Below, one piece after another: positions 1 to 62,345 of a stretch of DNA of 62,345 nt; the stretch's first letter is position 1; each line of letters starts with the position of its first letter. A program made the position numbers and the translations under genes. A model generated the notes under the pieces. That model made no database searches and had not been told where the DNA came from. It worked only from the letters and a program-made list of their open reading frames with translations. Origin of the DNA: Prevotella sp. GTDB taxonomy: Bacteria > Bacteroidota > Bacteroidia > Bacteroidales > Bacteroidaceae. Where the stretch lies: NCBI GenBank assembly GCA_017627765.1, contig JAGAGD010000011.1, positions 1-62,345 on the forward strand, given 5' to 3'.

Positions 1-68
1 TCAGATCTCTAATATTTTATACAATTAATAATATCTGTGTAATCTGTGCTATCTGTGTGACTTTAAAT

Positions 69-224
69 ATCTGTGTATTCTGCGCAATCTGTGTGCCTTT
101 AATTCTCTGTGTGATAAAAAATCTGTGTCCTCTGCGCAATCTGTGTGCCTTTAATTCTCTGTGTGATAAAAAATCTGTGTCCTCTGCGCAATCTGTGTGC
201 CTTTAATTCTCTGTGTGAACTTAA
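69..224. repeat. 52-bp tandem repeat, three copies
   Basis: Three consecutive 52-bp units begin at 69, 121 and 173. The first differs by a few bases (ATTCTGCGC against CCTCTGCGC) and the third diverges at its end. Each unit holds the submotif ATCTGTGT several times. The same CACAGATT/CACGGATT token recurs inside two glycosyltransferase genes (near 6095-6120 and 8980-9010) and near 37800. The last codons and stop of the adjacent glycosyltransferase lie just beyond the third copy. Nothing else is visible in positions 1-225; the units are too similar throughout to be repeats separated by spacers. Confidence 0.85.
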
Positions 225-225
225 A

Positions 226-1374
226 CTATCTGTGTGGAAGAATCTCGTCATAGTAGTCATACAAGCATTGTCTGACGAAGCTTTGTTCGAAGCGGTCTGC
301 AATCATTTTTCTTGCATTGCCAGTCATCTTCTTTCTGCCCTTCTCGTCAGTAATCATTTGCTTCATAGCCTTATATAACAGTTCTTCGTCTTTAGAAGGA
401 ATGATTATTCCGTTCTCACCTTGACAGATAATCTCGCGTGAACCGTTAATGTCAGTAACGATGCAAGGCAGGTCCATTGCTCCAGCCTCAATCACAGTGT
501 TAGGAAATCCCTCCCTATAGCTTGGGAATACGAAACAATCAGAGGCCGCATAGTATGCAATTAGTTCATCGCCTAAAATAGTTCCAAGTGTATTTATATT
601 TTGGGATTCATTGATTATTTCTTGTGAACTTATACTAATAGGGTCTAATTCATTTTCATAATGCCCCACAAGCCAAAGCCTTGTCTTAGGAAATTCCTCA
701 TTCAACCGTTTGAAGGCAGCAACAAGTTCGTTAATGCCTTTATCTCTTACAATGCGACCAACGAAAAGAAAGGTAAAGGCATCACTATCTCTTAGGTTCT
801 CAGCCATTCTCATAATAGACTCTCTGCGAGAGAACCTTGTCATGTCAATGCCTCTCACGTTGCCATAACCTAAAATCTTCATCGGTTTTTTAGTTATCCC
901 ATTATTCTGCAAGTCAGCCTTCACACCTTCTCCCTCAGGGATGATATGAGTAGCACAGGCGCAGGTTATAGCATCTGTCAGCATCAGTATCTTTCGTTTC
1001 AGTCCTTGTGCAGTAGGGAATACAAGTCCTGTAAAGGTATGCACTCTCACAGGTACCCTTGTCAGCCAAGCAGCCACCATGCAGAGCAGTCCTGCCTTAG
1101 GAGTCATAGAGTGTACCATCTGCGGGTGTTCCCTGCGGAATACTTTTATCAGTTTAAAAAGAGAAACAACATCCTTTTTCAAGGATATATGCCTTTCCAT
1201 TGATATAGGTATAATATGAAAACCACAGTCTTCTATGCTATCTAGTTGATGCCCAGGAGATGAAAGAGCAATCATATTATATCCTCGCTCTCTCATATCA
1301 ATCATAACATCACGAAAGAAATTACAGGATTGAGCAACAGTTGCAGCTCTTATAATTTTATTTTTTTCTCTCAT
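226..1374 (-). CDS. Glycosyltransferase family 4 (surface polysaccharide)
   Basis: A 382-residue GT-B enzyme expected to add one sugar to a lipid-linked polysaccharide unit at the cytoplasmic face. The N-terminal donor/acceptor half (KIIRAATVAQS...LSSPGHQ) matches capsule-type GT4 proteins. The C-terminal half has FLFVGRIVRDKGI and the family 4 nucleotide-sugar signature REGFPNTVIEAGA followed by DLPCIVTDINGSREI. Length is normal. It lies downstream of the SDR gene with a 44-nt gap and probably belongs to the same transcript. The final residues (LPHR, stop) run into the tandem repeat at the left edge, so the original C-terminus may have been altered. The sugar cannot be told from sequence. 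Confidence 0.9.
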   Translation of the reverse strand: MREKNKIIRAATVAQSCNFFRDVMIDMRERGYNMIALSSPGHQLDSIEDCGFHIIPISMERHISLKKDVVSLFKLIKVFRREHPQMVHSMTPKAGLLCMVAAWLTRVPVRVHTFTGLVFPTAQGLKRKILMLTDAITCACATHIIPEGEGVKADLQNNGITKKPMKILGYGNVRGIDMTRFSRRESIMRMAENLRDSDAFTFLFVGRIVRDKGINELVAAFKRLNEEFPKTRLWLVGHYENELDPISISSQEIINESQNINTLGTILGDELIAYYAASDCFVFPSYREGFPNTVIEAGAMDLPCIVTDINGSREIICQGENGIIIPSKDEELLYKAMKQMITDEKGRKKMTGNARKMIADRFEQSFVRQCLYDYYDEILPHR

Positions 1375-1418
1375 AATTGTTTGTCATGGATTCAAAGATT
1401 TATAGCAGGCTATTATTT

Positions 1419-2450
1419 TTAATTGTATTTTGTGATAAAATCTTTTTCATACCCCCATAGTTTACCAAAAGGTTGCTCCTCCATTTCTTTTTTGAAGTCA
1501 AGTAAGTATTCTTTCCATGTATATTTAGGTTCATATCCTAGCTCAGAAACTGTTTTTCTTATATCAAGGACAAATTGAGATGAATTTGCTTTTCTAGGGC
1601 ATAAAATAATTTTTGACTTTTTGTTTTTAGGACTAAATACATCTACAATGTCTTTAACACGTTGAAGCAATGTATTTCCGCCACTGCCAATATTATAGAT
1701 GCCGCCATCAACTTCTGCTATTAATGACTTCTCTACGATTTGTAAAAAGTCTTTAATACAGCAAGTTTCTAATAATCGATATGGATCTCCCCAGACCTCT
1801 ATATCTTTACCTTCGATAGCTTGATAAATAAAAAATCTGTCAGTAACTAATACCTTTTTACCATTAGTAAATGTATATGGGTTAGGATCATACATGTAAA
1901 CTCTTGATAAACGTAATATGAACCGTTTTAAGCCATAAGTTTCATAATAGTGCTCTATCATATCGACAGCAGCATTTTTTGCAATTACATACATTGCGTG
2001 ATCCCCTTTAAGAGGTGCTTTTCGTAATGAATCCGCAGGAATTGGAACCTTAGTACCAAATAAATAACTTACATCGAAAAGCGACTGTGGGAATATAATA
2101 CGATCGGCGTGTACATTATGTGTATATTCAAGAACGTTTTTTGTTCCTTGAATGATAGATGTTATATATAGATCTGCATTATATCCTTCCATTGATGCAG
2201 GTAATGCTCCAGCAAAATGAACGATTGCATATATTTTCTTTTTTGGTAATCTTTCAAATTGTTCAGCTTTCGATATATCTAAACTAATATAGTTCATTCC
2301 ATGATCTAAAAAGAAACCATTATCATCTTTTCTATGTCCTACAGGAATTACATCATATCCAATATTTTTTAAATGGATAGCTATATGTGTTCCAAGATGC
2401 CCGGTGGCACCAAAAACTACAATTCTTTTTGATTTTAAATTATTACTCAT
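1419..2450 (-). CDS. NAD-dependent epimerase/dehydratase (extended SDR)
   Basis: A 343-residue extended short-chain dehydrogenase/reductase, the class that makes nucleotide-sugar precursors (epimerases, dehydratases, reductases). The N-terminus has the Rossmann motif GATGHLG right after a beta strand (RIVVF). The catalytic Tyr-Lys pair is in YVIAK, preceded by a likely Ser in the FPQSLFDV region. The C-terminal substrate domain contains YNIGSGGNTLLQ, typical of sugar-nucleotide SDRs. It precedes the GT4 gene at the left end, which fits supply of a modified sugar for this polysaccharide. The exact reaction is not resolved. The start chosen places the Rossmann motif 15 residues in, as usual. 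Confidence 0.85.
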   Translation of the reverse strand: MSNNLKSKRIVVFGATGHLGTHIAIHLKNIGYDVIPVGHRKDDNGFFLDHGMNYISLDISKAEQFERLPKKKIYAIVHFAGALPASMEGYNADLYITSIIQGTKNVLEYTHNVHADRIIFPQSLFDVSYLFGTKVPIPADSLRKAPLKGDHAMYVIAKNAAVDMIEHYYETYGLKRFILRLSRVYMYDPNPYTFTNGKKVLVTDRFFIYQAIEGKDIEVWGDPYRLLETCCIKDFLQIVEKSLIAEVDGGIYNIGSGGNTLLQRVKDIVDVFSPKNKKSKIILCPRKANSSQFVLDIRKTVSELGYEPKYTWKEYLLDFKKEMEEQPFGKLWGYEKDFITKYN

Positions 2451-2649
2451 AAACTTTAAAAATTGATTTATTTATAATCGAGCTGATTATTTTTTGTTAT
2501 ATTATAGTAACAAATTCCTTCACCTTCTGATATGTTATTGAGCTTTTCTAAATAAAAAAACATCAATTTTCAAAACAAGATAATTTGCTAAGTTGTAAGG
2601 AATTATGTTAGATCCTCATTACTTAACACTTATATTTCACGGTTAGTTA

Positions 2650-2766
2650 AAGTTAAAAACTTTCCGTCTAGAATATACATCCTCGCACTTCGTCTTCAAG
2701 TCAAGCAGCATTCCTTTCACAACCCCCCAGCGACATCGATACCGTACAAGCTCTTATTATTTTCAT
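2650..2766 (-). pseudogene. N-terminal fragment of a glycosyltransferase family 4 gene
   Basis: Reading leftward from an ATG at 2766 gives MKIIRACTVSMSLGG and then, after a one-base shift, VKGMLLDLKTK. Together these match the start of GT4 capsule enzymes, including the intact gene at 226-1374 (KIIRAATVAQS...DVMIDMRERG). The similarity ends in a GTTTTTAACTTTAACTAAC stretch, a hexamer token. The gene has therefore lost everything after about 40 codons. The rest of the 2451-2870 gap holds AT-rich sequence and a short GAGTTATAAGTTATGAG token repeat near 2785-2830; I see no other gene there. Confidence 0.55.
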
Positions 2767-2870
2767 GATTAAAATAACCTTAACGTTGGTTAGTTATGAG
2801 TTATAAGTTATGAGTTATAAGTTGTATTATGAGTGTTCTAATTTATTTATGTATGCTTGTTTCAAAGCTG

Positions 2871-3311
2871 CTAATAGTTTTTGAACTTAGAAATAGCGTA
2901 CACAATACAATTTGGTTGTTCAAATACTAATCTATTCTCAAATCGCAAAGTATTTATACCATATTCATTGAATAGTTCTTCTTCACGACTTTTGTCATGC
3001 TCTTGTACTGAACTGCAATTGTGATAGTCACCATCAAGTTCAATAGCAAGGCGTAAAGCGGGACAGTAAAAATCTAAAATATATTTATCAATACTGTACT
3101 GACGACGGAATTGTAGTCCTGCAACTTGTTTGCCTTTTAATATTCTCCATAGTGCAGCCTCTGCAGGTGTACTATTGTTTCTGAGTTGGCGACGTAAGAA
3201 TTTCATGCTTTTTAAGTTTATCACATGTTTAGTGTTTCTCAACGCCCCCTTACCCCCTCTAGTCTTAGAGGGGGAATCGCTGCTATGCTTCAATTCCGTC
3301 TCTTCCGTCAT
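2871..3311 (-). CDS. DUF559 endonuclease-like protein
   Basis: A 146-residue protein of the DUF559 family (Vsr/PD-(D/E)XK-like fold). Core features are visible: RRQLRNNSTPAEAALWRILKG, then GLQFRRQYSIDKYILDFYCPALRLAIELDGDYH, where the Asp, Glu-x-Asp and His residues correspond to the nuclease-like active site. A C-terminal GINTLRFEN completes the family pattern. Family members normally begin near MKFLRRQLRN. Here that Met is at 3206, and the preceding 35 residues include DSPSKTRGG, which is encoded by the CCCCCTCTA/TTAGAGGGGG palindrome found between genes. The upstream start may be real or an artefact of repeat insertion. Its role in the polysaccharide locus is unknown. Confidence 0.75.
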   Translation of the reverse strand: MTEETELKHSSDSPSKTRGGKGALRNTKHVINLKSMKFLRRQLRNNSTPAEAALWRILKGKQVAGLQFRRQYSIDKYILDFYCPALRLAIELDGDYHNCSSVQEHDKSREEELFNEYGINTLRFENRLVFEQPNCIVYAISKFKNY

Positions 3312-3649
3312 GTTGTTTTCCGTTATTCTGCAGGTTTATGGTATTTATTAAAAGTTTAAGTTTTACTCCATCCAAAGCTCTAGTATTAATTCCCCCTCTA
3401 AGTTAGAGGGGGTGCCCCGACGGGGCGGGGGCGTATGCAAAACTCAAAATAAGTACATCTAATAGGATACTATTTATTTTTCAAAACTAAATTCTCTATT
3501 CATCCTCAATACAAGATAATATGCTAAGTAATCAAGTTAGGATCTCATAACTCACCACTCATAACCCATAACTCATAACTCACAACTAGTTCCCGTTCCC
3601 GTTCCCGTTCCCGTTCTCGTTCTCGTTCCCGTTCTCGTTAATATATTTA
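3312..3649. repeat. Repeat mosaic: palindrome, GAGTTATGAG token, hexamer tract
   Basis: No gene seen. The interval holds a perfect palindrome (CCCCCTCTAA/TTAGAGGGGG, about 3390-3412), a GC-rich token GGCGGGGGCGTATGC, a run of CTCATAACTCACAACT tokens (3545-3590) and a GTTCCC/GTTCTC hexamer tract from about 3590 to 3640. The same tokens, in other orders, fill most gaps between genes from here to 22 kb. Confidence 0.8.
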
Positions 3650-4024
3650 TTAATATTTTCTTATCGAAGCAATAAGACCTGTTAGTTGCTTTTGAATTTC
3701 TGTTAGTGAAAGCATTAACAAGTTATATTGTTCCATTTCTATATATTTTAGATTTCTCGATATAAGCAATTGTGTTTCTACTTCATTTGAAGAACCAAGT
3801 GCCACATCAAGGAAATGTGCAAAGTCTGTGTCATTAGGGCGTCCAGCACCCTCAGCAATATTTGAAGAAATGCTCACAACTGCTCTTTGCAACTGGTCGC
3901 ATAGCCCTTTCTTCTCAAACCAAGGTAATTTAGTTGTAACTTCATATACTTTAGTAGCAAACTCGACAGAATCTTGCCACACTTTATATTCTCTAAAATT
4001 CCTTGCCTTTAATTTTTCATTCAT
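3650..4024 (-). CDS. Four-helix-bundle protein, S23/IVP family (copy 1)
   Basis: A 124-residue protein of the family first described as encoded in 23S rRNA intervening sequences (PF05635/TIGR02436). Family marks are FREYKVWQDSVEFATKVY at the N-terminus, LPWFEKKGLCDQLQRA in helix 2 and ISSNIAEGAGR in helix 3, with a C-terminal helix LLMLSLTEIQKQLTGLI. No rRNA gene is present here, so this is a free-standing copy. It shares about 80 percent or more of its residues with copies at 6461-6703 and 8006-8368. All three sit between glycosyltransferase genes and are bordered upstream by hexamer tracts. Function is unknown. Confidence 0.85.
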   Translation of the reverse strand: MNEKLKARNFREYKVWQDSVEFATKVYEVTTKLPWFEKKGLCDQLQRAVVSISSNIAEGAGRPNDTDFAHFLDVALGSSNEVETQLLISRNLKYIEMEQYNLLMLSLTEIQKQLTGLIASIRKY

Positions 4025-4044
4025 AGTTAGTAATTATTCTTAAT

Positions 4045-4150
4045 TCCGTTCTCGTTCCCGTTCTCGTTAAAGTTCACATGGCGTATGCCCTAGTTCCCGT
4101 TAAGGTTAACGTTAAAGTTAAAGTTAGATTAGTTCCCGTTCCCGTTATCG
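4045..4150. repeat. Hexamer tract with GGCGTATGCC token
   Basis: GTTCTC, GTTCCC, GTTAAA and GTTAAG hexamers run through the gap, broken by the token CATGGCGTATGCCCTAG (inverted GGC...GCC). The tract reaches the stop codon of the glycosyltransferase at 4145, so the last codons of that gene are next to, or part of, the repeat. Confidence 0.8.
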
Positions 4151-5209
4151 TTGAGTATACACCCCTTCATACCCTTCTACCATCTTGGTGATGTCGAACT
4201 GTTGGGCGCGGGCGTAGCAGGAAGAAGCTACCTGGTTGTAATAGTCTTGGTCGGTAGATAGTCGTTCTATTATCTTAGCAAGGGAGTCTGAGTCTTCATG
4301 TGGGAAGAGTATGCCGTAGCCTTCAGTTATCTCGTGCAGTCCGTCTACATCGCTTGCGATGAAAGGTTTGTCTACAGACATTCCTTCGATGTTCGATAAG
4401 GATAGGCCTTCATAATGCGATGACATAACTACAACATCGGCTGTGTGAAGCAGTCTTGCAACATCAGTACGCAATCCCAAGAACTTCACGTTGTCTTCAA
4501 TGTTTAAGTTTTTAGCCAAGTTCTTAACGTCGTTAAGTCTCTCACCAGTACCTACAAGCCAAAGTTCAAATTTCTCCTTTGGCAGTTTTGCTATAGCTTT
4601 AACTAATGTGTCTTGATCTTTTTGTTTGCGGAAACCTGCAACCATTATAGCAACAAACTTATCTGTCTTAAGTTCTTCTATAGGTTTCGCGTTATGAAAA
4701 CTTGCTATATCAACACCATTAAATATAGTTACTATAGGCAGTTTGTCTCGTTTTAGGTAATTACGCAGATTTTCCTCTGCCTGATTGGATATGCATATAA
4801 TGCGATTATACCTGTTATACATCCATCTGTCAATATTGGCATACCATTTCCAATATCGGCGGCGATTAGATGTATTATGTTCCGTTGTAATAAGTTTCTT
4901 TCGTGTAAATAAGTTCGCTATTGCAGCAAACAACTGAGGAGAAGAATTATGAGTATGCACAATATCATATTTCTTCATTATTCCAATCAGTTTTATTATA
5001 TATAGCGGATTGTAGCAAGAAGTTCCCAATTCATAAATCTTACATTCTGGACATTCGTGCTTCAGTCTCTCCATCAGCTTAGTCTTCTCATTGTTAAAAA
5101 CAACAAGTCCAACCTCATGCCCTAAATCCCTGAAGCGAGGCATCAGGTTCACAACCAATGTCTCAGCCCCACCAGTCTGTAACGAAGTAATTATATGTAG
5201 TATTTTCAT
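4145..5209 (-). CDS. Glycosyltransferase family 4
   Basis: A 354-residue GT-B glycosyltransferase. The N-terminus MKILHIITSLQTGGAETLV is the classic GT4 start with the GGAE acceptor-side motif. The C-terminal domain shows VAIMVAGFRKQKDQDTLVKA, then SSHYEGLSLSNIEGMSVDKP (the E-x7-E region, here with Ser/Asn variations) and VDGLHEI. Length is standard. It belongs to the minus-strand polysaccharide locus and would add a sugar on the inner face of the membrane before flipping by Wzx. Repeat tracts flank it on both sides, so whether it is co-transcribed with its neighbours is unclear. Confidence 0.9.
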   Translation of the reverse strand: MKILHIITSLQTGGAETLVVNLMPRFRDLGHEVGLVVFNNEKTKLMERLKHECPECKIYELGTSCYNPLYIIKLIGIMKKYDIVHTHNSSPQLFAAIANLFTRKKLITTEHNTSNRRRYWKWYANIDRWMYNRYNRIICISNQAEENLRNYLKRDKLPIVTIFNGVDIASFHNAKPIEELKTDKFVAIMVAGFRKQKDQDTLVKAIAKLPKEKFELWLVGTGERLNDVKNLAKNLNIEDNVKFLGLRTDVARLLHTADVVVMSSHYEGLSLSNIEGMSVDKPFIASDVDGLHEITEGYGILFPHEDSDSLAKIIERLSTDQDYYNQVASSCYARAQQFDITKMVEGYEGVYTQR

Positions 5210-5219
5210 TATTCAATAA

Positions 5220-5357
5220 TAAATCTTAACTTTAACCTTAACTTTAACGTTCCCGTTCCCATTTTTCAATTCCCCCTCTAAGTTAGAGGGGGAAAGGGGG
5301 CGTATGCTCTAGTTCCCGTTTTCGTTCCCGTTAAAGTTAGATTAGTTCCCGTTCCCG
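5220..5357. repeat. Hexamer tract with CCCCCTCTAA palindrome
   Basis: AACTTT/AACCTT hexamers, a perfect CCCCCTCTAA...TTAGAGGGGG palindrome at about 5273-5293, a GGCGTATGC token and a GTTCCC/GTTTTC tract occupy the gap and extend into the last codons of the neighbouring gene, whose C-terminus reads INGNGN from the repeat. Confidence 0.8.
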
Positions 5358-6433
5358 TTAATATCCCTCCTATGCATAGCATATCCAAGAGGCATGGCAA
5401 TAATCCAGTACCAGTTTATAGTAGGAATTTTATTCCAAATAGTGTCTTTAATAGTTTTGTTATCGTTTCTATTATAGCAGAAACGGAATCTCCAGTAGTT
5501 TATAGCAGCTTTCATCTTTTGTATGAAAGGCACGTTACTATATCTCGTCATCTCTGCGTATGTCATCATGGCGGCTATAGGGCTATTCATTCTTGCTTTG
5601 ACGATACCAGAAGAAATACCATCATTTTGATATTCTGCCAAATATATTACCTTATTAAAATATCTCAATTTATATTTTGTAGCAATCCTGTTCCATAGAA
5701 GCATCTCAGGGCAAAATCTTTCATTCTCTATTTCTGGAAATGGAAATTCTTTTAATACACAAGTCTTAAATACTTCTTTCATATCTCCAGTAACACCATA
5801 TTTCATGCGGATGCATAATGAGCTCTCATCCATTATATCCTGAGGAAGTCCACTACCTATAACCTTACCATCAAAAGTACCATCAAGTCCACATACCCCA
5901 GCAAAAGAATTATCACATTTAATGCCTTCATACATTTTTGCAACATCTTCAAGAGCATTAACTGGCAGCATATCATCACTATCAGCAATAAAGAATAATT
6001 CCCCTTTAGCTTCCTTTACTCCCACATTTATAGCAGTATGTTTCCCTCCATTAGCTTTATATATATAGCGTATAGGAAAAGACTTCTCTGGAATCTCACA
6101 CGGATTGCACAGATTATGCGGATTTATCTGCTTTGATTTATCGTTAGAGTCATCCCCCTTGTTAAAGTTAAGGTTAACGTTAAAGTTAGAATTCTCGTTC
6201 TCGTTCCCAATCTTTAATTCCCCCTCTAAGTTAGAGGGGGCAAGGGGGAGTCTGTCATTGTTCCCGTTAACGTTAAGGTTAAAGTTTTCTATAACTTCCC
6301 TCGTCTCATCTGTACTCCCATCATCCACTATAAGCCATTCAAAATCCTTAAATGTCTGTTTACATAAACTCTCGTAGAGGCGCGGCAGCAGATGTGCGCG
6401 ATTATATGTCGGTGTAAATACTGTTATTAGCAT
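5342..6433 (-). CDS. Glycosyltransferase family 2 with an in-frame repeat insert
   Basis: A 363-residue GT-A enzyme. It opens with LITVFTPTYNRAHLLPRLYESL, has DGST at about 38-41 and the DxD-type ADSDDM in the middle, as in GT2 enzymes that elongate surface glycans. Residues about 50-117 interrupt the family pattern: normal sequence stops at TREVIE and resumes at FPIRYIYKANGGKHTA, which should be close neighbours. The insert includes NENENSNFNVNLNFN and NLCNPCEIPE, encoded by hexamer, palindrome and CACGGATT tokens. The frame is open throughout, so the enzyme may be made with a roughly 67-residue surface loop. The C-terminus also reads into a hexamer tract. Activity with the loop is untested. 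Confidence 0.85.
   Translation of the reverse strand: MLITVFTPTYNRAHLLPRLYESLCKQTFKDFEWLIVDDGSTDETREVIENFNLNVNGNNDRLPLAPSNLEGELKIGNENENSNFNVNLNFNKGDDSNDKSKQINPHNLCNPCEIPEKSFPIRYIYKANGGKHTAINVGVKEAKGELFFIADSDDMLPVNALEDVAKMYEGIKCDNSFAGVCGLDGTFDGKVIGSGLPQDIMDESSLCIRMKYGVTGDMKEVFKTCVLKEFPFPEIENERFCPEMLLWNRIATKYKLRYFNKVIYLAEYQNDGISSGIVKARMNSPIAAMMTYAEMTRYSNVPFIQKMKAAINYWRFRFCYNRNDNKTIKDTIWNKIPTINWYWIIAMPLGYAMHRRDINGNGN
6083..6286 (-). repeat. Composite repeat inserted in frame in a GT2 gene
   Basis: About 204 bp (68 codons) made of hexamers (AACTTT, AACGTT, AACCTT, AACGAG), the palindrome CCCCCTCTAA/TTAGAGGGGG and a CACGGATTGCACAGATTA token. In the coding direction it has no stop and encodes Asn-rich sequence. 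About 150 bp of it is nearly identical to a stretch inside the unrelated gene at 8500-10023, including GDDS-DKSK-INP-NLCNPCEIPE. Both copies are in the same coding frame and orientation. Confidence 0.85.
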
Positions 6434-6460
6434 AATATTATATTAACTTTAACCTTAACT

Positions 6461-6703
6461 TTAACTATTTACTTCATTGGCAGAACCTAATGCCATATAA
6501 AGGAAATGTGCAAAGTCTGAATCTGTAGAATGTCCAGCACCTTCCGCAATATTTGAAGAAATACTTACAACGGCTCTCTGAAGTTGGTCGCAAAGTCCTT
6601 TCTTCTCAAACCAAGGTAATTTTGATGTAACTTCATATACTTTAGTTGCATATTCAACAGCATCCTGCCAAACTTTATATTCTCTAAAATTCCTTGTCTT
6701 CAT
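6461..6703 (-). pseudogene. Four-helix-bundle S23-family gene (copy 2), 3'-deleted
   Basis: The first 78 residues are nearly identical to those of the copy at 8006-8368, as is the upstream CTGTTTTTATAAAATTCCCG. After GSANEV the frame reads two residues and stops, and the DNA continues as AACTTT/AACCTT hexamers. Comparison with copy 3 suggests that about 110 bp were lost between an AACTATTT next to the hexamers and an ACTTCATT inside the gene. The fourth helix and most of the third-fourth connection are missing, so a stable four-helix bundle is unlikely. Confidence 0.75.
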
Positions 6704-6830
6704 CTACTCTGTTTTTATAAAATTCCCGTTAACGTTAAAGTTTTCATGGCGTATGCCCTAGTTAATGCTCCCGTTAACGTTTTCGTTCCCGTTAAGGTTA
6801 ACGTTAAAGTTAAAAACCGTAGGTTTTGTC
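6704..6830. repeat. Hexamer tract with GGCGTATGCC token
   Basis: GTTAAC, GTTAAA, GTTCCC and GTTAAG hexamers with one CATGGCGTATGCCCTAG token. The arrangement upstream of this S23 copy matches that upstream of the copy at 8006-8368. Confidence 0.8.
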
Positions 6831-7976
6831 TTATTTATAGAACTTATCTATATCGTAGTTATGGTCATACTCATATTTCTCTTCAATATAGTCGCCTTCT
6901 CTTACTCCATCTGTGAAAAAGGTTTTGTATGGACTAAGGAGTACCCCCCATGCAAAAAGAATACGATAATATAGGAATAAAGAAACGAATAACATTGTTG
7001 CACCAAGATATGTAATCTTTCTTGTATGGGTAGCTAAATATGTAATAGTAGCAATAATTCCAATCATATAATACCATCCAAGACGTCCTCCATTTTCGGA
7101 ACGTACGAATATTAAGAGAATAGCACAGAAGATAAGACCCATATTTAACATGACTAAATTAAGTGGTTTCTGTGGTATTTTATGGTAATTATATAGAATA
7201 TAGCCAAGAAAGAAAACTGCTTCAACTAAATATGCTATACGAAAACCACTTTCATCAGAGGTATAAATTTCAGCTCTATCCTCTGCTCCTACGATTGAAC
7301 CGTATGCCTCGAATAATCCACCTGTAATATTCGATAATCCTAAAAGCAGGCAAATAACCATTACAATAAGTACACGAGTTTTATCAAATTTCTTTATAGG
7401 AACAAAATAAAGTGGCACAAAAACAATTGCAGAATTATGGAAAAGCATTGCGATTAAAAGTACACTAAGAAATCGCCAACGTTTTCTGTCAACAATATAT
7501 TGTATAGACAACCAAGCAATTGATGCTGCCATTACTTGTCTGAAGTAAGTAAAAGTAAAGAAAAACCACAAACCCATAAACAATAATACTGCATACGGGT
7601 AGTTTTCCATATATCTCTTGAAAGATGCAAACAAGAGAGCATATATTATTATAGTTGTAATAAAAATGAATATATACCGATTTCGAGTAAATAGTCCAAT
7701 CAACACATTAAATATGTTATACCCAGGTTCTGTTCTGTATAGATTAAAAATCTCAGCTTGAAATACATTTTCTTTATTAACAATCCTATTTGCAACATCA
7801 TCAAAAAGTTCCGCATAGATGTAACGGTCATATCCTCCAAGCATATCAGAAATACCTACGAATATACCTAAGAGCGCCATGCAAAAGACTAAGATACGAA
7901 CATCATTAGCCTTCTTCTCGTATGTAGAGAAGTAAATGGCTACTATCAAAAAGAAAATTGCTAAATATAAAAACAT
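6831..7976 (-). CDS. EpsG/Wzy-type polysaccharide polymerase
   Basis: A 381-residue multi-pass membrane protein with about ten hydrophobic segments, beginning FLYLAIFFLIVAIYFSTYEKK. A loop after the first segments has GGYDRYIYAELF, and later segments include the pattern FTYFRQVMAASIAWLSIQYI followed by LLIAMLFHNSAIVFVPLYF. These are the marks of the EpsG family, which polymerises repeat units on the outer face of the inner membrane. It is the only polymerase candidate in the locus, and it complements the Wzx flippase at 16633-18078. S23-family genes lie on both sides. Specificity is not inferable. Confidence 0.85.
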   Translation of the reverse strand: MFLYLAIFFLIVAIYFSTYEKKANDVRILVFCMALLGIFVGISDMLGGYDRYIYAELFDDVANRIVNKENVFQAEIFNLYRTEPGYNIFNVLIGLFTRNRYIFIFITTIIIYALLFASFKRYMENYPYAVLLFMGLWFFFTFTYFRQVMAASIAWLSIQYIVDRKRWRFLSVLLIAMLFHNSAIVFVPLYFVPIKKFDKTRVLIVMVICLLLGLSNITGGLFEAYGSIVGAEDRAEIYTSDESGFRIAYLVEAVFFLGYILYNYHKIPQKPLNLVMLNMGLIFCAILLIFVRSENGGRLGWYYMIGIIATITYLATHTRKITYLGATMLFVSLFLYYRILFAWGVLLSPYKTFFTDGVREGDYIEEKYEYDHNYDIDKFYK

Positions 7977-8005
7977 GATTATTGACTTTAACTTTAACCT
8001 TAACC

Positions 8006-8368
8006 TTAACTATTTTTTATTGCTGCTATTAATTCTACTATTTGTTTTTGGATTTCTGTAAGATTTAATATCAGCATATTATAATGTTCTAAATCAATGT
8101 AGTTTAGATTCTTTGAAATTAGTAATTGTGTTTCTACTTCATTAGCAGAACCTAATGCCATATAAAGGAAATGTGCAAAGTCTGAATCTGTTGAACGTCC
8201 AGCACCTTCCGCAATAATTGAAGAAATGCTCACAACGGCTCTCTGAAGTTGGTCGCAAAGTCCTTTCTTCTCAAACCAAGGTAATTTTGATGTAACTTCA
8301 TATACTTTAGTTGCATATTCAACAGCATCCTGCCAAACTTTATATTCTCTAAAATTCCTTGTCTTCAT
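8006..8368 (-). CDS. Four-helix-bundle protein, S23/IVP family (copy 3)
   Basis: A complete 120-residue member of PF05635/TIGR02436: KTRNFREYKVWQDAVEYATK, LPWFEKKGLCDQLQRAVVSI, IAEGAGRSTDSDFAHFLYMA and a C-terminal helix LILNLTEIQKQIVELI. The sequence ISSIIAEGAG differs from the usual ISSNIAEGAG at one position. It is nearly identical over the shared part to the truncated copy at 6461-6703, so the two arose by a recent duplication of this segment and its upstream repeat. Function is unknown; no rRNA is near. Confidence 0.85.
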   Translation of the reverse strand: MKTRNFREYKVWQDAVEYATKVYEVTSKLPWFEKKGLCDQLQRAVVSISSIIAEGAGRSTDSDFAHFLYMALGSANEVETQLLISKNLNYIDLEHYNMLILNLTEIQKQIVELIAAIKNS

Positions 8369-8384
8369 ATACTCTGTTTTTATA

Positions 8385-8499
8385 AAATTCCCGTTAGCGT
8401 TAAAGTTATCATGGCGTAGCCCTAGTTAAAGTTAAAGTTAGCGTTAACGTTAAAGTTAATCATGGCGTATGCCCTAGTTAAAGTTAACGTTAAAGTTAA
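8385..8499. repeat. Hexamer tract with two GGCGTA(TG)CCC tokens
   Basis: GTTAGC, GTTAAA and GTTAAC hexamers alternate with two copies of the ATGGCGTA...CCCTAG token (about 8410 and 8462), the first lacking two bases (GGCGTAGCC). The tract abuts the stop codon of the gene at 8500. Confidence 0.8.
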
Positions 8500-10023
8500 T
8501 CATCCTCCAAAGAGTTCTGATGAAATCTTTCTCCTGTTATGATATTTGAGGACAGCTTGTCTTCCTGCTTCTGCCATTCTCTCATATTTATATAGATTGT
8601 TAGGAATGTCATTGAGAATATCTATAACTTCAGTAGGGTAGTGGTATTCTATGCAAGACTCGCCATGCTTAACAGCAATATTCTCTAATGCGTATGTTGT
8701 ACCAATAACCAACAAGCCATTAGCCAAAGCATCCAGCACCTTTCCTTTAGTTCCCGTTCCAATAGCAATCGGGGTAATCTGAATGTCGTGTTTACATATC
8801 TCCTCTATATAGTCAGGCGCAAACTTAATATGGTTAACCTCAAATCCAGCTTTCCTCAAATTCTCAACATGCTTCTCCCATCCTTTACCAAGAAATGTTA
8901 TTGTGTAGTTCTTTTTTAACTGTGAACTATGAACAATGGGCGCTTCACTTGTTGATTGTGTTATAGTGTTCTCAGGAATCTCACACGGATTGCACAGATT
9001 ACGCGGATTTATATGCTTTGATTTATCGTAAGAGTCATCCCCCTCGTTAAAGTTAAGGTTAACGTTAAAGTTAGAATTCTCGTTCTCGTTTCTCAATTCC
9101 CCCTTTAAGTTAGAGGGGGCAAGGGGGAATCTGTTCTCGTTAACGTTAACGTTATCGTTAGCACTGATTTGCTCTATAAGTAAGTCCGCTTCCTGCTTCA
9201 TATAAAGATTATACTGTCCCGCAATCAGCAACTTAATTTTCGGACTATGGAACTTTTTGCTTATAGATTTATTATCTGTGTGAGTTCCGTACTCGTTATC
9301 GTTTTCATGGCGTCCGCATTTGTTAAAGTTAACGTTAACGTTAAAGTTTTCTTGGCGTCTGCCCTTGTTAAAGTTATCCCTAACCTCATAATGCGGATGT
9401 CTAAGGAACTTAGCATTAACTTTCGGATTAAGATTCTTCAAGAACTTAATATCCTCTTCACCAACTGCATAGTAAATAAAGTTAGTATCTGTGCAGAAAT
9501 TCCTTTCCATGCGAGCATATTTCCTATACATTAAAGCACATTTCCAATAGTCAATAGGATTTTTCATTACAAATCGTTGACCAAGCATACGGTAATAATA
9601 TAATGACTCTGTATCTGGACCTAACTGTATTCGCTTAGTATTTGGAAACTGCTTAATCACTCGTGAAAGTTCCTCACCATACACCCAGATTAAATCTGGA
9701 TTTTGAGATTTAATCTCTTCAACATACTTTTGTGGCAGCTTTATATAGTTTAAGAATGGATATTTCAGGAATATACGTAAAAATAGCAGATGAAGTTTAA
9801 ACATCCATTGATACCACTTTGGAAGTGGTATTGTCTTTATTGAAACATTCAACTCCTTTTCAACCTCTTTTATCTTCTCATCAGAAAGAGCATTCGCATT
9901 AAATGTATATATAGAAATATCTATATTTCCATTCCTTTCTGCCATTAAATGGTAAGGAAGGGCTGATGTTCCTCTTATGTTTTCTGAGGCTGGAGTCGTT
10001 AATGTAACTAATATTAAATTCAT
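8500..10023 (-). CDS. Glycosyltransferase (GT4-like) with two in-frame repeat inserts
   Basis: A 507-residue GT-B-like protein. The native part includes ILVTLTTPASENIRGTSALPYHL, a mid region with IQLGPDTESLYYYRML, and a C-terminal domain with TFLGKGWEKHV, ITPIAIGTGTKGKVLDALANGLLVIGT and AGRQAVLKYHNR, which fits a sugar-nucleotide binding domain with a GTGTKGK loop. Two stretches interrupt it: residues about 216-258 (ENFNVNVNFNKCGRHENDNE) and about 288-369 (NENENSNFNVNLNFN, NLCNPCEIPE). Both are encoded by repeat tokens and keep the frame open. Without them the protein would be about 380 residues, normal for the family. I infer that it was a functional transferase that tolerated the insertions or is drifting. 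Confidence 0.8.
   Translation of the reverse strand: MNLILVTLTTPASENIRGTSALPYHLMAERNGNIDISIYTFNANALSDEKIKEVEKELNVSIKTIPLPKWYQWMFKLHLLFLRIFLKYPFLNYIKLPQKYVEEIKSQNPDLIWVYGEELSRVIKQFPNTKRIQLGPDTESLYYYRMLGQRFVMKNPIDYWKCALMYRKYARMERNFCTDTNFIYYAVGEEDIKFLKNLNPKVNAKFLRHPHYEVRDNFNKGRRQENFNVNVNFNKCGRHENDNEYGTHTDNKSISKKFHSPKIKLLIAGQYNLYMKQEADLLIEQISANDNVNVNENRFPLAPSNLKGELRNENENSNFNVNLNFNEGDDSYDKSKHINPRNLCNPCEIPENTITQSTSEAPIVHSSQLKKNYTITFLGKGWEKHVENLRKAGFEVNHIKFAPDYIEEICKHDIQITPIAIGTGTKGKVLDALANGLLVIGTTYALENIAVKHGESCIEYHYPTEVIDILNDIPNNLYKYERMAEAGRQAVLKYHNRRKISSELFGG
8917..9162 (-). repeat. Composite repeat inserted in frame in a glycosyltransferase gene (second insert)
   Basis: Tokens in order on the plus strand: a CACGGATTGCACAGATTA token, GTTAAA/GTTAAG/GTTAAC hexamers, GTTCTC hexamers, a near-perfect CCCCCTTTAA/TTAGAGGGGG palindrome and GTTAAC hexamers. 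Most of it (about 8980-9130) is nearly identical to the insert at 6083-6286. The outer ends (ITQSTSEAPIVHSSQL side) do not match the other copy. Confidence 0.8.
9250..9378 (-). repeat. Short hexamer insert in frame in the same gene (first insert)
   Basis: GTTAAA and GTTAAC hexamers, two GGCGTC-GC tokens and a GTTATC tract, encoding NFNVNVNFN and flanking charged residues. It lacks the palindrome and the CACGGATT token of the longer insert. It splits the protein between HPHYEVRD and PKIKLLIAGQY. Confidence 0.7.
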
Positions 10024-10203
10024 TTATACTGGTATCAGAAATAAAATTATTAAAGAAATAATTTATACAATCTTTCTATATTTAAGAATTATATAAGAAT
10101 TGTAGTTTTCCATGAAAGAGATTTTCTTTAATTGGGTATAATTTAAATTCTTTCATTTGTTCTAAAAATAAAAGCTTATCTTTATAAAAGATATTTTTAT
10201 CAT

Positions 10204-10470
10204 TTTTTTACGATCCTATTATAAGCACACCTAATCAAAATCGCTTTAAATTCTTCAGGTATAACCACATCACTTCTATATTGTTCTTTACAATTTGTAT
10301 CGTAAGAATTTATTTTAATAAAGCCATCGTCCGTCTATTCAATTGTACAATAGCCATAGAGATTTATGGTTGCATTTAGGATTAATCAATCATAAATATC
10401 ATTATAAGGAGAAACATCTGAGACTCCATTTGTTAGACCTAATCTCTATGGAGCTTTACTTCGAATAATC
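10204..10470 (-). pseudogene. Decayed reading frame of unknown function
   Basis: Read leftward from about 10470, one frame gives KAP(stop)RLGLTNGVSDVSPYNDIYD(stop)LILNATINLYGYCTIE(stop)TDDGFIKINS... and continues to IRCAYNRIVKK(stop) at 10204. The residue composition between stops is protein-like and the three internal stops each need one base change. I do not recognise the family. It lies in the 488-bp gap 10024-10511 between two polysaccharide genes, so a lost capsule gene is a fair guess. The rest of that gap (10024-10200) is AT-rich with nothing I can name. Confidence 0.4.
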
Positions 10471-10511
10471 ATAAGATGAAAAATTATGAATATATAAACG
10501 ATTTTTTTGTT

Positions 10512-11483
10512 CTAACTAATTAAACATTCAATATTTAATAAGATACAAGCAATATGTTTTTTTAGCGAATGATATGATAATTTTAGTGGGTATAGTTTTT
10601 CTTTTTTCAATCTGTCAAGTACTGCTTTATTAATTCCATTTTTTTTCCATTTTTTTCTATTTTTGAATAAAGTATAGACAAGTCCAAAAAGAACTCCATT
10701 TGCATAGTTATTGATTTTTTCTGAAAGTTGTCTGTCTTTGTATTTATATTCTTCAGATAAACCTCTAAAGGCTTTTATAACCTCAGCATCATCAGAAAGG
10801 TATTTTATCTTTCTTGGAATATCAAGAGCTCTACTCATGGTGTTATCTCTTAATATATAATTATAAATAATTTTATATGAAAAATAGATTTTAGAAACCT
10901 TTGTTAACATAGTATAAGTGAAAACCACATCTTCATGTGTGATGCCATGTTGAAAACGAAGTCCATTTCTTTTTAAGAAATCTTTTCTTAATAACATACC
11001 GCATACAGAACCTGGTGTGTATCCTTGCATAATAGCGTCACGGCCTGTGATGTATTTATTGTGTATTACTGTTGGGTGATGACAACCGATACCAACGAAT
11101 TTATTATCTGTATTTAACCAATTATATTGGAACGCATATACATCTGCCGTTGAGTCATCTAATGCTTCTTCTATAGCATCAAGATCGTAGCTTGCAGTAT
11201 CATCAGAGTCAAAAAACCAAATATAATCAGCATCAGTATTCTCAATACCAGTATTTCTCGCCATACTCAATCCCCCGTTCTCTCTACTTATCATATTAAC
11301 AAGGTGATTATTTTTCATTATATATTTAACTATATTTGGACCATTATCTGTTGAGCCATCATTCACAATCAAAATACTATATAAATCTTTTTTAAGATTT
11401 GAATCCAAAATAGAATTAATAGTTTGTTCTATAAAATCTTCCGAATTAAACATCGGAATGATGATACATAATTTCTTGTTCAT
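10512..11483 (-). CDS. Glycosyltransferase family 2
   Basis: A 323-residue GT-A enzyme. KLCIIIPMFNSEDFIEQTINSIL is the family start; VNDGSTDNG and the metal-binding FFDSDDT (DSD) are both present, with SRENGGLSMARNTG between them. The C-terminal part is basic and helical, usual for capsule transferases. Its start codon overlaps the stop of the LicD gene by four bases (ATGA), so the two are translationally coupled. It is the last gene of a tightly packed block that begins at 16462. Donor sugar unknown. Confidence 0.9.
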   Translation of the reverse strand: MNKKLCIIIPMFNSEDFIEQTINSILDSNLKKDLYSILIVNDGSTDNGPNIVKYIMKNNHLVNMISRENGGLSMARNTGIENTDADYIWFFDSDDTASYDLDAIEEALDDSTADVYAFQYNWLNTDNKFVGIGCHHPTVIHNKYITGRDAIMQGYTPGSVCGMLLRKDFLKRNGLRFQHGITHEDVVFTYTMLTKVSKIYFSYKIIYNYILRDNTMSRALDIPRKIKYLSDDAEVIKAFRGLSEEYKYKDRQLSEKINNYANGVLFGLVYTLFKNRKKWKKNGINKAVLDRLKKEKLYPLKLSYHSLKKHIACILLNIECLIS

Positions 11484-12412
11484 AATATAATGCCTCTTTC
11501 TTTTAAAACTTCTATATAAGGTCTGCTTGTGTCCAATACTATAAATGTATGCAAACTTCCTCCTCTTACCATTTTATGCCAATCACCAAAAACACTTGTC
11601 AAGTATATGTCATAATGCTTGTAAACGGGTATTTTTAAAAATTCAAAATCAATTTCATATAAACAATTAAAGTCTTCTTTTAGTACCATACCTTTTGAAG
11701 CTATCCCTATTGCTCCCATATATTTGAAGCCTTGGTTATTAAAACGCTTGCATACATCTTCAAAACGCTTAAATAATTTTTTATGATAAGAATCGCCAAC
11801 CTTAATATGTAATATCTTCATCTTATAATACAAAAGAAACCTAACACACCTTCTTAATAATGAAATCTTTCTCTCTTTATAATAATTTTTATTAGAGCAG
11901 GTTACAATTCTTTGGTATTGTGCAAATAGTTTTTTAGCCTCTTTGCGTTGTTGTAGTGCTTCTTTTTTATTATCAGTTCTGTCATCCATAGGAAAGATGT
12001 CTATAAAAATTCCGTGGTGTTTTGTAAAAGGATTAACAACCCCTGTAGTATTATTGTTCATTAGTTTTGCTGCCCCATATACAAAATGGGGGTCTGTATA
12101 AAAGTTCTCGAAATAGTATGGTGGGGCAAATTCCTTTGGGGCAATCTCACATAGTTTTTCATAATCTTCGCGTGGCATAGAGAAATCCATATCGTCATCC
12201 CAAGGTATAAACCCATTATGTCGAATTGCCCCTAAAAGAGTACCAGAGTCTGCTGCAAATTTTAAATTAAATTTATTGCACACTCTTTTTAATTCCATAT
12301 ATAAGTCTAATTCAATAGCCCAAAGCTCTTTCATTTCACGGGTGATTTTATAATCACAGCGTACTTCTTCTTTTAGGAAAGTGTCTGGTATTTTTATTTT
12401 TAAGTTTACCAT
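11480..12412 (-). CDS. LicD-family phosphotransferase
   Basis: A 310-residue LicD protein (PF04991). The family hallmark is complete: LKFAADSGTLLGAIRHNGFIPWDDDMDFSM, followed by HGIFIDIFPMDD. LicD proteins transfer phosphorylcholine or other phospho-alcohols or phospho-sugars to glycans, using nucleotide-activated donors; the Asp-rich loop binds metal. No choline-activation genes (licA, licC) are visible here, so the transferred group is unknown. It overlaps the downstream GT2 gene by four bases and follows another GT2 gene with a 4-nt gap. Confidence 0.9.
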   Translation of the reverse strand: MVNLKIKIPDTFLKEEVRCDYKITREMKELWAIELDLYMELKRVCNKFNLKFAADSGTLLGAIRHNGFIPWDDDMDFSMPREDYEKLCEIAPKEFAPPYYFENFYTDPHFVYGAAKLMNNNTTGVVNPFTKHHGIFIDIFPMDDRTDNKKEALQQRKEAKKLFAQYQRIVTCSNKNYYKERKISLLRRCVRFLLYYKMKILHIKVGDSYHKKLFKRFEDVCKRFNNQGFKYMGAIGIASKGMVLKEDFNCLYEIDFEFLKIPVYKHYDIYLTSVFGDWHKMVRGGSLHTFIVLDTSRPYIEVLKERGIIL

Positions 12413-12416
12413 GTTT

Positions 12417-13343
12417 TTATATTTTTGTTTTAATTTTGCTAAGAAAAACTTTCAAATCTAATAATCGAAGATATATTTTTCTGCATAGACCAACTTCCCA
12501 AACTTTCATGAGCTCTTCTCTCAGTTGTGATTGATCAAAATTATATTTATATATGTGACCATATACATATCGAGAAGAGGCTTGCAAACAACGTAGTCGG
12601 CTAATGAGCTTTTTTCTAACTAGATAATCCATTACTTGTTTGTCTTCACGTTGTAAAACTCCTGTTGAGATGTTTTTTTCTGTGACATTACTTCCATGTC
12701 TGCGACAGAAATTAAGGTACTCATTAATTATTGATACTTTACCATGTTCTGCAAGCTCAATCCAAAACATTCTATCGCCTACATTTCTAAATGTAGTGAA
12801 TTGTTTGTCTAAGCTTAAGGCAGTGTTACGGCGGAAGAGCGCACTGCTTGCATTGGTAATATAGCATCCTTCGCTCATGTATCTGCTAATGAAACGCTTG
12901 CCTTCAGTTCTTATAACATTTTTCTTGTCAATGGATGGAATGTCAAAGGACCAGCCATCATCACGAAATAAACGGGTCATAGAAAATGCTAATACAATTT
13001 TCTTATCTTGTTGAAATTCACATACCAACCTTTCCAACAAATCTGGAGTACAAGTATCATCACTCTCAGCAATCCATATAAGTTCTCCTTTTGCAAGTTC
13101 AAAACCTTTATGCCATTGAGAAAAGACTTTTCCACTATTCTCTTTATTTACAACAATTTGTGTGAAATGTGGATTGTCTCTATATTTCTCAATTATTTCT
13201 ATGCTGTTGTCTGTAGAGTGATCATCAAGTACAATTATTTCAAAATTCTGATATGTCTGATTTAGTATAGAACTAAAGCGTTCATCTAGATAACGAGCAT
13301 AATTGTAATTGGGGACAATTACACTTACAAAGGGATCTGACAT
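12417..13343 (-). CDS. Glycosyltransferase family 2
   Basis: A 308-residue GT-A enzyme: FVSVIVPNYNYARYLDERFSSIL at the start, LDDHSTDNS in place of the common DDGSTD, and IAESDDTCTPDLL as the DxD motif. The next part, ITNASSALFRRNTAL, and NVGDRMFWIELAEHG fit the acceptor side of GT2 rhamnosyl/galactosyl-type enzymes. It is packed between the LicD gene (4 nt) and a GT4 gene (10 nt), so one transcript is likely. The sugar is not determined. Confidence 0.9.
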   Translation of the reverse strand: MSDPFVSVIVPNYNYARYLDERFSSILNQTYQNFEIIVLDDHSTDNSIEIIEKYRDNPHFTQIVVNKENSGKVFSQWHKGFELAKGELIWIAESDDTCTPDLLERLVCEFQQDKKIVLAFSMTRLFRDDGWSFDIPSIDKKNVIRTEGKRFISRYMSEGCYITNASSALFRRNTALSLDKQFTTFRNVGDRMFWIELAEHGKVSIINEYLNFCRRHGSNVTEKNISTGVLQREDKQVMDYLVRKKLISRLRCLQASSRYVYGHIYKYNFDQSQLREELMKVWEVGLCRKIYLRLLDLKVFLSKIKTKI

Positions 13344-13353
13344 ATATATTAAA

Positions 13354-14496
13354 TTATTTAATTAGTTGATTATATATATTAAGAAGTTTGCTGCCATAAG
13401 ATTCTTCAGAGAAAGACTCTTTTGCTAAATGATGTGCATTAAGAATAACGGTGCGTGGCATTTCTTGTGCAACTTTTTTAATGAGTCTAATACATTCCTC
13501 TTCTGTGTCAAAAAAGAACCCAGTATTGCTATCTTTCATGAAGTCGACAGTTCCTCCAGAATGTCTTGCAATAACAGGACATCCGTAGAACATTGCTTCT
13601 ATGGTTGTACGCCCCATTCCTTCATTTAATGATGTCATAAGAAATGCTGTGGCACTGGTCATCAGTGATTTTAAATCCTTCTGATATCCAATAAACTTAA
13701 TACTTTCCTCACAATTGTATTCATGGACAATATTACTAAGTTCTTGTTTATAAGATTCAGAGCACCTGCCAGCCATTATTAGTTTATATCCATTTTCAGA
13801 TAAACCTGATTGTGAAAAACATCTGATTGCAGCGTCTGCACCTTTCATTTTGCTCAGCTGTGCTGCACAGAAAAGGAAATATGGTAGCTTATTTTTAATA
13901 AAGCAAATTTCTGATTTACTACGCACAGCATTCCATAAAACATAAGAGTTGCTCATTTTTTCTAAATGCCAATGCTTATACACAGGATTTGTTATGGCTA
14001 TCGTGGCATCTGCCTTATGAACTTTATTCTCTAAACGTTTTCTACCTCTAAATGGGGTAATATTAAAGTCAAGGTCTAAAAATTCCCGGACATGCCAAAC
14101 GTGTTTTGCTTTTAATCTTTGTGCAATTCGTTCACCAATAGTCATTATAGTCGAGTTAGAATGAACTATTCTAATATCTCTATCTTTTAACAATTGATAT
14201 ACTTTTTCCGCACAACGTATTTCACTACGTTCAAATTCTACAATGTGCTTGAGATAACGGAGAAAACGTGTTATGGGGTTCTTATCATTGACAAAATAAT
14301 ATAATTGCATAAAAGGAACAACAATGCATTCTATGTCATGTGACATGAAGAAATCATAAGTGTCACCCATTTCTGCCATTAGTACTATTGGATGAACATT
14401 ATTTTTGACGGAACGTATCATGTTATATAGAGAATGTGATGCCCCAGCCATCTTTCTATCATCATTGCTTATAAACAAGATATTTATTTTAGACAC
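13354..14496 (-). CDS. Glycosyltransferase family 4
   Basis: A 380-residue GT-B enzyme. The N-terminus has KINILFISNDDRKMAGASHSLYNMI (the AGASH motif replaces GGAE). The C-terminal half shows FLFCAAQLSKMKGADAAIRCF, KLIMAGRC, IKFIGYQKD and the E-x7-E signature NEGMGRTTIEAMFYGCPVI. Its coding region overlaps the acyltransferase gene upstream by 13 nt, which implies coupled translation. Role: addition of one sugar to the repeat unit. Confidence 0.9.
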   Translation of the reverse strand: MSKINILFISNDDRKMAGASHSLYNMIRSVKNNVHPIVLMAEMGDTYDFFMSHDIECIVVPFMQLYYFVNDKNPITRFLRYLKHIVEFERSEIRCAEKVYQLLKDRDIRIVHSNSTIMTIGERIAQRLKAKHVWHVREFLDLDFNITPFRGRKRLENKVHKADATIAITNPVYKHWHLEKMSNSYVLWNAVRSKSEICFIKNKLPYFLFCAAQLSKMKGADAAIRCFSQSGLSENGYKLIMAGRCSESYKQELSNIVHEYNCEESIKFIGYQKDLKSLMTSATAFLMTSLNEGMGRTTIEAMFYGCPVIARHSGGTVDFMKDSNTGFFFDTEEECIRLIKKVAQEMPRTVILNAHHLAKESFSEESYGSKLLNIYNQLIK

Positions 14497-15560
14497 TTCT
14501 TATTCAGTTTATAAATTATCATATTGTATAGTTTGTTTGCTAACAGTGGTAGGCATATTGCAACAATTGCATACAATATCCAGTAAATTTCATTATTATT
14601 TTGGATCACAGGAAACTCTGCAAGTTGTTCTGGCTTCATTCCGTAATGCCATATCTTTATTAAATTTACTATCTTAAATGCTAACATGTGCAAAGCTAGT
14701 ATAGGCATGGTATGCTGTCCAATATAATATAAAGAAAATCTCATTTGGGTATTATTCAATATTCTGGAAATATATGCTATAAATGATATCCCTAAAAATG
14801 CAAATATAGGATAAATAAAAACACAACTTGCTGATAATGATGTCATTGATAGACTTCCCGGGTAGTAAATTGCAATTAAAATTAATAGCAATAAAGAAAA
14901 AAAACATCCTCTGTTGATTAAGTTCAATTTTTCTTCGTATATATGATATAAATATCCAGAAATATAGAATAAGGAACCAAAAGTAATAAGGTATGCCCTT
15001 CCGAATATTGGTAATGATATGTTACTTTTTCTCAATAAAATAGTAGTTACCCATAGAATAATCCACAAAACGATAGCAGTATTTTTATTAAATCTCCGTG
15101 TTGTGAACATTAAAAATGAAACTAATAGAGATGAAAGAAATAATGTTTTAAGGAACCAGAATCCACCTAATAGCTGTTCGTGATAATCCATAGTAAAAAT
15201 TATCATTATAGCATGGAGTATAAAATCTTTTATTTCATAAAGACTTTGATGAACGTTATAATACACATAATCTGAATTATAAATGCCTATTCTATAAAAT
15301 ATATTATGTGTAAAAAGAAAAAAAAGACTCCATTTTATATATGGTAAATACAATCCTTTTACACGTTTCTTAATAAATAATTTTAAACTTTCGGTGTTGT
15401 TCGAAATTTTAAGAAAGTAACCACTATAAAAGAAAAACAAAGGCATGTGGAATAATGAAATAAAGCGAATTGTTTTCTCTGGAGGCATTGCGTGAGCAAC
15501 AACCATTAGAATTATTGCAATGGCCTTTGCTATTGATATGTAATTATCTTTTGAATTCAT
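14484..15560 (-). CDS. Acyltransferase 3 family membrane protein (O-acetyltransferase)
   Basis: A 358-residue integral membrane protein of PF01757. The family's first helix carries the catalytic His: ISIAKAIAIILMVVAHAMPP, followed by FHMPLFFFYSGYFLK. About ten hydrophobic segments follow. Such proteins acetylate sugars in polysaccharides, moving acyl groups across or within the membrane. Overlaps by 4 nt with the GT2 gene upstream and by 13 nt with the GT4 gene downstream. The target sugar is unknown. Confidence 0.88.
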   Translation of the reverse strand: MNSKDNYISIAKAIAIILMVVAHAMPPEKTIRFISLFHMPLFFFYSGYFLKISNNTESLKLFIKKRVKGLYLPYIKWSLFFLFTHNIFYRIGIYNSDYVYYNVHQSLYEIKDFILHAIMIIFTMDYHEQLLGGFWFLKTLFLSSLLVSFLMFTTRRFNKNTAIVLWIILWVTTILLRKSNISLPIFGRAYLITFGSLFYISGYLYHIYEEKLNLINRGCFFSLLLLILIAIYYPGSLSMTSLSASCVFIYPIFAFLGISFIAYISRILNNTQMRFSLYYIGQHTMPILALHMLAFKIVNLIKIWHYGMKPEQLAEFPVIQNNNEIYWILYAIVAICLPLLANKLYNMIIYKLNKKCLK

Positions 15561-16462
15561 TCAATTTTTTCAGGGAATAATACTTTAGGTGTAAAATTCT
15601 TTGCCGCTTTTATTGCTTCCCATAAAACAGATGCATGAGATTTGTCGCCACGTAGATAAAGGCGGATTGCAAACTTTGTTTTTTCTTTTATTTCGTGTCG
15701 AAATGCTTTTTCGCCTTTTGTTTTTCTCAAAATAAAAAGGTTATTTCGAAAATAGTAAAAATAGTTTTTTAAACGTTTTGGATCGTTCTCTTCCATGAAG
15801 TCAAGACCTTTTTGAATAGTACGCTTATGCAAAACTACACTTTTGCATGCTACAAAACATGGGTGTTTTGCAGAAATGCGACCTGTGTATTCTGTATCAT
15901 CACCCCAGATGAAAAATTCTTTTATTGGGAGGCCTAACTCGCGAACAATATCCGTGCTAAAAAAAACTGAAACAAAGGTTGCATTTTGTACTTTAACCAT
16001 AGCATGGGCTGCAACATAATCAAAAATATCTGAGTAGCCATTGGATGTTGCACGCATATCAGCATTGGGAGTGTTCATAGGTCTACCGTCAATGCCAATT
16101 ACTCTGCTACAAACAAATCCTATTTTTGGAACCGCATTATATGCATTTACCAATTCTGATAATGCATCATTATTACAAATGACATCATCGTCCATTATCC
16201 AACAATATTTGTATCCATGCTCCGTGGCATATTTTATTCCTGTAAAGAATCCACCAGCTCCACCAACATTTTCTTGGGTAATTGTTGTGATGTCATTTTG
16301 GATAGTTAGCCATTCTTTAGTTTCATCTGTAGAGCCATTATTAACAACAATAATATCCATGTTGGTAAATGTCTGTTCTCTTAACGCTTTAATTACTTCT
16401 TTTAGCAATTGAAAACGATTAAAGGTTACTACTATAATTGCGACTTTATTCATATTTTCCAA
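15557..16462 (-). CDS. Glycosyltransferase family 2, GlfT-like (possible galactofuranosyltransferase)
   Basis: A 301-residue GT2 enzyme: VAIIVVTFNRFQLLKEVIKAL, VVNNGSTDET, and NVGGAGGFFTGIKYA before the metal-binding WIMDDDV. The GGAGGF-x-WIMDDD arrangement is typical of the GlfT2/rhamnosyl-type subfamily that includes galactofuranosyltransferases. The locus encodes UDP-galactopyranose mutase (glf, 18102-19283), which supplies UDP-galactofuranose, so a galactofuranosyl activity is a reasonable inference. Near the C-terminus, FFIWGDDTEYTGR supplies an acidic pair likely to be the base region. Coupled to the acyltransferase gene by a 4-nt overlap. Confidence 0.85.
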   Translation of the reverse strand: MENMNKVAIIVVTFNRFQLLKEVIKALREQTFTNMDIIVVNNGSTDETKEWLTIQNDITTITQENVGGAGGFFTGIKYATEHGYKYCWIMDDDVICNNDALSELVNAYNAVPKIGFVCSRVIGIDGRPMNTPNADMRATSNGYSDIFDYVAAHAMVKVQNATFVSVFFSTDIVRELGLPIKEFFIWGDDTEYTGRISAKHPCFVACKSVVLHKRTIQKGLDFMEENDPKRLKNYFYYFRNNLFILRKTKGEKAFRHEIKEKTKFAIRLYLRGDKSHASVLWEAIKAAKNFTPKVLFPEKIE

Positions 16463-16632
16463 TTTATATTATGCATTAATACTATTTATTGTTCTTTCTG
16501 GAGTACAACTATGAAGTGCTTTTTCTTCCATAAAGTCCTTGCTAATTAATGAATTCTGAGCAATGAAACTTTCTATATTTTGTTATTAATATTATGTTTT
16601 TTAAAGGTTATTATGTGTGAAAAAGATATATG

Positions 16633-18078
16633 TTATTTCATTTTAAAGTTTTGAAAAAATCCTCTTACTCCGTATTCAGATATAAATTGCATGCAAATAG
16701 TCCAAACTAAAATACTTATTAAACTTTTAATTATTAATGAGGCAAATAAATTCCCAATAGTAACATTTTTGCTAAATAAAAATAGTATTATAAAAAGAAT
16801 GATGCCCGATAAAAGTGGTTTTGACAGGTCTATTATCATTTTCTTTATAGATGAATGAAGCAAAATCTTAAAAACAAGATAATAAGTTTGAAATGAATTT
16901 AGAGTTTGAGCTATTAAAAATCCCCAAGCTAATGCGGTTATAGTGCCCCATATAGATAGAGAAATAAAAAAACTTGTAATCATAAGAAATGCACAAATAC
17001 AACCTCCTATAAAAAATAATTTTGTAGAATTCACAGCTTGAAATATTGATCCTGTTGTACTTATTAAAATTTGTTGGCCAAGTGTTAATGCAAGAATTTT
17101 GAATGGTGTAATGGCTGGAAGCCATTTAGGACCATATATAATCTGAATTAGCTCTGGCGCAACAAAATATATGTATGCAGATAGTGGGAAAGAAATATAT
17201 GCTAATATAACTAATAGTTTTAAATATTTATCAGCAACGAACTTTAAATCATTCTGAAATTCTGAAAATATTGGATGCAATACTGGGGTTATAACAAATG
17301 TAATATTCTGTAAAGGCATCATCATAAGATTATATGATTTCTCATAATATGCTAAAGATGTAAGGTTCAGATATTTACCGACTAAGAGCTTATCTAAGTT
17401 ACGAGAAAAATAATTTATTGAGTTAAAAAGAAAAACAAATGCAGAATATGAAAAAATCTTTTTAAATGGTGTCAAGTCTATTCTTAAATATAAATGGAGG
17501 GGATTTTGAAAATAAAAAATAATGAGTATAAGTAGATTTGATATTATTCCAGATAAAATTAGTGCATATACACCAAACCCCATATATGCAGCACTTACAG
17601 AAATGATGCTTGTAAAGAACCCGACTGAAAGCCCTGTAAATGATTGAAATTTAAATCGTTTTGCTTTTGTAAGGAGTGCATTTGGGACAATTTTTATACA
17701 ATTAAATAGCAGAACAATGCTCATCAATTGGGCAACGCTGACTACTTGTGGTTCATTGTAAAGATATGCTAAAGGCCAGGCACAGATAAAAAATACAATT
17801 GTTAGTACTAATCCCATATAAAATGTGAAAGAGAAGATATGGTCTAAATCGTATTTTGTAAGTTCCTTTTTTTGTACGATAGCAGGAGATAAACCAATAT
17901 CGCTAAGAATATAGAAAAAAGTCATAACCACATTTACGATAGCAATTAGTCCAAAATCTGATGGGGGAACTAATCTAGCTAAAATAGCAGAAATAAAAAT
18001 ATTAAGTATTATACCTGAATATCTGCTAATTGCAATATAAAATACACCACTTGTTATCTCTTTTTTTAATGATGTCAT
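16633..18078 (-). CDS. Wzx-type oligosaccharide flippase
   Basis: A 481-residue polytopic protein of the MOP/polysaccharide transporter superfamily, WzxC-like. It starts SLKKEITSGVFYIAISRYSGIILNIFISAILARL, followed by VPPSDFGLIAIVNVVMTFFYILSDIGLSPAIVQ, both strong family marks. About 12-14 hydrophobic segments fit. The protein would flip the lipid-linked repeat unit to the outer face for the EpsG-type polymerase. It is preceded by glf (23-nt gap). The 170-nt gap to the next gene holds only AT-rich sequence and a short open stretch (FMEEKALHSCTPERTINSI) that I could not assign. Confidence 0.9.
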   Translation of the reverse strand: MTSLKKEITSGVFYIAISRYSGIILNIFISAILARLVPPSDFGLIAIVNVVMTFFYILSDIGLSPAIVQKKELTKYDLDHIFSFTFYMGLVLTIVFFICAWPLAYLYNEPQVVSVAQLMSIVLLFNCIKIVPNALLTKAKRFKFQSFTGLSVGFFTSIISVSAAYMGFGVYALILSGIISNLLILIIFYFQNPLHLYLRIDLTPFKKIFSYSAFVFLFNSINYFSRNLDKLLVGKYLNLTSLAYYEKSYNLMMMPLQNITFVITPVLHPIFSEFQNDLKFVADKYLKLLVILAYISFPLSAYIYFVAPELIQIIYGPKWLPAITPFKILALTLGQQILISTTGSIFQAVNSTKLFFIGGCICAFLMITSFFISLSIWGTITALAWGFLIAQTLNSFQTYYLVFKILLHSSIKKMIIDLSKPLLSGIILFIILFLFSKNVTIGNLFASLIIKSLISILVWTICMQFISEYGVRGFFQNFKMK

Positions 18079-18101
18079 TAAATCAAATTTTTGTTCTGTT
18101 T

Positions 18102-19283
18102 TTATACTAATGTAATATTCAACACTTTTTCTACAATAGGAGCCATATCGTAATATTTATATTCAGCTAAACGCCCACCGAAAATAATACTTTGCTCTTT
18201 AGCTGCTAATGCACGATAGCGGTCTGCTGTTTCATTATTAGTACTGTCGTTCACTGGATAGTATGGCTCCATTCCATCTTGCCACTCTGTACTATATTCT
18301 CTGCTTATAACAGTCTTTGGGCAAGAAATAACATCGTTGCCAAACATTTCGAAATGTTTATGTTCAATAACTCTAGTATAAGGGATAGTTGCATCTGTAT
18401 AGTTTATCACAGCATTACCCTGATAGTTAGGGGTGTCAAGAACCTCTTGTTCGAAACGTACTGTGCGATAATTCAGTTTACCATATTTATAATTATAGAA
18501 TTGGTCAATAGGACCTGTATATACGATTTTGTCGCAATGTATTGTAAACTTTGAGCATTTTACTTCATGAAGGCGTAAGTTTTCATCAAAGGAGCGATTG
18601 CATTCAAAGAAGTCAATATCAGTGATGTTTTCAACACCATCTAACAGCTCATCTATCAACTTGTTGTATCCTCCTATGGGAATTCCCTGATATGTGTCGT
18701 TAAAATAGTTGTTGTCGAATACCAATCTTACAGGTAGTCGCTTTATAATAAAAGCAGGAAGGTCTGTGCATTTTCTTCCCCATTGTTTCTCTGTATAACC
18801 TTTGATGAGTGATTCGTAAATACTCTTGCCAATTAGTAGTTGGGCTTGTTCTTCAAGGTTGCGTGGCTCTGAAACACCTTCAGCTTCTAGTTTATTTTTG
18901 AATTCAGACGTTTCAGATTCAAGTTTCTTCATGGCTTCTTCAGGAGTAGTCACTCCCCACATCTGATAGAAAGTATTCATGTTGAAAGGCAGATTATAGA
19001 GCTTTCCTTTATAATTTGCTACGGGAGAATTGGTATATCTATTGAACTCTACTATTGAGTTGACAAAGTCCCAGACTTCTTTGTTCGATGTGTGGAAAAT
19101 GTGTGCACCATATTTATGCACATTTATTCCTTCAACTTTTTCACAATAAACATTGCCTCCAAGATGTTGGCGCTTGTCTATAACAAGGCATCGTTTACCA
19201 GCTTTTTTTGCCCTGTAAGCAAATGTTGAACCGAATAATCCTGAACCAACTATTAGATAATCGTATTTTTGAATAATATCCAT
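18102..19283 (-). CDS. glf: UDP-galactopyranose mutase
   Basis: A 393-residue FAD flavoenzyme that interconverts UDP-galactopyranose and UDP-galactofuranose. The N-terminal FAD motif is YDYLIVGSGLFGSTFAYRAK, then CLVIDKRQHLGGNVY and HKYGAHIFHTSNKEVWDF, all characteristic of Glf. Conserved WG...EKQWGRKCTDLP, the region around FDNNYFNDTYQGIPIGGY and the C-terminal YRALA...FGGRLAEYKYYDM agree with bacterial enzymes. Length is normal. It provides UDP-galactofuranose for the locus, with the GlfT-like gene at 15557-16462 the probable user. Confidence 0.96.
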   Translation of the reverse strand: MDIIQKYDYLIVGSGLFGSTFAYRAKKAGKRCLVIDKRQHLGGNVYCEKVEGINVHKYGAHIFHTSNKEVWDFVNSIVEFNRYTNSPVANYKGKLYNLPFNMNTFYQMWGVTTPEEAMKKLESETSEFKNKLEAEGVSEPRNLEEQAQLLIGKSIYESLIKGYTEKQWGRKCTDLPAFIIKRLPVRLVFDNNYFNDTYQGIPIGGYNKLIDELLDGVENITDIDFFECNRSFDENLRLHEVKCSKFTIHCDKIVYTGPIDQFYNYKYGKLNYRTVRFEQEVLDTPNYQGNAVINYTDATIPYTRVIEHKHFEMFGNDVISCPKTVISREYSTEWQDGMEPYYPVNDSTNNETADRYRALAAKEQSIIFGGRLAEYKYYDMAPIVEKVLNITLV

Positions 19284-19339
19284 TATTAAATTATTTATTT
19301 CTGTGTTATGAATATTCTTTATTATGTTTTCTCATTTGT

Positions 19340-19529
19340 AAAGGATGAATAACTTTAACCTTAACGGGAACGGTGAAAACTTTAACTTTAACCTTAACTT
19401 TAACTTTAGCCTTAATCGTTATTCTTTAATCCAGCGTGGCTATGTACTATGAACTGACATAAAGACTATATTCTGGGCTACGCCAAGTGATGCTTAAAAT
19501 TTAATTATACTAGGCTATTATTATAAACC
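19340..19529. repeat. Hexamer tract plus TTTAATCCAGCGTGG token
   Basis: AACTTT/AACCTT/AACGGG hexamers are followed by a longer token (about 19405-19455: CTTAATCGTTATTCTTTAATC, CCAGCGT, ATGAACT). That token recurs at about 20966-21020 and, more diverged, at 20585-20630. No gene is seen. Confidence 0.75.
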
Positions 19530-20018
19530 TTACTTATCTAAGACTATTGATTCAACAAAATGCAATTGCGACAATGCTTTCTTTGTATGAAACGATACTT
19601 GATTGAAAAGCACATGTGTCTTTAATTGTACAACAGCAGCTTCTGCACTTAATTCTCTATTTTCATAAAGACTAATGGTTGCATACAAATTATCATTTGC
19701 TACGGGACCAAGAACAATGTCGTAATCATGTAATGGGGCAAAGCGACGATTGGCAACTACAAAATCAAGCCATTCTTTTGTTGCTCCGTTGTATTCCCTT
19801 ATGTTTAAGTCTTTTTTTTGCAGCAGATTATTATCTACTTCATACACGGAGACTACTGCTTTGCCACTTCCTGCCCGATTCTGACGAATGCGAGCCCAAC
19901 GTTCTGCCTGTTCTAAATCTACTGTGGTATAAAATCCCTTACCATAGTCTGTATTTGCACGGCTTTGTCGAATACTTGGATTCTTTACTGCCACAGTTGA
20001 ACCATGATATAGTTTCAT
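19530..20018 (-). CDS. DUF3990 protein, possible ADP-ribosyltransferase-like toxin
   Basis: A 162-residue protein of the DUF3990 family, whose N-terminus resembles ADP-ribosyltransferase-fold proteins: KLYHGSTVAVKNPSI, then DYGKGFYTTVDLEQAERWAR. These YHGS and GKGFY-T motifs correspond to the first two NAD-site elements in that fold; a candidate acidic residue later in the protein is less clear. The second half (AVVSVYEVDNNLL, DYDIVLGPVANDNLYATI) matches the family. The upstream partner DUF3791 gene is 6 nt away, an arrangement expected for a toxin-antitoxin or effector-regulator pair. The toxin role is inference. Confidence 0.75.
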   Translation of the reverse strand: MKLYHGSTVAVKNPSIRQSRANTDYGKGFYTTVDLEQAERWARIRQNRAGSGKAVVSVYEVDNNLLQKKDLNIREYNGATKEWLDFVVANRRFAPLHDYDIVLGPVANDNLYATISLYENRELSAEAAVVQLKTHVLFNQVSFHTKKALSQLHFVESIVLDK

Positions 20019-20024
20019 GCCATC

Positions 20025-20441
20025 TTATTTTTTATGATTTTCAATATACAACTCTATATCTTGCAATATCATGTCTTTGCCTTGTGTATGTAGCATATCG
20101 AATCCATTAATTAAATATTGGTCGACTAAATAGCGGCGAAAGAGAGAATATGCTTCTAAAGAGGTTATATTGTGCTTTTCTGCATAATTCTCAATGCAAA
20201 AAGTCAAAAATAAAACTACGTTGTTTGATGCTGTTCGCTCATTAGGCAACCAGCTTCGCTCTAATAAACGATAAAGCGATTCTGTGTCTAAATACCACCA
20301 TTTAGAATTTATATCGTATAATTTGGAATAGAATGGTGAATCATATATGTATGCTAAAGCTACATTCACAGGGATGTGTTTGCGCTGTGATACGAGTAAT
20401 GCTAGTTGAGATATTTTAAGCGGAATAATAGATTTGCTCAT
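20025..20441 (-). CDS. DUF3791-type protein, partner of the DUF3990 gene
   Basis: A 138-residue helical protein. The second half (VVLFLTFCIENYAEKHNITSLEAYSLF and YLINGFDMLHTQGKDMILQDIELYI) matches DUF3791, a small domain commonly encoded next to DUF3990. The first half (ISQLALLVSQRKHIPVNVALAYIYDS...LYDINSKWWYLDTESLYRLL) looks like a diverged second copy of the same domain type. Its stop is 6 nt from the DUF3990 start, so the pair is co-transcribed and this one is translated first, as antitoxins usually are. Function is inferred from context only. Confidence 0.7.
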   Translation of the reverse strand: MSKSIIPLKISQLALLVSQRKHIPVNVALAYIYDSPFYSKLYDINSKWWYLDTESLYRLLERSWLPNERTASNNVVLFLTFCIENYAEKHNITSLEAYSLFRRYLVDQYLINGFDMLHTQGKDMILQDIELYIENHKK

Positions 20442-20449
20442 GTTGTTAT

Positions 20450-20628
20450 TTTAACTTTAACGTTAACTAGTTATGAGTTATGAGTTATGAGAACGGGAAC
20501 CTATCCAACGGGAACGACAACGAGAACTTTAACTTTAACCTTAACGAGAACGGAAACCTATCCAACGGGAACGGGAACTTTAATCTTTAATCTTTATTCT
20601 TTAATCATTCGCCTAATGTGGCTATGCA
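20450..20628. repeat. Hexamer tract with GAGTTATGAG tokens
   Basis: Consecutive GAGTTATGAG tokens (20468-20490) are followed by AACGGG, AACGAG, AACTTT and AACCTT hexamers and a TTTAATC token run up to the stop of the small ORF at 20629. Confidence 0.8.
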
Positions 20629-20835
20629 TTATGATTGCTGTTCCCATTCGCTCCAGTTGTCTTCTGTTTCGTTGTAGAAGGTGGTTTGGGCTGCTCTGCC
20701 TTCTGATGGACTGCTTCCTGTGGTGTCTACTTCTAAACTGAGGTCGTATTCTTTTTGTGGCTCTGAGCCTGATATTATGGGGAGCTCTATACCTATTTTT
20801 ATTATTTGTGTATCTGGAGATATGTAGGATTTCAT
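20629..20835 (-). CDS. Small protein of unknown function
   Basis: A 68-residue ORF: MKSYISPDTQIIKIGIELPI, then ISGSEPQKEYDLSLEVDTTG and an acidic C-terminus (ETEDNWSEWEQQS). Short proteins of the pattern MK-YI-P-T...I-SGS are frequent in Bacteroidales, often beside polysaccharide or secreted-protein loci. The codon use is protein-like, and the frame is not made of repeat tokens. It lies between two repeat tracts, upstream of the DUF3791/DUF3990 pair and downstream of the UpxY-like gene. I cannot assign a role. Confidence 0.6.
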   Translation of the reverse strand: MKSYISPDTQIIKIGIELPIISGSEPQKEYDLSLEVDTTGSSPSEGRAAQTTFYNETEDNWSEWEQQS

Positions 20836-21153
20836 GTTTTAACTTTGACTTTAACCTATTCAACGATAACGTTAACGGGAATCTATTCAACGGGAACGGG
20901 AACGAGAACGGGAACTAGTTATGAGTTTTGAGTTATGAGAACGTTAACTTTAACGTTAACTTTAACTTTAGCCTTAATCGTTATTCTTTAATCCAGCGTA
21001 GATATGCACTATGAACTAAATTAAGCTTGTCAACTGAAAAAGATTGATTAACAAGAAGGGCGAGAATTTGTTGGTGTCTCTATTTTTATTTATTACTTTT
21101 GCACCCGCAAGTTTGACGTTCTTGTTACTGTTCCGAAAGGAAGGTGCTGATGG
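20836..21153. repeat. Repeat mosaic between the small ORF and the UpxY gene
   Basis: AACGGG/AACGAG/AACGTT hexamers (20845-20960), a GAGTTTTGAGTTATGAG token and a second copy of the TTTAATCCAGCGTAG token (about 20966-21020). The last 130 bp, next to the antiterminator stop, are unique sequence with no convincing ORF. Confidence 0.7.
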
Positions 21154-21756
21154 CTATATCTTCTCTATGTCGGAGATGGAGATGCGGGTCATGGCTGTGC
21201 CGAGCAGGTCGAGATTGACCACTACGTAGGTGGTGCCGTTGGTCTGGACGATGTTGCCGCAGAAGTTTTTAAGGCTGCCTCGTATTACTCTGATGCTGTC
21301 GCCGAGTCGGAATGGGGTGTCGGTGAAGATTACCTCGCTGTCGGCATTGTAGAGCATGAACTGGAGTGTCTGCATCTGACTGTCGGGGATGGTGGCTATG
21401 GGTGAACGTCCATAGGGATTTTTCTGTCCCGATTTGTCGGTCATGAACTTGTTGATGAAGGGTAGGGTGACGAGGAAGCGACGCTCTTGCTCGGTGGCTT
21501 TGATGAAGACTATGGCTGAGATGACTACACGCTCTACGGTCTTCTTTGTGCCGTTGCTCCATTTGCGCAGTTCTGTCTGGGTGGCAACGTATGACTCATA
21601 GCCCATCTTGCTGAGTTTGTCGCGGCAGCTTTTCTCAGTGTTCCGCTTAACGATGGCGACGAACCAGTTGCGTTTTGGCACGCCTACGGCGCTGTCAGCT
21701 TGGGTGGCTGGCATTGCTGACGGACTATTTTTTGAGGCATCTTCGATAGTCTGCAT
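21154..21756 (-). CDS. UpxY-type NusG-like transcription antiterminator
   Basis: A NusG-paralogue of about 201 residues, of the UpxY family that lets RNA polymerase read through long capsule operons in Bacteroidales. The NGN domain starts at RNWFVAIVKRNTEKSCRDKL, continues KMGYESYVATQTELRKWSNGTKK and ends YNADSEVIFTD. A KOW motif follows (FRLGDSIRVIRGSLKNFCG) with VVVNLDLLGTAMTRISI. I chose the ATG at 21756; the frame stays open to 21858 but the extra residues are not family-like. It is the first gene of the minus-strand polysaccharide locus, as expected. No UpxZ-type inhibitor gene is visible. Confidence 0.9.
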   Translation of the reverse strand: MQTIEDASKNSPSAMPATQADSAVGVPKRNWFVAIVKRNTEKSCRDKLSKMGYESYVATQTELRKWSNGTKKTVERVVISAIVFIKATEQERRFLVTLPFINKFMTDKSGQKNPYGRSPIATIPDSQMQTLQFMLYNADSEVIFTDTPFRLGDSIRVIRGSLKNFCGNIVQTNGTTYVVVNLDLLGTAMTRISISDIEKI

Positions 21757-22023
21757 CGCTAAGTGTTTATGGTGTGAGCAAGGGAAGTGAAGGATGGGTT
21801 TTCCTGATTGTTCCGTTTGCTCGAAGCTATTAGGAATAGCCTTGTAAAGATAGCGCAAACAGGCAGGTATAGAGTTTTTCAGTAGTTGCTTTCTAAATAT
21901 ATATAATTATATGTGGAACTATGTCGGGCTTTGTGTTTTGCTCAACTAACTTCCACCTAAATTATATTACTTTTAAGAAACTTCTACATAACTCTTTATC
22001 AGCCAAATGCTGCTTATCAGTTG

Positions 22024-22031
22024 CAAAGGTA
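22024..22031 (-). promoter_or_regulatory. Candidate promoter (-7 element) of the polysaccharide locus
   Basis: On the minus strand TACCTTTG fits the Bacteroidetes -7 consensus TAnnTTTG. No good TTTG lies 19-21 nt upstream. Transcription would start near 22018 and leave a leader of about 260 nt before the UpxY start at 21756. I found no inverted repeats flanking it that would make it phase-variable. Confidence 0.5.
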
Positions 22032-22084
22032 CATCTTTTATTTATTATTAACTAATAATTAGGCAAAAAAATGATTTTTTGACT

Positions 22085-22244
22085 GAGAATTGGGGGAATG
22101 ACAACGAGAACCTATCTAACTTTAACGTTAACGGGAACGCTAACGGGAACTAATCTAACGTTAACGATAACGGGAACCTTAACCTTAACGTGAACTTTAA
22201 CTTTAACTGGGGCATACGCCATGAAAACTTTAACGTTCTTAATT
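22085..22244. repeat. Hexamer tract with inverted GGCGTATGCC token
   Basis: AACGGG, AACGTT, AACCTT and AACTTT hexamers with one GGGGCATACGCCATG token (the reverse complement of the token seen at 4078, 6746 and 8462). It separates the polysaccharide promoter region from the antiporter gene. Confidence 0.8.
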
Positions 22245-24500
22245 CTATCCTAAGAGTTTGGTGATGTCGTCTGTTTCGCCTACTACCCAGAGGATGTCGC
22301 CTTCTGAGAAACGATAGTCGGGGGCTACGCTTGAAAGGGTTTCTTTTCCTTCTTCCAGTCCTACTACCATGCAGTTGTAGGCATCGCGTATTCCACTCTC
22401 GCTGAGGGTCTTACCTACGAATGGACTGTTGCTGCCTATTATCATCTGACGCAGCTTCATTTCGCGTTTCTCTATGTCGGGATCGTCTTCGTATACTTCG
22501 TGTGTGATTGTGTCGTTGAAGGTTTTCAGCTGATCGTCGCTGCCTATGACTTGAATCTTGTCTGTAGGGAAGATTACGTCGTCGGCGCCTGGTATGTTGT
22601 AGCGTCTGCCTGCACGGAGAATGCTGCTGACATGTACTCCAAAACGGCTGCCTATCTCTAGTTCTTTTAGGGAACGGCCTGCCCACTTAGAGCCTTCGGG
22701 TACTTGAATCTCTGCTATGTGTACGTCGCGGTCGAGTAAGTGCCCTTCGTATAGCGGTCGTTTAGTGCCGAGCACTTGTGCTTTTATCTCGCGTGAACGG
22801 AGGTTCTGAATGAACATTCGTTCCATGCGTATGCTGCGGTTCTTGATGCGTCGCGACACGATGATGCTGCCGATTAGCAGTAGCCCTATGCTTATCAGGA
22901 GTGCATGTGAGAAGTGGAAAAGGTGGTTTATTACTGTGAAGACGAAGGTGAGTGCTATTACGAGTCTGACAAGGACTGTGAAGAGTAATGGGACACGGTT
23001 GTACCAACTTTCGTTCCAGAGATTCTTCCACTCTTCGCTATGGTTCTTCTTCATTACCATAGCACGGAGGAATGGTGCTATCAGTAGTATTGTAAGGATT
23101 CCGCTAAGAATGTTGGCCCACAGCTTTAGTTTTGCGCCAAACAGACTGCTGATGAATGGTTCGAAGAATGTCAGCATGAGTGCTGTTGCTGCTGCGGAGA
23201 GAATTGCATAGATAATTGTGTTTCGTAGCATCTGGAGCAAAAGCGTATGCCAGTTGTTGTTGTGGGATGTTGTTGACGGGTGACCTATGCTGATGCGGTT
23301 TAACTGTTGAATCCATCTGTCGGGTATGCGCTTTTCTAAATGGGAATAGCATGGCGTGGCAAAGCGAATCATGTAGGGGGTGAGGAAGGTTGTTATGACT
23401 GATACTGCCACAACGACGGGGTAGAGGAAGTCGCCAATGACTCCTAGTGAAAGACCCAGTGAGGCTATGATGAAGGAAAACTCTCCTATCTGTGCCATTG
23501 AGAATCCGCATCGCATTGCTGACTTCAAGGACTGTCCGCTCAGCATGAATCCGAATGTTCCCATGACGGCCTGACCGAGCAAGATGGTTAGGACAATGGC
23601 GATGATAGGAAGGGCATAGTCTAAGAGTATCTGGGGGGCGACAAGCATGCCGACTGATACGAAGAACACTGCACCAAAGAGATTCTTAACTGGTTCGACG
23701 AGTTTTATGATCTTTTCTGCCTCAATGGTTTCTGCAAGTATTGAACCCATGACGAAGGCTCCGAAGGCACTGCTGAAGCCTACTTTTGAAGAGAAGACTG
23801 CCATGGCACAGCATAGTCCTAAGGCAACGATGAGTAGAACTTCGGCATTGATGAGTTTGCGGTTGTGGCGCAAGAAAAGTGGAATGGCAAAGATGCCGAC
23901 AACAAACCATAGGACGAGGAAGAATACTATCTTGAGTACACTCGATAGCATCTGGCCTCCACCTGCATCGGAACCTCCTGCTATGGCAGACAGCATGACC
24001 ATCATGACGATGGCGAGGATGTCTTCGAGGATGAGCACGCTCATGACAAGGCTTGCAAACTGCTGCTGGCGCAGTCCCATGTCGTCGAATGCTTTATATA
24101 TAATAGTGGTAGAGGACATGGCGAGCATGCCGCCTAAGAAGATGCAGTCCATGCGTCCCCATCCGAATATTTTGCCTACAATTACTCCGAGAAGCATCAT
24201 GGAGAAGATGATTGTGCAGACGGCAATGATAGGGGAGGCACCCATCTTCACAATTTTCTTGAAGGAGAAGTCGAGTCCTAAAGAAAAGAGAAGGAACATT
24301 ACTCCGATGTCTGCCCACACTTGGATGTCGGCTGTATCGACTACTGAAGGGGTGTAGGGCATGTGGGGCGAGACAAGAAATCCTGCTACGATATAGCCTA
24401 ACACTAAAGGTTGCTTAAGTCGTTTAAATACTATTGTTACTATACCTGCTACTACAAGAATAAGTGCTAGGTCGGTTATAAGTGCTGGAAGTTCGCCCAT
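22245..24500 (-). CDS. Cation/proton antiporter (CPA2/Kef-type) with two TrkA-C domains
   Basis: A 751-residue inner-membrane transporter. Residues about 1-390 form the Na+/H+ exchanger domain (LPALITDLALILVVAGIVTIVF, VMFLLFSLGLDFSFKKI, FGAFVMGSILAETIEAEKII). A second hydrophobic block of about four segments spans roughly 430-560. Two C-terminal TrkA-C (RCK-C) domains follow: IQVPEGSKWAGRSLKELEI...DKIQVIGSDDQL and MIIGSNSPFVGKTLSESGI...DILWVVGETDDI. The architecture suggests K+/H+ or Na+/H+ exchange gated by a ligand at the RCK-C domains. It stands alone, outside the polysaccharide locus, with a repeat tract behind it. Confidence 0.9.
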   Translation of the reverse strand: MGELPALITDLALILVVAGIVTIVFKRLKQPLVLGYIVAGFLVSPHMPYTPSVVDTADIQVWADIGVMFLLFSLGLDFSFKKIVKMGASPIIAVCTIIFSMMLLGVIVGKIFGWGRMDCIFLGGMLAMSSTTIIYKAFDDMGLRQQQFASLVMSVLILEDILAIVMMVMLSAIAGGSDAGGGQMLSSVLKIVFFLVLWFVVGIFAIPLFLRHNRKLINAEVLLIVALGLCCAMAVFSSKVGFSSAFGAFVMGSILAETIEAEKIIKLVEPVKNLFGAVFFVSVGMLVAPQILLDYALPIIAIVLTILLGQAVMGTFGFMLSGQSLKSAMRCGFSMAQIGEFSFIIASLGLSLGVIGDFLYPVVVAVSVITTFLTPYMIRFATPCYSHLEKRIPDRWIQQLNRISIGHPSTTSHNNNWHTLLLQMLRNTIIYAILSAAATALMLTFFEPFISSLFGAKLKLWANILSGILTILLIAPFLRAMVMKKNHSEEWKNLWNESWYNRVPLLFTVLVRLVIALTFVFTVINHLFHFSHALLISIGLLLIGSIIVSRRIKNRSIRMERMFIQNLRSREIKAQVLGTKRPLYEGHLLDRDVHIAEIQVPEGSKWAGRSLKELEIGSRFGVHVSSILRAGRRYNIPGADDVIFPTDKIQVIGSDDQLKTFNDTITHEVYEDDPDIEKREMKLRQMIIGSNSPFVGKTLSESGIRDAYNCMVVGLEEGKETLSSVAPDYRFSEGDILWVVGETDDITKLLG

Positions 24501-24732
24501 CTAAGTTAATTGATAATTGATTTATAAACAAAAAGACGTAAGGACATATTGTATTTCAATAAACTCTCTAAGAGAATACATCTTTTGTCGGAGCAAAAAC
24601 TTAATTATGTAAAAAGGTATAAGAATATGTTTTCAATTCCCATAGGGTATTTGAATAAATACATCGTTTATGATATAAAGACATGTTCAGACATAAAGAC
24701 AAGTGAGCATCTTAGAAAAGTTTCTTATACTT

Positions 24733-25108
24733 TATGTATTTTCTTTTGATTTCTAAACGTTCTGATCCAAAATTTATTAGAAGACCATTATCTATATCTG
24801 TTGCCGTAAGATAGTTGACTAATTGAATCTCATTAATTATTATAAGGTTGTGTATTGCTTTTAATTCAATTATTACAGAATGTTCAGCAATAATATCCGC
24901 TCTATGTTCGCCTATTATATGCCTTTTATACTTAACTCTCAGAGGAACTTTAACTTCTGCATGAATAGAGTTTTATTTCATCTCAATCAGCATTGCGTTG
25001 TTATAGATCTTTCTTCAAATCCTGCTGTGAGTTCTTTTCTGGCACATCTGGCGCAATCAATAATTTCAGAAATTAATTCTTCAATGTTTTTGTACGGACA
25101 ACACATAA
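24733..25108 (-). pseudogene. GxxExxY protein gene, frameshifted
   Basis: Reading leftward from an ATG at 25106, one frame gives CCPYKNIEELISEIIDCARCARKELTAGFEE. A shifted frame continues IYNNAMLIEMK, then a third stretch gives AEVKVPLRVKYKRHIIGEHRADIIAEHSVIIELKAI and LVNYLTATDIDNGLLINFGSERLEIKRKYI. Together this is the GxxExxY family (TIGR04256), a PD-(D/E)XK-like group in which the E-x-K (IELKAI) is conserved. At least one frameshift and a stop break it. It is the only content I see in the 24501-25180 gap. Confidence 0.7.
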
Positions 25109-25180
25109 TATGAATGTTATATCTTCTTTATTTTGTGTTTTCTTTGTCTTTATGTCTGAATTATGTCAATTGTCAACTAT

Positions 25181-26404
25181 TTAGTCATTATACTGTGCTG
25201 TCAGTTCGCAGATCTTTACGATTACTTGCATTACTTTTTCCATTACTTGGATAGAGACAAACTCGTAAGGACCATGGAAGTTCACACCGCCTGCGAAGAT
25301 GTTTGGACAAGGAATACCCTTGAAAGACAACTGAGCTCCGTCGGTACCGCCACGTATTGGCTTAACGCGTGGAGGAACTTCGCACTCCTGCATAGCCTTG
25401 ACTACCAAGTCGATGACGTGCATGCATGGGTCTATCTTCTCTTTCATGTTGTAGTACTGGTCTTTTACGTCTACGCTGCATGTGCCTTCGCCATACTTCT
25501 CGTTGATTACATCTGCACATTTCTTTATCAGCACCTTACGGTCTTCAAATTTCTCGCGGTTGTGGTCGCGGATGATGTATGAAAGTTGTGCTGACTCACA
25601 AGCAGATTTTACACCGATAAGATGGAAGAAACCTTCATAGCCTTCTGTTGTCTCTGGTGTCTGGTCAGCAGGAAGAAGTTTTGCAAATTCCATTGCTACG
25701 AGGCTTGCATTAATCATCTTGCCCTTAGCATATCCTGGGTGAACGCTGACGCCCTTGATGTTAACCTTAGCAGAAGCAGCATTGAAGTTCTCATATTCCA
25801 GTTCTCCAAGATCTCCGCCGTCGATTGTATAAGCCCACTCGCAACCGAACTTCTCAACATCGAAGTGGTGTGCACCCATACCTATCTCTTCATCAGGGTT
25901 GAAACCTACGCGAATGTCGCCGTGTTCAATCTCGTTGTGGTCGCGAAGATAGCATATAGCCTGCATTATCTCTGCAATACCAGCCTTGTCGTCAGCACCA
26001 AGAAGGGTTGTTCCGTCTGTCACGATAAGGTCTTCACCCATGTGCTGAAGCAGTTCAGGGAATTTCTTTGGGGAAGAGATGATTCCTGGAGAAAGTTCTA
26101 TGTCGTTGCCGTCATAGTTCTTTACAATGCGAGCATTGATGTTTGCACCGCTGCAGTCAGGAGATGTATCATAGTGAGAAATGAAACCGATTGTAGGAAT
26201 CTGCTTCTTTGTGTTAGCCTTTAGAGTACCGTAGAGGTAGCCCTGCTCATCCATTTCAACATCTTCCAGACCTTCGCGCTCCATTTCCTCTTTCAGGTAG
26301 CGTGCGAAGATAAGCTGTTTTGACGTACTTGGCACGGTCTGCGATTCCTCGCTTGACTGCGTGTCAAACTTAGTGTAGTTTAGAAATCTTTCGGTTAATT
26401 CCAT
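25181..26404 (-). CDS. pepT: Peptidase T (tripeptide aminopeptidase)
   Basis: A 407-residue M20-family zinc peptidase that removes N-terminal residues from tripeptides in the cytoplasm. Metal-site motifs are in place: ISHYDTSPD (His 77, Asp 79), [15 protein letters not shown], and [14 protein letters not shown] with the Glu-Glu pair. The dimerisation domain and the late [19 protein letters not shown], carrying another conserved set of residues, are intact. Length equals that of typical PepT. A candidate -7 box lies about 110 nt upstream. Confidence 0.95.
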
Positions 26405-26514
26405 GATTTGTTATTGTTTTATATAATTATTGTATGTGTTTTTTAGTAATTGCTAATGTCTCATTGTCTGCATCCCGTTATTATTATCAACACAGACAAA
26501 TCATTACATTCGTG

Positions 26515-26522
26515 CAAATATA
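26515..26522 (-). promoter_or_regulatory. Candidate -7 promoter element for pepT
   Basis: The minus strand reads TATATTTG (TAnnTTTG). Transcription would start near 26508, about 104 nt before the pepT start. I see no clear TTTG at the right distance, so the call is tentative. Confidence 0.4.
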
Positions 26523-26610
26523 CAAATTTTTCCCGAAACTAAACCTGTTTTCCTAAAAAATGTGTGTATGAGGAATATCTGCAAATATAAAATTGTTGTT
26601 TATATCCATC

Positions 26611-26703
26611 CCTGCCACGGGCAGATGCAAACAACAAAAAAGAGAGATAATCGCAAACGAGCTTGCATTATCTCTCTCTTATTGTTGTGATCCCGTTGGG
26701 ATT
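26611..26703 (-). repeat. 93-bp direct repeat: tRNA 3' end plus terminator, copy 1
   Basis: Identical to 26841-26933 except for one base. On the minus strand it holds the last 17 or so bases of the T arm and acceptor of the tRNA (AATCCCAACGGGATCA), then the same AGAGAGATAAT/ATTATCTCTCT terminator hairpin. A third, shorter copy of only the tRNA end lies at 26805-26821, followed by a different hairpin with a T run (about 26745-26800). Confidence 0.85.
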
Positions 26704-26840
26704 AGATATCCCTGTAGTCTGGCGCCAGCCATCCTACAAAGTTAAAAATGATACCTGAATAATTGAAAGAAAACTTTCCTTATCCAAGTATCATTTTTTC
26801 CTTCGTGATCCCGTTGGGATTGACTTTGTCCATCCCTTAC

Positions 26841-26933
26841 CCTGCCACGGGCAGATGCAAACAACAAAAAAGAGAGATAATCGCAAACAAGCTTGCATTA
26901 TCTCTCTCTTATTGTTGTGATCCCGTTGGGATT
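26841..26933 (-). repeat. 93-bp direct repeat: tRNA 3' end plus terminator, copy 2
   Basis: This is the copy attached to the intact tRNA. The offset to copy 1 is 230 bp. The match ends exactly where the tRNA T-loop diverges from the sequence next to copy 1, which suggests a recombination or integration event at the tRNA 3' end. Confidence 0.85.
26865..26910 (-). terminator. Rho-independent terminator of tRNA-Arg
   Basis: On the minus strand, just after the tRNA, an 11-bp perfect stem (AGAGAGATAAT with ATTATCTCTCT) closes a loop of about 16 nt and is followed by TTTTTTG. Confidence 0.9.
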
Positions 26934-26991
26934 CAAACCCAAGACCTTCAGAACCGGAATCTGACGCTCTATTCAGCTAAGCTACGGGACC
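26918..26991 (-). tRNA. tRNA-Arg (anticodon CCG)
   Basis: The minus strand folds as a standard 74-nt tRNA without encoded CCA. Acceptor arms GGTCCCG and CGGGATC pair over seven positions (one G-U). The D arm contains TAGCTTAGCTGAATAGAGC, the anticodon stem TCAGA/TCTGA closes the loop TTCCGGT with anticodon CCG, and the T arm has GGTTTGAATCC-type sequence. It reads Arg CGG codons. Confidence 0.93.
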
Positions 26992-27035
26992 ATTATCGGG
27001 GTGCAAAGTTACAAAATATGTGCGATGTCTGCAAG

Positions 27036-28811
27036 CTAACTAAGTTCAAATTCTAATAATTTGTGCATTTTAGATATTGCCTTGTTCTTCGACATCATCT
27101 GTTCGAACAAGTCTCGCTTGCTCAATATTTTTATTGAACTCTCGTTGTTGGCAAGTTTCAGTATCAGTTCGATGTTTCCGTTGTGCAACTGCTTTGCCAT
27201 TGTTGCCTTTATCCTGCCTTTTATTTCTTCTATTTGTTTCAGAAGTGTCTGGTTGCTCACTTCTAGTTCTATGTTTGGAAGGGTAGCTATTTTCGGAATG
27301 ATGTTTTTCATTCGCGAGGCCATTCCATACATATCCTGAGGCATTCTGTTGCACATTGCCATCCATTCAAATTCGAGTTGTTCTTGCGTAAATTCCTTGT
27401 TCTCGTCTTTGTTTTCTATTTTTGGCTGAATCTGATAGTGAGGTTTTTCGGCTTCTGAGAGAGAATGGAAATTATTGAATATTCCATCCATTTTCAGTAT
27501 TCTGCCGCCTGCTTGTTTCTGCTTTTCTGCTGGCTGCCCCGATTGGTCGGCTGTTGGTGCAGCCACGTCAATAGTTTGCCGATTAGCAGCGGTCTGCTTT
27601 GGCTGCTTCGACACAACAGTCGCTGCCACCTGCAATGCAGCTTCTGACCGTTTATTGGCTATAAGTTTCTTGAACAGGGTTTTCAATCGCTTGGGGCGAT
27701 GCCCCACGCCTGGCGTTTCCTCCTGTGTGAGTTGTGCCACCTCTATGAGTGTTAGTTCTACGAGCAGTCGCTTGTTAGAGCTCTGCCTGTAGTTTATGTC
27801 GCAGTCGTTCATTATGCGCAGTGCAGAATAGAGGAATTGCGGCTTGCATTTGGCAGCCTGTTCTTTGTATCTCTCGCGCATCTTGTTGCTGCAGTCTATG
27901 AGCGACAGGGTCTGTTCGTCTTTAGCCATCATTAAGTTGCGCACGTGGGCAGCCAGTCCGTTTACTAGATGTCCTCCGTCGAAACCCTTGTTTATCACCG
28001 TGTTGAGCAGCACCATAATGTCGCTTACTTTGTTTTCGAGAGCGCAGTCTATTATGTTGAAATAGTTTTCGCTGTCGAGCACGTTCAGGTCTTCTATAAC
28101 CTTCTGATAAGTTATGTTGCCTTGACAGAACGAAGCCGTCTGGTCGAAAACGGAAAGAGCATCGCGCATTCCTCCGTCAGCCTTCTCCGCAATCACGTTT
28201 AGCGCCTCCTCCTCGTAGGTTATGCCTTCCTTCTCGGCAACCATCTTCAGGTGGTTGACTATGTTAGCAGTAGTCATTCGCTCGAAGTCGTAAATCTGGC
28301 AGCGCGATATGATTGTAGGCAGAATCTTATGCTTTTCGGTTGTGGCAAGGATGAACACGACATGTGCTGGCGGTTCTTCGAGAGTCTTCAGAAAAGCGTT
28401 GAAAGCCTGAGTAGACAACATGTGTACCTCGTCGATGATGAACACTTTGTAGCGACCCACCTGTGGCGGTATTCGTGTCTGCTCCATCAGTGCCTTAATC
28501 TGGTCTACACCATTATTTGATGCGGCATCAAGCTCGAATATGTTATACGACCGTTGTTCATTAAAAGCCTTGCAGCTTTCGCACTCGTTGCAAGCCTCGC
28601 CATCTTCCGTTGGGTTAGTGCAGTTAATGGCTTTAGCAAAGATGCGAGCGCAAGTGGTCTTACCCACTCCGCGTGGTCCGCAGAACAGGTAGGCATGAGC
28701 AAGTTTTCCACTCTTCACCGTGTTTTTCAGCGTAGTTGTCAGTGCTTTCTGTCCAACAACGGTGTCGAAAGACATTGGTCTGTACTTGCGTGCAGAAACT
28801 ATATATTCCAT
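27036..28811 (-). CDS. dnaX: DNA polymerase III subunits gamma/tau
   Basis: A 591-residue clamp-loader ATPase. Walker A is FCGPRGVGKTTCARIFAKAIN, the zinc module is CTNPTEDGEACNECESCKAF, Walker B is FIIDEVHMLSTQAFNAFLKTLEEPP and the sensor is LATTEKHKILPTIISRCQ. The arginine-finger and lid domain (domain III) end near residue 370; a linker and a C-terminal part unlike E. coli tau follow, as in other Bacteroidales. The start ATATATTCCAT on the plus strand gives MEYIVSARKYRP, the normal beginning. It is transcribed by its own promoter about 18 nt upstream and is the gene nearest the defence island. Confidence 0.96.
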   Translation of the reverse strand: MEYIVSARKYRPMSFDTVVGQKALTTTLKNTVKSGKLAHAYLFCGPRGVGKTTCARIFAKAINCTNPTEDGEACNECESCKAFNEQRSYNIFELDAASNNGVDQIKALMEQTRIPPQVGRYKVFIIDEVHMLSTQAFNAFLKTLEEPPAHVVFILATTEKHKILPTIISRCQIYDFERMTTANIVNHLKMVAEKEGITYEEEALNVIAEKADGGMRDALSVFDQTASFCQGNITYQKVIEDLNVLDSENYFNIIDCALENKVSDIMVLLNTVINKGFDGGHLVNGLAAHVRNLMMAKDEQTLSLIDCSNKMRERYKEQAAKCKPQFLYSALRIMNDCDINYRQSSNKRLLVELTLIEVAQLTQEETPGVGHRPKRLKTLFKKLIANKRSEAALQVAATVVSKQPKQTAANRQTIDVAAPTADQSGQPAEKQKQAGGRILKMDGIFNNFHSLSEAEKPHYQIQPKIENKDENKEFTQEQLEFEWMAMCNRMPQDMYGMASRMKNIIPKIATLPNIELEVSNQTLLKQIEEIKGRIKATMAKQLHNGNIELILKLANNESSIKILSKRDLFEQMMSKNKAISKMHKLLEFELS

Positions 28812-28834
28812 TTGTTCAAATATTTTCTATCGGG

Positions 28835-28842
28835 CAAAATTA
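28835..28842 (-). promoter_or_regulatory. Candidate -7 promoter element for dnaX
   Basis: The minus strand reads TAATTTTG (TAnnTTTG), with transcription expected near 28829 and a leader of about 18 nt. The -33 element is weak. Confidence 0.45.
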
Positions 28843-29053
28843 CTAAAAACTTTTTTATTGAACGACTGTTTGCAGAATATTTTGTTGCTAAAGTTTCTGA
28901 AGCGGTAAGCTTTTCGTTTGGTTATTTAGCAGGATTTTCGGTTTATACCATCAGCTGCAGTCCCACCAACTATAATATATAGCCGAAGCCTCATTGCCCA
29001 CTTTTATCTCAATGGTTTATAGAAAATACGCTCCTTTTCCCATTTTTTGCAGC

Positions 29054-32000
29054 TTACTCTAAGCTATTGATGACATTCAACATCGTATCATAGTCCGTTA
29101 TCTCATGGTAACGTACTTTGCTTGTCGATACATTGTTGAAGAGTTTCTTGGCACACTCTATCTTTGCCATTTCTGCACCTTTCAGGTTCATAGACAGCAT
29201 ACTACCCTTGGTCTCTGCCACGAAGAATATGTGCTTTACGCCCATATTGTCATTGAAGGCAATAGCCCAGTCAGGGGCATACTTTCCTACTGGCGTAGGT
29301 ATCTGGAAACTGCGTGGCAGACGTGCATAGACACAGACTTCATCAGCCTTGTCGAGTGCTTCGGCAAACTTTCTTTCGCCCTTACTGTCCGTAAATACAT
29401 AATCCAGAATGTGCTTCTTTGCCTCATAGGCCTTTTCTATCGGCTGGCGGTTTTTCTCCTTGGTGAAGATGTCGGCGTCATACTGCTGCTCGGTGCGATT
29501 GTAAGCGATATGCTCTATAATCATCGTGGCCTTCTGGTCTTTTATCAGACGTATCACGTTACGGATAAACTCTTCAGGGTTGTTCTTGAACAGATAGAGC
29601 TTTGCCGTTAAAATGCCTTTCAGGATGCTAACCACCGTTCTTCTTGTCAGCGTTGCCCCCTTGGCTATCTCGCCAACGAGGTCGTATGACACATCGCTTG
29701 TCGATACCTCCTTCATAGTTTGTGTACGGGTATGCTGGTCGCCTGTAAAATCAAGGTCATCCGTTCCCTGTTCACCTGTCGTCACCACATATTTCAGTTC
29801 GGTAACACGCAGATTCTTGTTGATGGATGCTATGGCTTTTTGTATCAGTTCCTCGCTGTCGTAATGCACCGTATAGACATAGCGGTGATTGATTTCCTCC
29901 CACAGCCGCTTGAACTCTTCCTTGCTGGCATTGTCATTCAGATGGTCATTCACGGCCTCTGCTGACTCGTTAGCATCCTCTATCATGTCATCAAGGGCAG
30001 ACGGGTCAAAGATACCCTGTATTAACTTATGAACCTGCTCACTGATGGGAGCCAGTTTCTTACTCATCGGTGCAAGGTTACCTGTGCGCAGGTCTTCGTG
30101 ATATGATTGCTGGATGTTACCCTTGTCATCCACATAGTCATTCTCATAGAGATAGTTGACGATGGCTGTTGCCTCCATCGTTGAGATTTCATGCACTTCA
30201 TCACCAACCATAAACTTTCTGCCCTCGAAGTAAGCCACTGTTGCCTGTGTAGGACGTTCACGCAAGGCTTCGCGTGTCTCTTTCTGCAACGCATCAACGA
30301 AGGTGCTATAGCTTTCGTTGGCAATGACCGTAAGAGCATTGATGTCATGCACGGCTTCACCCAGTCGCTCTGCATCCATGCGAACGCCTTGCTGGTCAAC
30401 GCAGATACGCAGTCCACGACCTACCTCCTGACGCTTGGCAGTCGCACTGCTAGCATGGCGCAGGGTGCATATCTGGAATACATTCGGGTTGTCCCATCCT
30501 TCACGCAGTGCAGAGTGCGAGAAGATGAATCGTGTCGGTTCATCGAAACTCAACAAACGCTCCTTGTTTTTAAGAATCAAATCGTAAGCTGATATGTCTG
30601 AAGAGAAGTCTTCACCTCGCTTTACAACACTGTCGATGGCATGTCCCTTCTTGTCGATGGAAAAATAGCCATTGTGTACTTGGTCTGCCGTAAAGCGTTT
30701 CAAATAACGCTGATAATCATCCTCAAAGAGCGAAAGGTTCTCATTGAGGAAACGGGTGTATTCCTCTTCAAACACTTTCCAAAGGAAGCCCTTTACGACT
30801 TCGCCCTGTTCGTCATAGCCCTTATAGTTGGCTACTTCGTCGATAAAGAAGAGCGAGAGCGTCTTGATGCCCTGTTTGAAGAGTGCTGCTTCTTTCTCAA
30901 AGTGTGAACGGATGGTTTCTCTAATCTGAATGCGCTGTATCTGTTGTTCAGACACATCGCCCATCACTTCACCCTTGCGCAGCACATCGCCGTTCATGAA
31001 ATAGACGGTATTTGTCAGGGGATTGATGTCGGTAATAACAAAATCCTTGTAGGCAGGAAGCCCAGATGTATCATAGAGCGAATCGTTCTGTCCGAACTTG
31101 CATATCTGCCTTCGGGTACTTGTTGCGCCCTTTACCTCAATTTCCAGTCTTACTTCCGGTGCCTTGTTCTTTGAAAGTACGATGCTGTCGAAGTAGATAT
31201 AGCTCTGGTTGCCCAAAAGGTTTTGCAGGGTGATACCCTTCACCTGAATCTTCTTCACCAATCGCTGGCGGTAGGCATCGAAGGCATCCAGCGCATAGAC
31301 GCAGTTGTGTGAGGTCTTATGAGTTGCCGAATAGTTCAGCACAAACAGCGGCTTGAAGTTCTTCAGCGCACGTTGGGTGGCTGCGCCCTCCATCTTCTGC
31401 GGCTCGTCCATGATGATAATGGGGCGATTGGCAGCAATCACATCAATAGGACGGCGACTCTGGAAATCGTCACGCTTGGAATAAATGATACGGCTTTCCT
31501 TGTTGGCAGCACCTTCCTTGAATGAGGTATTGAACGCCTGCACATTGATAATCATCACATTGATGCTGGCATCACTGCTGAATGAGTCTATCTGTGTCAG
31601 GTTGCCGCTATTATAGATGAAGAATCGGGCTTTCTTGCCGTACTGCTCCATGAAGTGGTCTTCCAGCATTGTGAAACTCTTATACACACCTTCACGGATG
31701 GCGATACTCGGCACCACAACGATGAACTTGCTCCAGCCATAGCGTTTGTTCAGTTCAAACATCGTCTTGATATAGACGTAGGTCTTACCTGTACCCGTTT
31801 CCATCTCAATGTCGAGTGAGCAAGCGCCCAGTCCGTCAGGCAGACTGAGTTTTGTTGACTTCGGTATGTTGCCAATGGCTTGCTGTTGCTGGATGTTGGT
31901 CAGCAGTTGATGACCTTGCAACTCCACATCGTTGTTGCGCCATCCTACATATTCCTCTTCAAACGTAATCTGTCCCTTACGTTTACCCAAGTCGCGACGG

Positions 32001-32098
32001 TACTGTGCATTGGTCTTCGACGGTTGTCCGGCAAACACGCTCACCGTCTGCTCTACAGCATCCGTCTGGTATTGTTGTATCTTAAACTTAAACTTCAT
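29054..32098 (-). CDS. res: Type III restriction enzyme, Res subunit
   Basis: A 1014-residue SF2 helicase-nuclease that, with Mod, translocates or diffuses along DNA and cuts near pairs of unmethylated sites. Walker A: DIEMETGTGKTYVYIK (about 96-111). Motif II: IIIMDEPQKMEG. Later helicase motifs include RFIFSHSALREGWDNPNVFQI and the arginine finger region QEVGRGLRICVD. The C-terminal PD-(D/E)XK nuclease domain is complete: PDWAIAFNDN then FFVAETKG (about 942-965). The ATG overlaps the end of rhuM by four bases, so it is coupled to that gene. Confidence 0.94.
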   Translation of the reverse strand: MKFKFKIQQYQTDAVEQTVSVFAGQPSKTNAQYRRDLGKRKGQITFEEEYVGWRNNDVELQGHQLLTNIQQQQAIGNIPKSTKLSLPDGLGACSLDIEMETGTGKTYVYIKTMFELNKRYGWSKFIVVVPSIAIREGVYKSFTMLEDHFMEQYGKKARFFIYNSGNLTQIDSFSSDASINVMIINVQAFNTSFKEGAANKESRIIYSKRDDFQSRRPIDVIAANRPIIIMDEPQKMEGAATQRALKNFKPLFVLNYSATHKTSHNCVYALDAFDAYRQRLVKKIQVKGITLQNLLGNQSYIYFDSIVLSKNKAPEVRLEIEVKGATSTRRQICKFGQNDSLYDTSGLPAYKDFVITDINPLTNTVYFMNGDVLRKGEVMGDVSEQQIQRIQIRETIRSHFEKEAALFKQGIKTLSLFFIDEVANYKGYDEQGEVVKGFLWKVFEEEYTRFLNENLSLFEDDYQRYLKRFTADQVHNGYFSIDKKGHAIDSVVKRGEDFSSDISAYDLILKNKERLLSFDEPTRFIFSHSALREGWDNPNVFQICTLRHASSATAKRQEVGRGLRICVDQQGVRMDAERLGEAVHDINALTVIANESYSTFVDALQKETREALRERPTQATVAYFEGRKFMVGDEVHEISTMEATAIVNYLYENDYVDDKGNIQQSYHEDLRTGNLAPMSKKLAPISEQVHKLIQGIFDPSALDDMIEDANESAEAVNDHLNDNASKEEFKRLWEEINHRYVYTVHYDSEELIQKAIASINKNLRVTELKYVVTTGEQGTDDLDFTGDQHTRTQTMKEVSTSDVSYDLVGEIAKGATLTRRTVVSILKGILTAKLYLFKNNPEEFIRNVIRLIKDQKATMIIEHIAYNRTEQQYDADIFTKEKNRQPIEKAYEAKKHILDYVFTDSKGERKFAEALDKADEVCVYARLPRSFQIPTPVGKYAPDWAIAFNDNMGVKHIFFVAETKGSMLSMNLKGAEMAKIECAKKLFNNVSTSKVRYHEITDYDTMLNVINSLE

Positions 32099-33102
32099 TT
32101 GCCACCCTCCTTTGATTCATCGTCTTTTCCTATATTACCCAAACGTTTGATAGAATCCAGATAGTCCTGTTCTACGTCACTGATGGTGCGCTGTTTGTAT
32201 TTGCGATATTCGTTTGTGGCATGTTCCATTGCTTCTGTATGAGAAACGCTGCCAGCATCTTGCAACAGTTGCTCCCCTGACATTGTGAGAATGCGGTCCA
32301 GATAGTTGGCCCAGTCATTCATCGTCATTGGTTGTTCACGTTCTGCCTGCCGTTCAGCAAAGTCCAGATATCCCGAAACCAGTTGCCCCATAGCTCGGAG
32401 TTCCTTAGCGTCAAGATAGTTTTTCGCTGTCTTGGCTTCTACTAATGTGGGCTGATTTCCTTTGAAGGTAAGAAGACCCATGAAATCTTTCTCTGCATCT
32501 GCTCGCTCCACTATCAACTCTGCTGCCGTGCGCCCATGGATGGCATAATGAATCTTGTTCTGCACCTTCTTGAAGAACTCCTGAGATATAGATGCTCGTG
32601 GGTCATAGTCAATACTTGTAGCATAGATTTCCAGCACTTGCCTATAGAGTACCTTTTCAGTAGCACGAATGTCTCTGATGCGTTCGAGAAGTTCCTTCCA
32701 ATAGCCACCACCGCCAAGTTTTTTCAGTCGTTCATCGTCGAGTGTAAATCCTTTGACGATATACTCTTTGAGCCGTTCCGTTGCCCACTGCCTGAAGCGT
32801 GTCGCAATGATGGAACGTACACGATAGCCGAGGGCTATAATCATGTCAAGACTATAGAAGGTAGTTTGGTATGACTTGCCGTCTGCGGCAGTTGTTCGGA
32901 ATTTCCGAACAACTGCTTCTTCCTGCAGTTCGCCTTCTTCGAAGATATGCTTGATGTGTTCACTGACGTTCGATTTACTCGTCTGATATAGTTCGCACAT
33001 CTGAGCCTGTGTAAGCCATAGCGTATCTTCTGTCAGTCTCACGTCAATCTTCGTGAGTCCGCTGCTATCTGTATATATGAGTATTTTATTGTTTTCTTCC
33101 AT
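32095..33102 (-). CDS. rhuM: RhuM-family protein between mod and res
   Basis: A 335-residue RhuM-type protein (virulence RhuM/Bro-N-like family). Family marks are WLTQAQMCELYQTSKSNVSEHI (a helix-turn-helix-like start), FYSLDMIIALGYRVRSIIATRFRQWATERLKEYIVKGFTLDDERLK and the C-terminal helical part. Its stop overlaps the res start by 4 nt, and its start lies 5 nt from the mod stop, so it is inside the type III operon. Members are found next to type I, type III and toxin loci; what it does for restriction is not established. Nothing is missing from the family pattern. Confidence 0.9.
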   Translation of the reverse strand: MEENNKILIYTDSSGLTKIDVRLTEDTLWLTQAQMCELYQTSKSNVSEHIKHIFEEGELQEEAVVRKFRTTAADGKSYQTTFYSLDMIIALGYRVRSIIATRFRQWATERLKEYIVKGFTLDDERLKKLGGGGYWKELLERIRDIRATEKVLYRQVLEIYATSIDYDPRASISQEFFKKVQNKIHYAIHGRTAAELIVERADAEKDFMGLLTFKGNQPTLVEAKTAKNYLDAKELRAMGQLVSGYLDFAERQAEREQPMTMNDWANYLDRILTMSGEQLLQDAGSVSHTEAMEHATNEYRKYKQRTISDVEQDYLDSIKRLGNIGKDDESKEGGK

Positions 33103-33107
33103 AACCC

Positions 33108-35000
33108 TTACAATATTCTTCTTACGGTGTCCTTACTATACTCTTCCCAAATCTGCTCGAAGTTGTCGGCAACTTGGTCGTTGGCGAGGCTGCTGTCGCG
33201 CATGACGAAGTAGTAGGGATGTTGACGGGCTATCTCCGTGATGGTCGTCTCATTCACTTCTTCGTCGAAGCAGGCCATCAGGTAGCCATCGCTGACACTC
33301 CAGACCGTCTTACCCGCAATCTGCGTCTGCTCGATTTTGGCAGACAGTTCAATGCCAAGTTCTATCATCGTCTGGAACAGCAGGTCTTCCTCTGTGCGGT
33401 CGGGCTTAATATTGTCGTCAAAGAGTTTCTGCTCATTGAACTCTGATGGAGTGTAATAAACATCCTGCATATTCGATGAATCGAGCTTCAGTACACGGAA
33501 GCCTGTGTCAAGGTTCTTTGCTTCAGGATGCTCCTCTTTTATTATCTTCCCAGCACGACGGATGCGCTCTTTGCCGATTTCACAGATATTCTTGTAACCA
33601 GCCTTATAAGCCTCACTCTTTTCGTCTGTGGATTCTGGCAGCTGAACCATGATGAACTTGCGCTTGCCGCCATCTTCTGCATTGAGTTGCATTACAGCAT
33701 GGGCGGTTGTGGCTGAGCCTGAGAAGAAGTCTAGGATGATAGAATCCTTACAATCTATTCTATTAACAAGATAATGAATTAGTTCAACTGGTTTCGAATA
33801 ATCAAACGGAATATTAATGGCTTCCAACAATTTTGCTGCCTGTGTACTTGAATATTCTTCAATTATGCCCATAGGTCTTTGTGTGCGTTCGATAATGTTA
33901 CCATCATTATCACACATCATATACTGTTTTGTGTAAATTGTCCATATACCAGAACTATCCTTTTTCATTTCAACGAAGCCTCGAGACAAATTATTTAGAA
34001 ATTTATCTTTAGACCATCTCCAACAAGCTTTTTTCCCCTTATTGTTATCTGCTGGCATTACCTTTGTCCCATCAGGAGTTTCTATTGGATAATCAAGAGA
34101 TGCAGAATACTGAATCGATCCCATCCCAAGCTTTTGCAAATAATAAGGTCCACGTTCTTCAAAATACTGATCCTTACCTTTATATCTGTCAGCATTGGAA
34201 ATAGGAACACCTTTAATTTCAACAGATTCAATATTTCGAGTGAAGCATAAAATATGTTCATTTTTAATACGGAATAGTCTGCTATCAGAACTACCTCCAC
34301 CTTCTTTGTTAGCCCATATCAAATCAGCAACAAAATTGTTAGCACCTAAAACCTCCTCACATATTTTACGTGCATTAGCAACCTCTTTGTCATTTAGACT
34401 TATAAATAGTAATCCATCCTCACTCAGCAAATCCTTAGCCACTTTCAAACGTGGATAAATCATATTAAGCCAGTCGGTATGAAAACGCCCGTTGCTTTCA
34501 TAGTTGGTAACAAGGCGGTTGCCTTCCTCATCCTTCTGACCGCTATTATGCATATATTCTCCAGCTGACTGCGAAAAGTCATCGTTATACACAAAGTCGT
34601 TACCTGTGTTATAAGGTGGGTCAATGTAAATCATCTTTACCTTACCCAGATAGTTTTCCCGCAGCAACTTCAGCACTTGAAGATTGTCACCCTCAATATA
34701 CAGGTTCTGAGTATTGTCGAAGTCCACACTCTCCTCACGACAAGGACGCAAGGTATCGGTGGTAGGCGCATTTGCCAGACGGATAGCATTGCGCTTATCA
34801 GGCCAAGTAAACTGATAGCGTTCCTCAGCACCCTCCACAATGCTCTTTGACAACTCTTGACGAAGTTGGTCAAAGTCAATAGCCACTTCAGGAATCCCTT
34901 CATCGTTCAGCCGTTCCGTCAGGCAGTTGGGAAACAAATCCCCAATTCGCTTTATATTCTCATCCACGATGTCCATGGTCTGCATTGTTAGTTTTTCCAT
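33108..35000 (-). CDS. mod: Type III DNA methyltransferase, Mod subunit
   Basis: A 630-residue N6-adenine methyltransferase that modifies and recognises an asymmetric site for the type III system. The catalytic motif DPPY (127-130, in VKMIYIDPPYNTGNDFVYND) comes before the SAM motif FFSGSATTAHA (about 425-435), so it is class beta. The central part between them (roughly 230-400) is the target-recognition region. The C-terminus is unlike that of other families but of usual length. It is followed 8 nt downstream by rhuM and preceded by an unknown membrane-protein gene with a 4-nt gap. Confidence 0.95.
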   Translation of the reverse strand: MEKLTMQTMDIVDENIKRIGDLFPNCLTERLNDEGIPEVAIDFDQLRQELSKSIVEGAEERYQFTWPDKRNAIRLANAPTTDTLRPCREESVDFDNTQNLYIEGDNLQVLKLLRENYLGKVKMIYIDPPYNTGNDFVYNDDFSQSAGEYMHNSGQKDEEGNRLVTNYESNGRFHTDWLNMIYPRLKVAKDLLSEDGLLFISLNDKEVANARKICEEVLGANNFVADLIWANKEGGGSSDSRLFRIKNEHILCFTRNIESVEIKGVPISNADRYKGKDQYFEERGPYYLQKLGMGSIQYSASLDYPIETPDGTKVMPADNNKGKKACWRWSKDKFLNNLSRGFVEMKKDSSGIWTIYTKQYMMCDNDGNIIERTQRPMGIIEEYSSTQAAKLLEAINIPFDYSKPVELIHYLVNRIDCKDSIILDFFSGSATTAHAVMQLNAEDGGKRKFIMVQLPESTDEKSEAYKAGYKNICEIGKERIRRAGKIIKEEHPEAKNLDTGFRVLKLDSSNMQDVYYTPSEFNEQKLFDDNIKPDRTEEDLLFQTMIELGIELSAKIEQTQIAGKTVWSVSDGYLMACFDEEVNETTITEIARQHPYYFVMRDSSLANDQVADNFEQIWEEYSKDTVRRIL

Positions 35001-35004
35001 TATT

Positions 35005-35730
35005 CTATTTGTTTATAGTATCGTTTTGGGGATTTGTAACGGGAAGAGACATAATTTTATTCTGCCCTGTTTCTGTTACTTCTTTTTTGTTATTTTCGCT
35101 TATTACATTGATAATCCTTTCGACCTGTTCCTCATCTATCTTTGTTGAGGTACATTTATTAAGGATTATTGGTAAAACTATCGCAACTATTACAGCAAAG
35201 ACACTCAAATAATATTGTTTCCAATACTTCTTTTCATCTTCAGATTTAAAACCATTTGCAACAAGTCTGCATAATTCGTCTGATGGATATATTTTGGTGT
35301 TCTCAAATTTATCTAGTAGTTCACATAAACATGGATCTTCTATCTTGCGTGCCTCTGGAAGAAGTGCAGATATATTTACGGAATATTTTTTCTTAATGTC
35401 TGTTGATAAATATATGAGATGCTCATCCTGTAACCTATCAATCAGATTGATTCTTCCCAATACGTTTGCATATAAATATTCATAGATATTGTTCATTCTG
35501 CCTTCATCATCTTTGATATTCTGAAGAATTACGTCGTTATGAATGTTTATACACCATATGCCTTCGTGCTTAAAAACAACAGGATGGTATCGTAAATCGG
35601 CAAAAGAATGGAGAAAATACGTCCCCATCTCCTGCTCCTTGTCAGATATGCCTGTCAATATATTGTCTATGCTATAGAGTGCAACTATATGACTTATGAA
35701 TTTCTTGTCTGTAGGTGATTTAATTTTCAT
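35005..35730 (-). CDS. Unknown protein with one membrane segment
   Basis: A 241-residue protein I do not recognise. Residues about 170-195 form a single hydrophobic segment (YYLSVFAVIVAIVLPIILNKC) preceded by positive residues (KSEDEKKYWKQ). The N-terminal 165 residues are soluble and helical (FISHIVALYSIDNILTGI, VFKHEGIWCINIHNDVIL), the C-terminal 45 are charged. The gene sits 4 nt upstream of mod and is probably cotranscribed with the restriction operon. It could be a defence accessory with a membrane anchor; that is inference from position. Confidence 0.6.
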   Translation of the reverse strand: MKIKSPTDKKFISHIVALYSIDNILTGISDKEQEMGTYFLHSFADLRYHPVVFKHEGIWCINIHNDVILQNIKDDEGRMNNIYEYLYANVLGRINLIDRLQDEHLIYLSTDIKKKYSVNISALLPEARKIEDPCLCELLDKFENTKIYPSDELCRLVANGFKSEDEKKYWKQYYLSVFAVIVAIVLPIILNKCTSTKIDEEQVERIINVISENNKKEVTETGQNKIMSLPVTNPQNDTINK

Positions 35731-35807
35731 TCCAGTTCATACTCTAAGTTTATTATTTGCTGATGCAGTTCATACTTCTTACGAATTTGCTTTGTCTGTT
35801 TGTCCAT
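35727..35807 (-). CDS. 26-codon small ORF upstream of the membrane protein
   Basis: ATG at 35807 starts MDKQTKQIRKKYELHQQI and ends at a TGA that overlaps the next start as ATGA. It is a short basic, then acidic helix. Overlap suggests translational coupling, but there is no homologue I recognise. It may be an upstream leader peptide or chance. Confidence 0.3.
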   Translation of the reverse strand: MDKQTKQIRKKYELHQQIINLEYELE

Positions 35808-35841
35808 TTATTAATTATTTTGGACGTTTTTAATCATTTGC

Positions 35842-36390
35842 TCACTCTCCTTTCCTATATCCTTCATAATAGTATGACTGCTCAACTCCCTTGAAGAGGA
35901 CTTCGCGGTCATCAACCTTATCTGTCAGGTGGGCACCTAAGAGTGTACGAAATTCCAAGTCGTTAATGGGGCTTCGCTCCATGGCAGAGAGGTAATCATC
36001 CTTGTCAATATACTGCCAGTCAACAACCTTACCTAAATTCTTATTCAATATCTGGTCAAGCCAGATACGTGTTGCACGACCATTGCCCTCCATAAAGGGA
36101 TGAGCCACATTCATCTCCACGTATTTGGCTATAATCTCCTCAAATGTACTCTCAGGCATTTTTTCCACAGCCTCAAGAGCAGGAACGAGATACATACTAT
36201 TTGCAAAGCGGAAACCGCCTTTGGCAATATTCTTCTCACGTATCTTTCCTGCAAAGTCATAAAGCCCATCAAACAGATAATGATGTATCTCTTGTAAGCC
36301 CTTGGTGGTTCCCACCTCTATTTTGCTGATATCGCCAGACTCATATAGTCGTTTTGCGTTTTCCATACTTTGTTCGTCTATCTTCTTCAT
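35842..36390 (-). CDS. fic: Fic family protein, class III (self-inhibited AMP transferase)
   Basis: With the start at 36390 the protein has 182 residues and begins [18 protein letters not shown], exactly where class III Fic proteins start. The Fic motif [12 protein letters not shown] is at 97-108, complete with catalytic His 97. A C-terminal inhibitory motif SYYYEG (172-177) fits the (S/T)xxxE(G/N) rule for class III, such as NmFic. Close relatives AMPylate DNA gyrase and topoisomerase IV. The frame stays open upstream for 59 more codons, but these match another family and belong to the remnant at 36391-36745. It lies at the border of the defence island. Confidence 0.9.
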
Positions 36391-36745
36391 GTTAATCTTC
36401 TTTTTTATAGTCCATACGACTGTTTTGTCGCTTTTAAAGTGTTTTCCACCAACAGTATAAGCATAGCAGGCGATAGGCATAAACAGTAGGCAGCCATAGG
36501 GCATCTCTTTCTTACCTGTTTCCGAGATTGAAGTAACAATGGCATGAGTCAGTCCGTTGGTCTTCATAAAAGTTTCTAATGACTTTAATTCTGCCTATGG
36601 ATTCGCAAATTGTTTATTTGACCATTTCACTTCAACAGCCCACACGGGTTTCAGCCTTGCCTCACTGATACCAACAATATCAACTTCTCCTTTCTTTTTG
36701 TTCCCCTTGTTCCAGTTGGCTTATGCGATGTTGGCATTTTATGAC
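36391..36745 (-). pseudogene. C-terminal remnant of an AAA-type ATP-binding protein
   Basis: Read leftward, this stretch gives NWNKGNKKKGEVDIVGIS, WAVEVKWSNKQFANP, a TAG stop, then [18 protein letters not shown] and [19 protein letters not shown]. The EVDIVG...EVKW pattern and the helix and strand that follow fit the PD-(D/E)XK-like C-terminus of ATPases of the DUF4143/DUF234 type. It is broken by a stop in frame (CAG to TAG is the likely change), and the ATPase domain itself is missing. Its last 59 codons are fused in frame to the Fic gene. Confidence 0.6.
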
Positions 36746-37457
36746 TTGTCGCTCTATCAGTTCGTTAAAATGCATATATATAAGACCACAAAAATAATCA
36801 TTTTGCTTTTAATATCAAAATTTTTATCAAAGCAAAACGGTTTTAATATGCTTAATATTTACTTTTATTACCAAACTGTGGTTTTGGAATATGTCATAAA
36901 TTTAATTTTCACAAAGCCTTACAAATATATGTTTATTTTTTTAGAATTTAATTACAAGATATTGATAATCAACGTATTTAAAGTAAAATATAGATTAAGC
37001 TAGTTTAAACCTGCTTAATCTATATTCTTGACTTTTGTAGTCTCTGCTATAACTTGTATTTCTTGTGTGTCTGCTTTTCTGTGCGGCACTGTTTTTCCAA
37101 TGATTCTATCTATTGAAGCAACTTTTCTATATTATATAAAACTCTGAAAATAATTCTATTTGATAGGAAAATTCAAGGACATTTCATGCTATGAGAGCCA
37201 AAGTACAATATCTTTCAATCTGAAAGCAGTTTTCCGTTTCTTGTCTTTGCTGAGAGAAAAACTTGCAATTTTCAGAGGGGAGTTGGGTAAAAAATTGATT
37301 AACTAAACCTGCCCATAATTTAAAAATTTACGACCGAGAAAAACGAAGCTGCAAAATATGCGAGTATTTGGCGGTTTCTCGCCCTTTTTGGTAAAATATT
37401 AGTAATCAAGACATTATACTTTTCGCCTCACAATACATAAGTGTTAAAAAAGTCAAA
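36746..37457. other. Long AT-rich gap; hairpin at 36988-37025
   Basis: No gene found in about 700 bp. There is a perfect 13-bp stem (ATATAGATTAAGC with GCTTAATCTATAT) with a 12-nt loop at 36988-37025, without a T run. From about 37320 to 37440 small inverted pieces (GGCGGTTTCTCGCC) lead into the repeat element that starts at 37458; part of it may belong to that element. Confidence 0.6.
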
Positions 37458-37728
37458 GGGCACCTTTCGCAGTGCGAAAGGGCACGTTTGGCACTGCAAT
37501 ATGCCACATATCGCACTGCGATATGCCACGTTTCGCATCGCCAAAGGACACCTTTCACTTTTTCGTTCCTTATGTTCGTTCACATAGTTTAAGCCGATTG
37601 ATTAACAATTAAACGCTTTTTAGCATTTAGCCTCGTGCCAAGCGGAAAATCCTTCTCTAGAATGAAAATTCCGTTTGTCAAGATTTTTTACTTTTTTCGT
37701 CAAAAAATCGGGATGATTTTGAAAATTA
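37458..37728. repeat. Dispersed repeat element with 22-nt-period hairpin array (copy A)
   Basis: From 37458 four units of 22 nt follow one another: a 7-nt linker (GGGCACC, GGGCACG, TGCCACA, TGCCACG, then GGACACC) plus a 15-nt near-palindrome (TTTCGCAGTGCGAAA, TATCGCACTGCGATA, TTTCGCATCGCCAAA and one worn unit). A unique-looking 170-nt part follows (ACGCTTTTTAGCATTTAGCC, CCGTTTGTCAAGATTTTT). From 37511 on the element matches, in reverse complement, the right edge of the window (62128-62345) with only scattered differences. No ORF is present. Confidence 0.85.
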
Positions 37729-37789
37729 CAATTTGTAACTTGACAAGTTAATACATTAATCATTATTCTTTCATCCTTAATCATCCAAG

Positions 37790-37935
37790 ATTAATTTCAC
37801 ACAGATGCCACAGATCTCTCTGATTTTTCCAACGTTAACAACGGGAACGGGAACAACCTTAACGTTAACTTTAACGATAACGGGAACGTTAACCTTAACC
37901 TTAACCTTAACGGGAACTTTAACTTTAACTGGTTA
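37790..37935. repeat. CACAGATGCC token and hexamer tract
   Basis: A CACACAGATGCCACAGATC token (about 37798-37816) followed by AACGGG, AACGTT, AACCTT and AACTTT hexamers to 37932, then GAGTTA and GAACTATGAACT tokens up to the end of lptD. Confidence 0.8.
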
Positions 37936-37992
37936 TGAGTTAATTCGTATACTTATAAACTAAAAACTATGAATTATGAACTATGAACTATC

Positions 37993-40872
37993 TTAGTACC
38001 ACTGTATGGCATTAGAATAGCTGCTGCGCTTGTCATATTTCAGAGCATCGGTAAGGGTAGCAGCGTTAGCACGGAAAGTAAAATTGTAGCTGGTATAAGG
38101 TGCTAACACAACTTGGCACGACATGCTGAAGCAGTGTAGGTCGCGCGAGAGCGAAGCCGTTGTCATAGAAATCTTATGATTGTCGAAGTCGTAGCCAGAA
38201 GAGAAGCTGATGTTCCATCCGTCGCTTATTCTCACGTTTCCGCTCACATTAAGCGTCTGAGAGAACTTATAGGGGTAGCGCATTCGGTTAGTATTAAACT
38301 TTCCGCTTGTGTTCTCGCGCATGGTTATTCCATAACCGAAAGTCAGCGACCATGGCATTGCGAAAGTCATATATCCGTCAGAGTCGGTCTTAGCCTTCGC
38401 AGTCTTCTTCTTTGCCGCATGCTTGGCTCGCTCCATGTCGTCGTCGATGTTAGATTCCCTGTTGGTGTCTACGCCCTCGTAGTCATCTTCGTTGTTGGCA
38501 TAATCATCATCGTCGTCGTCGGAGCCGCCAGAAAACAGTTTGCGTAGTTTCTCAGGTGTCAGCGTGTAAGAGATGTTCTGCGACATACCCTGGAAACGTC
38601 CGAATCTGCCATAGCCCCATTCAGTATGAGTGCCGATGTAAGGCTTTCCGTTGCTGTCAAGTTCGTAGGCGTAGGTAGCGAAAACTGCGCTCAGATTGAA
38701 GGTATAGTTTTTCCACCACTTCAGTCGAATATCCATTCCCAAGTCGCTCCAAGGACGCTCCTTAGCAGAGAGGTTATAACTCATGCGCAGTCCGAAGTTG
38801 TCAATGAGGCTGATTTTCTTATATCCAGTAGAGTCTTCTTCAGAGCGCAGCTTCATTTCGAGATTGTTCTGCAGGTTGAGCGAGAGGCTTCCCGTCTTTC
38901 CTATTCCAGGCACGCTGTAGAGCATATCACGATAAGGCGAATACTGCACGAGCGACACGTTTCCGTTCTCGTCGGTTCGCTGATACGTCTCGTAGTAGCC
39001 ATAGCGTGAAGAGCTGAAGTCGGGCGCATAGTTGAAGCTGAATGTAGGTGTCAGCACATGGCGTACAGCCTGAATCTTGTCGCCGAATATCTTTTTGTTA
39101 GGAACATAGAATCCATAGAGTTTTGTAGAAGCAGAAATATTCACGTTCCAGTTGTATACATTGTGGAAACCATAGGTCGTGTCCATCTTCTCCGTCTGTG
39201 CTTCAGCATCCCAGCTCCTCATAATCTTGCTCGTGTACATTCTGTCGGTGAAGTCGAATGTAGGGGTGATGTTAATGCAGTTGAACAGAGTGAACTGTCC
39301 GCTGATTGGAATATGATGACGGAATCCGTTCTTCCAGTCTTTTGCAAGGTTGGAGTGTAGCAGCTTGTCTTCCTTCGTGCTTATCTGGTTGCTCAACTGT
39401 CCGTCGTAGCTAATGGAGATTTTCTCATACCACTTGCTGCCAATGCTGTTTTTGCCGCGGAAGGGATAGAAGCGCGAGATAGAGATGTTGAGGTCGGGAA
39501 GTGTCATCGTTATAGACGAGTCGCGCATGTTTTGCGACAAGTTGGCAGTGCTGCTCAGCGACATGCCGATGCTTGAGAATGTAGTGCTCCAACTGACAGA
39601 AGAAGTACGCGTAGACTGAGTCATTGACTGCGGATTATACATACTTGTCAGGTTGTTTCGCTCGTAGCTCGAAGAAGCAAAGTTGACACTTGCCGACAGC
39701 TGGCTGAACGGGTTGGACTTAGCATCCTGTCGGTGGCTCCACTGAATCTTGAAACTCTTCTGATGCATATAGTCAGGCAGTCCCTTGTCGCCTGTCTTAG
39801 TGTCCTGATAGCTCAGATATACATTTCCAGAGAACTTATATCGCTTCACATAGTTGCTGGCAGCAGACAGTCCCCACGAGCCTTTAGTGTAAATCTCGCC
39901 AAGCAGTTTCAAGTCCCACATGTCGCTCAGTGCAAAATAGTAGCCTCCGTCGCGCAGATAGAATCCTCGTGTGTTTTCATCACCATAGGAAGGCATGATG
40001 AAGCCAGAACTATATTTCTTAGTGAATGGGAAAAATCCGTAGGGGATAGCCAAAGGCAGAGGCACATCGGCAACGACAAGATAGGCAGGTCCGAAAATGA
40101 CTCGCTTGCCAGGCTGCACCTTTGCACGCGACAAAGCTATGTAGAAGTCGGGATGTGGGTCGTCGCAGGTGGTATATCTTCCGTGTTCAAGATAGAGCGT
40201 GCCGTCAGCTGCACGCTTTGAGCGCTCGCTGAAGAGGAATCCGTCTTCCTGCTCAGTATTTACATTCCTGATGATACCCTTCTTCGACTTGAAGTTGAAG
40301 GCAATAGTGTCGCTTTCATATTCCTCGTTGCCCATGCGGAACAAAGGTTTGCCCTTCACACCCTCTTCAGCAGTAGAGTCGGGTGTTCCCGTAGCCCTTA
40401 CGAGATTGTTGTCAAGACGGATGCTGATGCGGTCGCTCTTCAGTTTCATGTTCTGATAGTCCACGCTTGACGAGCCATACAGGTAGGCTACCTTATTCTC
40501 AGCATCGTAGACAAGAGAGTCTGACGAAGAATAAGTTACAGGAGACTCTATTCCGTTAGACTTGGCACGGTTGATTGAGTCGCGACGCAGAGAGTCGTCA
40601 ACCAACTTGTTGTGAATATATATTGCCTTTTCGAGTGAATCCATGAGCAGAGTATCTTCAGCCAGAGAGTCTTCGGGTTGTTCGTAGGCTTGAAAACCGC
40701 CTATCTTTAGAGTGTCGTTAGAGGAAAGTTTGTTGCTGGGAAGAAAACCGTTTGCAGACGGCAAACGGCAGTTTCCATTAGAGTGAGACTTGGCTGGTTC
40801 TGACATATTAGTGCTTGCCATCACAAAGATGATGACAAACAACGATAGAAATATGACAAATCTCCTGCGCAT
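37993..40872 (-). CDS. lptD: Putative LPS-assembly protein LptD
   Basis: An outer-membrane protein of about 959 residues. With the ATG at 40872 it starts MRRRFVIFLSLFVIIFVMAS, a good signal peptide; four extra codons would need a TTG. Residues roughly 120-330 form the periplasmic OstA/LptA-like beta-jellyroll region (SVDYQNMKLKSDRISIRLD, NEEYESDTIAFNFKSKKGII, YFFPFTKKYSSGFIMPSYG region). The remainder is a large beta-barrel with many alternating aromatic strands. An acidic loop of Asp residues (about 790-810, DDDDDYANNEDD) is probably external. The protein inserts LPS into the outer leaflet together with LptE. Size is typical of Bacteroidales LptD. Confidence 0.88.
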   Translation of the reverse strand: MRRRFVIFLSLFVIIFVMASTNMSEPAKSHSNGNCRLPSANGFLPSNKLSSNDTLKIGGFQAYEQPEDSLAEDTLLMDSLEKAIYIHNKLVDDSLRRDSINRAKSNGIESPVTYSSSDSLVYDAENKVAYLYGSSSVDYQNMKLKSDRISIRLDNNLVRATGTPDSTAEEGVKGKPLFRMGNEEYESDTIAFNFKSKKGIIRNVNTEQEDGFLFSERSKRAADGTLYLEHGRYTTCDDPHPDFYIALSRAKVQPGKRVIFGPAYLVVADVPLPLAIPYGFFPFTKKYSSGFIMPSYGDENTRGFYLRDGGYYFALSDMWDLKLLGEIYTKGSWGLSAASNYVKRYKFSGNVYLSYQDTKTGDKGLPDYMHQKSFKIQWSHRQDAKSNPFSQLSASVNFASSSYERNNLTSMYNPQSMTQSTRTSSVSWSTTFSSIGMSLSSTANLSQNMRDSSITMTLPDLNISISRFYPFRGKNSIGSKWYEKISISYDGQLSNQISTKEDKLLHSNLAKDWKNGFRHHIPISGQFTLFNCINITPTFDFTDRMYTSKIMRSWDAEAQTEKMDTTYGFHNVYNWNVNISASTKLYGFYVPNKKIFGDKIQAVRHVLTPTFSFNYAPDFSSSRYGYYETYQRTDENGNVSLVQYSPYRDMLYSVPGIGKTGSLSLNLQNNLEMKLRSEEDSTGYKKISLIDNFGLRMSYNLSAKERPWSDLGMDIRLKWWKNYTFNLSAVFATYAYELDSNGKPYIGTHTEWGYGRFGRFQGMSQNISYTLTPEKLRKLFSGGSDDDDDDYANNEDDYEGVDTNRESNIDDDMERAKHAAKKKTAKAKTDSDGYMTFAMPWSLTFGYGITMRENTSGKFNTNRMRYPYKFSQTLNVSGNVRISDGWNISFSSGYDFDNHKISMTTASLSRDLHCFSMSCQVVLAPYTSYNFTFRANAATLTDALKYDKRSSYSNAIQWY

Positions 40873-40881
40873 ATTAGGCGA

Positions 40882-40910
40882 CAAAATTACATATTCTTTT
40901 TATAAAACAA
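40882..40910 (-). promoter_or_regulatory. Candidate promoter very close to the lptD start
   Basis: On the minus strand TAATTTTG (40882-40889) lies 18 nt after a TTG (40908-40910). Transcription would start near 40875, leaving almost no leader before the ATG at 40872. Either the mRNA is nearly leaderless, or the box is accidental and lptD is read from the HD-domain gene upstream. Confidence 0.35.
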
Positions 40911-40956
40911 CGCTGATTATCTTATTTTAACGACAATTTGAGCGTTTTTTATGCCT

Positions 40957-41493
40957 TTACTCAAACAATTCAGCCCAATGACGGAAGCGTTCTACTCCAG
41001 CCATGCCGAATTTCATAAGGCTTCGTTCTGCTTCCTCAAGTGTTTTTTCGTGTTCCAACCGTGTCTTAGAATAGAATTTGTCAGCATAGCAAATCACTTG
41101 TTCTTCAAGCGTTTCGGGCTGGAAATCCCTGTGAGGAAGCGGCAGGTTCTGGTCTATGATCTCGTCGAGCGGAAGTCCTGCGCCAGTATGTCGCTCACAT
41201 ACTCGTGCGTGTCGTTCAAGACCTTCGCGGCGAAGCATCTCTGCGCCAGCCAGTCCGTGACGGATATAGGGTTCTGTTCCGAAGCAGTGGATTGCAGGTG
41301 CGTTGCAGCAGACGATGCCTATATCGTGAAGCATAGCAGCCTCAGAAATGAAGTCCTTGTCGAGATTAAGTTCTGGATGGTGTTCTGCGATGATGAGGGC
41401 ACGTTTTGTTACAGCCCTGCTATGAATAAGGAGAATGTCGCGCAGTGCAACATTCTCCTTATAGTATTTATCAATAATCTTTAGAATATCCAT
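40957..41493 (-). CDS. HDIG domain metal-dependent hydrolase
   Basis: A 178-residue HD-family protein. The metal site is visible: LLIHSRAVTKRALIIAEHH (first His), AAMLHDIGIV (the HD pair), CFGTEPYIRHGLAGAEML (third His), and CERHTGAGLP (fourth His), as in HDIG/YqeK-like phosphohydrolases. The ATG at 41493 (MDILKIIDKYYKEN) has GAAAG upstream. The longer open frame to 41988 overlaps the carboxyltransferase gene and is not real. Follows that gene with a 10-nt gap. Substrate unknown. Confidence 0.88.
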   Translation of the reverse strand: MDILKIIDKYYKENVALRDILLIHSRAVTKRALIIAEHHPELNLDKDFISEAAMLHDIGIVCCNAPAIHCFGTEPYIRHGLAGAEMLRREGLERHARVCERHTGAGLPLDEIIDQNLPLPHRDFQPETLEEQVICYADKFYSKTRLEHEKTLEEAERSLMKFGMAGVERFRHWAELFE

Positions 41494-41503
41494 TCTTTCA
41501 AGA

Positions 41504-43282
41504 TTATTCAGCATTGTTACGCTCGATGTAAGCAATAACGTCGCCTTTCTGAATCTTTGTTCCTTGCTTAGCGTTGATTTCAACGAGTTTGCCTCCGAGA
41601 GCAGCAGGCACAGGCATGATTTCGCCCCATGGAGTCTGGATGTAGCAGAAAGCATCGCCTTCGTTGTATTCTTTTCCGATGAAAGGTTCAACAGTAGGAG
41701 CCTGCTCACCGTCGCCATTGAATTCCCAGTAGATTTGTCCCTTAACAGGAGCAACGATAGCGTCAGCCTTAGCGTGCTTGAACTCAGCGAGTTTCTCTGG
41801 AGAGAGAGCAGTTCCGAGTTTAGCATCCTTAGCCTTCTGCAGGTCGGCGAGGAAGTTTTTCTTAGCCTGACCGCTCTTGTAGTTGCGATACTGTTCTGGG
41901 TGCATAGCAAGTTCGTAGAGTTCTTCATCGTCCTTACCGTAATCCCATCCGTTCTCGTCCATTTCCTTGCGGAAGTCGTCGAGTGCATTAGGAATAAGTG
42001 TGCGAGGATCTGCGTCTGTGAATTCGCGACCTTGTTTTGCAGCTAGTTCTTTCAGTTCTGGAGCAATTTCGCCAGGAACGCGACCGCTCTTTCCGAGAAT
42101 CATACCCCACATAGAGTCGTCCATCATTACGAAACGTCCCTTGCCCTGAGCCATAGTGAGGAGGTTCATGAGGGCGATGTTCTTAACATACTGAGAGAAT
42201 GGAGTTACGAGTGGTGGATAACCAACGCGTGGCCATACATACTCAACCTCGTTGAACAACTTAACGAGCATGTCGTCGGTTGACAATTCAGGTTCGCCTT
42301 TAGCCTTAAGAGTATTGTTGATGACGTGGTGGATACCAGCAAGGTCTGCCATCATAGAACCCATCATACCGCCAGGGAGACCGCATCCGAGAAGGAGAGA
42401 AGACATGTGCTTGTTTCCTGGGTTGATGAAGTAGCCCAGCCATTCGTCGATAAATTCCTGAGTGAGTGAACGAGCCTTCATGTAAGCATTCATATTGATG
42501 TCCTTAACTTCGAAGCCTTCGTTCTTCAGCATGCTCTGAACAGAGATGATGTCTGGGTGAACCTTACCCCATGACAGTGGCTCGATGGCTGTATCGATAA
42601 CGTCGGCACCATTGTTGCAGACTTCGAGGATGCTTGCCATTGACAGACCTGGGCCAGAGTGTCCGTGATACTGGATGATGATGTCAGGGTGATTGGTCTT
42701 GATAGCCTTTGTGAGGGCACCCAACATTGCTGGCTGACCGATACCTGCCATGTCCTTCAAGCAGATTTCTTCAGCACCAGCAGCGATTACTTCGTCAGCA
42801 ATCTTGCTGTAGTATTCAACAGTGTGTACAGGTGAAGTAGTGATACAGAGAGTTGCCTGTGGAGTCATTCCTGCAGCCTTAGCCCACTTGATGCTTGGGA
42901 TGATGTTACGAGTGTCGTTAAGTCCGCAGAAGATACGAGGGATGTCAACACCCTGAGCGTGCTTAACCTTATATTGAAGTTCGCGAACATCGTCTGGCAC
43001 TGGATACATACGGAGGGCGTTAAGACCACGGTCGAGCATGTGGGTCTTGATGCCTGCTTCGTTGAATGGTTTACAGAAAGCACGAACTGCATCGTTAGGG
43101 TTTTCGCCTGCAAGGAGGTTAACTTGCTCGAATGCACCACCATTGGTTTCTACACGGTCGAAACATCCCATCTCGATAATGACTGGAGCGATGCGCTCTA
43201 ACTGGTCCTTTCGTGGCTGGAACTTACCAGAAGACTGCCACATGTCTCGATAGACGAGACTGAACTGAATCCTTTTTTTCAT
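41504..43282 (-). CDS. oadA: Pyruvate carboxylase/oxaloacetate decarboxylase carboxyltransferase subunit, no biotin site
   Basis: A 592-residue protein of the carboxyltransferase type (PYC-OADA). The N-terminal TIM barrel starts FSLVYRDMWQSSGKFQPRKDQL and carries the metal site in GGAFEQVN, and YHGHSGPGLSMASIL plus the catalytic Lys in EICLKDMAGIGQP. The C-terminus still folds like a biotinyl domain (EYNEGDAFCYIQTP, GGKLVEINAKQGTKIQKGDVIAYIE), but the AMKM motif that carries biotin is replaced by QTPWGEIMP (about 549-557), so it cannot be biotinylated in the usual way. A separate biotin-carrier protein would be needed. A promoter candidate lies upstream at 43337. Confidence 0.88.
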   Translation of the reverse strand: MKKRIQFSLVYRDMWQSSGKFQPRKDQLERIAPVIIEMGCFDRVETNGGAFEQVNLLAGENPNDAVRAFCKPFNEAGIKTHMLDRGLNALRMYPVPDDVRELQYKVKHAQGVDIPRIFCGLNDTRNIIPSIKWAKAAGMTPQATLCITTSPVHTVEYYSKIADEVIAAGAEEICLKDMAGIGQPAMLGALTKAIKTNHPDIIIQYHGHSGPGLSMASILEVCNNGADVIDTAIEPLSWGKVHPDIISVQSMLKNEGFEVKDINMNAYMKARSLTQEFIDEWLGYFINPGNKHMSSLLLGCGLPGGMMGSMMADLAGIHHVINNTLKAKGEPELSTDDMLVKLFNEVEYVWPRVGYPPLVTPFSQYVKNIALMNLLTMAQGKGRFVMMDDSMWGMILGKSGRVPGEIAPELKELAAKQGREFTDADPRTLIPNALDDFRKEMDENGWDYGKDDEELYELAMHPEQYRNYKSGQAKKNFLADLQKAKDAKLGTALSPEKLAEFKHAKADAIVAPVKGQIYWEFNGDGEQAPTVEPFIGKEYNEGDAFCYIQTPWGEIMPVPAALGGKLVEINAKQGTKIQKGDVIAYIERNNAE

Positions 43283-43336
43283 TTAGATATTATATTTAAG
43301 TTACAATTTTATTAACAGTTTATAGCGTTGTAGGCG

Positions 43337-43344
43337 CAAAATTA
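43337..43344 (-). promoter_or_regulatory. Candidate -7 element for oadA
   Basis: TAATTTTG on the minus strand; start of transcription expected near 43331, giving a leader of about 50 nt. No clear -33 box. Confidence 0.4.
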
Positions 43345-43418
43345 GGTAAAAAAAATCAAACAAGAATGCAATTTTCGTATTTTTTTTGATTAAAAACCAT
43401 ATTTCATTGATTTTTAAT

Positions 43419-43426
43419 TACCTTTG
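43419..43426 (+). promoter_or_regulatory. -7 promoter element for the lipoprotein gene
   Basis: TACCTTTG followed by CATC on the plus strand, a perfect -7 box; transcription expected near 43432, a leader of about 107 nt. No TTTG at the right distance upstream. Confidence 0.5.
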
Positions 43427-43538
43427 CATCTGAAATGCAGTGTATATGCTATGTTGAAGGGCAATTATGATGCCTGATTGGCATGGATTAACTACATTTA
43501 TTTTGGAGTAAAACAACCGAAAACAAATAGATTATAAT

Positions 43539-44324
43539 ATGAAACTGAGCATAAGACTTTTTGCCGTTGCTGTCATGATTATGCTTGTGGCTTGCAATAG
43601 CGATGAAAAGCCACCGAAGATTGAGGACCTGCCCGAAGCGGAATCGGCTTATAAGGCTGTTAACGACTCTACTGTCTACGGTCTGGCTTGTGAGGGATGT
43701 ACAGACTCCGTGCTTGTATTCCTGCCAGAAAACTGTAGCGACCCTGTTTCCTACGATATTGTAATGGCACGTCGCATGAATAGGGTTCATGGCATGCCAG
43801 AGATTGGAGACAAAGTCGCAATTCTGATAAATCCTAAAAACAAGCGTGAAGCCCTTGCCGTTGTCGACTTAGACAATCTGAAGGGTGCATGGGTCTATGA
43901 TGCGATGCCGACTCTGAGGCAATCTGTTCTGCAAGCGCAGGAAGAAGCCAGCATAACAAGAGAGGAGAAGGCGGAAATAGATTCTGCGGTGAGGGCTCAG
44001 ATGAAACCGCACGAATGTGGTTTCAATTTGAAAAAGGATTTTGCTGCAATGCCTATAGGAAGATACTGGCAGCGCAGCTCACTTGAAAAAGAAGCGCCTG
44101 TAGAACAGCCGCAAGTGAAACGCTACACAGAGTGGCATATCTACAACGGCAAACTGATTCTGACGGAGACTTCGTCGATATTCACTAAAGAAGGGGAACT
44201 GAAAGGTGATAAGGCAAAAAACGATACAGCTGACATATTGATGCTAAGTCGTGATACTCTTGTGCTGAAATTCAAAGACAATATTCAAGGTTATCACAGA
44301 CAGAAAGAAACTGGAAAGAAGTAA
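43539..44324 (+). CDS. Predicted lipoprotein of unknown function
   Basis: A 261-residue protein. The first 20 residues (MKLSIRLFAVAVMIMLVACN) are a lipoprotein signal peptide with the lipobox LVAC and Asn-Ser after the Cys, so it should be anchored in a membrane. The mature part has short strand-rich repeats (KVAILINPKNKREALAVVDLDNL) and then a charged segment; near the end KLILTETSSIF and LVLKFKDNIQGY look like strands of a small beta barrel. No family was recognised. It stands alone, divergent from oadA and convergent with queF. Confidence 0.8.
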   Translation: MKLSIRLFAVAVMIMLVACNSDEKPPKIEDLPEAESAYKAVNDSTVYGLACEGCTDSVLVFLPENCSDPVSYDIVMARRMNRVHGMPEIGDKVAILINPKNKREALAVVDLDNLKGAWVYDAMPTLRQSVLQAQEEASITREEKAEIDSAVRAQMKPHECGFNLKKDFAAMPIGRYWQRSSLEKEAPVEQPQVKRYTEWHIYNGKLILTETSSIFTKEGELKGDKAKNDTADILMLSRDTLVLKFKDNIQGYHRQKETGKK

Positions 44325-44502
44325 GCGGTTTGCTGGTTTAAGGTTGTCAGTTTTTGTTTGTCTGGCTGTTTGGTCTTTTAGGTTTTTGAGGTGAAGAGTG
44401 TCTTGATAATTGTATTTTTTTCTTAAAACCTAAAAAACTAAGAAGTTAAGGGGCAGTGAAACTTCAATTGTTTACTGAAATAATTTGATAGATAAAACCA
44501 TA

Positions 44503-44553
44503 AAAAAATCTTTCAGCAGTTGTTCAGTCGAGAACAGAAGCTGAAAGATTTTT
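44503..44553. terminator. Bidirectional terminator between convergent genes
   Basis: AAAATCTTTCAGC pairs with GCTGAAAGATTTTT around a loop of about 24 nt; T runs follow the stem on both strands. It sits between the lipoprotein gene and queF. Confidence 0.8.
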
Positions 44554-44571
44554 ATGTTTTCAATAAGTATT

Positions 44572-45027
44572 TTACTCGCGATTCATAAGTCTTTGCTCTG
44601 CGAGTTTCTCATATTTTGTGCCTTTTCTGCCATAGTTTGCGTAAGGCCAGATGCTTATTCCTCCGCGCGGAGTGAACAAGCCAGTCACTTCGATATACTT
44701 AGGGTCCATCAGGCGGATAAGGTCTTTCATGATTGTATTTACACAGTCTTCATGGAAGTCACCATGATTGCGGAAACTGAAGAGGTACAGTTTCAGACTC
44801 TTACTCTCCACCATGCGCACGTCTGGTATGTAGCTGATGCGTATTTCTGCAAAATCGGGCTGACCAGTGATAGGACAAAGCGACGTAAACTCAGGGCAGT
44901 TGAATCTGACCCAGTAGTCGTTGTCGCGATGACGGTTCTCGAAAGTTTCAAGAACGTCTGGTGAGTAGTCAAATTCATAACCCGTTTTATTGCCTAGATT
45001 TTGCAGTCCTTCTTCTTTTCTTTTCAT
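44572..45027 (-). CDS. queF: NADPH-dependent 7-cyano-7-deazaguanine reductase
   Basis: A 151-residue short-form QueF. The catalytic Cys is in [15 protein letters not shown], the substrate-binding Glu in [14 protein letters not shown], and the NADPH loop follows in HEDCVNTIM. The product is preQ1, precursor of queuosine. I chose the ATG at 45027 ([12 protein letters not shown]); an upstream extension to 45075 is not family-like. It is downstream of yhhQ with a 26-nt gap, in one operon under a preQ1 riboswitch. Confidence 0.94.
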
Positions 45028-45053
45028 CGTTTTTGCATATTTAAGTAAAAAAA

Positions 45054-45743
45054 TTAAATGCTGAAGATTTTCCAAATAGAGTAGCTGATACCTTCATCGT
45101 AGGTATCAACCTGCTCGTGCTCTTTCACGAATTTAACCACACGTATGGTTAAAGGCAGCACAACAATCTCGTATGCGGTCTTCAGTACAACCTGCCAGAA
45201 CATCAGCGGAGGCAACGCTTCTGTAGGGATTACTCCACCAAGTGCAAGAGGGAAGAAAATGAGAGAGTCTGCTCCTTCGCCGACAATGGTGCTGACAACG
45301 GCACGCATAGAGAAGTTCTTGCCATGAGAGGAAATCTTCATGCGGCTCATGACGTAAGCATTCAAGAACGAACCTACGAGGAAAGCACAGAAAGAAGCCA
45401 GTGCCACACGGGGTGCAAGTCCGAATACACCATGAAATCCTTCAGCATTTTCGTAGTAAGGTGCTGGTGGAATGATGTCGCACAGCGCACCCATGATGAC
45501 GAAAAAGAAGTTCATGGCAAATCCAGTCCATATCAGCAGGCGGGCTTTTCGGTATCCCCATACTTCGCATACACAGTCGTTGACTATGTAGGACACAGGA
45601 AATATCAACAAACCGCCAGTCAGACTAATGTTTCCTAACGCTATCTGCTTTGTTGCAAAGAGGTTTGCCGCTATCAGGCAAACGCAGAAAAGTATGCTGA
45701 AAAGCATAAACAGCATACTTACAGAGTTGTGTTTATTGTTCAT
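45054..45743 (-). CDS. yhhQ: Queuosine precursor transporter
   Basis: A 229-residue VUT/YhhQ family membrane protein with about six to seven hydrophobic segments. Family marks: [15 protein letters not shown] near the start, [21 protein letters not shown] and, late, [19 protein letters not shown]. Such proteins import queuine, preQ0 or preQ1. Its start lies 4 nt after the riboswitch tail. With queF this gives a small salvage-and-reduction operon controlled by the end product. Confidence 0.93.
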
Positions 45744-45747
45744 GATT

Positions 45748-45778
45748 CTTGTTTTTTAAGAGGTTACCAAGCACTCTG
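45748..45778 (-). promoter_or_regulatory. preQ1-I riboswitch in the yhhQ-queF leader
   Basis: The leader reads, in the gene direction, CAGAGTGCTTGGTAACCTCT and then TAAAAAACAAGAATC before the start codon. The P1 stem pairs AGAG with CTCT. The P2 pseudoknot pairs CTTG in the loop with CAAG in the A-rich tail. This is the class I preQ1 layout; the tail TTAAAAAACAAG and loop GGTAACC closely resemble the Thermoanaerobacter tengcongensis aptamer. The pseudoknot tail lies at -5 to -8 from the AUG, so ligand binding should block ribosome access. Confidence 0.88.
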
Positions 45779-45795
45779 ATTATAAAAAGTGGCTG

Positions 45796-45826
45796 CAAAG
45801 GTATATCTTTTTTCTTATATTCCAAA
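45796..45826 (-). promoter_or_regulatory. Promoter of yhhQ-queF
   Basis: On the minus strand a TTTG (45823-45826) and TACCTTTG (45796-45803) are 19 nt apart, a complete Bacteroidetes promoter. Transcription near 45789 includes the whole riboswitch. Confidence 0.8.
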
Positions 45827-45866
45827 ATTCTTTTTAAATAATTGTATTTTCTTTTTGTTCAAATAG

Positions 45867-45895
45867 TTGTATTTGAAAAGATGTTATTATCTTTG
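45867..45895 (+). promoter_or_regulatory. Promoter of the TlpA-like gene
   Basis: TTG (45867-45869) and TATCTTTG (45888-45895) are 18 nt apart on the plus strand; transcription should begin near 45901, about 24 nt before the ATG at 45925. It is divergent from the yhhQ promoter, 50 nt away. Confidence 0.7.
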
Positions 45896-45924
45896 CATGC
45901 AGATTATTTTTGAAAAACAATAGT

Positions 45925-46986
45925 ATGATGAAACGAATTTATTTTATCGCAACCATGCTGCTGATGGCAGCATTTGCACAGGCACAGGTGAAAGTCTCTA
46001 TCAGGGGCAAGGCTCCTGCTGAGCTGAAGAAGGTTACAATCTTTGACCTCACATCAAGACCTAAGGAACTGGCAACGGCAGTTGTTAAGAACGGACAGTT
46101 CAGCTATGATGCCAGTCATGCTGAAAATGCTCTGTTAGGAATAGGTACTGACGAGTTCTATATTCCTTTCTTTGCCGACAGCACACCAATGATAGTGAAC
46201 CTGAAAGAGAATAAACTGACTGGCTCAAAACAGAACGAAGAGGTTGCTGTTGTTGACATGACTTTCACTCTTCTGGATGAAGAACTTACCAAAATCTATG
46301 AAGAGTTAGAGTCTATGAAGGATAGCGTTGACACAAATGAGCTGTCAAGAAGGCTGGAAGATAAGGCTCTGGAAATGAACAATAAGAAGATTGAAACCCT
46401 GAAAGAGTGTAGCGAACCGCTCACTGTTGTAGCGTTCTTGCCCGATTTGGCTTACAGCATGACTTATGAGGAACTTACTCCATTCATGGATAGCAGCAAA
46501 CCTTATTATAGCCATCCGAGAATGGAACTGGTTAAGCGCATTTACTCAGGCATGGAAAAGAAGCGTCCAGGACAGATGTTCAGCGATATTGAAATAGCAG
46601 ACATGGAAGGAAAGATGCATAAACTGAGCGAGTGGTGCGGCAAAGGCAAATATGTGCTTATTGACTTCTGGGCAAGTTGGTGTGGTCCATGCCGCAAAGA
46701 GATGCCTACAGTAGTGGAAAGCTACAAGCAGTTTAAGGACAAGGGCTATGAGATTATCGGTATTTCACTCGACAAGGATGCGGCTGCTTGGAAGGCTGCT
46801 GTTAACAAACTCAACATGACTTGGCCACAACTTTCCGACCTGAAATACTGGAACAGCGATGCCGCTGCACTCTATGGGGTAATGTCAATACCGTCAAATG
46901 TTTTGCTTGACGGTGAGGGACGCATTATTGCTTCCGACCTAAGAGGAAACGACTTGCTGAATAAACTTGCTGAATTGATGAAATAA
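45925..46986 (+). CDS. Thioredoxin-like TlpA/DUF4369 family protein, exported
   Basis: A 353-residue protein from the ATG at 45925. Signal peptide: MMKRIYFIATMLLMAAFAQAQ. Residues about 22-120 are a DUF4369-type N-terminal domain (KVSIRGKAPAELKKVTIFDL). A linker helix region follows, and the C-terminal TlpA-like thioredoxin domain carries the redox site WCGPC in FWASWCGPCRKEMPT, with a cis-Pro in VMSIPSNVLLD. It is likely periplasmic and reduces disulphides of specific partners. An in-frame TTG five codons upstream is not needed, because ATG ATG follow. Monocistronic between a promoter and a strong terminator. Confidence 0.9.
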   Translation: MMKRIYFIATMLLMAAFAQAQVKVSIRGKAPAELKKVTIFDLTSRPKELATAVVKNGQFSYDASHAENALLGIGTDEFYIPFFADSTPMIVNLKENKLTGSKQNEEVAVVDMTFTLLDEELTKIYEELESMKDSVDTNELSRRLEDKALEMNNKKIETLKECSEPLTVVAFLPDLAYSMTYEELTPFMDSSKPYYSHPRMELVKRIYSGMEKKRPGQMFSDIEIADMEGKMHKLSEWCGKGKYVLIDFWASWCGPCRKEMPTVVESYKQFKDKGYEIIGISLDKDAAAWKAAVNKLNMTWPQLSDLKYWNSDAAALYGVMSIPSNVLLDGEGRIIASDLRGNDLLNKLAELMK

Positions 46987-47013
46987 CTGCGTCTGCACGC
47001 ATTTGAAAAATTG

Positions 47014-47073
47014 AAAGCTGAAAGGCTAATGCCAGGAGGAAAAAGTGTTCTCAAGCATTAGCCTTTCAACTTT
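47014..47073 (+). terminator. Terminator after the TlpA-like gene
   Basis: GAAAGGCTAATGC pairs with GCATTAGCCTTTC around a loop of about 22 nt, followed by a run of seven T. It lies between convergent genes and may work both ways. Confidence 0.85.
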
Positions 47074-47083
47074 TTTTATTGGC

Positions 47084-48025
47084 TTAGTGTAACAGCCAAG
47101 CCATATATCCTGCAAAAATGATTAGAAGAACAGCACCTTCCCAGCGCTGTACTTTCAGTTTCGTGAAAGAGAATAGCCATAAGATAATAATGCTAATAAG
47201 CATAACACTTAGGTCTATTGTTGTTATTCCAACAATGTTCATTGGCTTTATGATGCCTGCAATTCCGAGAATCATCAGTATGTTGAAAATGTTTGAACCT
47301 AAGACATTGCCTATTGCCATGGCACTTTGACCCTTGTGGGCTGCAACAACACTTGTTGCCAACTCTGGCAGTGATGTGCCTCCTGCAACAATAGTCAGAC
47401 CAATAACAGCCTCGCTAACTCCAAGGGCAGCAGCCAGTTTTGAGGCATTGTCAACAAATACATTACTGCCAATAATAAGCAGTGCCAAGCCTAAGACAAT
47501 TAGCCCTATGGGTTTCCATATAGATACATTTCCTGAATCCTGTTTGTCTTTGTTTTCAGATTCTGCCTGATCGGCATTCTTTGCCGACCGAACCGTATAG
47601 AACATGAAAACAAGAAAACCAACAAAGAGCAAGACGGCATCAGTTCTGGATATTGACTTGTCAAGACAAAAGACAATAAGCATGGCAGATGCTATTGCCG
47701 CTATAGGCAAACTGCGCCACACCGTCTCTTTGGTTATGATGATAGGTGCAACAACAGCCGAAGCACCTCCTATCAGCAGTGTGTTGAATATGTTGCTGCC
47801 GACAACATTACCCACAGCGAGGTCGGGAGTGCCATTGATTGCTGAGACGATGCTGACAAACAATTCGGGTGCAGAAGTGCCTATTGCTACTATTGTCAGA
47901 CCAATTACTATTTCTGGAATCTGCATTCTTTTTGCCAAAGCAACTGCTCCATTTGTCATGAAGTCGGCACCATAAAGCACTGCGGCAATGCCTGCAACAA
48001 TAAGAATTATTTCTAATATAAGCAT
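47084..48025 (-). CDS. Calcium/sodium antiporter (CaCA family)
   Basis: A 313-residue inner-membrane exchanger of the YrbG/K+-dependent type. Two alpha repeats are clear: GLTIVAIGTSAPELFVSIVSA...NVVGSNIFNTLLI in the first half and GLTIVAGGTSLPELATSVVAA...NVLGSNIFNILMIL in the second. They supply the Glu and Asn/Asp residues that bind Ca2+ and Na+. About ten hydrophobic segments are present, with a polar cytoplasmic loop (NADQAESENKDKQDSGN) between the halves. The gene starts about 200 nt left of the hairpin at 48186-48246, whose arm may hold its promoter. Confidence 0.92.
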   Translation of the reverse strand: MLILEIILIVAGIAAVLYGADFMTNGAVALAKRMQIPEIVIGLTIVAIGTSAPELFVSIVSAINGTPDLAVGNVVGSNIFNTLLIGGASAVVAPIIITKETVWRSLPIAAIASAMLIVFCLDKSISRTDAVLLFVGFLVFMFYTVRSAKNADQAESENKDKQDSGNVSIWKPIGLIVLGLALLIIGSNVFVDNASKLAAALGVSEAVIGLTIVAGGTSLPELATSVVAAHKGQSAMAIGNVLGSNIFNILMILGIAGIIKPMNIVGITTIDLSVMLISIIILWLFSFTKLKVQRWEGAVLLIIFAGYMAWLLH

Positions 48026-48185
48026 TATGTTTTCTGTTTTTATTCTTGCAAATCACTTATGTCATACTGCAACAAAACGCATTGTGGCAAATTGATTACT
48101 ATTGTTTCCTGATGGCAAAACCAAAAGAAAGAAATCTGTCTGATAGTTTCGCAATAGTCTGGTATTCCGTCTTTTATGGCACAAA

Positions 48186-48246
48186 AAAAACTATACCTTT
48201 GCTCGATGCGCTTTAAAGCATGTTGCAAAGGTATAGTTTTTTTCTA
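48186..48246. terminator. Bidirectional terminator of hsp20 with promoter motifs in its arms
   Basis: AAAAACTATACCTTTGC pairs perfectly with GCAAAGGTATAGTTTTT (17 bp), with A and T runs on each side. On each strand the arm also reads TACCTTTGC, the -7 promoter consensus: 48194-48201 on the plus strand and 48226-48233 on the minus strand. The minus-strand box faces the antiporter gene and has a CAAA (TTTG on the minus strand) 22 nt beyond it. Confidence 0.7.
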
Positions 48247-48276
48247 AAGTAAACGCAAAGTTTATATCTTAATTTT

Positions 48277-48705
48277 TTAGCCTACAGTAATTTGGCGAGC
48301 CACCTTTACTTCCTCCTTGATAATCTTTGGAAGGTTGATAGTAAGTACTCCGTCTTCCATCTTGGCAGAAATCTTCTCCTTGTCTACATCGTCAGGAAGG
48401 ATAAGTGTCTGAGAGTACTTAGAGTAGGCAAACTCACGGCGCAGATAGCGAGCCTTCCTGTCTTCCTCTTTCATCTCACGCTTGCATTCCATCTTGATTG
48501 TAAGGTTACCATCTTGGTTGATGTTTATGTCGAAATCTTCTTTCTTCATGCCTGGGGCAGCCAGCTCAACACGATATTCTTTTTCGTTTTCTATAACGTT
48601 GATTGCTGGTGCTGTTGCGTTAGTACGAGGCATATAGTCTGTGTTGAAAAAGTCGTTGAATACTTCTGGAAGCCATGAGTTACGGCGAAATGTTGGATAT
48701 TCCAT
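48277..48705 (-). CDS. Small heat shock protein Hsp20
   Basis: A 142-residue alpha-crystallin-type chaperone that holds unfolded proteins. N-terminal region FRRNSWLPEVFNDFFNTDY, then the crystallin domain (INVIENEKEYRVELAAPGMKKEDFDI, GNLTIKMECKRE, RREFAYSKYSQTLILPDDVDKEKISAKMEDGVLTINLPK), with the typical A-x-x-x-GVL signature in AKMEDGVLTINLP. The start is preceded by a strong Shine-Dalgarno (AAAGGAG, 7-8 nt before ATG), unusual in this lineage and consistent with high translation on demand. Confidence 0.94.
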   Translation of the reverse strand: MEYPTFRRNSWLPEVFNDFFNTDYMPRTNATAPAINVIENEKEYRVELAAPGMKKEDFDININQDGNLTIKMECKREMKEEDRKARYLRREFAYSKYSQTLILPDDVDKEKISAKMEDGVLTINLPKIIKEEVKVARQITVG

Positions 48706-48872
48706 AATTTTATCTCCTTTAATTTTAGTTTTGTTATTATTCTTACTTTATTTCTAACCCTTTTTAGTGGGCTTTCACTAAGGTATATGCAATATCCGTA
48801 CCAATAAGAAAAATGCGCCAATTTGTCAGAATAATACCGACAAAGTGGCGCGTTCTTCTTTCTGAAATGTTC

Positions 48873-49481
48873 TTATTTCAGCAGTTTCTTTATAGCCTCT
48901 TCCACTTTCTGCATGCTGTCAGAAGGTTCGAAGCGGGCAATAACCTTACCCTTTCTGTCAACGAGGAATTTAGTGAAGTTCCATTTTATGTCGGGCGATT
49001 TTGCATAGTCTGCATCCTGTTTCATAAACATCTCATGCAAGAGTCTGCCCATCTCGTCGCTCTGGTCGAAACCCTTGAAAGGCATCTTGCTTTTCAAGTA
49101 TGTGAATAGAGGTGATGCGTTTTCGCCGTTTACGTCAATTTTGTCGAATTGAGGGAAATGGATGTCGAAGTTTACCATGCAGAACTCGTGAATATCTTCA
49201 ATAGAGCCTGGAGCCTGTTCGCCAAACTGATTGCATGGGAAGTCAAGTATTTCAAATCCCTGCTGGTTGTATTTTTGGTAAATGTTCTCAAGTTCTTCAT
49301 ATTGCGGAGTAAATCCACAGCGAGTGGCAGTATTGACTATCAGCAGTACTTTGCCCTTATATTGGCTTAGACTTACTTGCTGACCTACGTCGTCACGGAC
49401 TTCAAACGAATAAACGTTTTTCTGGGCTGAGCACGTGAGAGATATCATCGCGAGCATTAAAACAAGAAGATTCTTTTTCAT
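48873..49481 (-). CDS. Glutathione peroxidase family protein, exported
   Basis: A 202-residue protein with the start at 49481 (MKKNLLVLMLAMISLTCSAQ, a signal peptide, possibly a lipoprotein-like Cys at TCSAQ). The peroxidase core has VNTATRCGFTPQYEELENIY (catalytic Cys in place of selenocysteine), FPCNQFGEQAPG (Gln) and IKWNFTKFLVDRKG (Trp and Asn), so the tetrad is complete. It reduces peroxides, most often with thioredoxin in bacteria. Located outside the cytoplasm. An upstream extension to 49526 is not needed. Confidence 0.92.
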   Translation of the reverse strand: MKKNLLVLMLAMISLTCSAQKNVYSFEVRDDVGQQVSLSQYKGKVLLIVNTATRCGFTPQYEELENIYQKYNQQGFEILDFPCNQFGEQAPGSIEDIHEFCMVNFDIHFPQFDKIDVNGENASPLFTYLKSKMPFKGFDQSDEMGRLLHEMFMKQDADYAKSPDIKWNFTKFLVDRKGKVIARFEPSDSMQKVEEAIKKLLK

Positions 49482-49837
49482 TTTGATTAGTGTTTTTTGT
49501 GTTGTTTGATGATTTTGCCCGCACAAATGATACTAAAGGATTCTGTCTTTGTGTCTATAATCTAAAAAAATTGTTATAGACAAAACACATTAAGGTCTTA
49601 GTTTGTCCTTTGATAAATATAAATGTACGCGCGTATTTTTATTATGGTTTCGCAAGCACCCAGCTTTTCTGGTTATAATGATGTCTGGTTATTAAGGTAA
49701 TGAAGTGAATTTAGCCTGTTATGGTGCAGGAGGTAGCATAGCCCACCTTGTTTTCTTAAAGCAAAACGACCTGCAAACCTTTAAAACCTTACGAAACTTA
49801 AGCTTGCGAAGGTTTAGTTGTTTGTTTGTAGTTTACA

Positions 49838-49893
49838 ATTAAGGCAGGTTCTATAGTTTAAGTCATTGCATTAGAACCCGCCTTAATCCATTT
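49838..49893 (-). terminator. Hairpin after the DUF5606 gene
   Basis: AATTAAGGCAGGTTCTA pairs with TAGAACCCGCCTTAA (one mismatch), just beyond the end of the gene at 49921. The T run is weak, so termination is tentative. The rest of the 49482-49920 gap (440 bp) shows no gene; it has TTTG-like pieces and a GTACGCGCGTA palindrome near 49625. Confidence 0.5.
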
Positions 49894-49920
49894 CTAATTA
49901 TCTGTAATTCGGGAATAAAC

Positions 49921-50367
49921 TTATTCCTGTTCCTTACGGTCGTCAATGTTGTCGCCTTCTGTAGGCTTCATCTCTTCTTCAAAGTCTGTGATGCCATTCT
50001 TCACGAGAATGTTATACCAAGACAGCAGTTTCTTAATGTCGCTGTCGTGGACACGCTCGTCGTCAAATTCAGGAAGTATAGTTGCGAAATACTGGCGGAG
50101 TTCTTCGCTCTTCACCTTCTTAAACTTAATTGAGCATTCCTTGCCTCCCTCTTTGTCGCGTATTGCAGCAAAGACATTCATCAGAGGAACATCCTCGCTC
50201 TCTGTGTAAATTGCTATATCAGCCAGGCTTGTAACCCTGTCGGTGGCAAAGGCTGGCATACGCTTGTGAGTCTCGTCGAGAGCTTCTACAATTAAGTTCT
50301 TGTTTCCGCGAGAAACTAATTTGAATAGACCTGGTCTCCCAGATATTGAAAGAATTGTCTGTTGCAT
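49921..50367 (-). CDS. DUF5606 domain protein
   Basis: A 148-residue cytoplasmic protein of a family restricted to Bacteroidetes. The N-terminus SISGRPGLFKLVSRGNKNLIVEAL forms a small beta-rich module; the middle is charged (KEGGKECSIKFKKVKSEELRQYF) and the C-terminus is acidic (FEEEMKPTEGDNIDDRK). The pattern agrees with DUF5606 in other Bacteroidales. Its function is not known. It is followed by a hairpin. Confidence 0.8.
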   Translation of the reverse strand: MQQTILSISGRPGLFKLVSRGNKNLIVEALDETHKRMPAFATDRVTSLADIAIYTESEDVPLMNVFAAIRDKEGGKECSIKFKKVKSEELRQYFATILPEFDDERVHDSDIKKLLSWYNILVKNGITDFEEEMKPTEGDNIDDRKEQE

Positions 50368-50537
50368 GGTTTTCTGTTGTTTTTTATTTAATTTGCTAAT
50401 TTCCGCCGTTGCTCTATGTTTTATAAGCTCGTGCGGATTGTTTGTTAATATTCCGTTTATTTACTTTTGCCCGTTTATTTATTTTGTAAACTCAGCATAC
50501 TGTCATGTTAAACTGCACTTTAATTCCCATTTGCAGG

Positions 50538-51158
50538 TTACTGCCCTAAGAACTTTTTCAGCACTTCGTCTACATTTTGCTCTGAAATCTCTGTCTTGCA
50601 GAACTCTGCATAGGCATCGGACTGTACATGTTCGATAGAACTGAAATCTATGTCTTTTATTTTTTCGATGATACTGTCGGGAAAACGTTTCTTCACGACT
50701 TTGTTTCCTATAAATATTGAGTAGGGTGGGACATCCTTAGTTACAATAGAGCGTGCTCCGATGACACTGCCTTTCCCTATGGTAACCCCAGACATGATAA
50801 GTGATTCCATTCCAATCCACACATCGTCTTCAACCACGATATCACGATTCTTTTCGCTGTTTAAAGTAGGCTGGTGATATACCATTGATTGAAAGGGCCA
50901 TGTGCTTATTCTGTGAAAGTTATGATCTCCTCCAACAAGAAACTGAACGTTTGGACCAATGCTGACATAATTGCCAATAGTGAGTTTTACGTCACGCGGT
51001 GCCATCCACGTAACGTTAAGTGCACCGTAGCTGTGTTTGCCTACCTTTACGTTTTGACTCGGAATCAATCGTGTCGGTCTCACATTGTTGTGAGTGTTGT
51101 TCTTCTTAAACTTATAGTAGTAGAGCAGGTACTTAATCATTGAAATAATTTTTCTCAT
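50538..51158 (-). CDS. CatB-like hexapeptide acetyltransferase
   Basis: A 206-residue left-handed beta-helix transferase. N-terminal region VGKHSYGALNVTWM, then GNYVSIGPNVQFLVGGDHNFHRIS with the catalytic His, then the hexapeptide turns VVEDDVWIGMESLIMSGVTIGKGSVIGARSIVTKDVPPYSIFIGNKVVKKRF. The pattern is that of the CatB/Vat xenobiotic acetyltransferase and sugar O-acetyltransferases. The substrate (an antibiotic or a polysaccharide sugar) cannot be told. It is 21 nt from coaE and could be cotranscribed with it. Confidence 0.87.
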   Translation of the reverse strand: MRKIISMIKYLLYYYKFKKNNTHNNVRPTRLIPSQNVKVGKHSYGALNVTWMAPRDVKLTIGNYVSIGPNVQFLVGGDHNFHRISTWPFQSMVYHQPTLNSEKNRDIVVEDDVWIGMESLIMSGVTIGKGSVIGARSIVTKDVPPYSIFIGNKVVKKRFPDSIIEKIKDIDFSSIEHVQSDAYAEFCKTEISEQNVDEVLKKFLGQ

Positions 51159-51179
51159 GACTTTACTTATATTATGAAG

Positions 51180-51764
51180 TTAAACACCTTCTGTTTTGCT
51201 ATAAATATCACTAAGAATACTTTCTATTTGTTGGTCGAGGTCACTTTCTCCATCGTTCACTATGACGTAGTTGGAAAGGCGAGCCACTTCGTCCTGCGGC
51301 ATTTGCTGCGCTATCCACTCTTCGGCTTGCTCCTTGCTGATGTTGTCGCGCTGCATAATCCTGCTAATTCTGACAGTGAGAGGTGCAGTCACACAGACTA
51401 TTGCTGTAAGTGGAAGCCGCTGGTCGAAACCGCTGTCGAAGAGTATTGCACTTTCAATCCATTCAATGCCCGACTGCATGTAGTCAGAGGCAACTGCGGG
51501 ATGGACTATGTTGTTGATGGCAAGACGGTTCTCGTCTGAGGCAAGAAGAAACTTAGCCATTATCGGTTTATTCAGTTTTCCGTCAGCGAAGACTTCACTG
51601 CCTACGAGTTGGCTCAGTTCGTTCTGCAATTCAACCGAAGTCGCCATTAGTCGCTTTGCTGCCGCATCGCAGTCGTAGACACTTATTCCGCGCTGCTGAA
51701 GCAACTTGCATACATACGACTTTCCGCTGCCAATACCACCAGTTATAGCAATATGCCTATTCAT
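51180..51764 (-). CDS. coaE: Dephospho-CoA kinase
   Basis: A 194-residue P-loop kinase that catalyses the last step of coenzyme A synthesis. P-loop: IAITGGIGSGKSYVCKLLQ. Asp in VYDCDAAAKRLM binds the substrate. The lid region has TVRISRIMQRDNISKEQAEEWIAQQ. Length is standard. Third gene in the nusB-yajC-ybbR-coaE run, 9 nt after the YbbR gene. Confidence 0.95.
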   Translation of the reverse strand: MNRHIAITGGIGSGKSYVCKLLQQRGISVYDCDAAAKRLMATSVELQNELSQLVGSEVFADGKLNKPIMAKFLLASDENRLAINNIVHPAVASDYMQSGIEWIESAILFDSGFDQRLPLTAIVCVTAPLTVRISRIMQRDNISKEQAEEWIAQQMPQDEVARLSNYVIVNDGESDLDQQIESILSDIYSKTEGV

Positions 51765-51773
51765 TTTCAGTAA

Positions 51774-52751
51774 CTACTGTTGCTCTATCAGATAGTCAAC
51801 TTGGTTAAATTCCAGCCTTGCCTTGCTTACGCCGTTTGGAGTAGTCTGCAAGTGTAGTTTGCACTTCTCTGAAGGATGAGCCATGATTTCGTTGTAGTCT
51901 ATCATTACGCTGAATCCATCTGCCGTTATTGAGCGGTACTGGCTTGCGCCAACCACAAACCTTACTACGGCTTTCGACGGGAAAGTGCGTAGCAGTTTTC
52001 CCTCAGGCATGTTTACACTCGTAATAGGAACTTCAACTGTTTTTTCGGTAAGCACGTCGGGATAGAGTTCTACTTTTACGGTAGAAGGTACGCTCTTGAT
52101 ACCAGTTTGTCGTTCTATTCTCACCGTAGTCCTGACTGTGTCCGTTATGTCGTGCAGGTTGAGAGGCTCGATGTAGACATAGCGAATCTGGTCAAGCTGT
52201 TCGTTAGTGGCATAAATAGTAACGCTGTCTGGCAGTATTCTTGTGTTTGTCAAGAAATAGTTCTCGCCAGTAGTCACCTTGCCTTGAAAGCGAACAGGTA
52301 CGCGTTTGTTTGCACCATAGTTGAAATAGAACTCCAGTTTGTCGGGCTTCATCGAGACTATGCGCGACGAATTGTAGAGTTGCTGATAGATGAGGCGTTG
52401 CAGGTCGGCGGTAGAAACTGTTCCCATTCCATCGCCTTTTGCAAAGGTCTGGAAGTTTATAGCCACAGGATGAATCTTGTTTCCGAAGATGTAGGCTCCG
52501 AGAAGATAACCCTTGTCGCGCACAGTTATACGCACGGTGTCTGTATTGGTGCTTGTAATAACCACATTCTTAGGCATGTTAGTTATCACGATAGGCACAG
52601 AAACTTCCTTCTCAGTGGTTTGGTTCAGTGTGAACATGAGCCAGAAAAAACCGCTGAGAACGAAAAAGGACAAAAAAATCAAGAATTCCTTACTCAGCAG
52701 TTTGAGTAAGAAACCCTTGCTTCTTTGTATCAGTTCCTTAGTCTGCAACAT
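51774..52751 (-). CDS. YbbR-like (CdaR) domain protein
   Basis: A 325-residue protein with one N-terminal membrane segment (EFLIFLSFFVLSGFFWLMF) and an extracytoplasmic part with repeated YbbR-type modules (EVSVPIVITNMPKNVVITST, KRVPVRFQGKVTTGENYFL, KTVEVPITSVNMPEGKLLRTFP). YbbR proteins regulate diadenylate cyclase in Firmicutes; here the domain is common but its role is not known. Coupled to yajC and coaE with 9-nt gaps on both sides. Confidence 0.85.
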   Translation of the reverse strand: MLQTKELIQRSKGFLLKLLSKEFLIFLSFFVLSGFFWLMFTLNQTTEKEVSVPIVITNMPKNVVITSTNTDTVRITVRDKGYLLGAYIFGNKIHPVAINFQTFAKGDGMGTVSTADLQRLIYQQLYNSSRIVSMKPDKLEFYFNYGANKRVPVRFQGKVTTGENYFLTNTRILPDSVTIYATNEQLDQIRYVYIEPLNLHDITDTVRTTVRIERQTGIKSVPSTVKVELYPDVLTEKTVEVPITSVNMPEGKLLRTFPSKAVVRFVVGASQYRSITADGFSVMIDYNEIMAHPSEKCKLHLQTTPNGVSKARLEFNQVDYLIEQQ

Positions 52752-52760
52752 TTTCTCTAA

Positions 52761-53096
52761 TTACTTAGCAGTTGCGTTTACCTGTGTTGCGTTGATGTCG
52801 GCAAAGACGTATGATTTGTCAACTTCAATTTCTACGCCGCGTGCTATTTCAACCTTCACCTTGTTGGTGTTAAGGTCAATGCGCTTAACTACTCCGTAGA
52901 TACCGCCTCCAAGTACAACTTTTGTACCTTCAGCAAGTGCATTCTGGAACTTGCGGATTTCCTTCTGCTTCTTCTGTTGTGGACGAATCATGAAAAGCCA
53001 CATGATTGCGAAGATTGCAACCATCATTAGCAGGAAGCCAATTCCGCCTCCTCCTTGTTGTGCAGGAGCGGCTTGTAATAGGATTGCTGTGTTCAT
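52761..53096 (-). CDS. yajC: YajC, Sec translocase accessory subunit
   Basis: A 111-residue protein with a short periplasmic start, one membrane segment (GIGFLLMMVAIFAIMWLFMI) and the signature RPQQKKQKEIRKFQNALAEGTKVVLGGGIYGVV. It binds SecDF and stabilises the translocon. Follows nusB by about 100 nt and precedes the YbbR gene by 9 nt. The order nusB-yajC is common in this group. Confidence 0.95.
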   Translation of the reverse strand: MNTAILLQAAPAQQGGGGIGFLLMMVAIFAIMWLFMIRPQQKKQKEIRKFQNALAEGTKVVLGGGIYGVVKRIDLNTNKVKVEIARGVEIEVDKSYVFADINATQVNATAK

Positions 53097-53198
53097 AACT
53101 TTTTAGTTTTTCTTTGTTGTTATTTAATTATATGTTCTGTTTCTTGTTCTTTAGTCTGCGGAAATCTTCTCACTGATGCTTTAGATTGAATACAGCTA

Positions 53199-54143
53199 TT
53201 ATCTGTTTTTGTCAGCATCCATCACTTTGAAGATAACCCTGTTGGCGATAAGGTGGCGTGCAATAGCATCAAGCAGTCCGTTGATATATCCTCCGCTTCT
53301 GTGAGTAGAGTAGAGTTTTGCAATGTTGACGAACTCGTTTATCGTTACAGATATAGGTATATTCTGGAAACAAATCATCTCAGCAATAGCAATCTGCATG
53401 ATGACCACATCCATGTAAGGCATTCGTGTCAGGTCCCAGTTGTATGAAGCCTCGCTCATATACCTATTATATTGTTCAGCATTGAGAATTGCAGAGCGGA
53501 ACAGAGTGCAGGCAAAGTCGCGGTCGTTCTCGTCTTTATATTCAGGCAGAAGTTCCTGTTTCTCGCCTTTGCTCTCGTCAAATCGCTTAATGGTTTTCAG
53601 CACAAACGTATCTACAATTTCCTTGTCGTCGTTCCAGTAGAGACTCTTCTCTTCGAGAATGGCATCAAGTTCCTCGTTGTCTTGAATAAATGCACGGTAA
53701 ATCTTGCGCCATAGCTCACGGTCGCATTCATAGTTGTCTTCCTCTGCAGCCAAGTAGTCCGTATACATCTGGCTGCTTTCTATAGAGTTGCAGATGCTTC
53801 TTACAAATTCGATGTCAGTTTCCCAAACAGTCTTTTGGTTAGACGTGAATTTGTGCAGCATCTCGTTGTCTTCCAGTTGCAGTGCAAATCTGTTATTTAT
53901 AAACTTTTCTGAAGGCAGTTCTTTTTCTTCGCGTTGTGCTCTCTTAGTTGCAATTTCGTGGCGGTGGCGCATTTCTTTAGCCACAGCAACAATAAGTGCA
54001 AGAAGTAAATTGTATAAGTCGTAAGCTTTGGAAAGACTGAAAAGCAACTCTTTTTCTGCATTATCAATGTTTCGGTTGCCGTTCTGATAATAAGCATACA
54101 CCAACTGAACAATCTTAATTCGTATTAATTCTCGGTTTATCAT
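53199..54143 (-). CDS. nusB: Transcription antitermination factor NusB (long form)
   Basis: A 314-residue NusB. The NusB fold is in the last 110 or so residues: NRYMSEASYNWDLTRMPYMDVVIMQIAIAEMICFQNIPISVTINEFVNIAKLYSTHRSGGYINGLLDAI. The first 190 residues are helical and specific to Bacteroidetes, where NusB is about twice the E. coli length. It starts INRELIRIKIVQLVYAYYQNG. It acts with NusA, NusE and NusG on boxA of rRNA operons. A good promoter lies 50 nt upstream. Confidence 0.9.
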   Translation of the reverse strand: MINRELIRIKIVQLVYAYYQNGNRNIDNAEKELLFSLSKAYDLYNLLLALIVAVAKEMRHRHEIATKRAQREEKELPSEKFINNRFALQLEDNEMLHKFTSNQKTVWETDIEFVRSICNSIESSQMYTDYLAAEEDNYECDRELWRKIYRAFIQDNEELDAILEEKSLYWNDDKEIVDTFVLKTIKRFDESKGEKQELLPEYKDENDRDFACTLFRSAILNAEQYNRYMSEASYNWDLTRMPYMDVVIMQIAIAEMICFQNIPISVTINEFVNIAKLYSTHRSGGYINGLLDAIARHLIANRVIFKVMDADKNR

Positions 54144-54193
54144 AATCTTTTTCTCTCTTGAAAAATCCTAAATATGTAAATAAAATAACGCTG

Positions 54194-54225
54194 CAAATGT
54201 AGTTATTTTTATCCACACATGCAAG
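54194..54225 (-). promoter_or_regulatory. Promoter of nusB
   Basis: On the minus strand CTTG (54222-54225) and TACATTTG (54194-54201) are 20 nt apart. Transcription near 54188 leaves a leader of about 45 nt. Confidence 0.7.
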
Positions 54226-54261
54226 AATTTAGTATCAATTTATATGTTTTTTGACCTAAAC

Positions 54262-54293
54262 TTTGTCTAATTAGTAAAAAAGAATTACCTTTG
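54262..54293 (+). promoter_or_regulatory. Promoter of rplY
   Basis: TTTG (54262-54265) and TACCTTTG (54286-54293) are 20 nt apart on the plus strand, a full match to the Bacteroidetes consensus. Transcription should start near 54300. Confidence 0.85.
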
Positions 54294-54309
54294 CACCGCT
54301 TTTTCGAGC

Positions 54310-54347
54310 ATACGGAATCTCTGACAGAGCATGTATGTCTGATAGAG
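54310..54347 (+). promoter_or_regulatory. Structured leader ahead of rplY
   Basis: The 117-nt leader contains a hairpin, TCTCT-GACA closing with TGTC and AGAGA, with an internal bulge (about 54317-54347). It may be a ribosomal-protein autoregulatory site or only a mRNA structure; nothing decides this. Confidence 0.35.
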
Positions 54348-54416
54348 ACGGCCTTCGTGTGATGGCGAATTAAGCAAAAATATTAATTTCAAACTTAATT
54401 TAGAGTAACACAAAAA

Positions 54417-55022
54417 ATGAAAGAATTTCAATTAAACGGTAAAGTTCGCGAGACTTTCGGAAAGAAAGAAACAAAAATGTTGCGTAAGGAAGGACTTGTT
54501 CCTTGTAACATCTATGGTGAGAAGAAGAATGCTGACGGTTTGCCAGAAGCAATCGCTTTCACTATCCCTGCAAACGAATTGCGCAAGGTTATCTATACTC
54601 CTCATGTTTATGTTTGCAACATTAACATTGAAGGTACAAACCACGTTGCAATCATCAAGGAATTGCAGTTCCACCCAGTAACAGACGCTCTCCTCCACGT
54701 TGACTTCTATGAAGTAAACGAAACAAAGCCTATCACAATCGGTATTCCTGTTAAACTCAACGGACTTGCACAGGGTGTGCGCGATGGTGGTCGTCTTGCA
54801 TTGCAGATTCGCAAGATCAACGTTACTGCTCCTTACAAGCAGATTCCTGAAATACTCGAAATCGACGTTACAAATCTCGGTCTCGGAAAGAGCATCAAGG
54901 TTGGCGAGCTGAGCTTCGAAGGACTCGAACTGGCTACAAGCAAGGACGTTGTTGTATGTACAGTCAAGATGACTCGTGCTGCTCGTTCTGCTGCTGGTGC
55001 TACAACTGAGTCTGCTGAATAA
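54417..55022 (+). CDS. rplY: 50S ribosomal protein L25 (CTC form)
   Basis: A 201-residue L25 with the C-terminal extension of the CTC/TL5 type. The N-terminal domain (FQLNGKVRETFGKKETKMLRKEGLVPCNIYG, HPVTDALLHVDFYEVN) binds 5S rRNA. The extension (KPITIGIPVKLNGLAQGVRDGGRLALQI, VTNLGLGKSIKVGELSF) is complete. It ends with a Thr/Ala/Glu-rich tail. First gene of the rplY-pth-S4-purN group on the plus strand. Confidence 0.96.
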   Translation: MKEFQLNGKVRETFGKKETKMLRKEGLVPCNIYGEKKNADGLPEAIAFTIPANELRKVIYTPHVYVCNINIEGTNHVAIIKELQFHPVTDALLHVDFYEVNETKPITIGIPVKLNGLAQGVRDGGRLALQIRKINVTAPYKQIPEILEIDVTNLGLGKSIKVGELSFEGLELATSKDVVVCTVKMTRAARSAAGATTESAE

Positions 55023-55125
55023 TCAGTCGTTCAGCAATTTTCATATCTCGCAGAGCGCGGCTCCGATGCTGTCTCGTGCAGATAATAGTTGATTTTATTA
55101 TTAACTGGTCAACTAACTTTAATAA

Positions 55126-55713
55126 ATGGATAAGTACTTAATTGTGGGATTGGGTAATCCAGGTGCTGAATACGACGGCACTCGCCACAATGCAGGATAT
55201 ATAGTGTTGGATGCTTTTGCTAAAGTGTCCAACACTATTTTTGATGATAAGCGATATGGTTATATCGCTGAAACCTCAATAAAAGGGCGGAAAGTGTTCC
55301 TGCTGAAGCCCACAACCTTCATGAATCTTAGTGGTAATGCTGTGCGCTACTGGCTTAATAAAGAGAACATCGACCAGAAGCGTATGCTCGTCATATCCGA
55401 TGAAATAGCCCTCCCGTTAGGACAGTTCCGCCTGAAGGCTAACGGCAGCAATGGCGGTCATAACGGATTAGGACACATTCAGCAACTCATCGGGCAGGAC
55501 TATCCCAGACTTCGCATCGGCATAGGCAACAACTATCCGAGAGGAGGACAGGTAGACTGGGTTCTTGGGCATTTCTCTGAAGAGGAAAAAACAGTTCTCC
55601 AGCCCGTAGTTGACACTTGTACTGAACTGATTCAGAGTTTTGTGCTTGCAGGAATTGACATCACCATGAATCAGTTTAACAAAAAGGGAAAAGGCGAAAA
55701 GCCAAAGACATAA
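55126..55713 (+). CDS. pth: Peptidyl-tRNA hydrolase
   Basis: A 195-residue Pth that releases peptides from stalled peptidyl-tRNA. YLIVGLGNPGAEYDGTRHNAGYIVLD contains the catalytic His (H20) and Asn (N10). LLKPTTFMNLSGNAVRYW has the second Asn, and the DEIALPLGQFRLK region and SNGGHNGLGHI complete the site. Followed 4 nt later by the S4-domain gene. Confidence 0.97.
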   Translation: MDKYLIVGLGNPGAEYDGTRHNAGYIVLDAFAKVSNTIFDDKRYGYIAETSIKGRKVFLLKPTTFMNLSGNAVRYWLNKENIDQKRMLVISDEIALPLGQFRLKANGSNGGHNGLGHIQQLIGQDYPRLRIGIGNNYPRGGQVDWVLGHFSEEEKTVLQPVVDTCTELIQSFVLAGIDITMNQFNKKGKGEKPKT

Positions 55714-55717
55714 CAAG

Positions 55718-56134
55718 ATGGAGGCAAGAATTGACAAATGGCTCTGGGCAGCACGCATCTTCAAGACGCGCTCCATTGCTGCCGATGCCTGCAAGAACGG
55801 GCGTGTTACCATCAACGGAGTGAACGTGAAACCATCGCGCCCGCTCAAGGAAGGCGAGATAGTCAGCGTTAAGAAGCCACCCGTTACCTATTCATTCCGC
55901 GTCATCAAGTGCATAGAGCAGCGAGTAGGTGCAAAACTTCTGCCAGAGGTCTACGAGAACGTTACCGACCCTAAGCAGTATGAGATTCTGGAAATGAGCC
56001 GTATCAGCGGATTCATTGACAGGGCAAGAGGCACAGGACGACCTACCAAGAAAGACAGGCGTGCGATGGAAGCCTTCATCGAGCCCCTCTACTTCGACGA
56101 TGGCGACGACGACGATGACTTCCTTGACGACTGA
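55718..56134 (+). CDS. hslR: S4-domain RNA-binding protein (Hsp15-like)
   Basis: A 138-residue protein. The S4 domain is at the start: ARIDKWLWAARIFKTRSIAADACKNGRVTINGVNVKPSRPLKEGEIVSV, the pattern of Hsp15, which rescues stalled 50S subunits with nascent chains. The C-terminal part is Asp-rich (GDDDDDFLDD). Four nt from pth, a typical neighbour. Confidence 0.9.
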   Translation: MEARIDKWLWAARIFKTRSIAADACKNGRVTINGVNVKPSRPLKEGEIVSVKKPPVTYSFRVIKCIEQRVGAKLLPEVYENVTDPKQYEILEMSRISGFIDRARGTGRPTKKDRRAMEAFIEPLYFDDGDDDDDFLDD

Positions 56135-56218
56135 TTGCCTTTGTAAATCAGCAATTTATCAGTAAGCATAATTTATTTCATTAACAACGAAAACAACTTC
56201 AAGTAACATAAAGACACC

Positions 56219-56788
56219 ATGCGCAACATTGCTATTTTCGCTTCAGGCAGTGGAACCAACTGCGAGAACATAATCAACTATTTTGCCGATTCCAGCGAAG
56301 TAAACATTGCCGTTGTCATCTGCAACAAAGCCGATGCAAAGGTTCTTGAGCGTGCAGACCGTCTTGGAGTTGACTCTGTTGTTATAACCAAACACCAGTT
56401 TGCCGACAAAGACTATGTTCTCTCCGTCTTAAGCAACTATGGCATTGAGGTAATTGTGCTTGCAGGCTTCCTGCTGATGGTTCCCGACTATCTTATTGAG
56501 GCGTATCCTCGCCGCATCATCAACCTTCATCCAGCTTTGCTTCCTAAGTTCGGGGGCAACGGAATGTACGGCCACTTCGTCCACGAGGCTGTTAAAAAAG
56601 CAGGCGAAACCGAGACAGGCATGACAGTGCATTATGTTACAAACGTGTGCGACGGAGGCGAGATAATAGCGCAGTTCAGTTGCAAGTTGTCTCCATCCGA
56701 CACCGTTGAAGATATAGCCGAGAAAGAGCATCAACTCGAAATGGCACACTTCCCCCAAGTAATAGAGCAGTTTGTCAGCAGCCTGTAG
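56219..56788 (+). CDS. purN: Phosphoribosylglycinamide formyltransferase
   Basis: A 189-residue PurN that transfers a formyl group from 10-formyl-THF to GAR in purine synthesis. NIAIFASGSGTNCENII is the phosphate loop; catalytic Asn-His-Asp residues are in RRIINLHPALLPKFGG and the late GMTVHYVTNVCDGGEIIAQ. Slightly shorter than the E. coli enzyme. It stands 84 nt after the S4 gene. Confidence 0.95.
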   Translation: MRNIAIFASGSGTNCENIINYFADSSEVNIAVVICNKADAKVLERADRLGVDSVVITKHQFADKDYVLSVLSNYGIEVIVLAGFLLMVPDYLIEAYPRRIINLHPALLPKFGGNGMYGHFVHEAVKKAGETETGMTVHYVTNVCDGGEIIAQFSCKLSPSDTVEDIAEKEHQLEMAHFPQVIEQFVSSL

Positions 56789-56821
56789 AGTCTTATTTCT
56801 ATCTTTTTGTTTCCCAATACC

Positions 56822-56847
56822 GAGTTATCGCACTTGTTCGATAACTC
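56822..56847. terminator. Hairpin after purN
   Basis: GAGTTATCG pairs with CGATAACTC around an 8-nt loop, 34 nt after the purN stop. There is no T run, so termination is not certain. The remaining gap to the tracrRNA (56850-57055) holds no gene, but see the repeat-like piece at 57012-57033. Confidence 0.45.
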
Positions 56848-57057
56848 AAAGTCGGCAGTTAATCACTCCTTTCTGCAATGTCTGAACTTGCTTTTGCATT
56901 GATTAAAGATGAGGGATAAATGATTAAGGTTGTTTCTGAATTCTATTTTCCATTAATCATTAATATTCAACTGAGGGGCATTGTTCTATATGTGATACTT
57001 GAAAAATACCAGTCAAAGCACTACTAATTGATAAAAAGAAAATCTATTTATTAAAAT

Positions 57058-57147
57058 AAAAAAGAACCGCTACTATTAAGAAATAGTTTTGGCTCTCTTT
57101 AATGTTCACAACGGAATAATCCTTATTGTGAATATCACTCATTATTA
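57058..57147 (-). ncRNA. tracrRNA for the type II-C Cas9
   Basis: On the minus strand, the 5' part (TACTAATAATGAGTGATATT, then CACAAT) is complementary to the first 25 or so nt of the CRISPR repeat, with one bulge and two small mismatches. Then come a nexus-like hairpin (GGATTATTCC) and a terminator hairpin: GAGCC...ACTATT pairing with AATAGT...GGTTC, followed by TTTTTT (57058-57063). The RNA is about 90 nt long, runs away from cas9, and has its own promoter. Anti-repeat, nexus and terminal hairpin are in the order known for tracrRNAs. Confidence 0.88.
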
Positions 57148-57153
57148 GTACTG

Positions 57154-57185
57154 CAAAAGTAATAAAATAGTTTATAATAAGCAAA
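57154..57185 (-). promoter_or_regulatory. Promoter of the tracrRNA
   Basis: On the minus strand TTTG (57182-57185) and TACTTTTG (57154-57161) are 20 nt apart; transcription should begin near 57147, at the first base of the anti-repeat. Confidence 0.8.
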
Positions 57186-57266
57186 TTTTATATCTTTTAA
57201 AATTCAAAAAACAGATGTTTAATCAAAAAAGATTGATTTACCATGGTCTTTTTCATTGTTTTTTGT

Positions 57267-57274
57267 TAACTTCG
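57267..57274 (+). promoter_or_regulatory. Candidate -7 element for cas9
   Basis: TAACTTCG followed by CATGCA differs from TAnnTTTG at one base. Transcription near 57280 gives a short leader of about 18 nt before ATG at 57298. No -33 box is clear. Confidence 0.4.
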
Positions 57275-57297
57275 CATGCATTAAATAAAAAATATCA

Positions 57298-60200
57298 ATG
57301 AAATATATATTAGGATTAGACCCTGGAGTTTCCAGCATTGGGTGGGCTCTGGTTTTAGAATCGGAAAATAATGATGGGAATTCCCAGATAATAGCATCTG
57401 GAACTGTTAAGGTTAACTTCGATAATTTTGCATATATCAATGCAAAGGATAAGATTTCAGATAGTGGCAATCCTGTAGATTTGTTTATAGAAGGATTTAC
57501 TGTTTCGCCTAATCTGATTAGGAGAGACCGTAGAGGTTCACGTAGACGATTGCAGCATTATAAACAGCGCCGAACTGACTTAATAAGAATCTTATATGAA
57601 TATGGCATAATTGATGATGCTACACATCTTTATGAAGAAGGCAAAAATACAACTTTCGAGACATATAGGCTGAGAGCCAAAGCTGCAAGAGAAAAAGTTT
57701 CTTTAGAAGAACTTGCAAGAGTTTTGCTCATGATAAATAAAAAACGTGGCTATAAAAGTTGTAATAATTTTGATTCTGACTTAGAAGAACAACAGGGAGA
57801 TTATTTATCTTCTATAGTGAATAGAAGTAAGATTTTGTTAGAAACACATCAAACTGTTGGAGAATATCTTATGAAAGAAATAGATTTGCATCCTTTGCAA
57901 GGTATAAAAAACAAGGTATTCTATAGAAAAGACTATGAGGCGGAGTTTGAACAAATATGGAAAACACAAATACAGTATCATCCAGAGTTAACCAAAAATC
58001 TAAAAAAGATACTGAAAAATAAGATTATCTTTTTCCAAAGACCAATTGAAAGTAAGAAAAATGAAGTTGGTCTATGCGAAATAGAGAGCAAAAAAATAGA
58101 AATAGAGCGGAATGGCAAGAAGCAAGTTGTAATAACAGGTAGTAAGGTATGTCCAATTTCCTCTCCGTTATTTCAGGAATTTAGAATTTGGCAGCGCTTA
58201 AACGATACAACACTTACAAAAATTACAACTTTAGAGAGGCGAAGTCTTACTCTTGATGAGAAGAAAATGCTTGCTTCTGAATTAGCTATTAGGAAAGAAC
58301 TTACGAAAAAAGAGGTTCTGAAACTCCTTGTTAATAAACAAGCAAAATCATTTGATTTGAATTTTGAGAAGTTTATTGGCAATGAAACACAAGCAAAATT
58401 AGTTAAGGCTTATCTGAAAATTTTGGAGTTGTCAGGACATGAAGTTCCTAATATAAAAAAGTCTAAGGCACAAGATGTTGTAAATTGTATTTGTCAGATA
58501 TTTCAAAGTTTAGGTTATAACATTGAAGCTGTTGAAGGTGTTATAACAGAACAGTCAGATATTTATTTCCAGCCATATTATAGGCTATGGCATCTTATTT
58601 ATTCTTTTCCTGGAGATAATACTCGTTCTGGTAATGATAAGTTAGTTCAGCGAATAAATGAATTTTTCAGATTTGAAAACGAAGAATATTCCAAAGTTAT
58701 TGCAGGCATTGTATTTGAAAAAGGATATGGCAGTTTAAGCGCAAAAGCATTGCAAAAGATTTTACCAAAACTAAAAGAAGGCTATCAATATAGCGATGCT
58801 TGTAAATTAGTTGGCTATAACCATTCAAAACATTCAATAACAAAGCAGGAAAACAATGCAAGGGTATTAAAAAAGCATTTGGAACATATTCCACATAACA
58901 GTTTGAGGAATCCTCTTGTGGAGCGAGTTCTTAATCAGATGGTTTCTCTTGTAAACAACTTAATGGATGAATATGGTTCTGAATATGGAGAATTTGATGA
59001 AATTCGTATAGAGTTAGCCCGCGACCTTAGTAATAGTAGTGAAAGACGTAAGAAAGAATCACAGAACATAGAGAAAAACACGAAAGAGAAAGAAGCATGC
59101 AGGGCAGAATTATTGGAAAAACTCAAAGAGTTTGGTGCTAATGTTACTTATGTCAGCGAAAACGATGTGCTGAAATACAGATTGTATAAGGAATTGGCGC
59201 TGAATGGTTATAAGACGCTTTACTCTAATAAGTTGATAGACTTGAAAGAGTTAATTCTTGGCAGAGGATTTGATAAGGAACATATAATTCCAAAGGCTTT
59301 ACGCTTTGATAATTCTTTTTCTAATCTTACAATTGAATGTTCAGATGTCAATCTAACTAAAAGTAAAACAACAGCCATTGATTTTATAAAGGCAAAGTAT
59401 GGAGATGAGGCAGTTCAGAATTATATCCTAAAAATTAACGACCTTTATAGTAAGGGGGCTTTCAGCAAAGCAAAGAAAGAAAACTTGTTGCGGACCGCTT
59501 CTGATATCCCAAATGAGTCTTCAAATCGAGACTTAAATCTTACACGCTATATAAATAAGAAAGCAATTGAGATTTTAGAAAATGTTACAAGAAAAGTTGT
59601 TCCTACTACTGGAAGAATAACAAGTTTGTTGCGTAAAGATTGGCAACTGGTAAATGTATTGCAAGAACTGGTTTGGGATAAATATAAAAAATTGGGTCTT
59701 ATAGATTCATATATAGACAAAAACAAAAAGGTTGTTCAGCAAATTAGACAAAGCGTTTGGACAAAACGCAGCGACCATAGAAACCATGCAATGGATGCCA
59801 TTACCGTTGCTTTCACTAATCCAAAATTTATTTACTATCTAAACTCTTTAAACTCTCAAGGAGATAACCGTTTGCAACTTTTGCAGATGAGACAGAAATA
59901 TATGCATAGAGATGATAAAGGCAATTGGGTTTTCAATCCTCCTATGCCTGTCGGGAAACTACGTGCAGAGGTAAAAAGGCAGTTAGAGAACATCATAGTC
60001 TTCTACCAGTCTTCTTCAAAAATAGCAACTCCTAATGTTAATATTACAAAGTCTAAGAGTAAACAGAGTGGATATAGGCAAACGTTGCTTACTCCAAGAG
60101 GAAAGCTGCATGATGACACTTATTTTGGAGTAATAAAACAACAAAAAGTAGAAAAACTTACTGTAGATAAAAGTTTTGACGAACAGCGAATATCTACTGT

Positions 60201-61137
60201 TACAAAAGATAAATATAGAATTGCTCTGCTTAATCGGCTTATGCAGTACGACAATGACCCTAAAAAAGCATTTACTGGAAAGAATTCATTAGATAAGAAT
60301 CCAATATGGATTGATGATAGACAGACAAAATCTGTTCCTCTTGAGGTTAAATGTCTACAAAGTATAACCTTATATACTAAGCGTGTTCCTGTTAATGAAA
60401 ACTTGAAAGTAGAGAACGTGATAAATGGGAATGTCAAGGCTATTCTTCAAAACAGACTATCTGAGTTTGGCGGCAAAGCAAAAGAGGCATTCACAAATTT
60501 AGATGATAGACCTATATGGTTTAACAAAGAGAAGGGTATTTGCATTAAGTCTGTTATAGTGAAGGCTGCCGATGTGAAAAAACCAATAGCACTTCACAAG
60601 AAACGCAACAGAGACGGAACTTGTTTCTTTGATAATAACGGAAAGACTGCTCCTGTTGATTTTGTTAAACCTAATAATAATCATCATTCTGATATTTATA
60701 TTGACGACAAGGGAAAACTGCATGAGCGTGTTGTAACATTCTTTGAAGCCGTCAGGATGGTTAACAGCAACATGCCTGTAGTAGATGAATCATACAAAGC
60801 AGATGAAGGTTGGAGTTATCTCTTTTCTGTTAAGCGATACGATTATTTTGTTCTTCCTGACAAAGAAAGTGGTTTTGACCCTTTGTCTTTAGATGTAACC
60901 AATCCTGATAACTATCATTTAGTAAGCCAGCATTTGTTTAGAGTGCAAAAGATATCGTCTATGAATTATTTGTTAAGACAACATATTGATACTGCAAGTA
61001 AAACACCAGAAGAACTGAAAGGCGTATCATGGGTTATGATTAGAAGTTTAAATGATTTTATTGGTAGTGTCAAGGTTTCTGTTAACCGAATAGGCAAAAT
61101 ATCTATAATAAAGAAAATTCGTGTTGATTGTAAATGA
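57298..61137 (+). CDS. cas9: Cas9, type II-C CRISPR RNA-guided nuclease
   Basis: A 1279-residue Cas9 with all catalytic residues. RuvC-I: ILGLDPGVSSIGWALV (Asp 8). Arg-rich bridge helix: NLIRRDRRGSRRRLQHYKQR (about 77-97). RuvC-II: FDEIRIELARDL (Glu 572). HNH: GFDKEHIIPKALRFDNSFSN with Glu 661-His 662 and Asn 685 in DVNLTKS; the first metal ligand is Glu rather than Asp, as in other Bacteroidetes Cas9. RuvC-III: KRSDHRNHAMDAITVAF (His 830, Asp 833). A REC lobe lies between the bridge helix and RuvC-II and a PAM-interacting domain at the end. It cuts DNA matched by crRNA-tracrRNA. cas1, cas2 and csn2 or cas4 are not seen. tracrRNA upstream, array downstream. Confidence 0.97.
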   Translation: MKYILGLDPGVSSIGWALVLESENNDGNSQIIASGTVKVNFDNFAYINAKDKISDSGNPVDLFIEGFTVSPNLIRRDRRGSRRRLQHYKQRRTDLIRILYEYGIIDDATHLYEEGKNTTFETYRLRAKAAREKVSLEELARVLLMINKKRGYKSCNNFDSDLEEQQGDYLSSIVNRSKILLETHQTVGEYLMKEIDLHPLQGIKNKVFYRKDYEAEFEQIWKTQIQYHPELTKNLKKILKNKIIFFQRPIESKKNEVGLCEIESKKIEIERNGKKQVVITGSKVCPISSPLFQEFRIWQRLNDTTLTKITTLERRSLTLDEKKMLASELAIRKELTKKEVLKLLVNKQAKSFDLNFEKFIGNETQAKLVKAYLKILELSGHEVPNIKKSKAQDVVNCICQIFQSLGYNIEAVEGVITEQSDIYFQPYYRLWHLIYSFPGDNTRSGNDKLVQRINEFFRFENEEYSKVIAGIVFEKGYGSLSAKALQKILPKLKEGYQYSDACKLVGYNHSKHSITKQENNARVLKKHLEHIPHNSLRNPLVERVLNQMVSLVNNLMDEYGSEYGEFDEIRIELARDLSNSSERRKKESQNIEKNTKEKEACRAELLEKLKEFGANVTYVSENDVLKYRLYKELALNGYKTLYSNKLIDLKELILGRGFDKEHIIPKALRFDNSFSNLTIECSDVNLTKSKTTAIDFIKAKYGDEAVQNYILKINDLYSKGAFSKAKKENLLRTASDIPNESSNRDLNLTRYINKKAIEILENVTRKVVPTTGRITSLLRKDWQLVNVLQELVWDKYKKLGLIDSYIDKNKKVVQQIRQSVWTKRSDHRNHAMDAITVAFTNPKFIYYLNSLNSQGDNRLQLLQMRQKYMHRDDKGNWVFNPPMPVGKLRAEVKRQLENIIVFYQSSSKIATPNVNITKSKSKQSGYRQTLLTPRGKLHDDTYFGVIKQQKVEKLTVDKSFDEQRISTVTKDKYRIALLNRLMQYDNDPKKAFTGKNSLDKNPIWIDDRQTKSVPLEVKCLQSITLYTKRVPVNENLKVENVINGNVKAILQNRLSEFGGKAKEAFTNLDDRPIWFNKEKGICIKSVIVKAADVKKPIALHKKRNRDGTCFFDNNGKTAPVDFVKPNNNHHSDIYIDDKGKLHERVVTFFEAVRMVNSNMPVVDESYKADEGWSYLFSVKRYDYFVLPDKESGFDPLSLDVTNPDNYHLVSQHLFRVQKISSMNYLLRQHIDTASKTPEELKGVSWVMIRSLNDFIGSVKVSVNRIGKISIIKKIRVDCK

Positions 61138-61166
61138 AAAAATCCCGCATCAAGCGGGATTTTTTC
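61138..61166. terminator. Bidirectional terminator between cas9 and the array
   Basis: AATCCCGC, loop ATCAA, GCGGGATT with A/T runs on both sides. It ends the cas9 message on one strand and any leftward array transcript on the other. Confidence 0.9.
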
Positions 61167-61240
61167 TTATTTCAGAAACTCTTTTTGTTGTTCTATTTTT
61201 GACTGTAAATACATGAAAATCAACATTTAATGTTAATCTT

Positions 61241-61877
61241 GATGTTTCTGATATGTCAAAGATACTAATTTGAGTGGTATTCACAACAGTACCGTCAATA
61301 ATAACTTCTCGCTTACAGATGTTTCTGATATGTCAAAGATACTAATTTGAGTGATATTCACAACACCTAATTATTGGGGGGTGTAAACAAAAAAGATGTT
61401 TCTGATATGTCAAAGATACTAATTTGAGTGGTATTCACAACCGTCAGCAACTTCGAGTTGAACTCTTGCTCGATGTTTCTGATATGTCAAAGATTCTAAT
61501 TTGAGTGGTATTCACAACTCATTAACATGTTTATCCTTACCAACAAGAGATGTTTCTGATATGTCAAAGATACTAATTTGAGTGGTATTCACAACGACGA
61601 AGAGCAGACAGCAATGACAGATGAGATGTTTCTGATATGTCAAAGATACTAATTTGAGTGGTATTCACAACAATGAGAAGACAACGGCTTATCAATCTCG
61701 AGATGTTTCTGATATGTCAAAGCTACTAATTTGAGTGGTATTCACAACCGTTCTGATAGTAGTATTGTGATTGTTCAGGATGTTTCTGATATGTCAAAGA
61801 TACTAATTTGAGTGGTATTCACAACACTCTGACTGACGGCAACGCACATGAGGGTGATGTTTCTGATATGTCAAAGA
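61241..61877 (-). CRISPR. Type II-C CRISPR array: 8 full repeats, 1 truncated, 8 spacers
   Basis: Plus-strand repeats of 47 nt (GATGTTTCTG...TTCACAAC) start at 61241, 61318, 61395, 61472, 61549, 61625, 61702 and 61779. A ninth, at 61856-61877, keeps only the first 22 nt. The eight spacers are 30 nt, except the fifth with 29. Single-base variants occur in repeats 2, 4 and 7. The crRNA strand is minus: the tracrRNA anti-repeat pairs with GTTGTGAATACC, which is the 3' side of each spacer there. The truncated repeat is therefore at the transcription-proximal end. Each repeat also has a promoter-like sequence (see findings). I could not identify any spacer target. Confidence 0.97.
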
Positions 61878-61902
61878 CCCCAATGAAATCAAATATGTGC
61901 TG

Positions 61903-61933
61903 CAAAGATAATATAATTATCTGAGATTTCAAA
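61903..61933 (-). promoter_or_regulatory. Promoter at the right end of the CRISPR array
   Basis: On the minus strand TTTG (61930-61933) and TATCTTTG (61903-61910) are 19 nt apart. Transcription should start near 61896, about 20 nt before the truncated repeat, and would run through the array toward cas9. Confidence 0.75.
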
Positions 61934-62127
61934 TCTTGTTGTCAATATAAATTTAGATATGTGTTTTTTCTTTGATTTATTTTTGGCTCATTAACCTAAA
62001 TTTATCATTAATCATTATTCATTCATCTTTACTCATCCATGATGCGACGCCATAGTGGAAACACACTCCTCAGTCACTTCGTGCCAGCTCCCCTAAACTT
62101 AGGAGAGCAATTACTGCTTACAATCTG

Positions 62128-62345
62128 AAAGTTTTAAAATCACTCCGATTTTTTGACGGAAAAAGTAAAAAATCTTGACAAACGGAATTTTAATTCTAGA
62201 GAAAGATTTTCCGTTTGGCACGAGGCGAAATGCTAAAAAGCGTTTAATTGTTAATCAATCGGCTTAAACTATGTAAACGAACATAAGGAATGAAAAAGTG
62301 AAAGGTGTCCTTTCGCGATGCGAAACGTGGCATATCGCAGTGCGA
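62128..62345. repeat. Dispersed repeat element (copy B, inverted), cut by the window end
   Basis: In reverse complement this matches 37511-37728 with scattered substitutions and small indels. The last 60 bases hold the 22-nt hairpin units (TTTCGCGATGCGAAA, TATCGCAGTGCGA, with CGTGGCA and GTGTCC linkers). One arm is a perfect palindrome here (TTTCGC/GCGAAA) where copy A has a mismatch. Between the array and this element (61934-62127) are AT-rich DNA and a CTCCCCTAA/TTAGGAGAG token; no gene. Confidence 0.85.

Follow-up and report, generated by a model that had tools for sequence, protein, structure and literature searches.

Short modular repeats dispersed through a Prevotella genome probably spread mainly in the spacers between genes, and their copies in genes probably survive in linkers and loops, read in the one frame that places Asn at every second residue (the x-Asn frame). 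It appears that repeat DNA gives rise to new predicted protein segments, nearly always an Asn-rich soft loop. The window, i.e., the whole stretch of 62,345 nucleotides that was analysed, contains two glycosyltransferase genes, GT2 and a GT4-like gene, with such inserts (Table 1). A sequence-only reading had described a composite repeat running through both in the same frame and orientation and without stops, and had called the two hosts unrelated. The sequence confirms the former, and the proteins match nowhere but in the insert at E 1e-5 (a single match, 67 residues, 78%). The observation is confirmed and its extent is larger than first described: the set of inserts in two genes stands, but the GT4-like gene has a further one at site 1, and the inserts exist, but the bounds first given, 6083-6286 and 8917-9162, are corrected in Table 1.

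Table 1. Host genes, inserts and repeat features in the window.
Feature	Position	Strand	Remarks
GT2 glycosyltransferase gene, host of insert 1	5342..6433	-	363 aa; open frame; PF00535 1.2e-24, two stretches
GT4-like glycosyltransferase gene, host of inserts 2 and 3	8500..10023	-	507 aa; open frame; PF13692 1.3e-6
GT2 insert (NFNLNVNGN...CEIPE)	6086..6286	-	201 nt, 67 aa; missing in 20/20 aligned orthologues
GT4 site 2 insert	8971..9159	-	189 nt, 63 aa; missing in 13/14 orthologues
GT4 site 1 insert	9259..9375	-	39 aa; hexamers and two GGCATACGCCATGA-like modules
GTTNNN hexamer array, left end of GT2 insert as read from the gene	6260..6289	+	
Palindrome CCCCCTCTAAGTTAGAGGGGG within GT2	6220..6240	.	
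GTTNNN hexamer array	6161..6190	+	units identical to 9046-9075
CACGGATT... segment	6099..6124	+	common only to GT4 copy, 8984-9009
Palindrome within GT4, one base changed	9099..9119	.	
Intergenic composite copy (array, palindrome 5272-5292, array)	5225..5341	.	
Hexamer array, intergenic	6442..6465	-	
CATGGCG module with hexamer array, intergenic	6740..6814	+	
Hexamer array in short spacer, intergenic	7987..8010	-	
Hexamer arrays with CATGGCG modules, reaching GT4 stop codon	8405..8500	+	
13-unit hexamer array, intergenic, the window's longest	37852..37929	-	

Both inserts are insertions relative to orthologues. The orthologues come from protein searches of 150 genomes of the same genus; the 20 best GT2 matches were aligned, and all 20 lack the 67-residue segment, as do 15 of 15 aligned GT2 relatives from named records (15 of 65 loci aligned), which range over Prevotellaceae, Dysgonomonas, Empedobacter, Romboutsia and Leptotrichia. 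At GT4 site 2, 13 of 14 orthologues have no insert, the exception being G009 (L127); at site 1, 11 of the 14 are empty and L127 and L128 carry a shorter or different insert, L139 being incomplete there and so not judged. Residues shared across orthologues, the outcome that speaks against insertion, are thus not what the alignments gave. In both enzymes the dispersed repeat replaces or extends a short loop, in keeping with the proposal that it stands in place of one. The loop that takes the GT2 insert holds a short, different segment in two GT2 orthologues, L107 (G009) and L233 (RUG11493). Repeat-like segments, built of AATTC heptamers and small hairpins, lie in frame in L107, in L113/L240 (GT2 of G030), in L233 and in L128/L240 (GT4 site 1).

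An AlphaFold model of GT2 (mean pLDDT 80, pTM 0.77; 16 sequences) retains the core, with 213 of 363 residues at pLDDT of at least 90, and gives pLDDT below 50 to residues 56-113, between the helix at 44-53 and the strand at 121-125. The DSDD motif of the GT-A fold (D151-D154) is invariant in all 16 aligned sequences. The model is what would be expected of a GT-A enzyme with an inserted loop that keeps its core fold and DSDD motif; in it the insert is predicted to be disordered and the enzyme core intact.

Aligned with each other, the inserts of GT2 and GT4 site 2 agree at 173 of 189 positions. Two gaps of 6 nt, one of them internal and the other at an end, separate them; both inserts begin in equal codon phase, and their lengths differ by whole hexamers. 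Over the final 101 positions of the alignment there are 96 identities, the genes being 2.9 kb apart; four of the five differences there alter a residue, so that there is no sign of selection on the insert itself. This near-identity, and the 97% duplication of a 284-nt stretch between the genes, could point to gene conversion within one polysaccharide-type cluster, the insert pair being a local accident; same-frame arrays in 21 other predicted genes contradict this as a full account, which is very unlikely. Local copying between GT2 and GT4 is likely as one step, and would probably be the latest one; in G009 (L127) each GT4 site carries short Asn-x runs, which favours GT4 as the older host. The 284-nt duplication near the two genes (window 6470-6753 and 8135-8418) overlaps two small reading frames and extends into hexamer arrays, and spacers of about 30 nt in the gene cluster (window 6433-6461 and 7976-8006) are mostly hexamer array.

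Two components of the insert are dispersed. Three GTTAAN units in a row, with at most one mismatch, occur at 241 + 247 = 488 overlapping places in the genome, and the reversed pattern at 1. The palindrome, with at most three mismatches, occupies four places in the window (eight matches on both strands), against 0 in 100 shuffles, and a 204-nt query finds 74 matches in its own genome (BLAST). The CACGGATT segment was rejected as a dispersed repeat: in a genome-wide BLAST it is covered solely by the GT2 and GT4 copies, and 295 kb of the genome hold weaker likenesses at most, three of them at the start of the window. The composite make-up originally claimed therefore stands for the hexamers and the palindrome but not for CACGGATT. 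The window's very start (32-93) carries CACAGATT repeats.

The hexamer joins a fixed GTT to a variable triplet. Among 516 intergenic units of our sample from the genome itself, AAA, CCC, AAG, AAC, ATC and CTC account for 495, and none is a stop in the x-Asn or the Val-x frame (for x-Asn, 0 stops against 7.4 expected if positions are assumed independent). Triplet sets differ by genome (AAG, AAC, ATC, TTC and ATG in G158), and the commonest triplets agree between in-gene and intergenic units, both within the genome itself and within its relatives. Listed arrays span 4 to 25 units, in approximately random order: shared strings of four units number 226 pairs (shuffled mean 153, maximum 199), and shared strings exceed all 300 shuffles at lengths 4 and 6, but do not do so at length 5 (52 vs. 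a maximum of 54) or 8.

The palindromic core is mostly intergenic: 25 of the 27 copies in the stretches from the same genome lie outside called genes and two lie in genes. By eye, ATACGCCCCCTT is a flank common to 18 of the 27 and a second hairpin flank occurs in seven; when the 27 are lined up by eye, the core passes into hexamers with no sharp end, the empty sites of orthologues being too diverged to help, and no target duplication, fixed end or intermediate was recognised among the copies compared. The palindrome is open in the x-Asn frame in 16 of the 27 copies (the two in genes and 14 in spacers), and 22 copies are open in Leu-x on the opposite strand; since Leu-x is open in more copies, openness alone cannot single out x-Asn. 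Stop removal was considered for a further module, AAC-TAG-GGCATACGCCATGA, and rejected, since the TAG in 7 of 11 spacer copies vs. none of two gene copies makes too few, in a count from which a doubtful row among the spacer copies (L080) and two gene rows due to chance were omitted.

Across the genus, which is Prevotella in the broad sense judging by named relatives, the modules are patchy, as searches of the genome itself and of related genomes with the insert sequences demonstrate. With at most one mismatch allowed, the palindrome is present in 7 genomes out of 398 of the genus, its own included, with 26 places in its own, 63 in G110, 26 in G253 and 10 in G147. Of 150 genomes of the genus, 25 hold runs of four exact GTTANN units, again including its own (238 places; G158, 182); the reversed control reaches at most three places per genome. 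G110 and G147 have no GTTANN array and G158 has no palindrome: arrays and palindromic core are separable modules, each found without the other in sister genomes. The whole 204-nt query matches in 4 of 60 genomes, its own included, and in 0 of 24 genomes from the order's other families. Sampling of the class and phylum gave array places in 12 of 197 other genomes, at most seven in each; the reversed control reaches 11 in some. Several matches of the 204-nt query lie about 500 bases or nearer to contig ends (C54, C109, C101, C110, C75, C33, C10 and C103), so the assembly was probably broken by the repeats and the true copy number is probably higher. In G122, with the contigs taken in their given orientation, the array places are strongly one-sided (33 reverse vs. 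4 forward, overlapping places).

A genuine mobile element, akin to a MITE or to a Rickettsia palindromic element (RPE), moved by a transposase and with hexamer arrays as its degenerate ends, would fit the flanks shared among palindrome copies, the high and patchy copy number (up to 63 copies in those 7 of 398 genomes) and the folding of the GT2 composite, which is better than that of 200 of 200 shuffles (z -2.72). Such an element is unlikely: arrays and core are each found on their own, the ends vary with no target duplication recognised, and no match was found among the plasmid or phage sequences searched. Rfam gave no match in window 3000-10100. We prefer spread by joining of modules; recombination or template switching at repeated GTT/AAC, rather than a transposase, may drive it.

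A second type of anchored array, heptamers of AATTC plus a variable dinucleotide (mostly AN), occurs at 53 places in G170, 43 in G156 and 23 in G026 (L302, L303). The AATTC heptamers of the GT2 genes of G009 and G030 were rejected as genome repeats, being rare there (1 and 4 places), and in G167 the reversed control outnumbers the heptamer pattern, 80 to 11. The hairpin CCTCTCC-AAA-GGAGAGG of the G030 GT4 gene was likewise rejected as a dispersed sequence, with one place each in G030 (the gene itself), G019 and G026 among 21 genomes.

The reading frame of the arrays was mapped in 12 genomes of the genus (the genome itself and G158, G120, G071, G133, G164, G091, G009, G008, G122, G162 and G139) with a purpose-written gene caller in which array codons carry no score. 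Because repeat hits guided the choice of stretches, the share of arrays inside genes does not stand for the whole genome. In 295 kb of the genome itself, 107 arrays of at least four units divide into 89 intergenic, 12 at gene ends and 6 internal; 60 stretches of the relatives (293 kb) hold 80, of which 43 are intergenic, 14 at gene ends and 23 internal. All 29 internal arrays are read in the x-Asn frame (AAC strand, phase 0), in 23 genes of 8 of the 12 genomes, or 21 genes after two paralogue pairs are merged. Each of the 29 has at least four open frames, and with equal chance among four frames the result has a probability of about 2e-13 over 21 gene families. Three internal arrays at locus hits in other genomes, examined by longest open frame, are exceptions, giving Val-x (L164, ZnuA; L182) or Tyr-Gly (L173), and these are read, after the fact, as ordinary coding repeats. 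One of the 29, L086, has triplets outside the vocabulary and may be a chance array. Gene-end arrays stand outside the frame count; one, L212, places Val-x at the N-terminus. Spacer arrays between co-directional genes have no strand preference, the coding strand reading AAC in 26 of 60 and GTT in 34 of 60. A codon test, in which x-Asn runs favour AAC by 162 to 4 in the fetched relatives and by 43 to 8 in our own sample, was set aside as biased because the loci had been picked by GTT.

The array hosts include, by Pfam, TamB, a GH28 enzyme, a PPDK_N protein, QueA, GH115 (with the array within the C-terminal domain) and an endonuclease; two DUF3987 hosts are paralogues, and 2 of the 10 hosts scanned first have no Pfam family. 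G120 carries an independent x-Asn insert in its QueA, 18 residues that 12 of 12 aligned orthologues lack; two of these orthologues have other low-complexity inserts at another loop. Inserts at one QueA loop in L313 (G033) and L316 (G018) read STFNVQRSTFNV-like and PLTSHPSPLTT. Outside the counted set, x-Asn runs occur in Rho (L063), a PSP1 protein (L187) and the C-terminal regions of L166, L167 and L169; the Rho factor, at L063 67-2079 of G005, has its run ahead of the RNA-binding domain. A G133 gene pair with hexamers and STFNSQLST was rejected as independent evidence, as the genes are paralogues.

The exclusive use of x-Asn in the 29 internal arrays could also be that of ordinary low-complexity Asn linkers, grown by slippage in each gene and favoured as flexible, their likeness to spacer arrays being secondary. 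Some arrays do lie between domains, e.g., those between HATPase and receiver in the hybrid histidine kinase L220, and the short G009 runs lie at the same GT4 sites. Against such an origin, which we consider quite unlikely, the glycosyltransferase inserts hold the largely intergenic palindromic core as well as non-hexamer sequence common to GT2 and GT4, and triplet usage agrees between genes and spacers. Moreover, orthologue loci that had not been selected for arrays have few x-Asn runs of at least four, 2 in 67,863 residues, both in L127.

Capture of spacer repeats by genes, the reading we favour, would work as follows. Hexamer runs with a GTT anchor and a small, species-specific triplet set would often be joined in register to short modules, the palindromic core being one, and gene-borne copies would persist where the chain leaves the folded core. 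The x-Asn frame would be retained in genes because any other open frame yields runs of Val-x, Leu-x or x-Thr: these would be expected to harm folding, whereas an x-Asn segment would stay soluble and disordered. Survival of the in-gene copies would then be a matter of selection. If growth and exchange proceed mostly by triplets or whole hexamers, an array within a gene could gain or lose modules and keep its frame.

Triplet register is also seen between genes. Neighbouring intergenic arrays on the same strand are spaced by a multiple of three in 32 of 39 pairs of the own-genome sample, where pairs share modules and eight of the gaps, each of 6, may represent one altered unit apiece; by distinct gap length the count is 9 of 15, and the one pair in the relatives is not a multiple of three. 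With no known protein there, this register suggests joining at repeated GTT/AAC. A bolder extension, possible but doubtful, is a frame-locked repeat language of GTT anchor and species-specific triplets, in which modules would be linked in triplet register, between genes too, by a templated or recombining process; spacer DNA would be pre-adapted as stop-free x-Asn sequence, and Prevotella genomes would repeatedly make new loops from non-coding DNA, even in a highly conserved enzyme such as QueA.

The arrays offer a natural series across one genus, in which spacer repeats enter genes in one frame and empty-site orthologues are available. Both the passage from repeat DNA to protein sequence and the origin of short arrays that differ between species thereby become testable. 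They also carry a warning, since repeats sit at contig ends, at least in this fragmented assembly.

Searches of a literature of incomplete coverage, with many journals outside it, turned up no description of such arrays. RPEs, with which the insert had been compared, are dispersed both in spacers and, with the frame kept, in conserved protein genes, and one RPE-bearing protein was shown to be translated and active; they measure 105-146 bp, have terminal inverted repeats and form long stem-loops (available text of PMC2229807). The likeness lies in in-frame insertion of a dispersed repeat into loops of conserved genes, missing in orthologues, as found here for GT2, GT4 and QueA. RPE membership is not supported: a unit of 100-150 bp with terminal inverted repeats and one long hairpin is not what we find, because arrays span such a range of lengths and those of G158 have no palindrome. 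The common unit here, a GTTNNN array that is not a palindrome, varies in length and ends and draws on a species-specific triplet set, sets the insert apart from RPEs as described; the palindromic core belongs to part of the copies, the sampled copies are mostly intergenic and the phylum is another. Correia/NEMIS, ERIC and RU elements are also small repeats with open frames fused in frame to genes (same source, available text). Those elements have defined termini, and several have target-site duplications, neither of which was recognised here. Coding microsatellites resemble the arrays in that a hexamer step preserves the frame, but here six triplets are mixed in approximately random order, unlike a simple tandem repeat of copies of one unit, and arrays are also abundant between genes. 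The STRR repeats of heterocyst-forming cyanobacteria have a heptamer unit and are dispersed in spacers. They differ in unit, in phylum and in lying within an RNA gene, that of RNase P RNA (Vioque 1997, as cited in the available text of PMC7593598 and PMC4748335); as far as those texts go, they are like the arrays described here in forming short tandem arrays within a functional gene.
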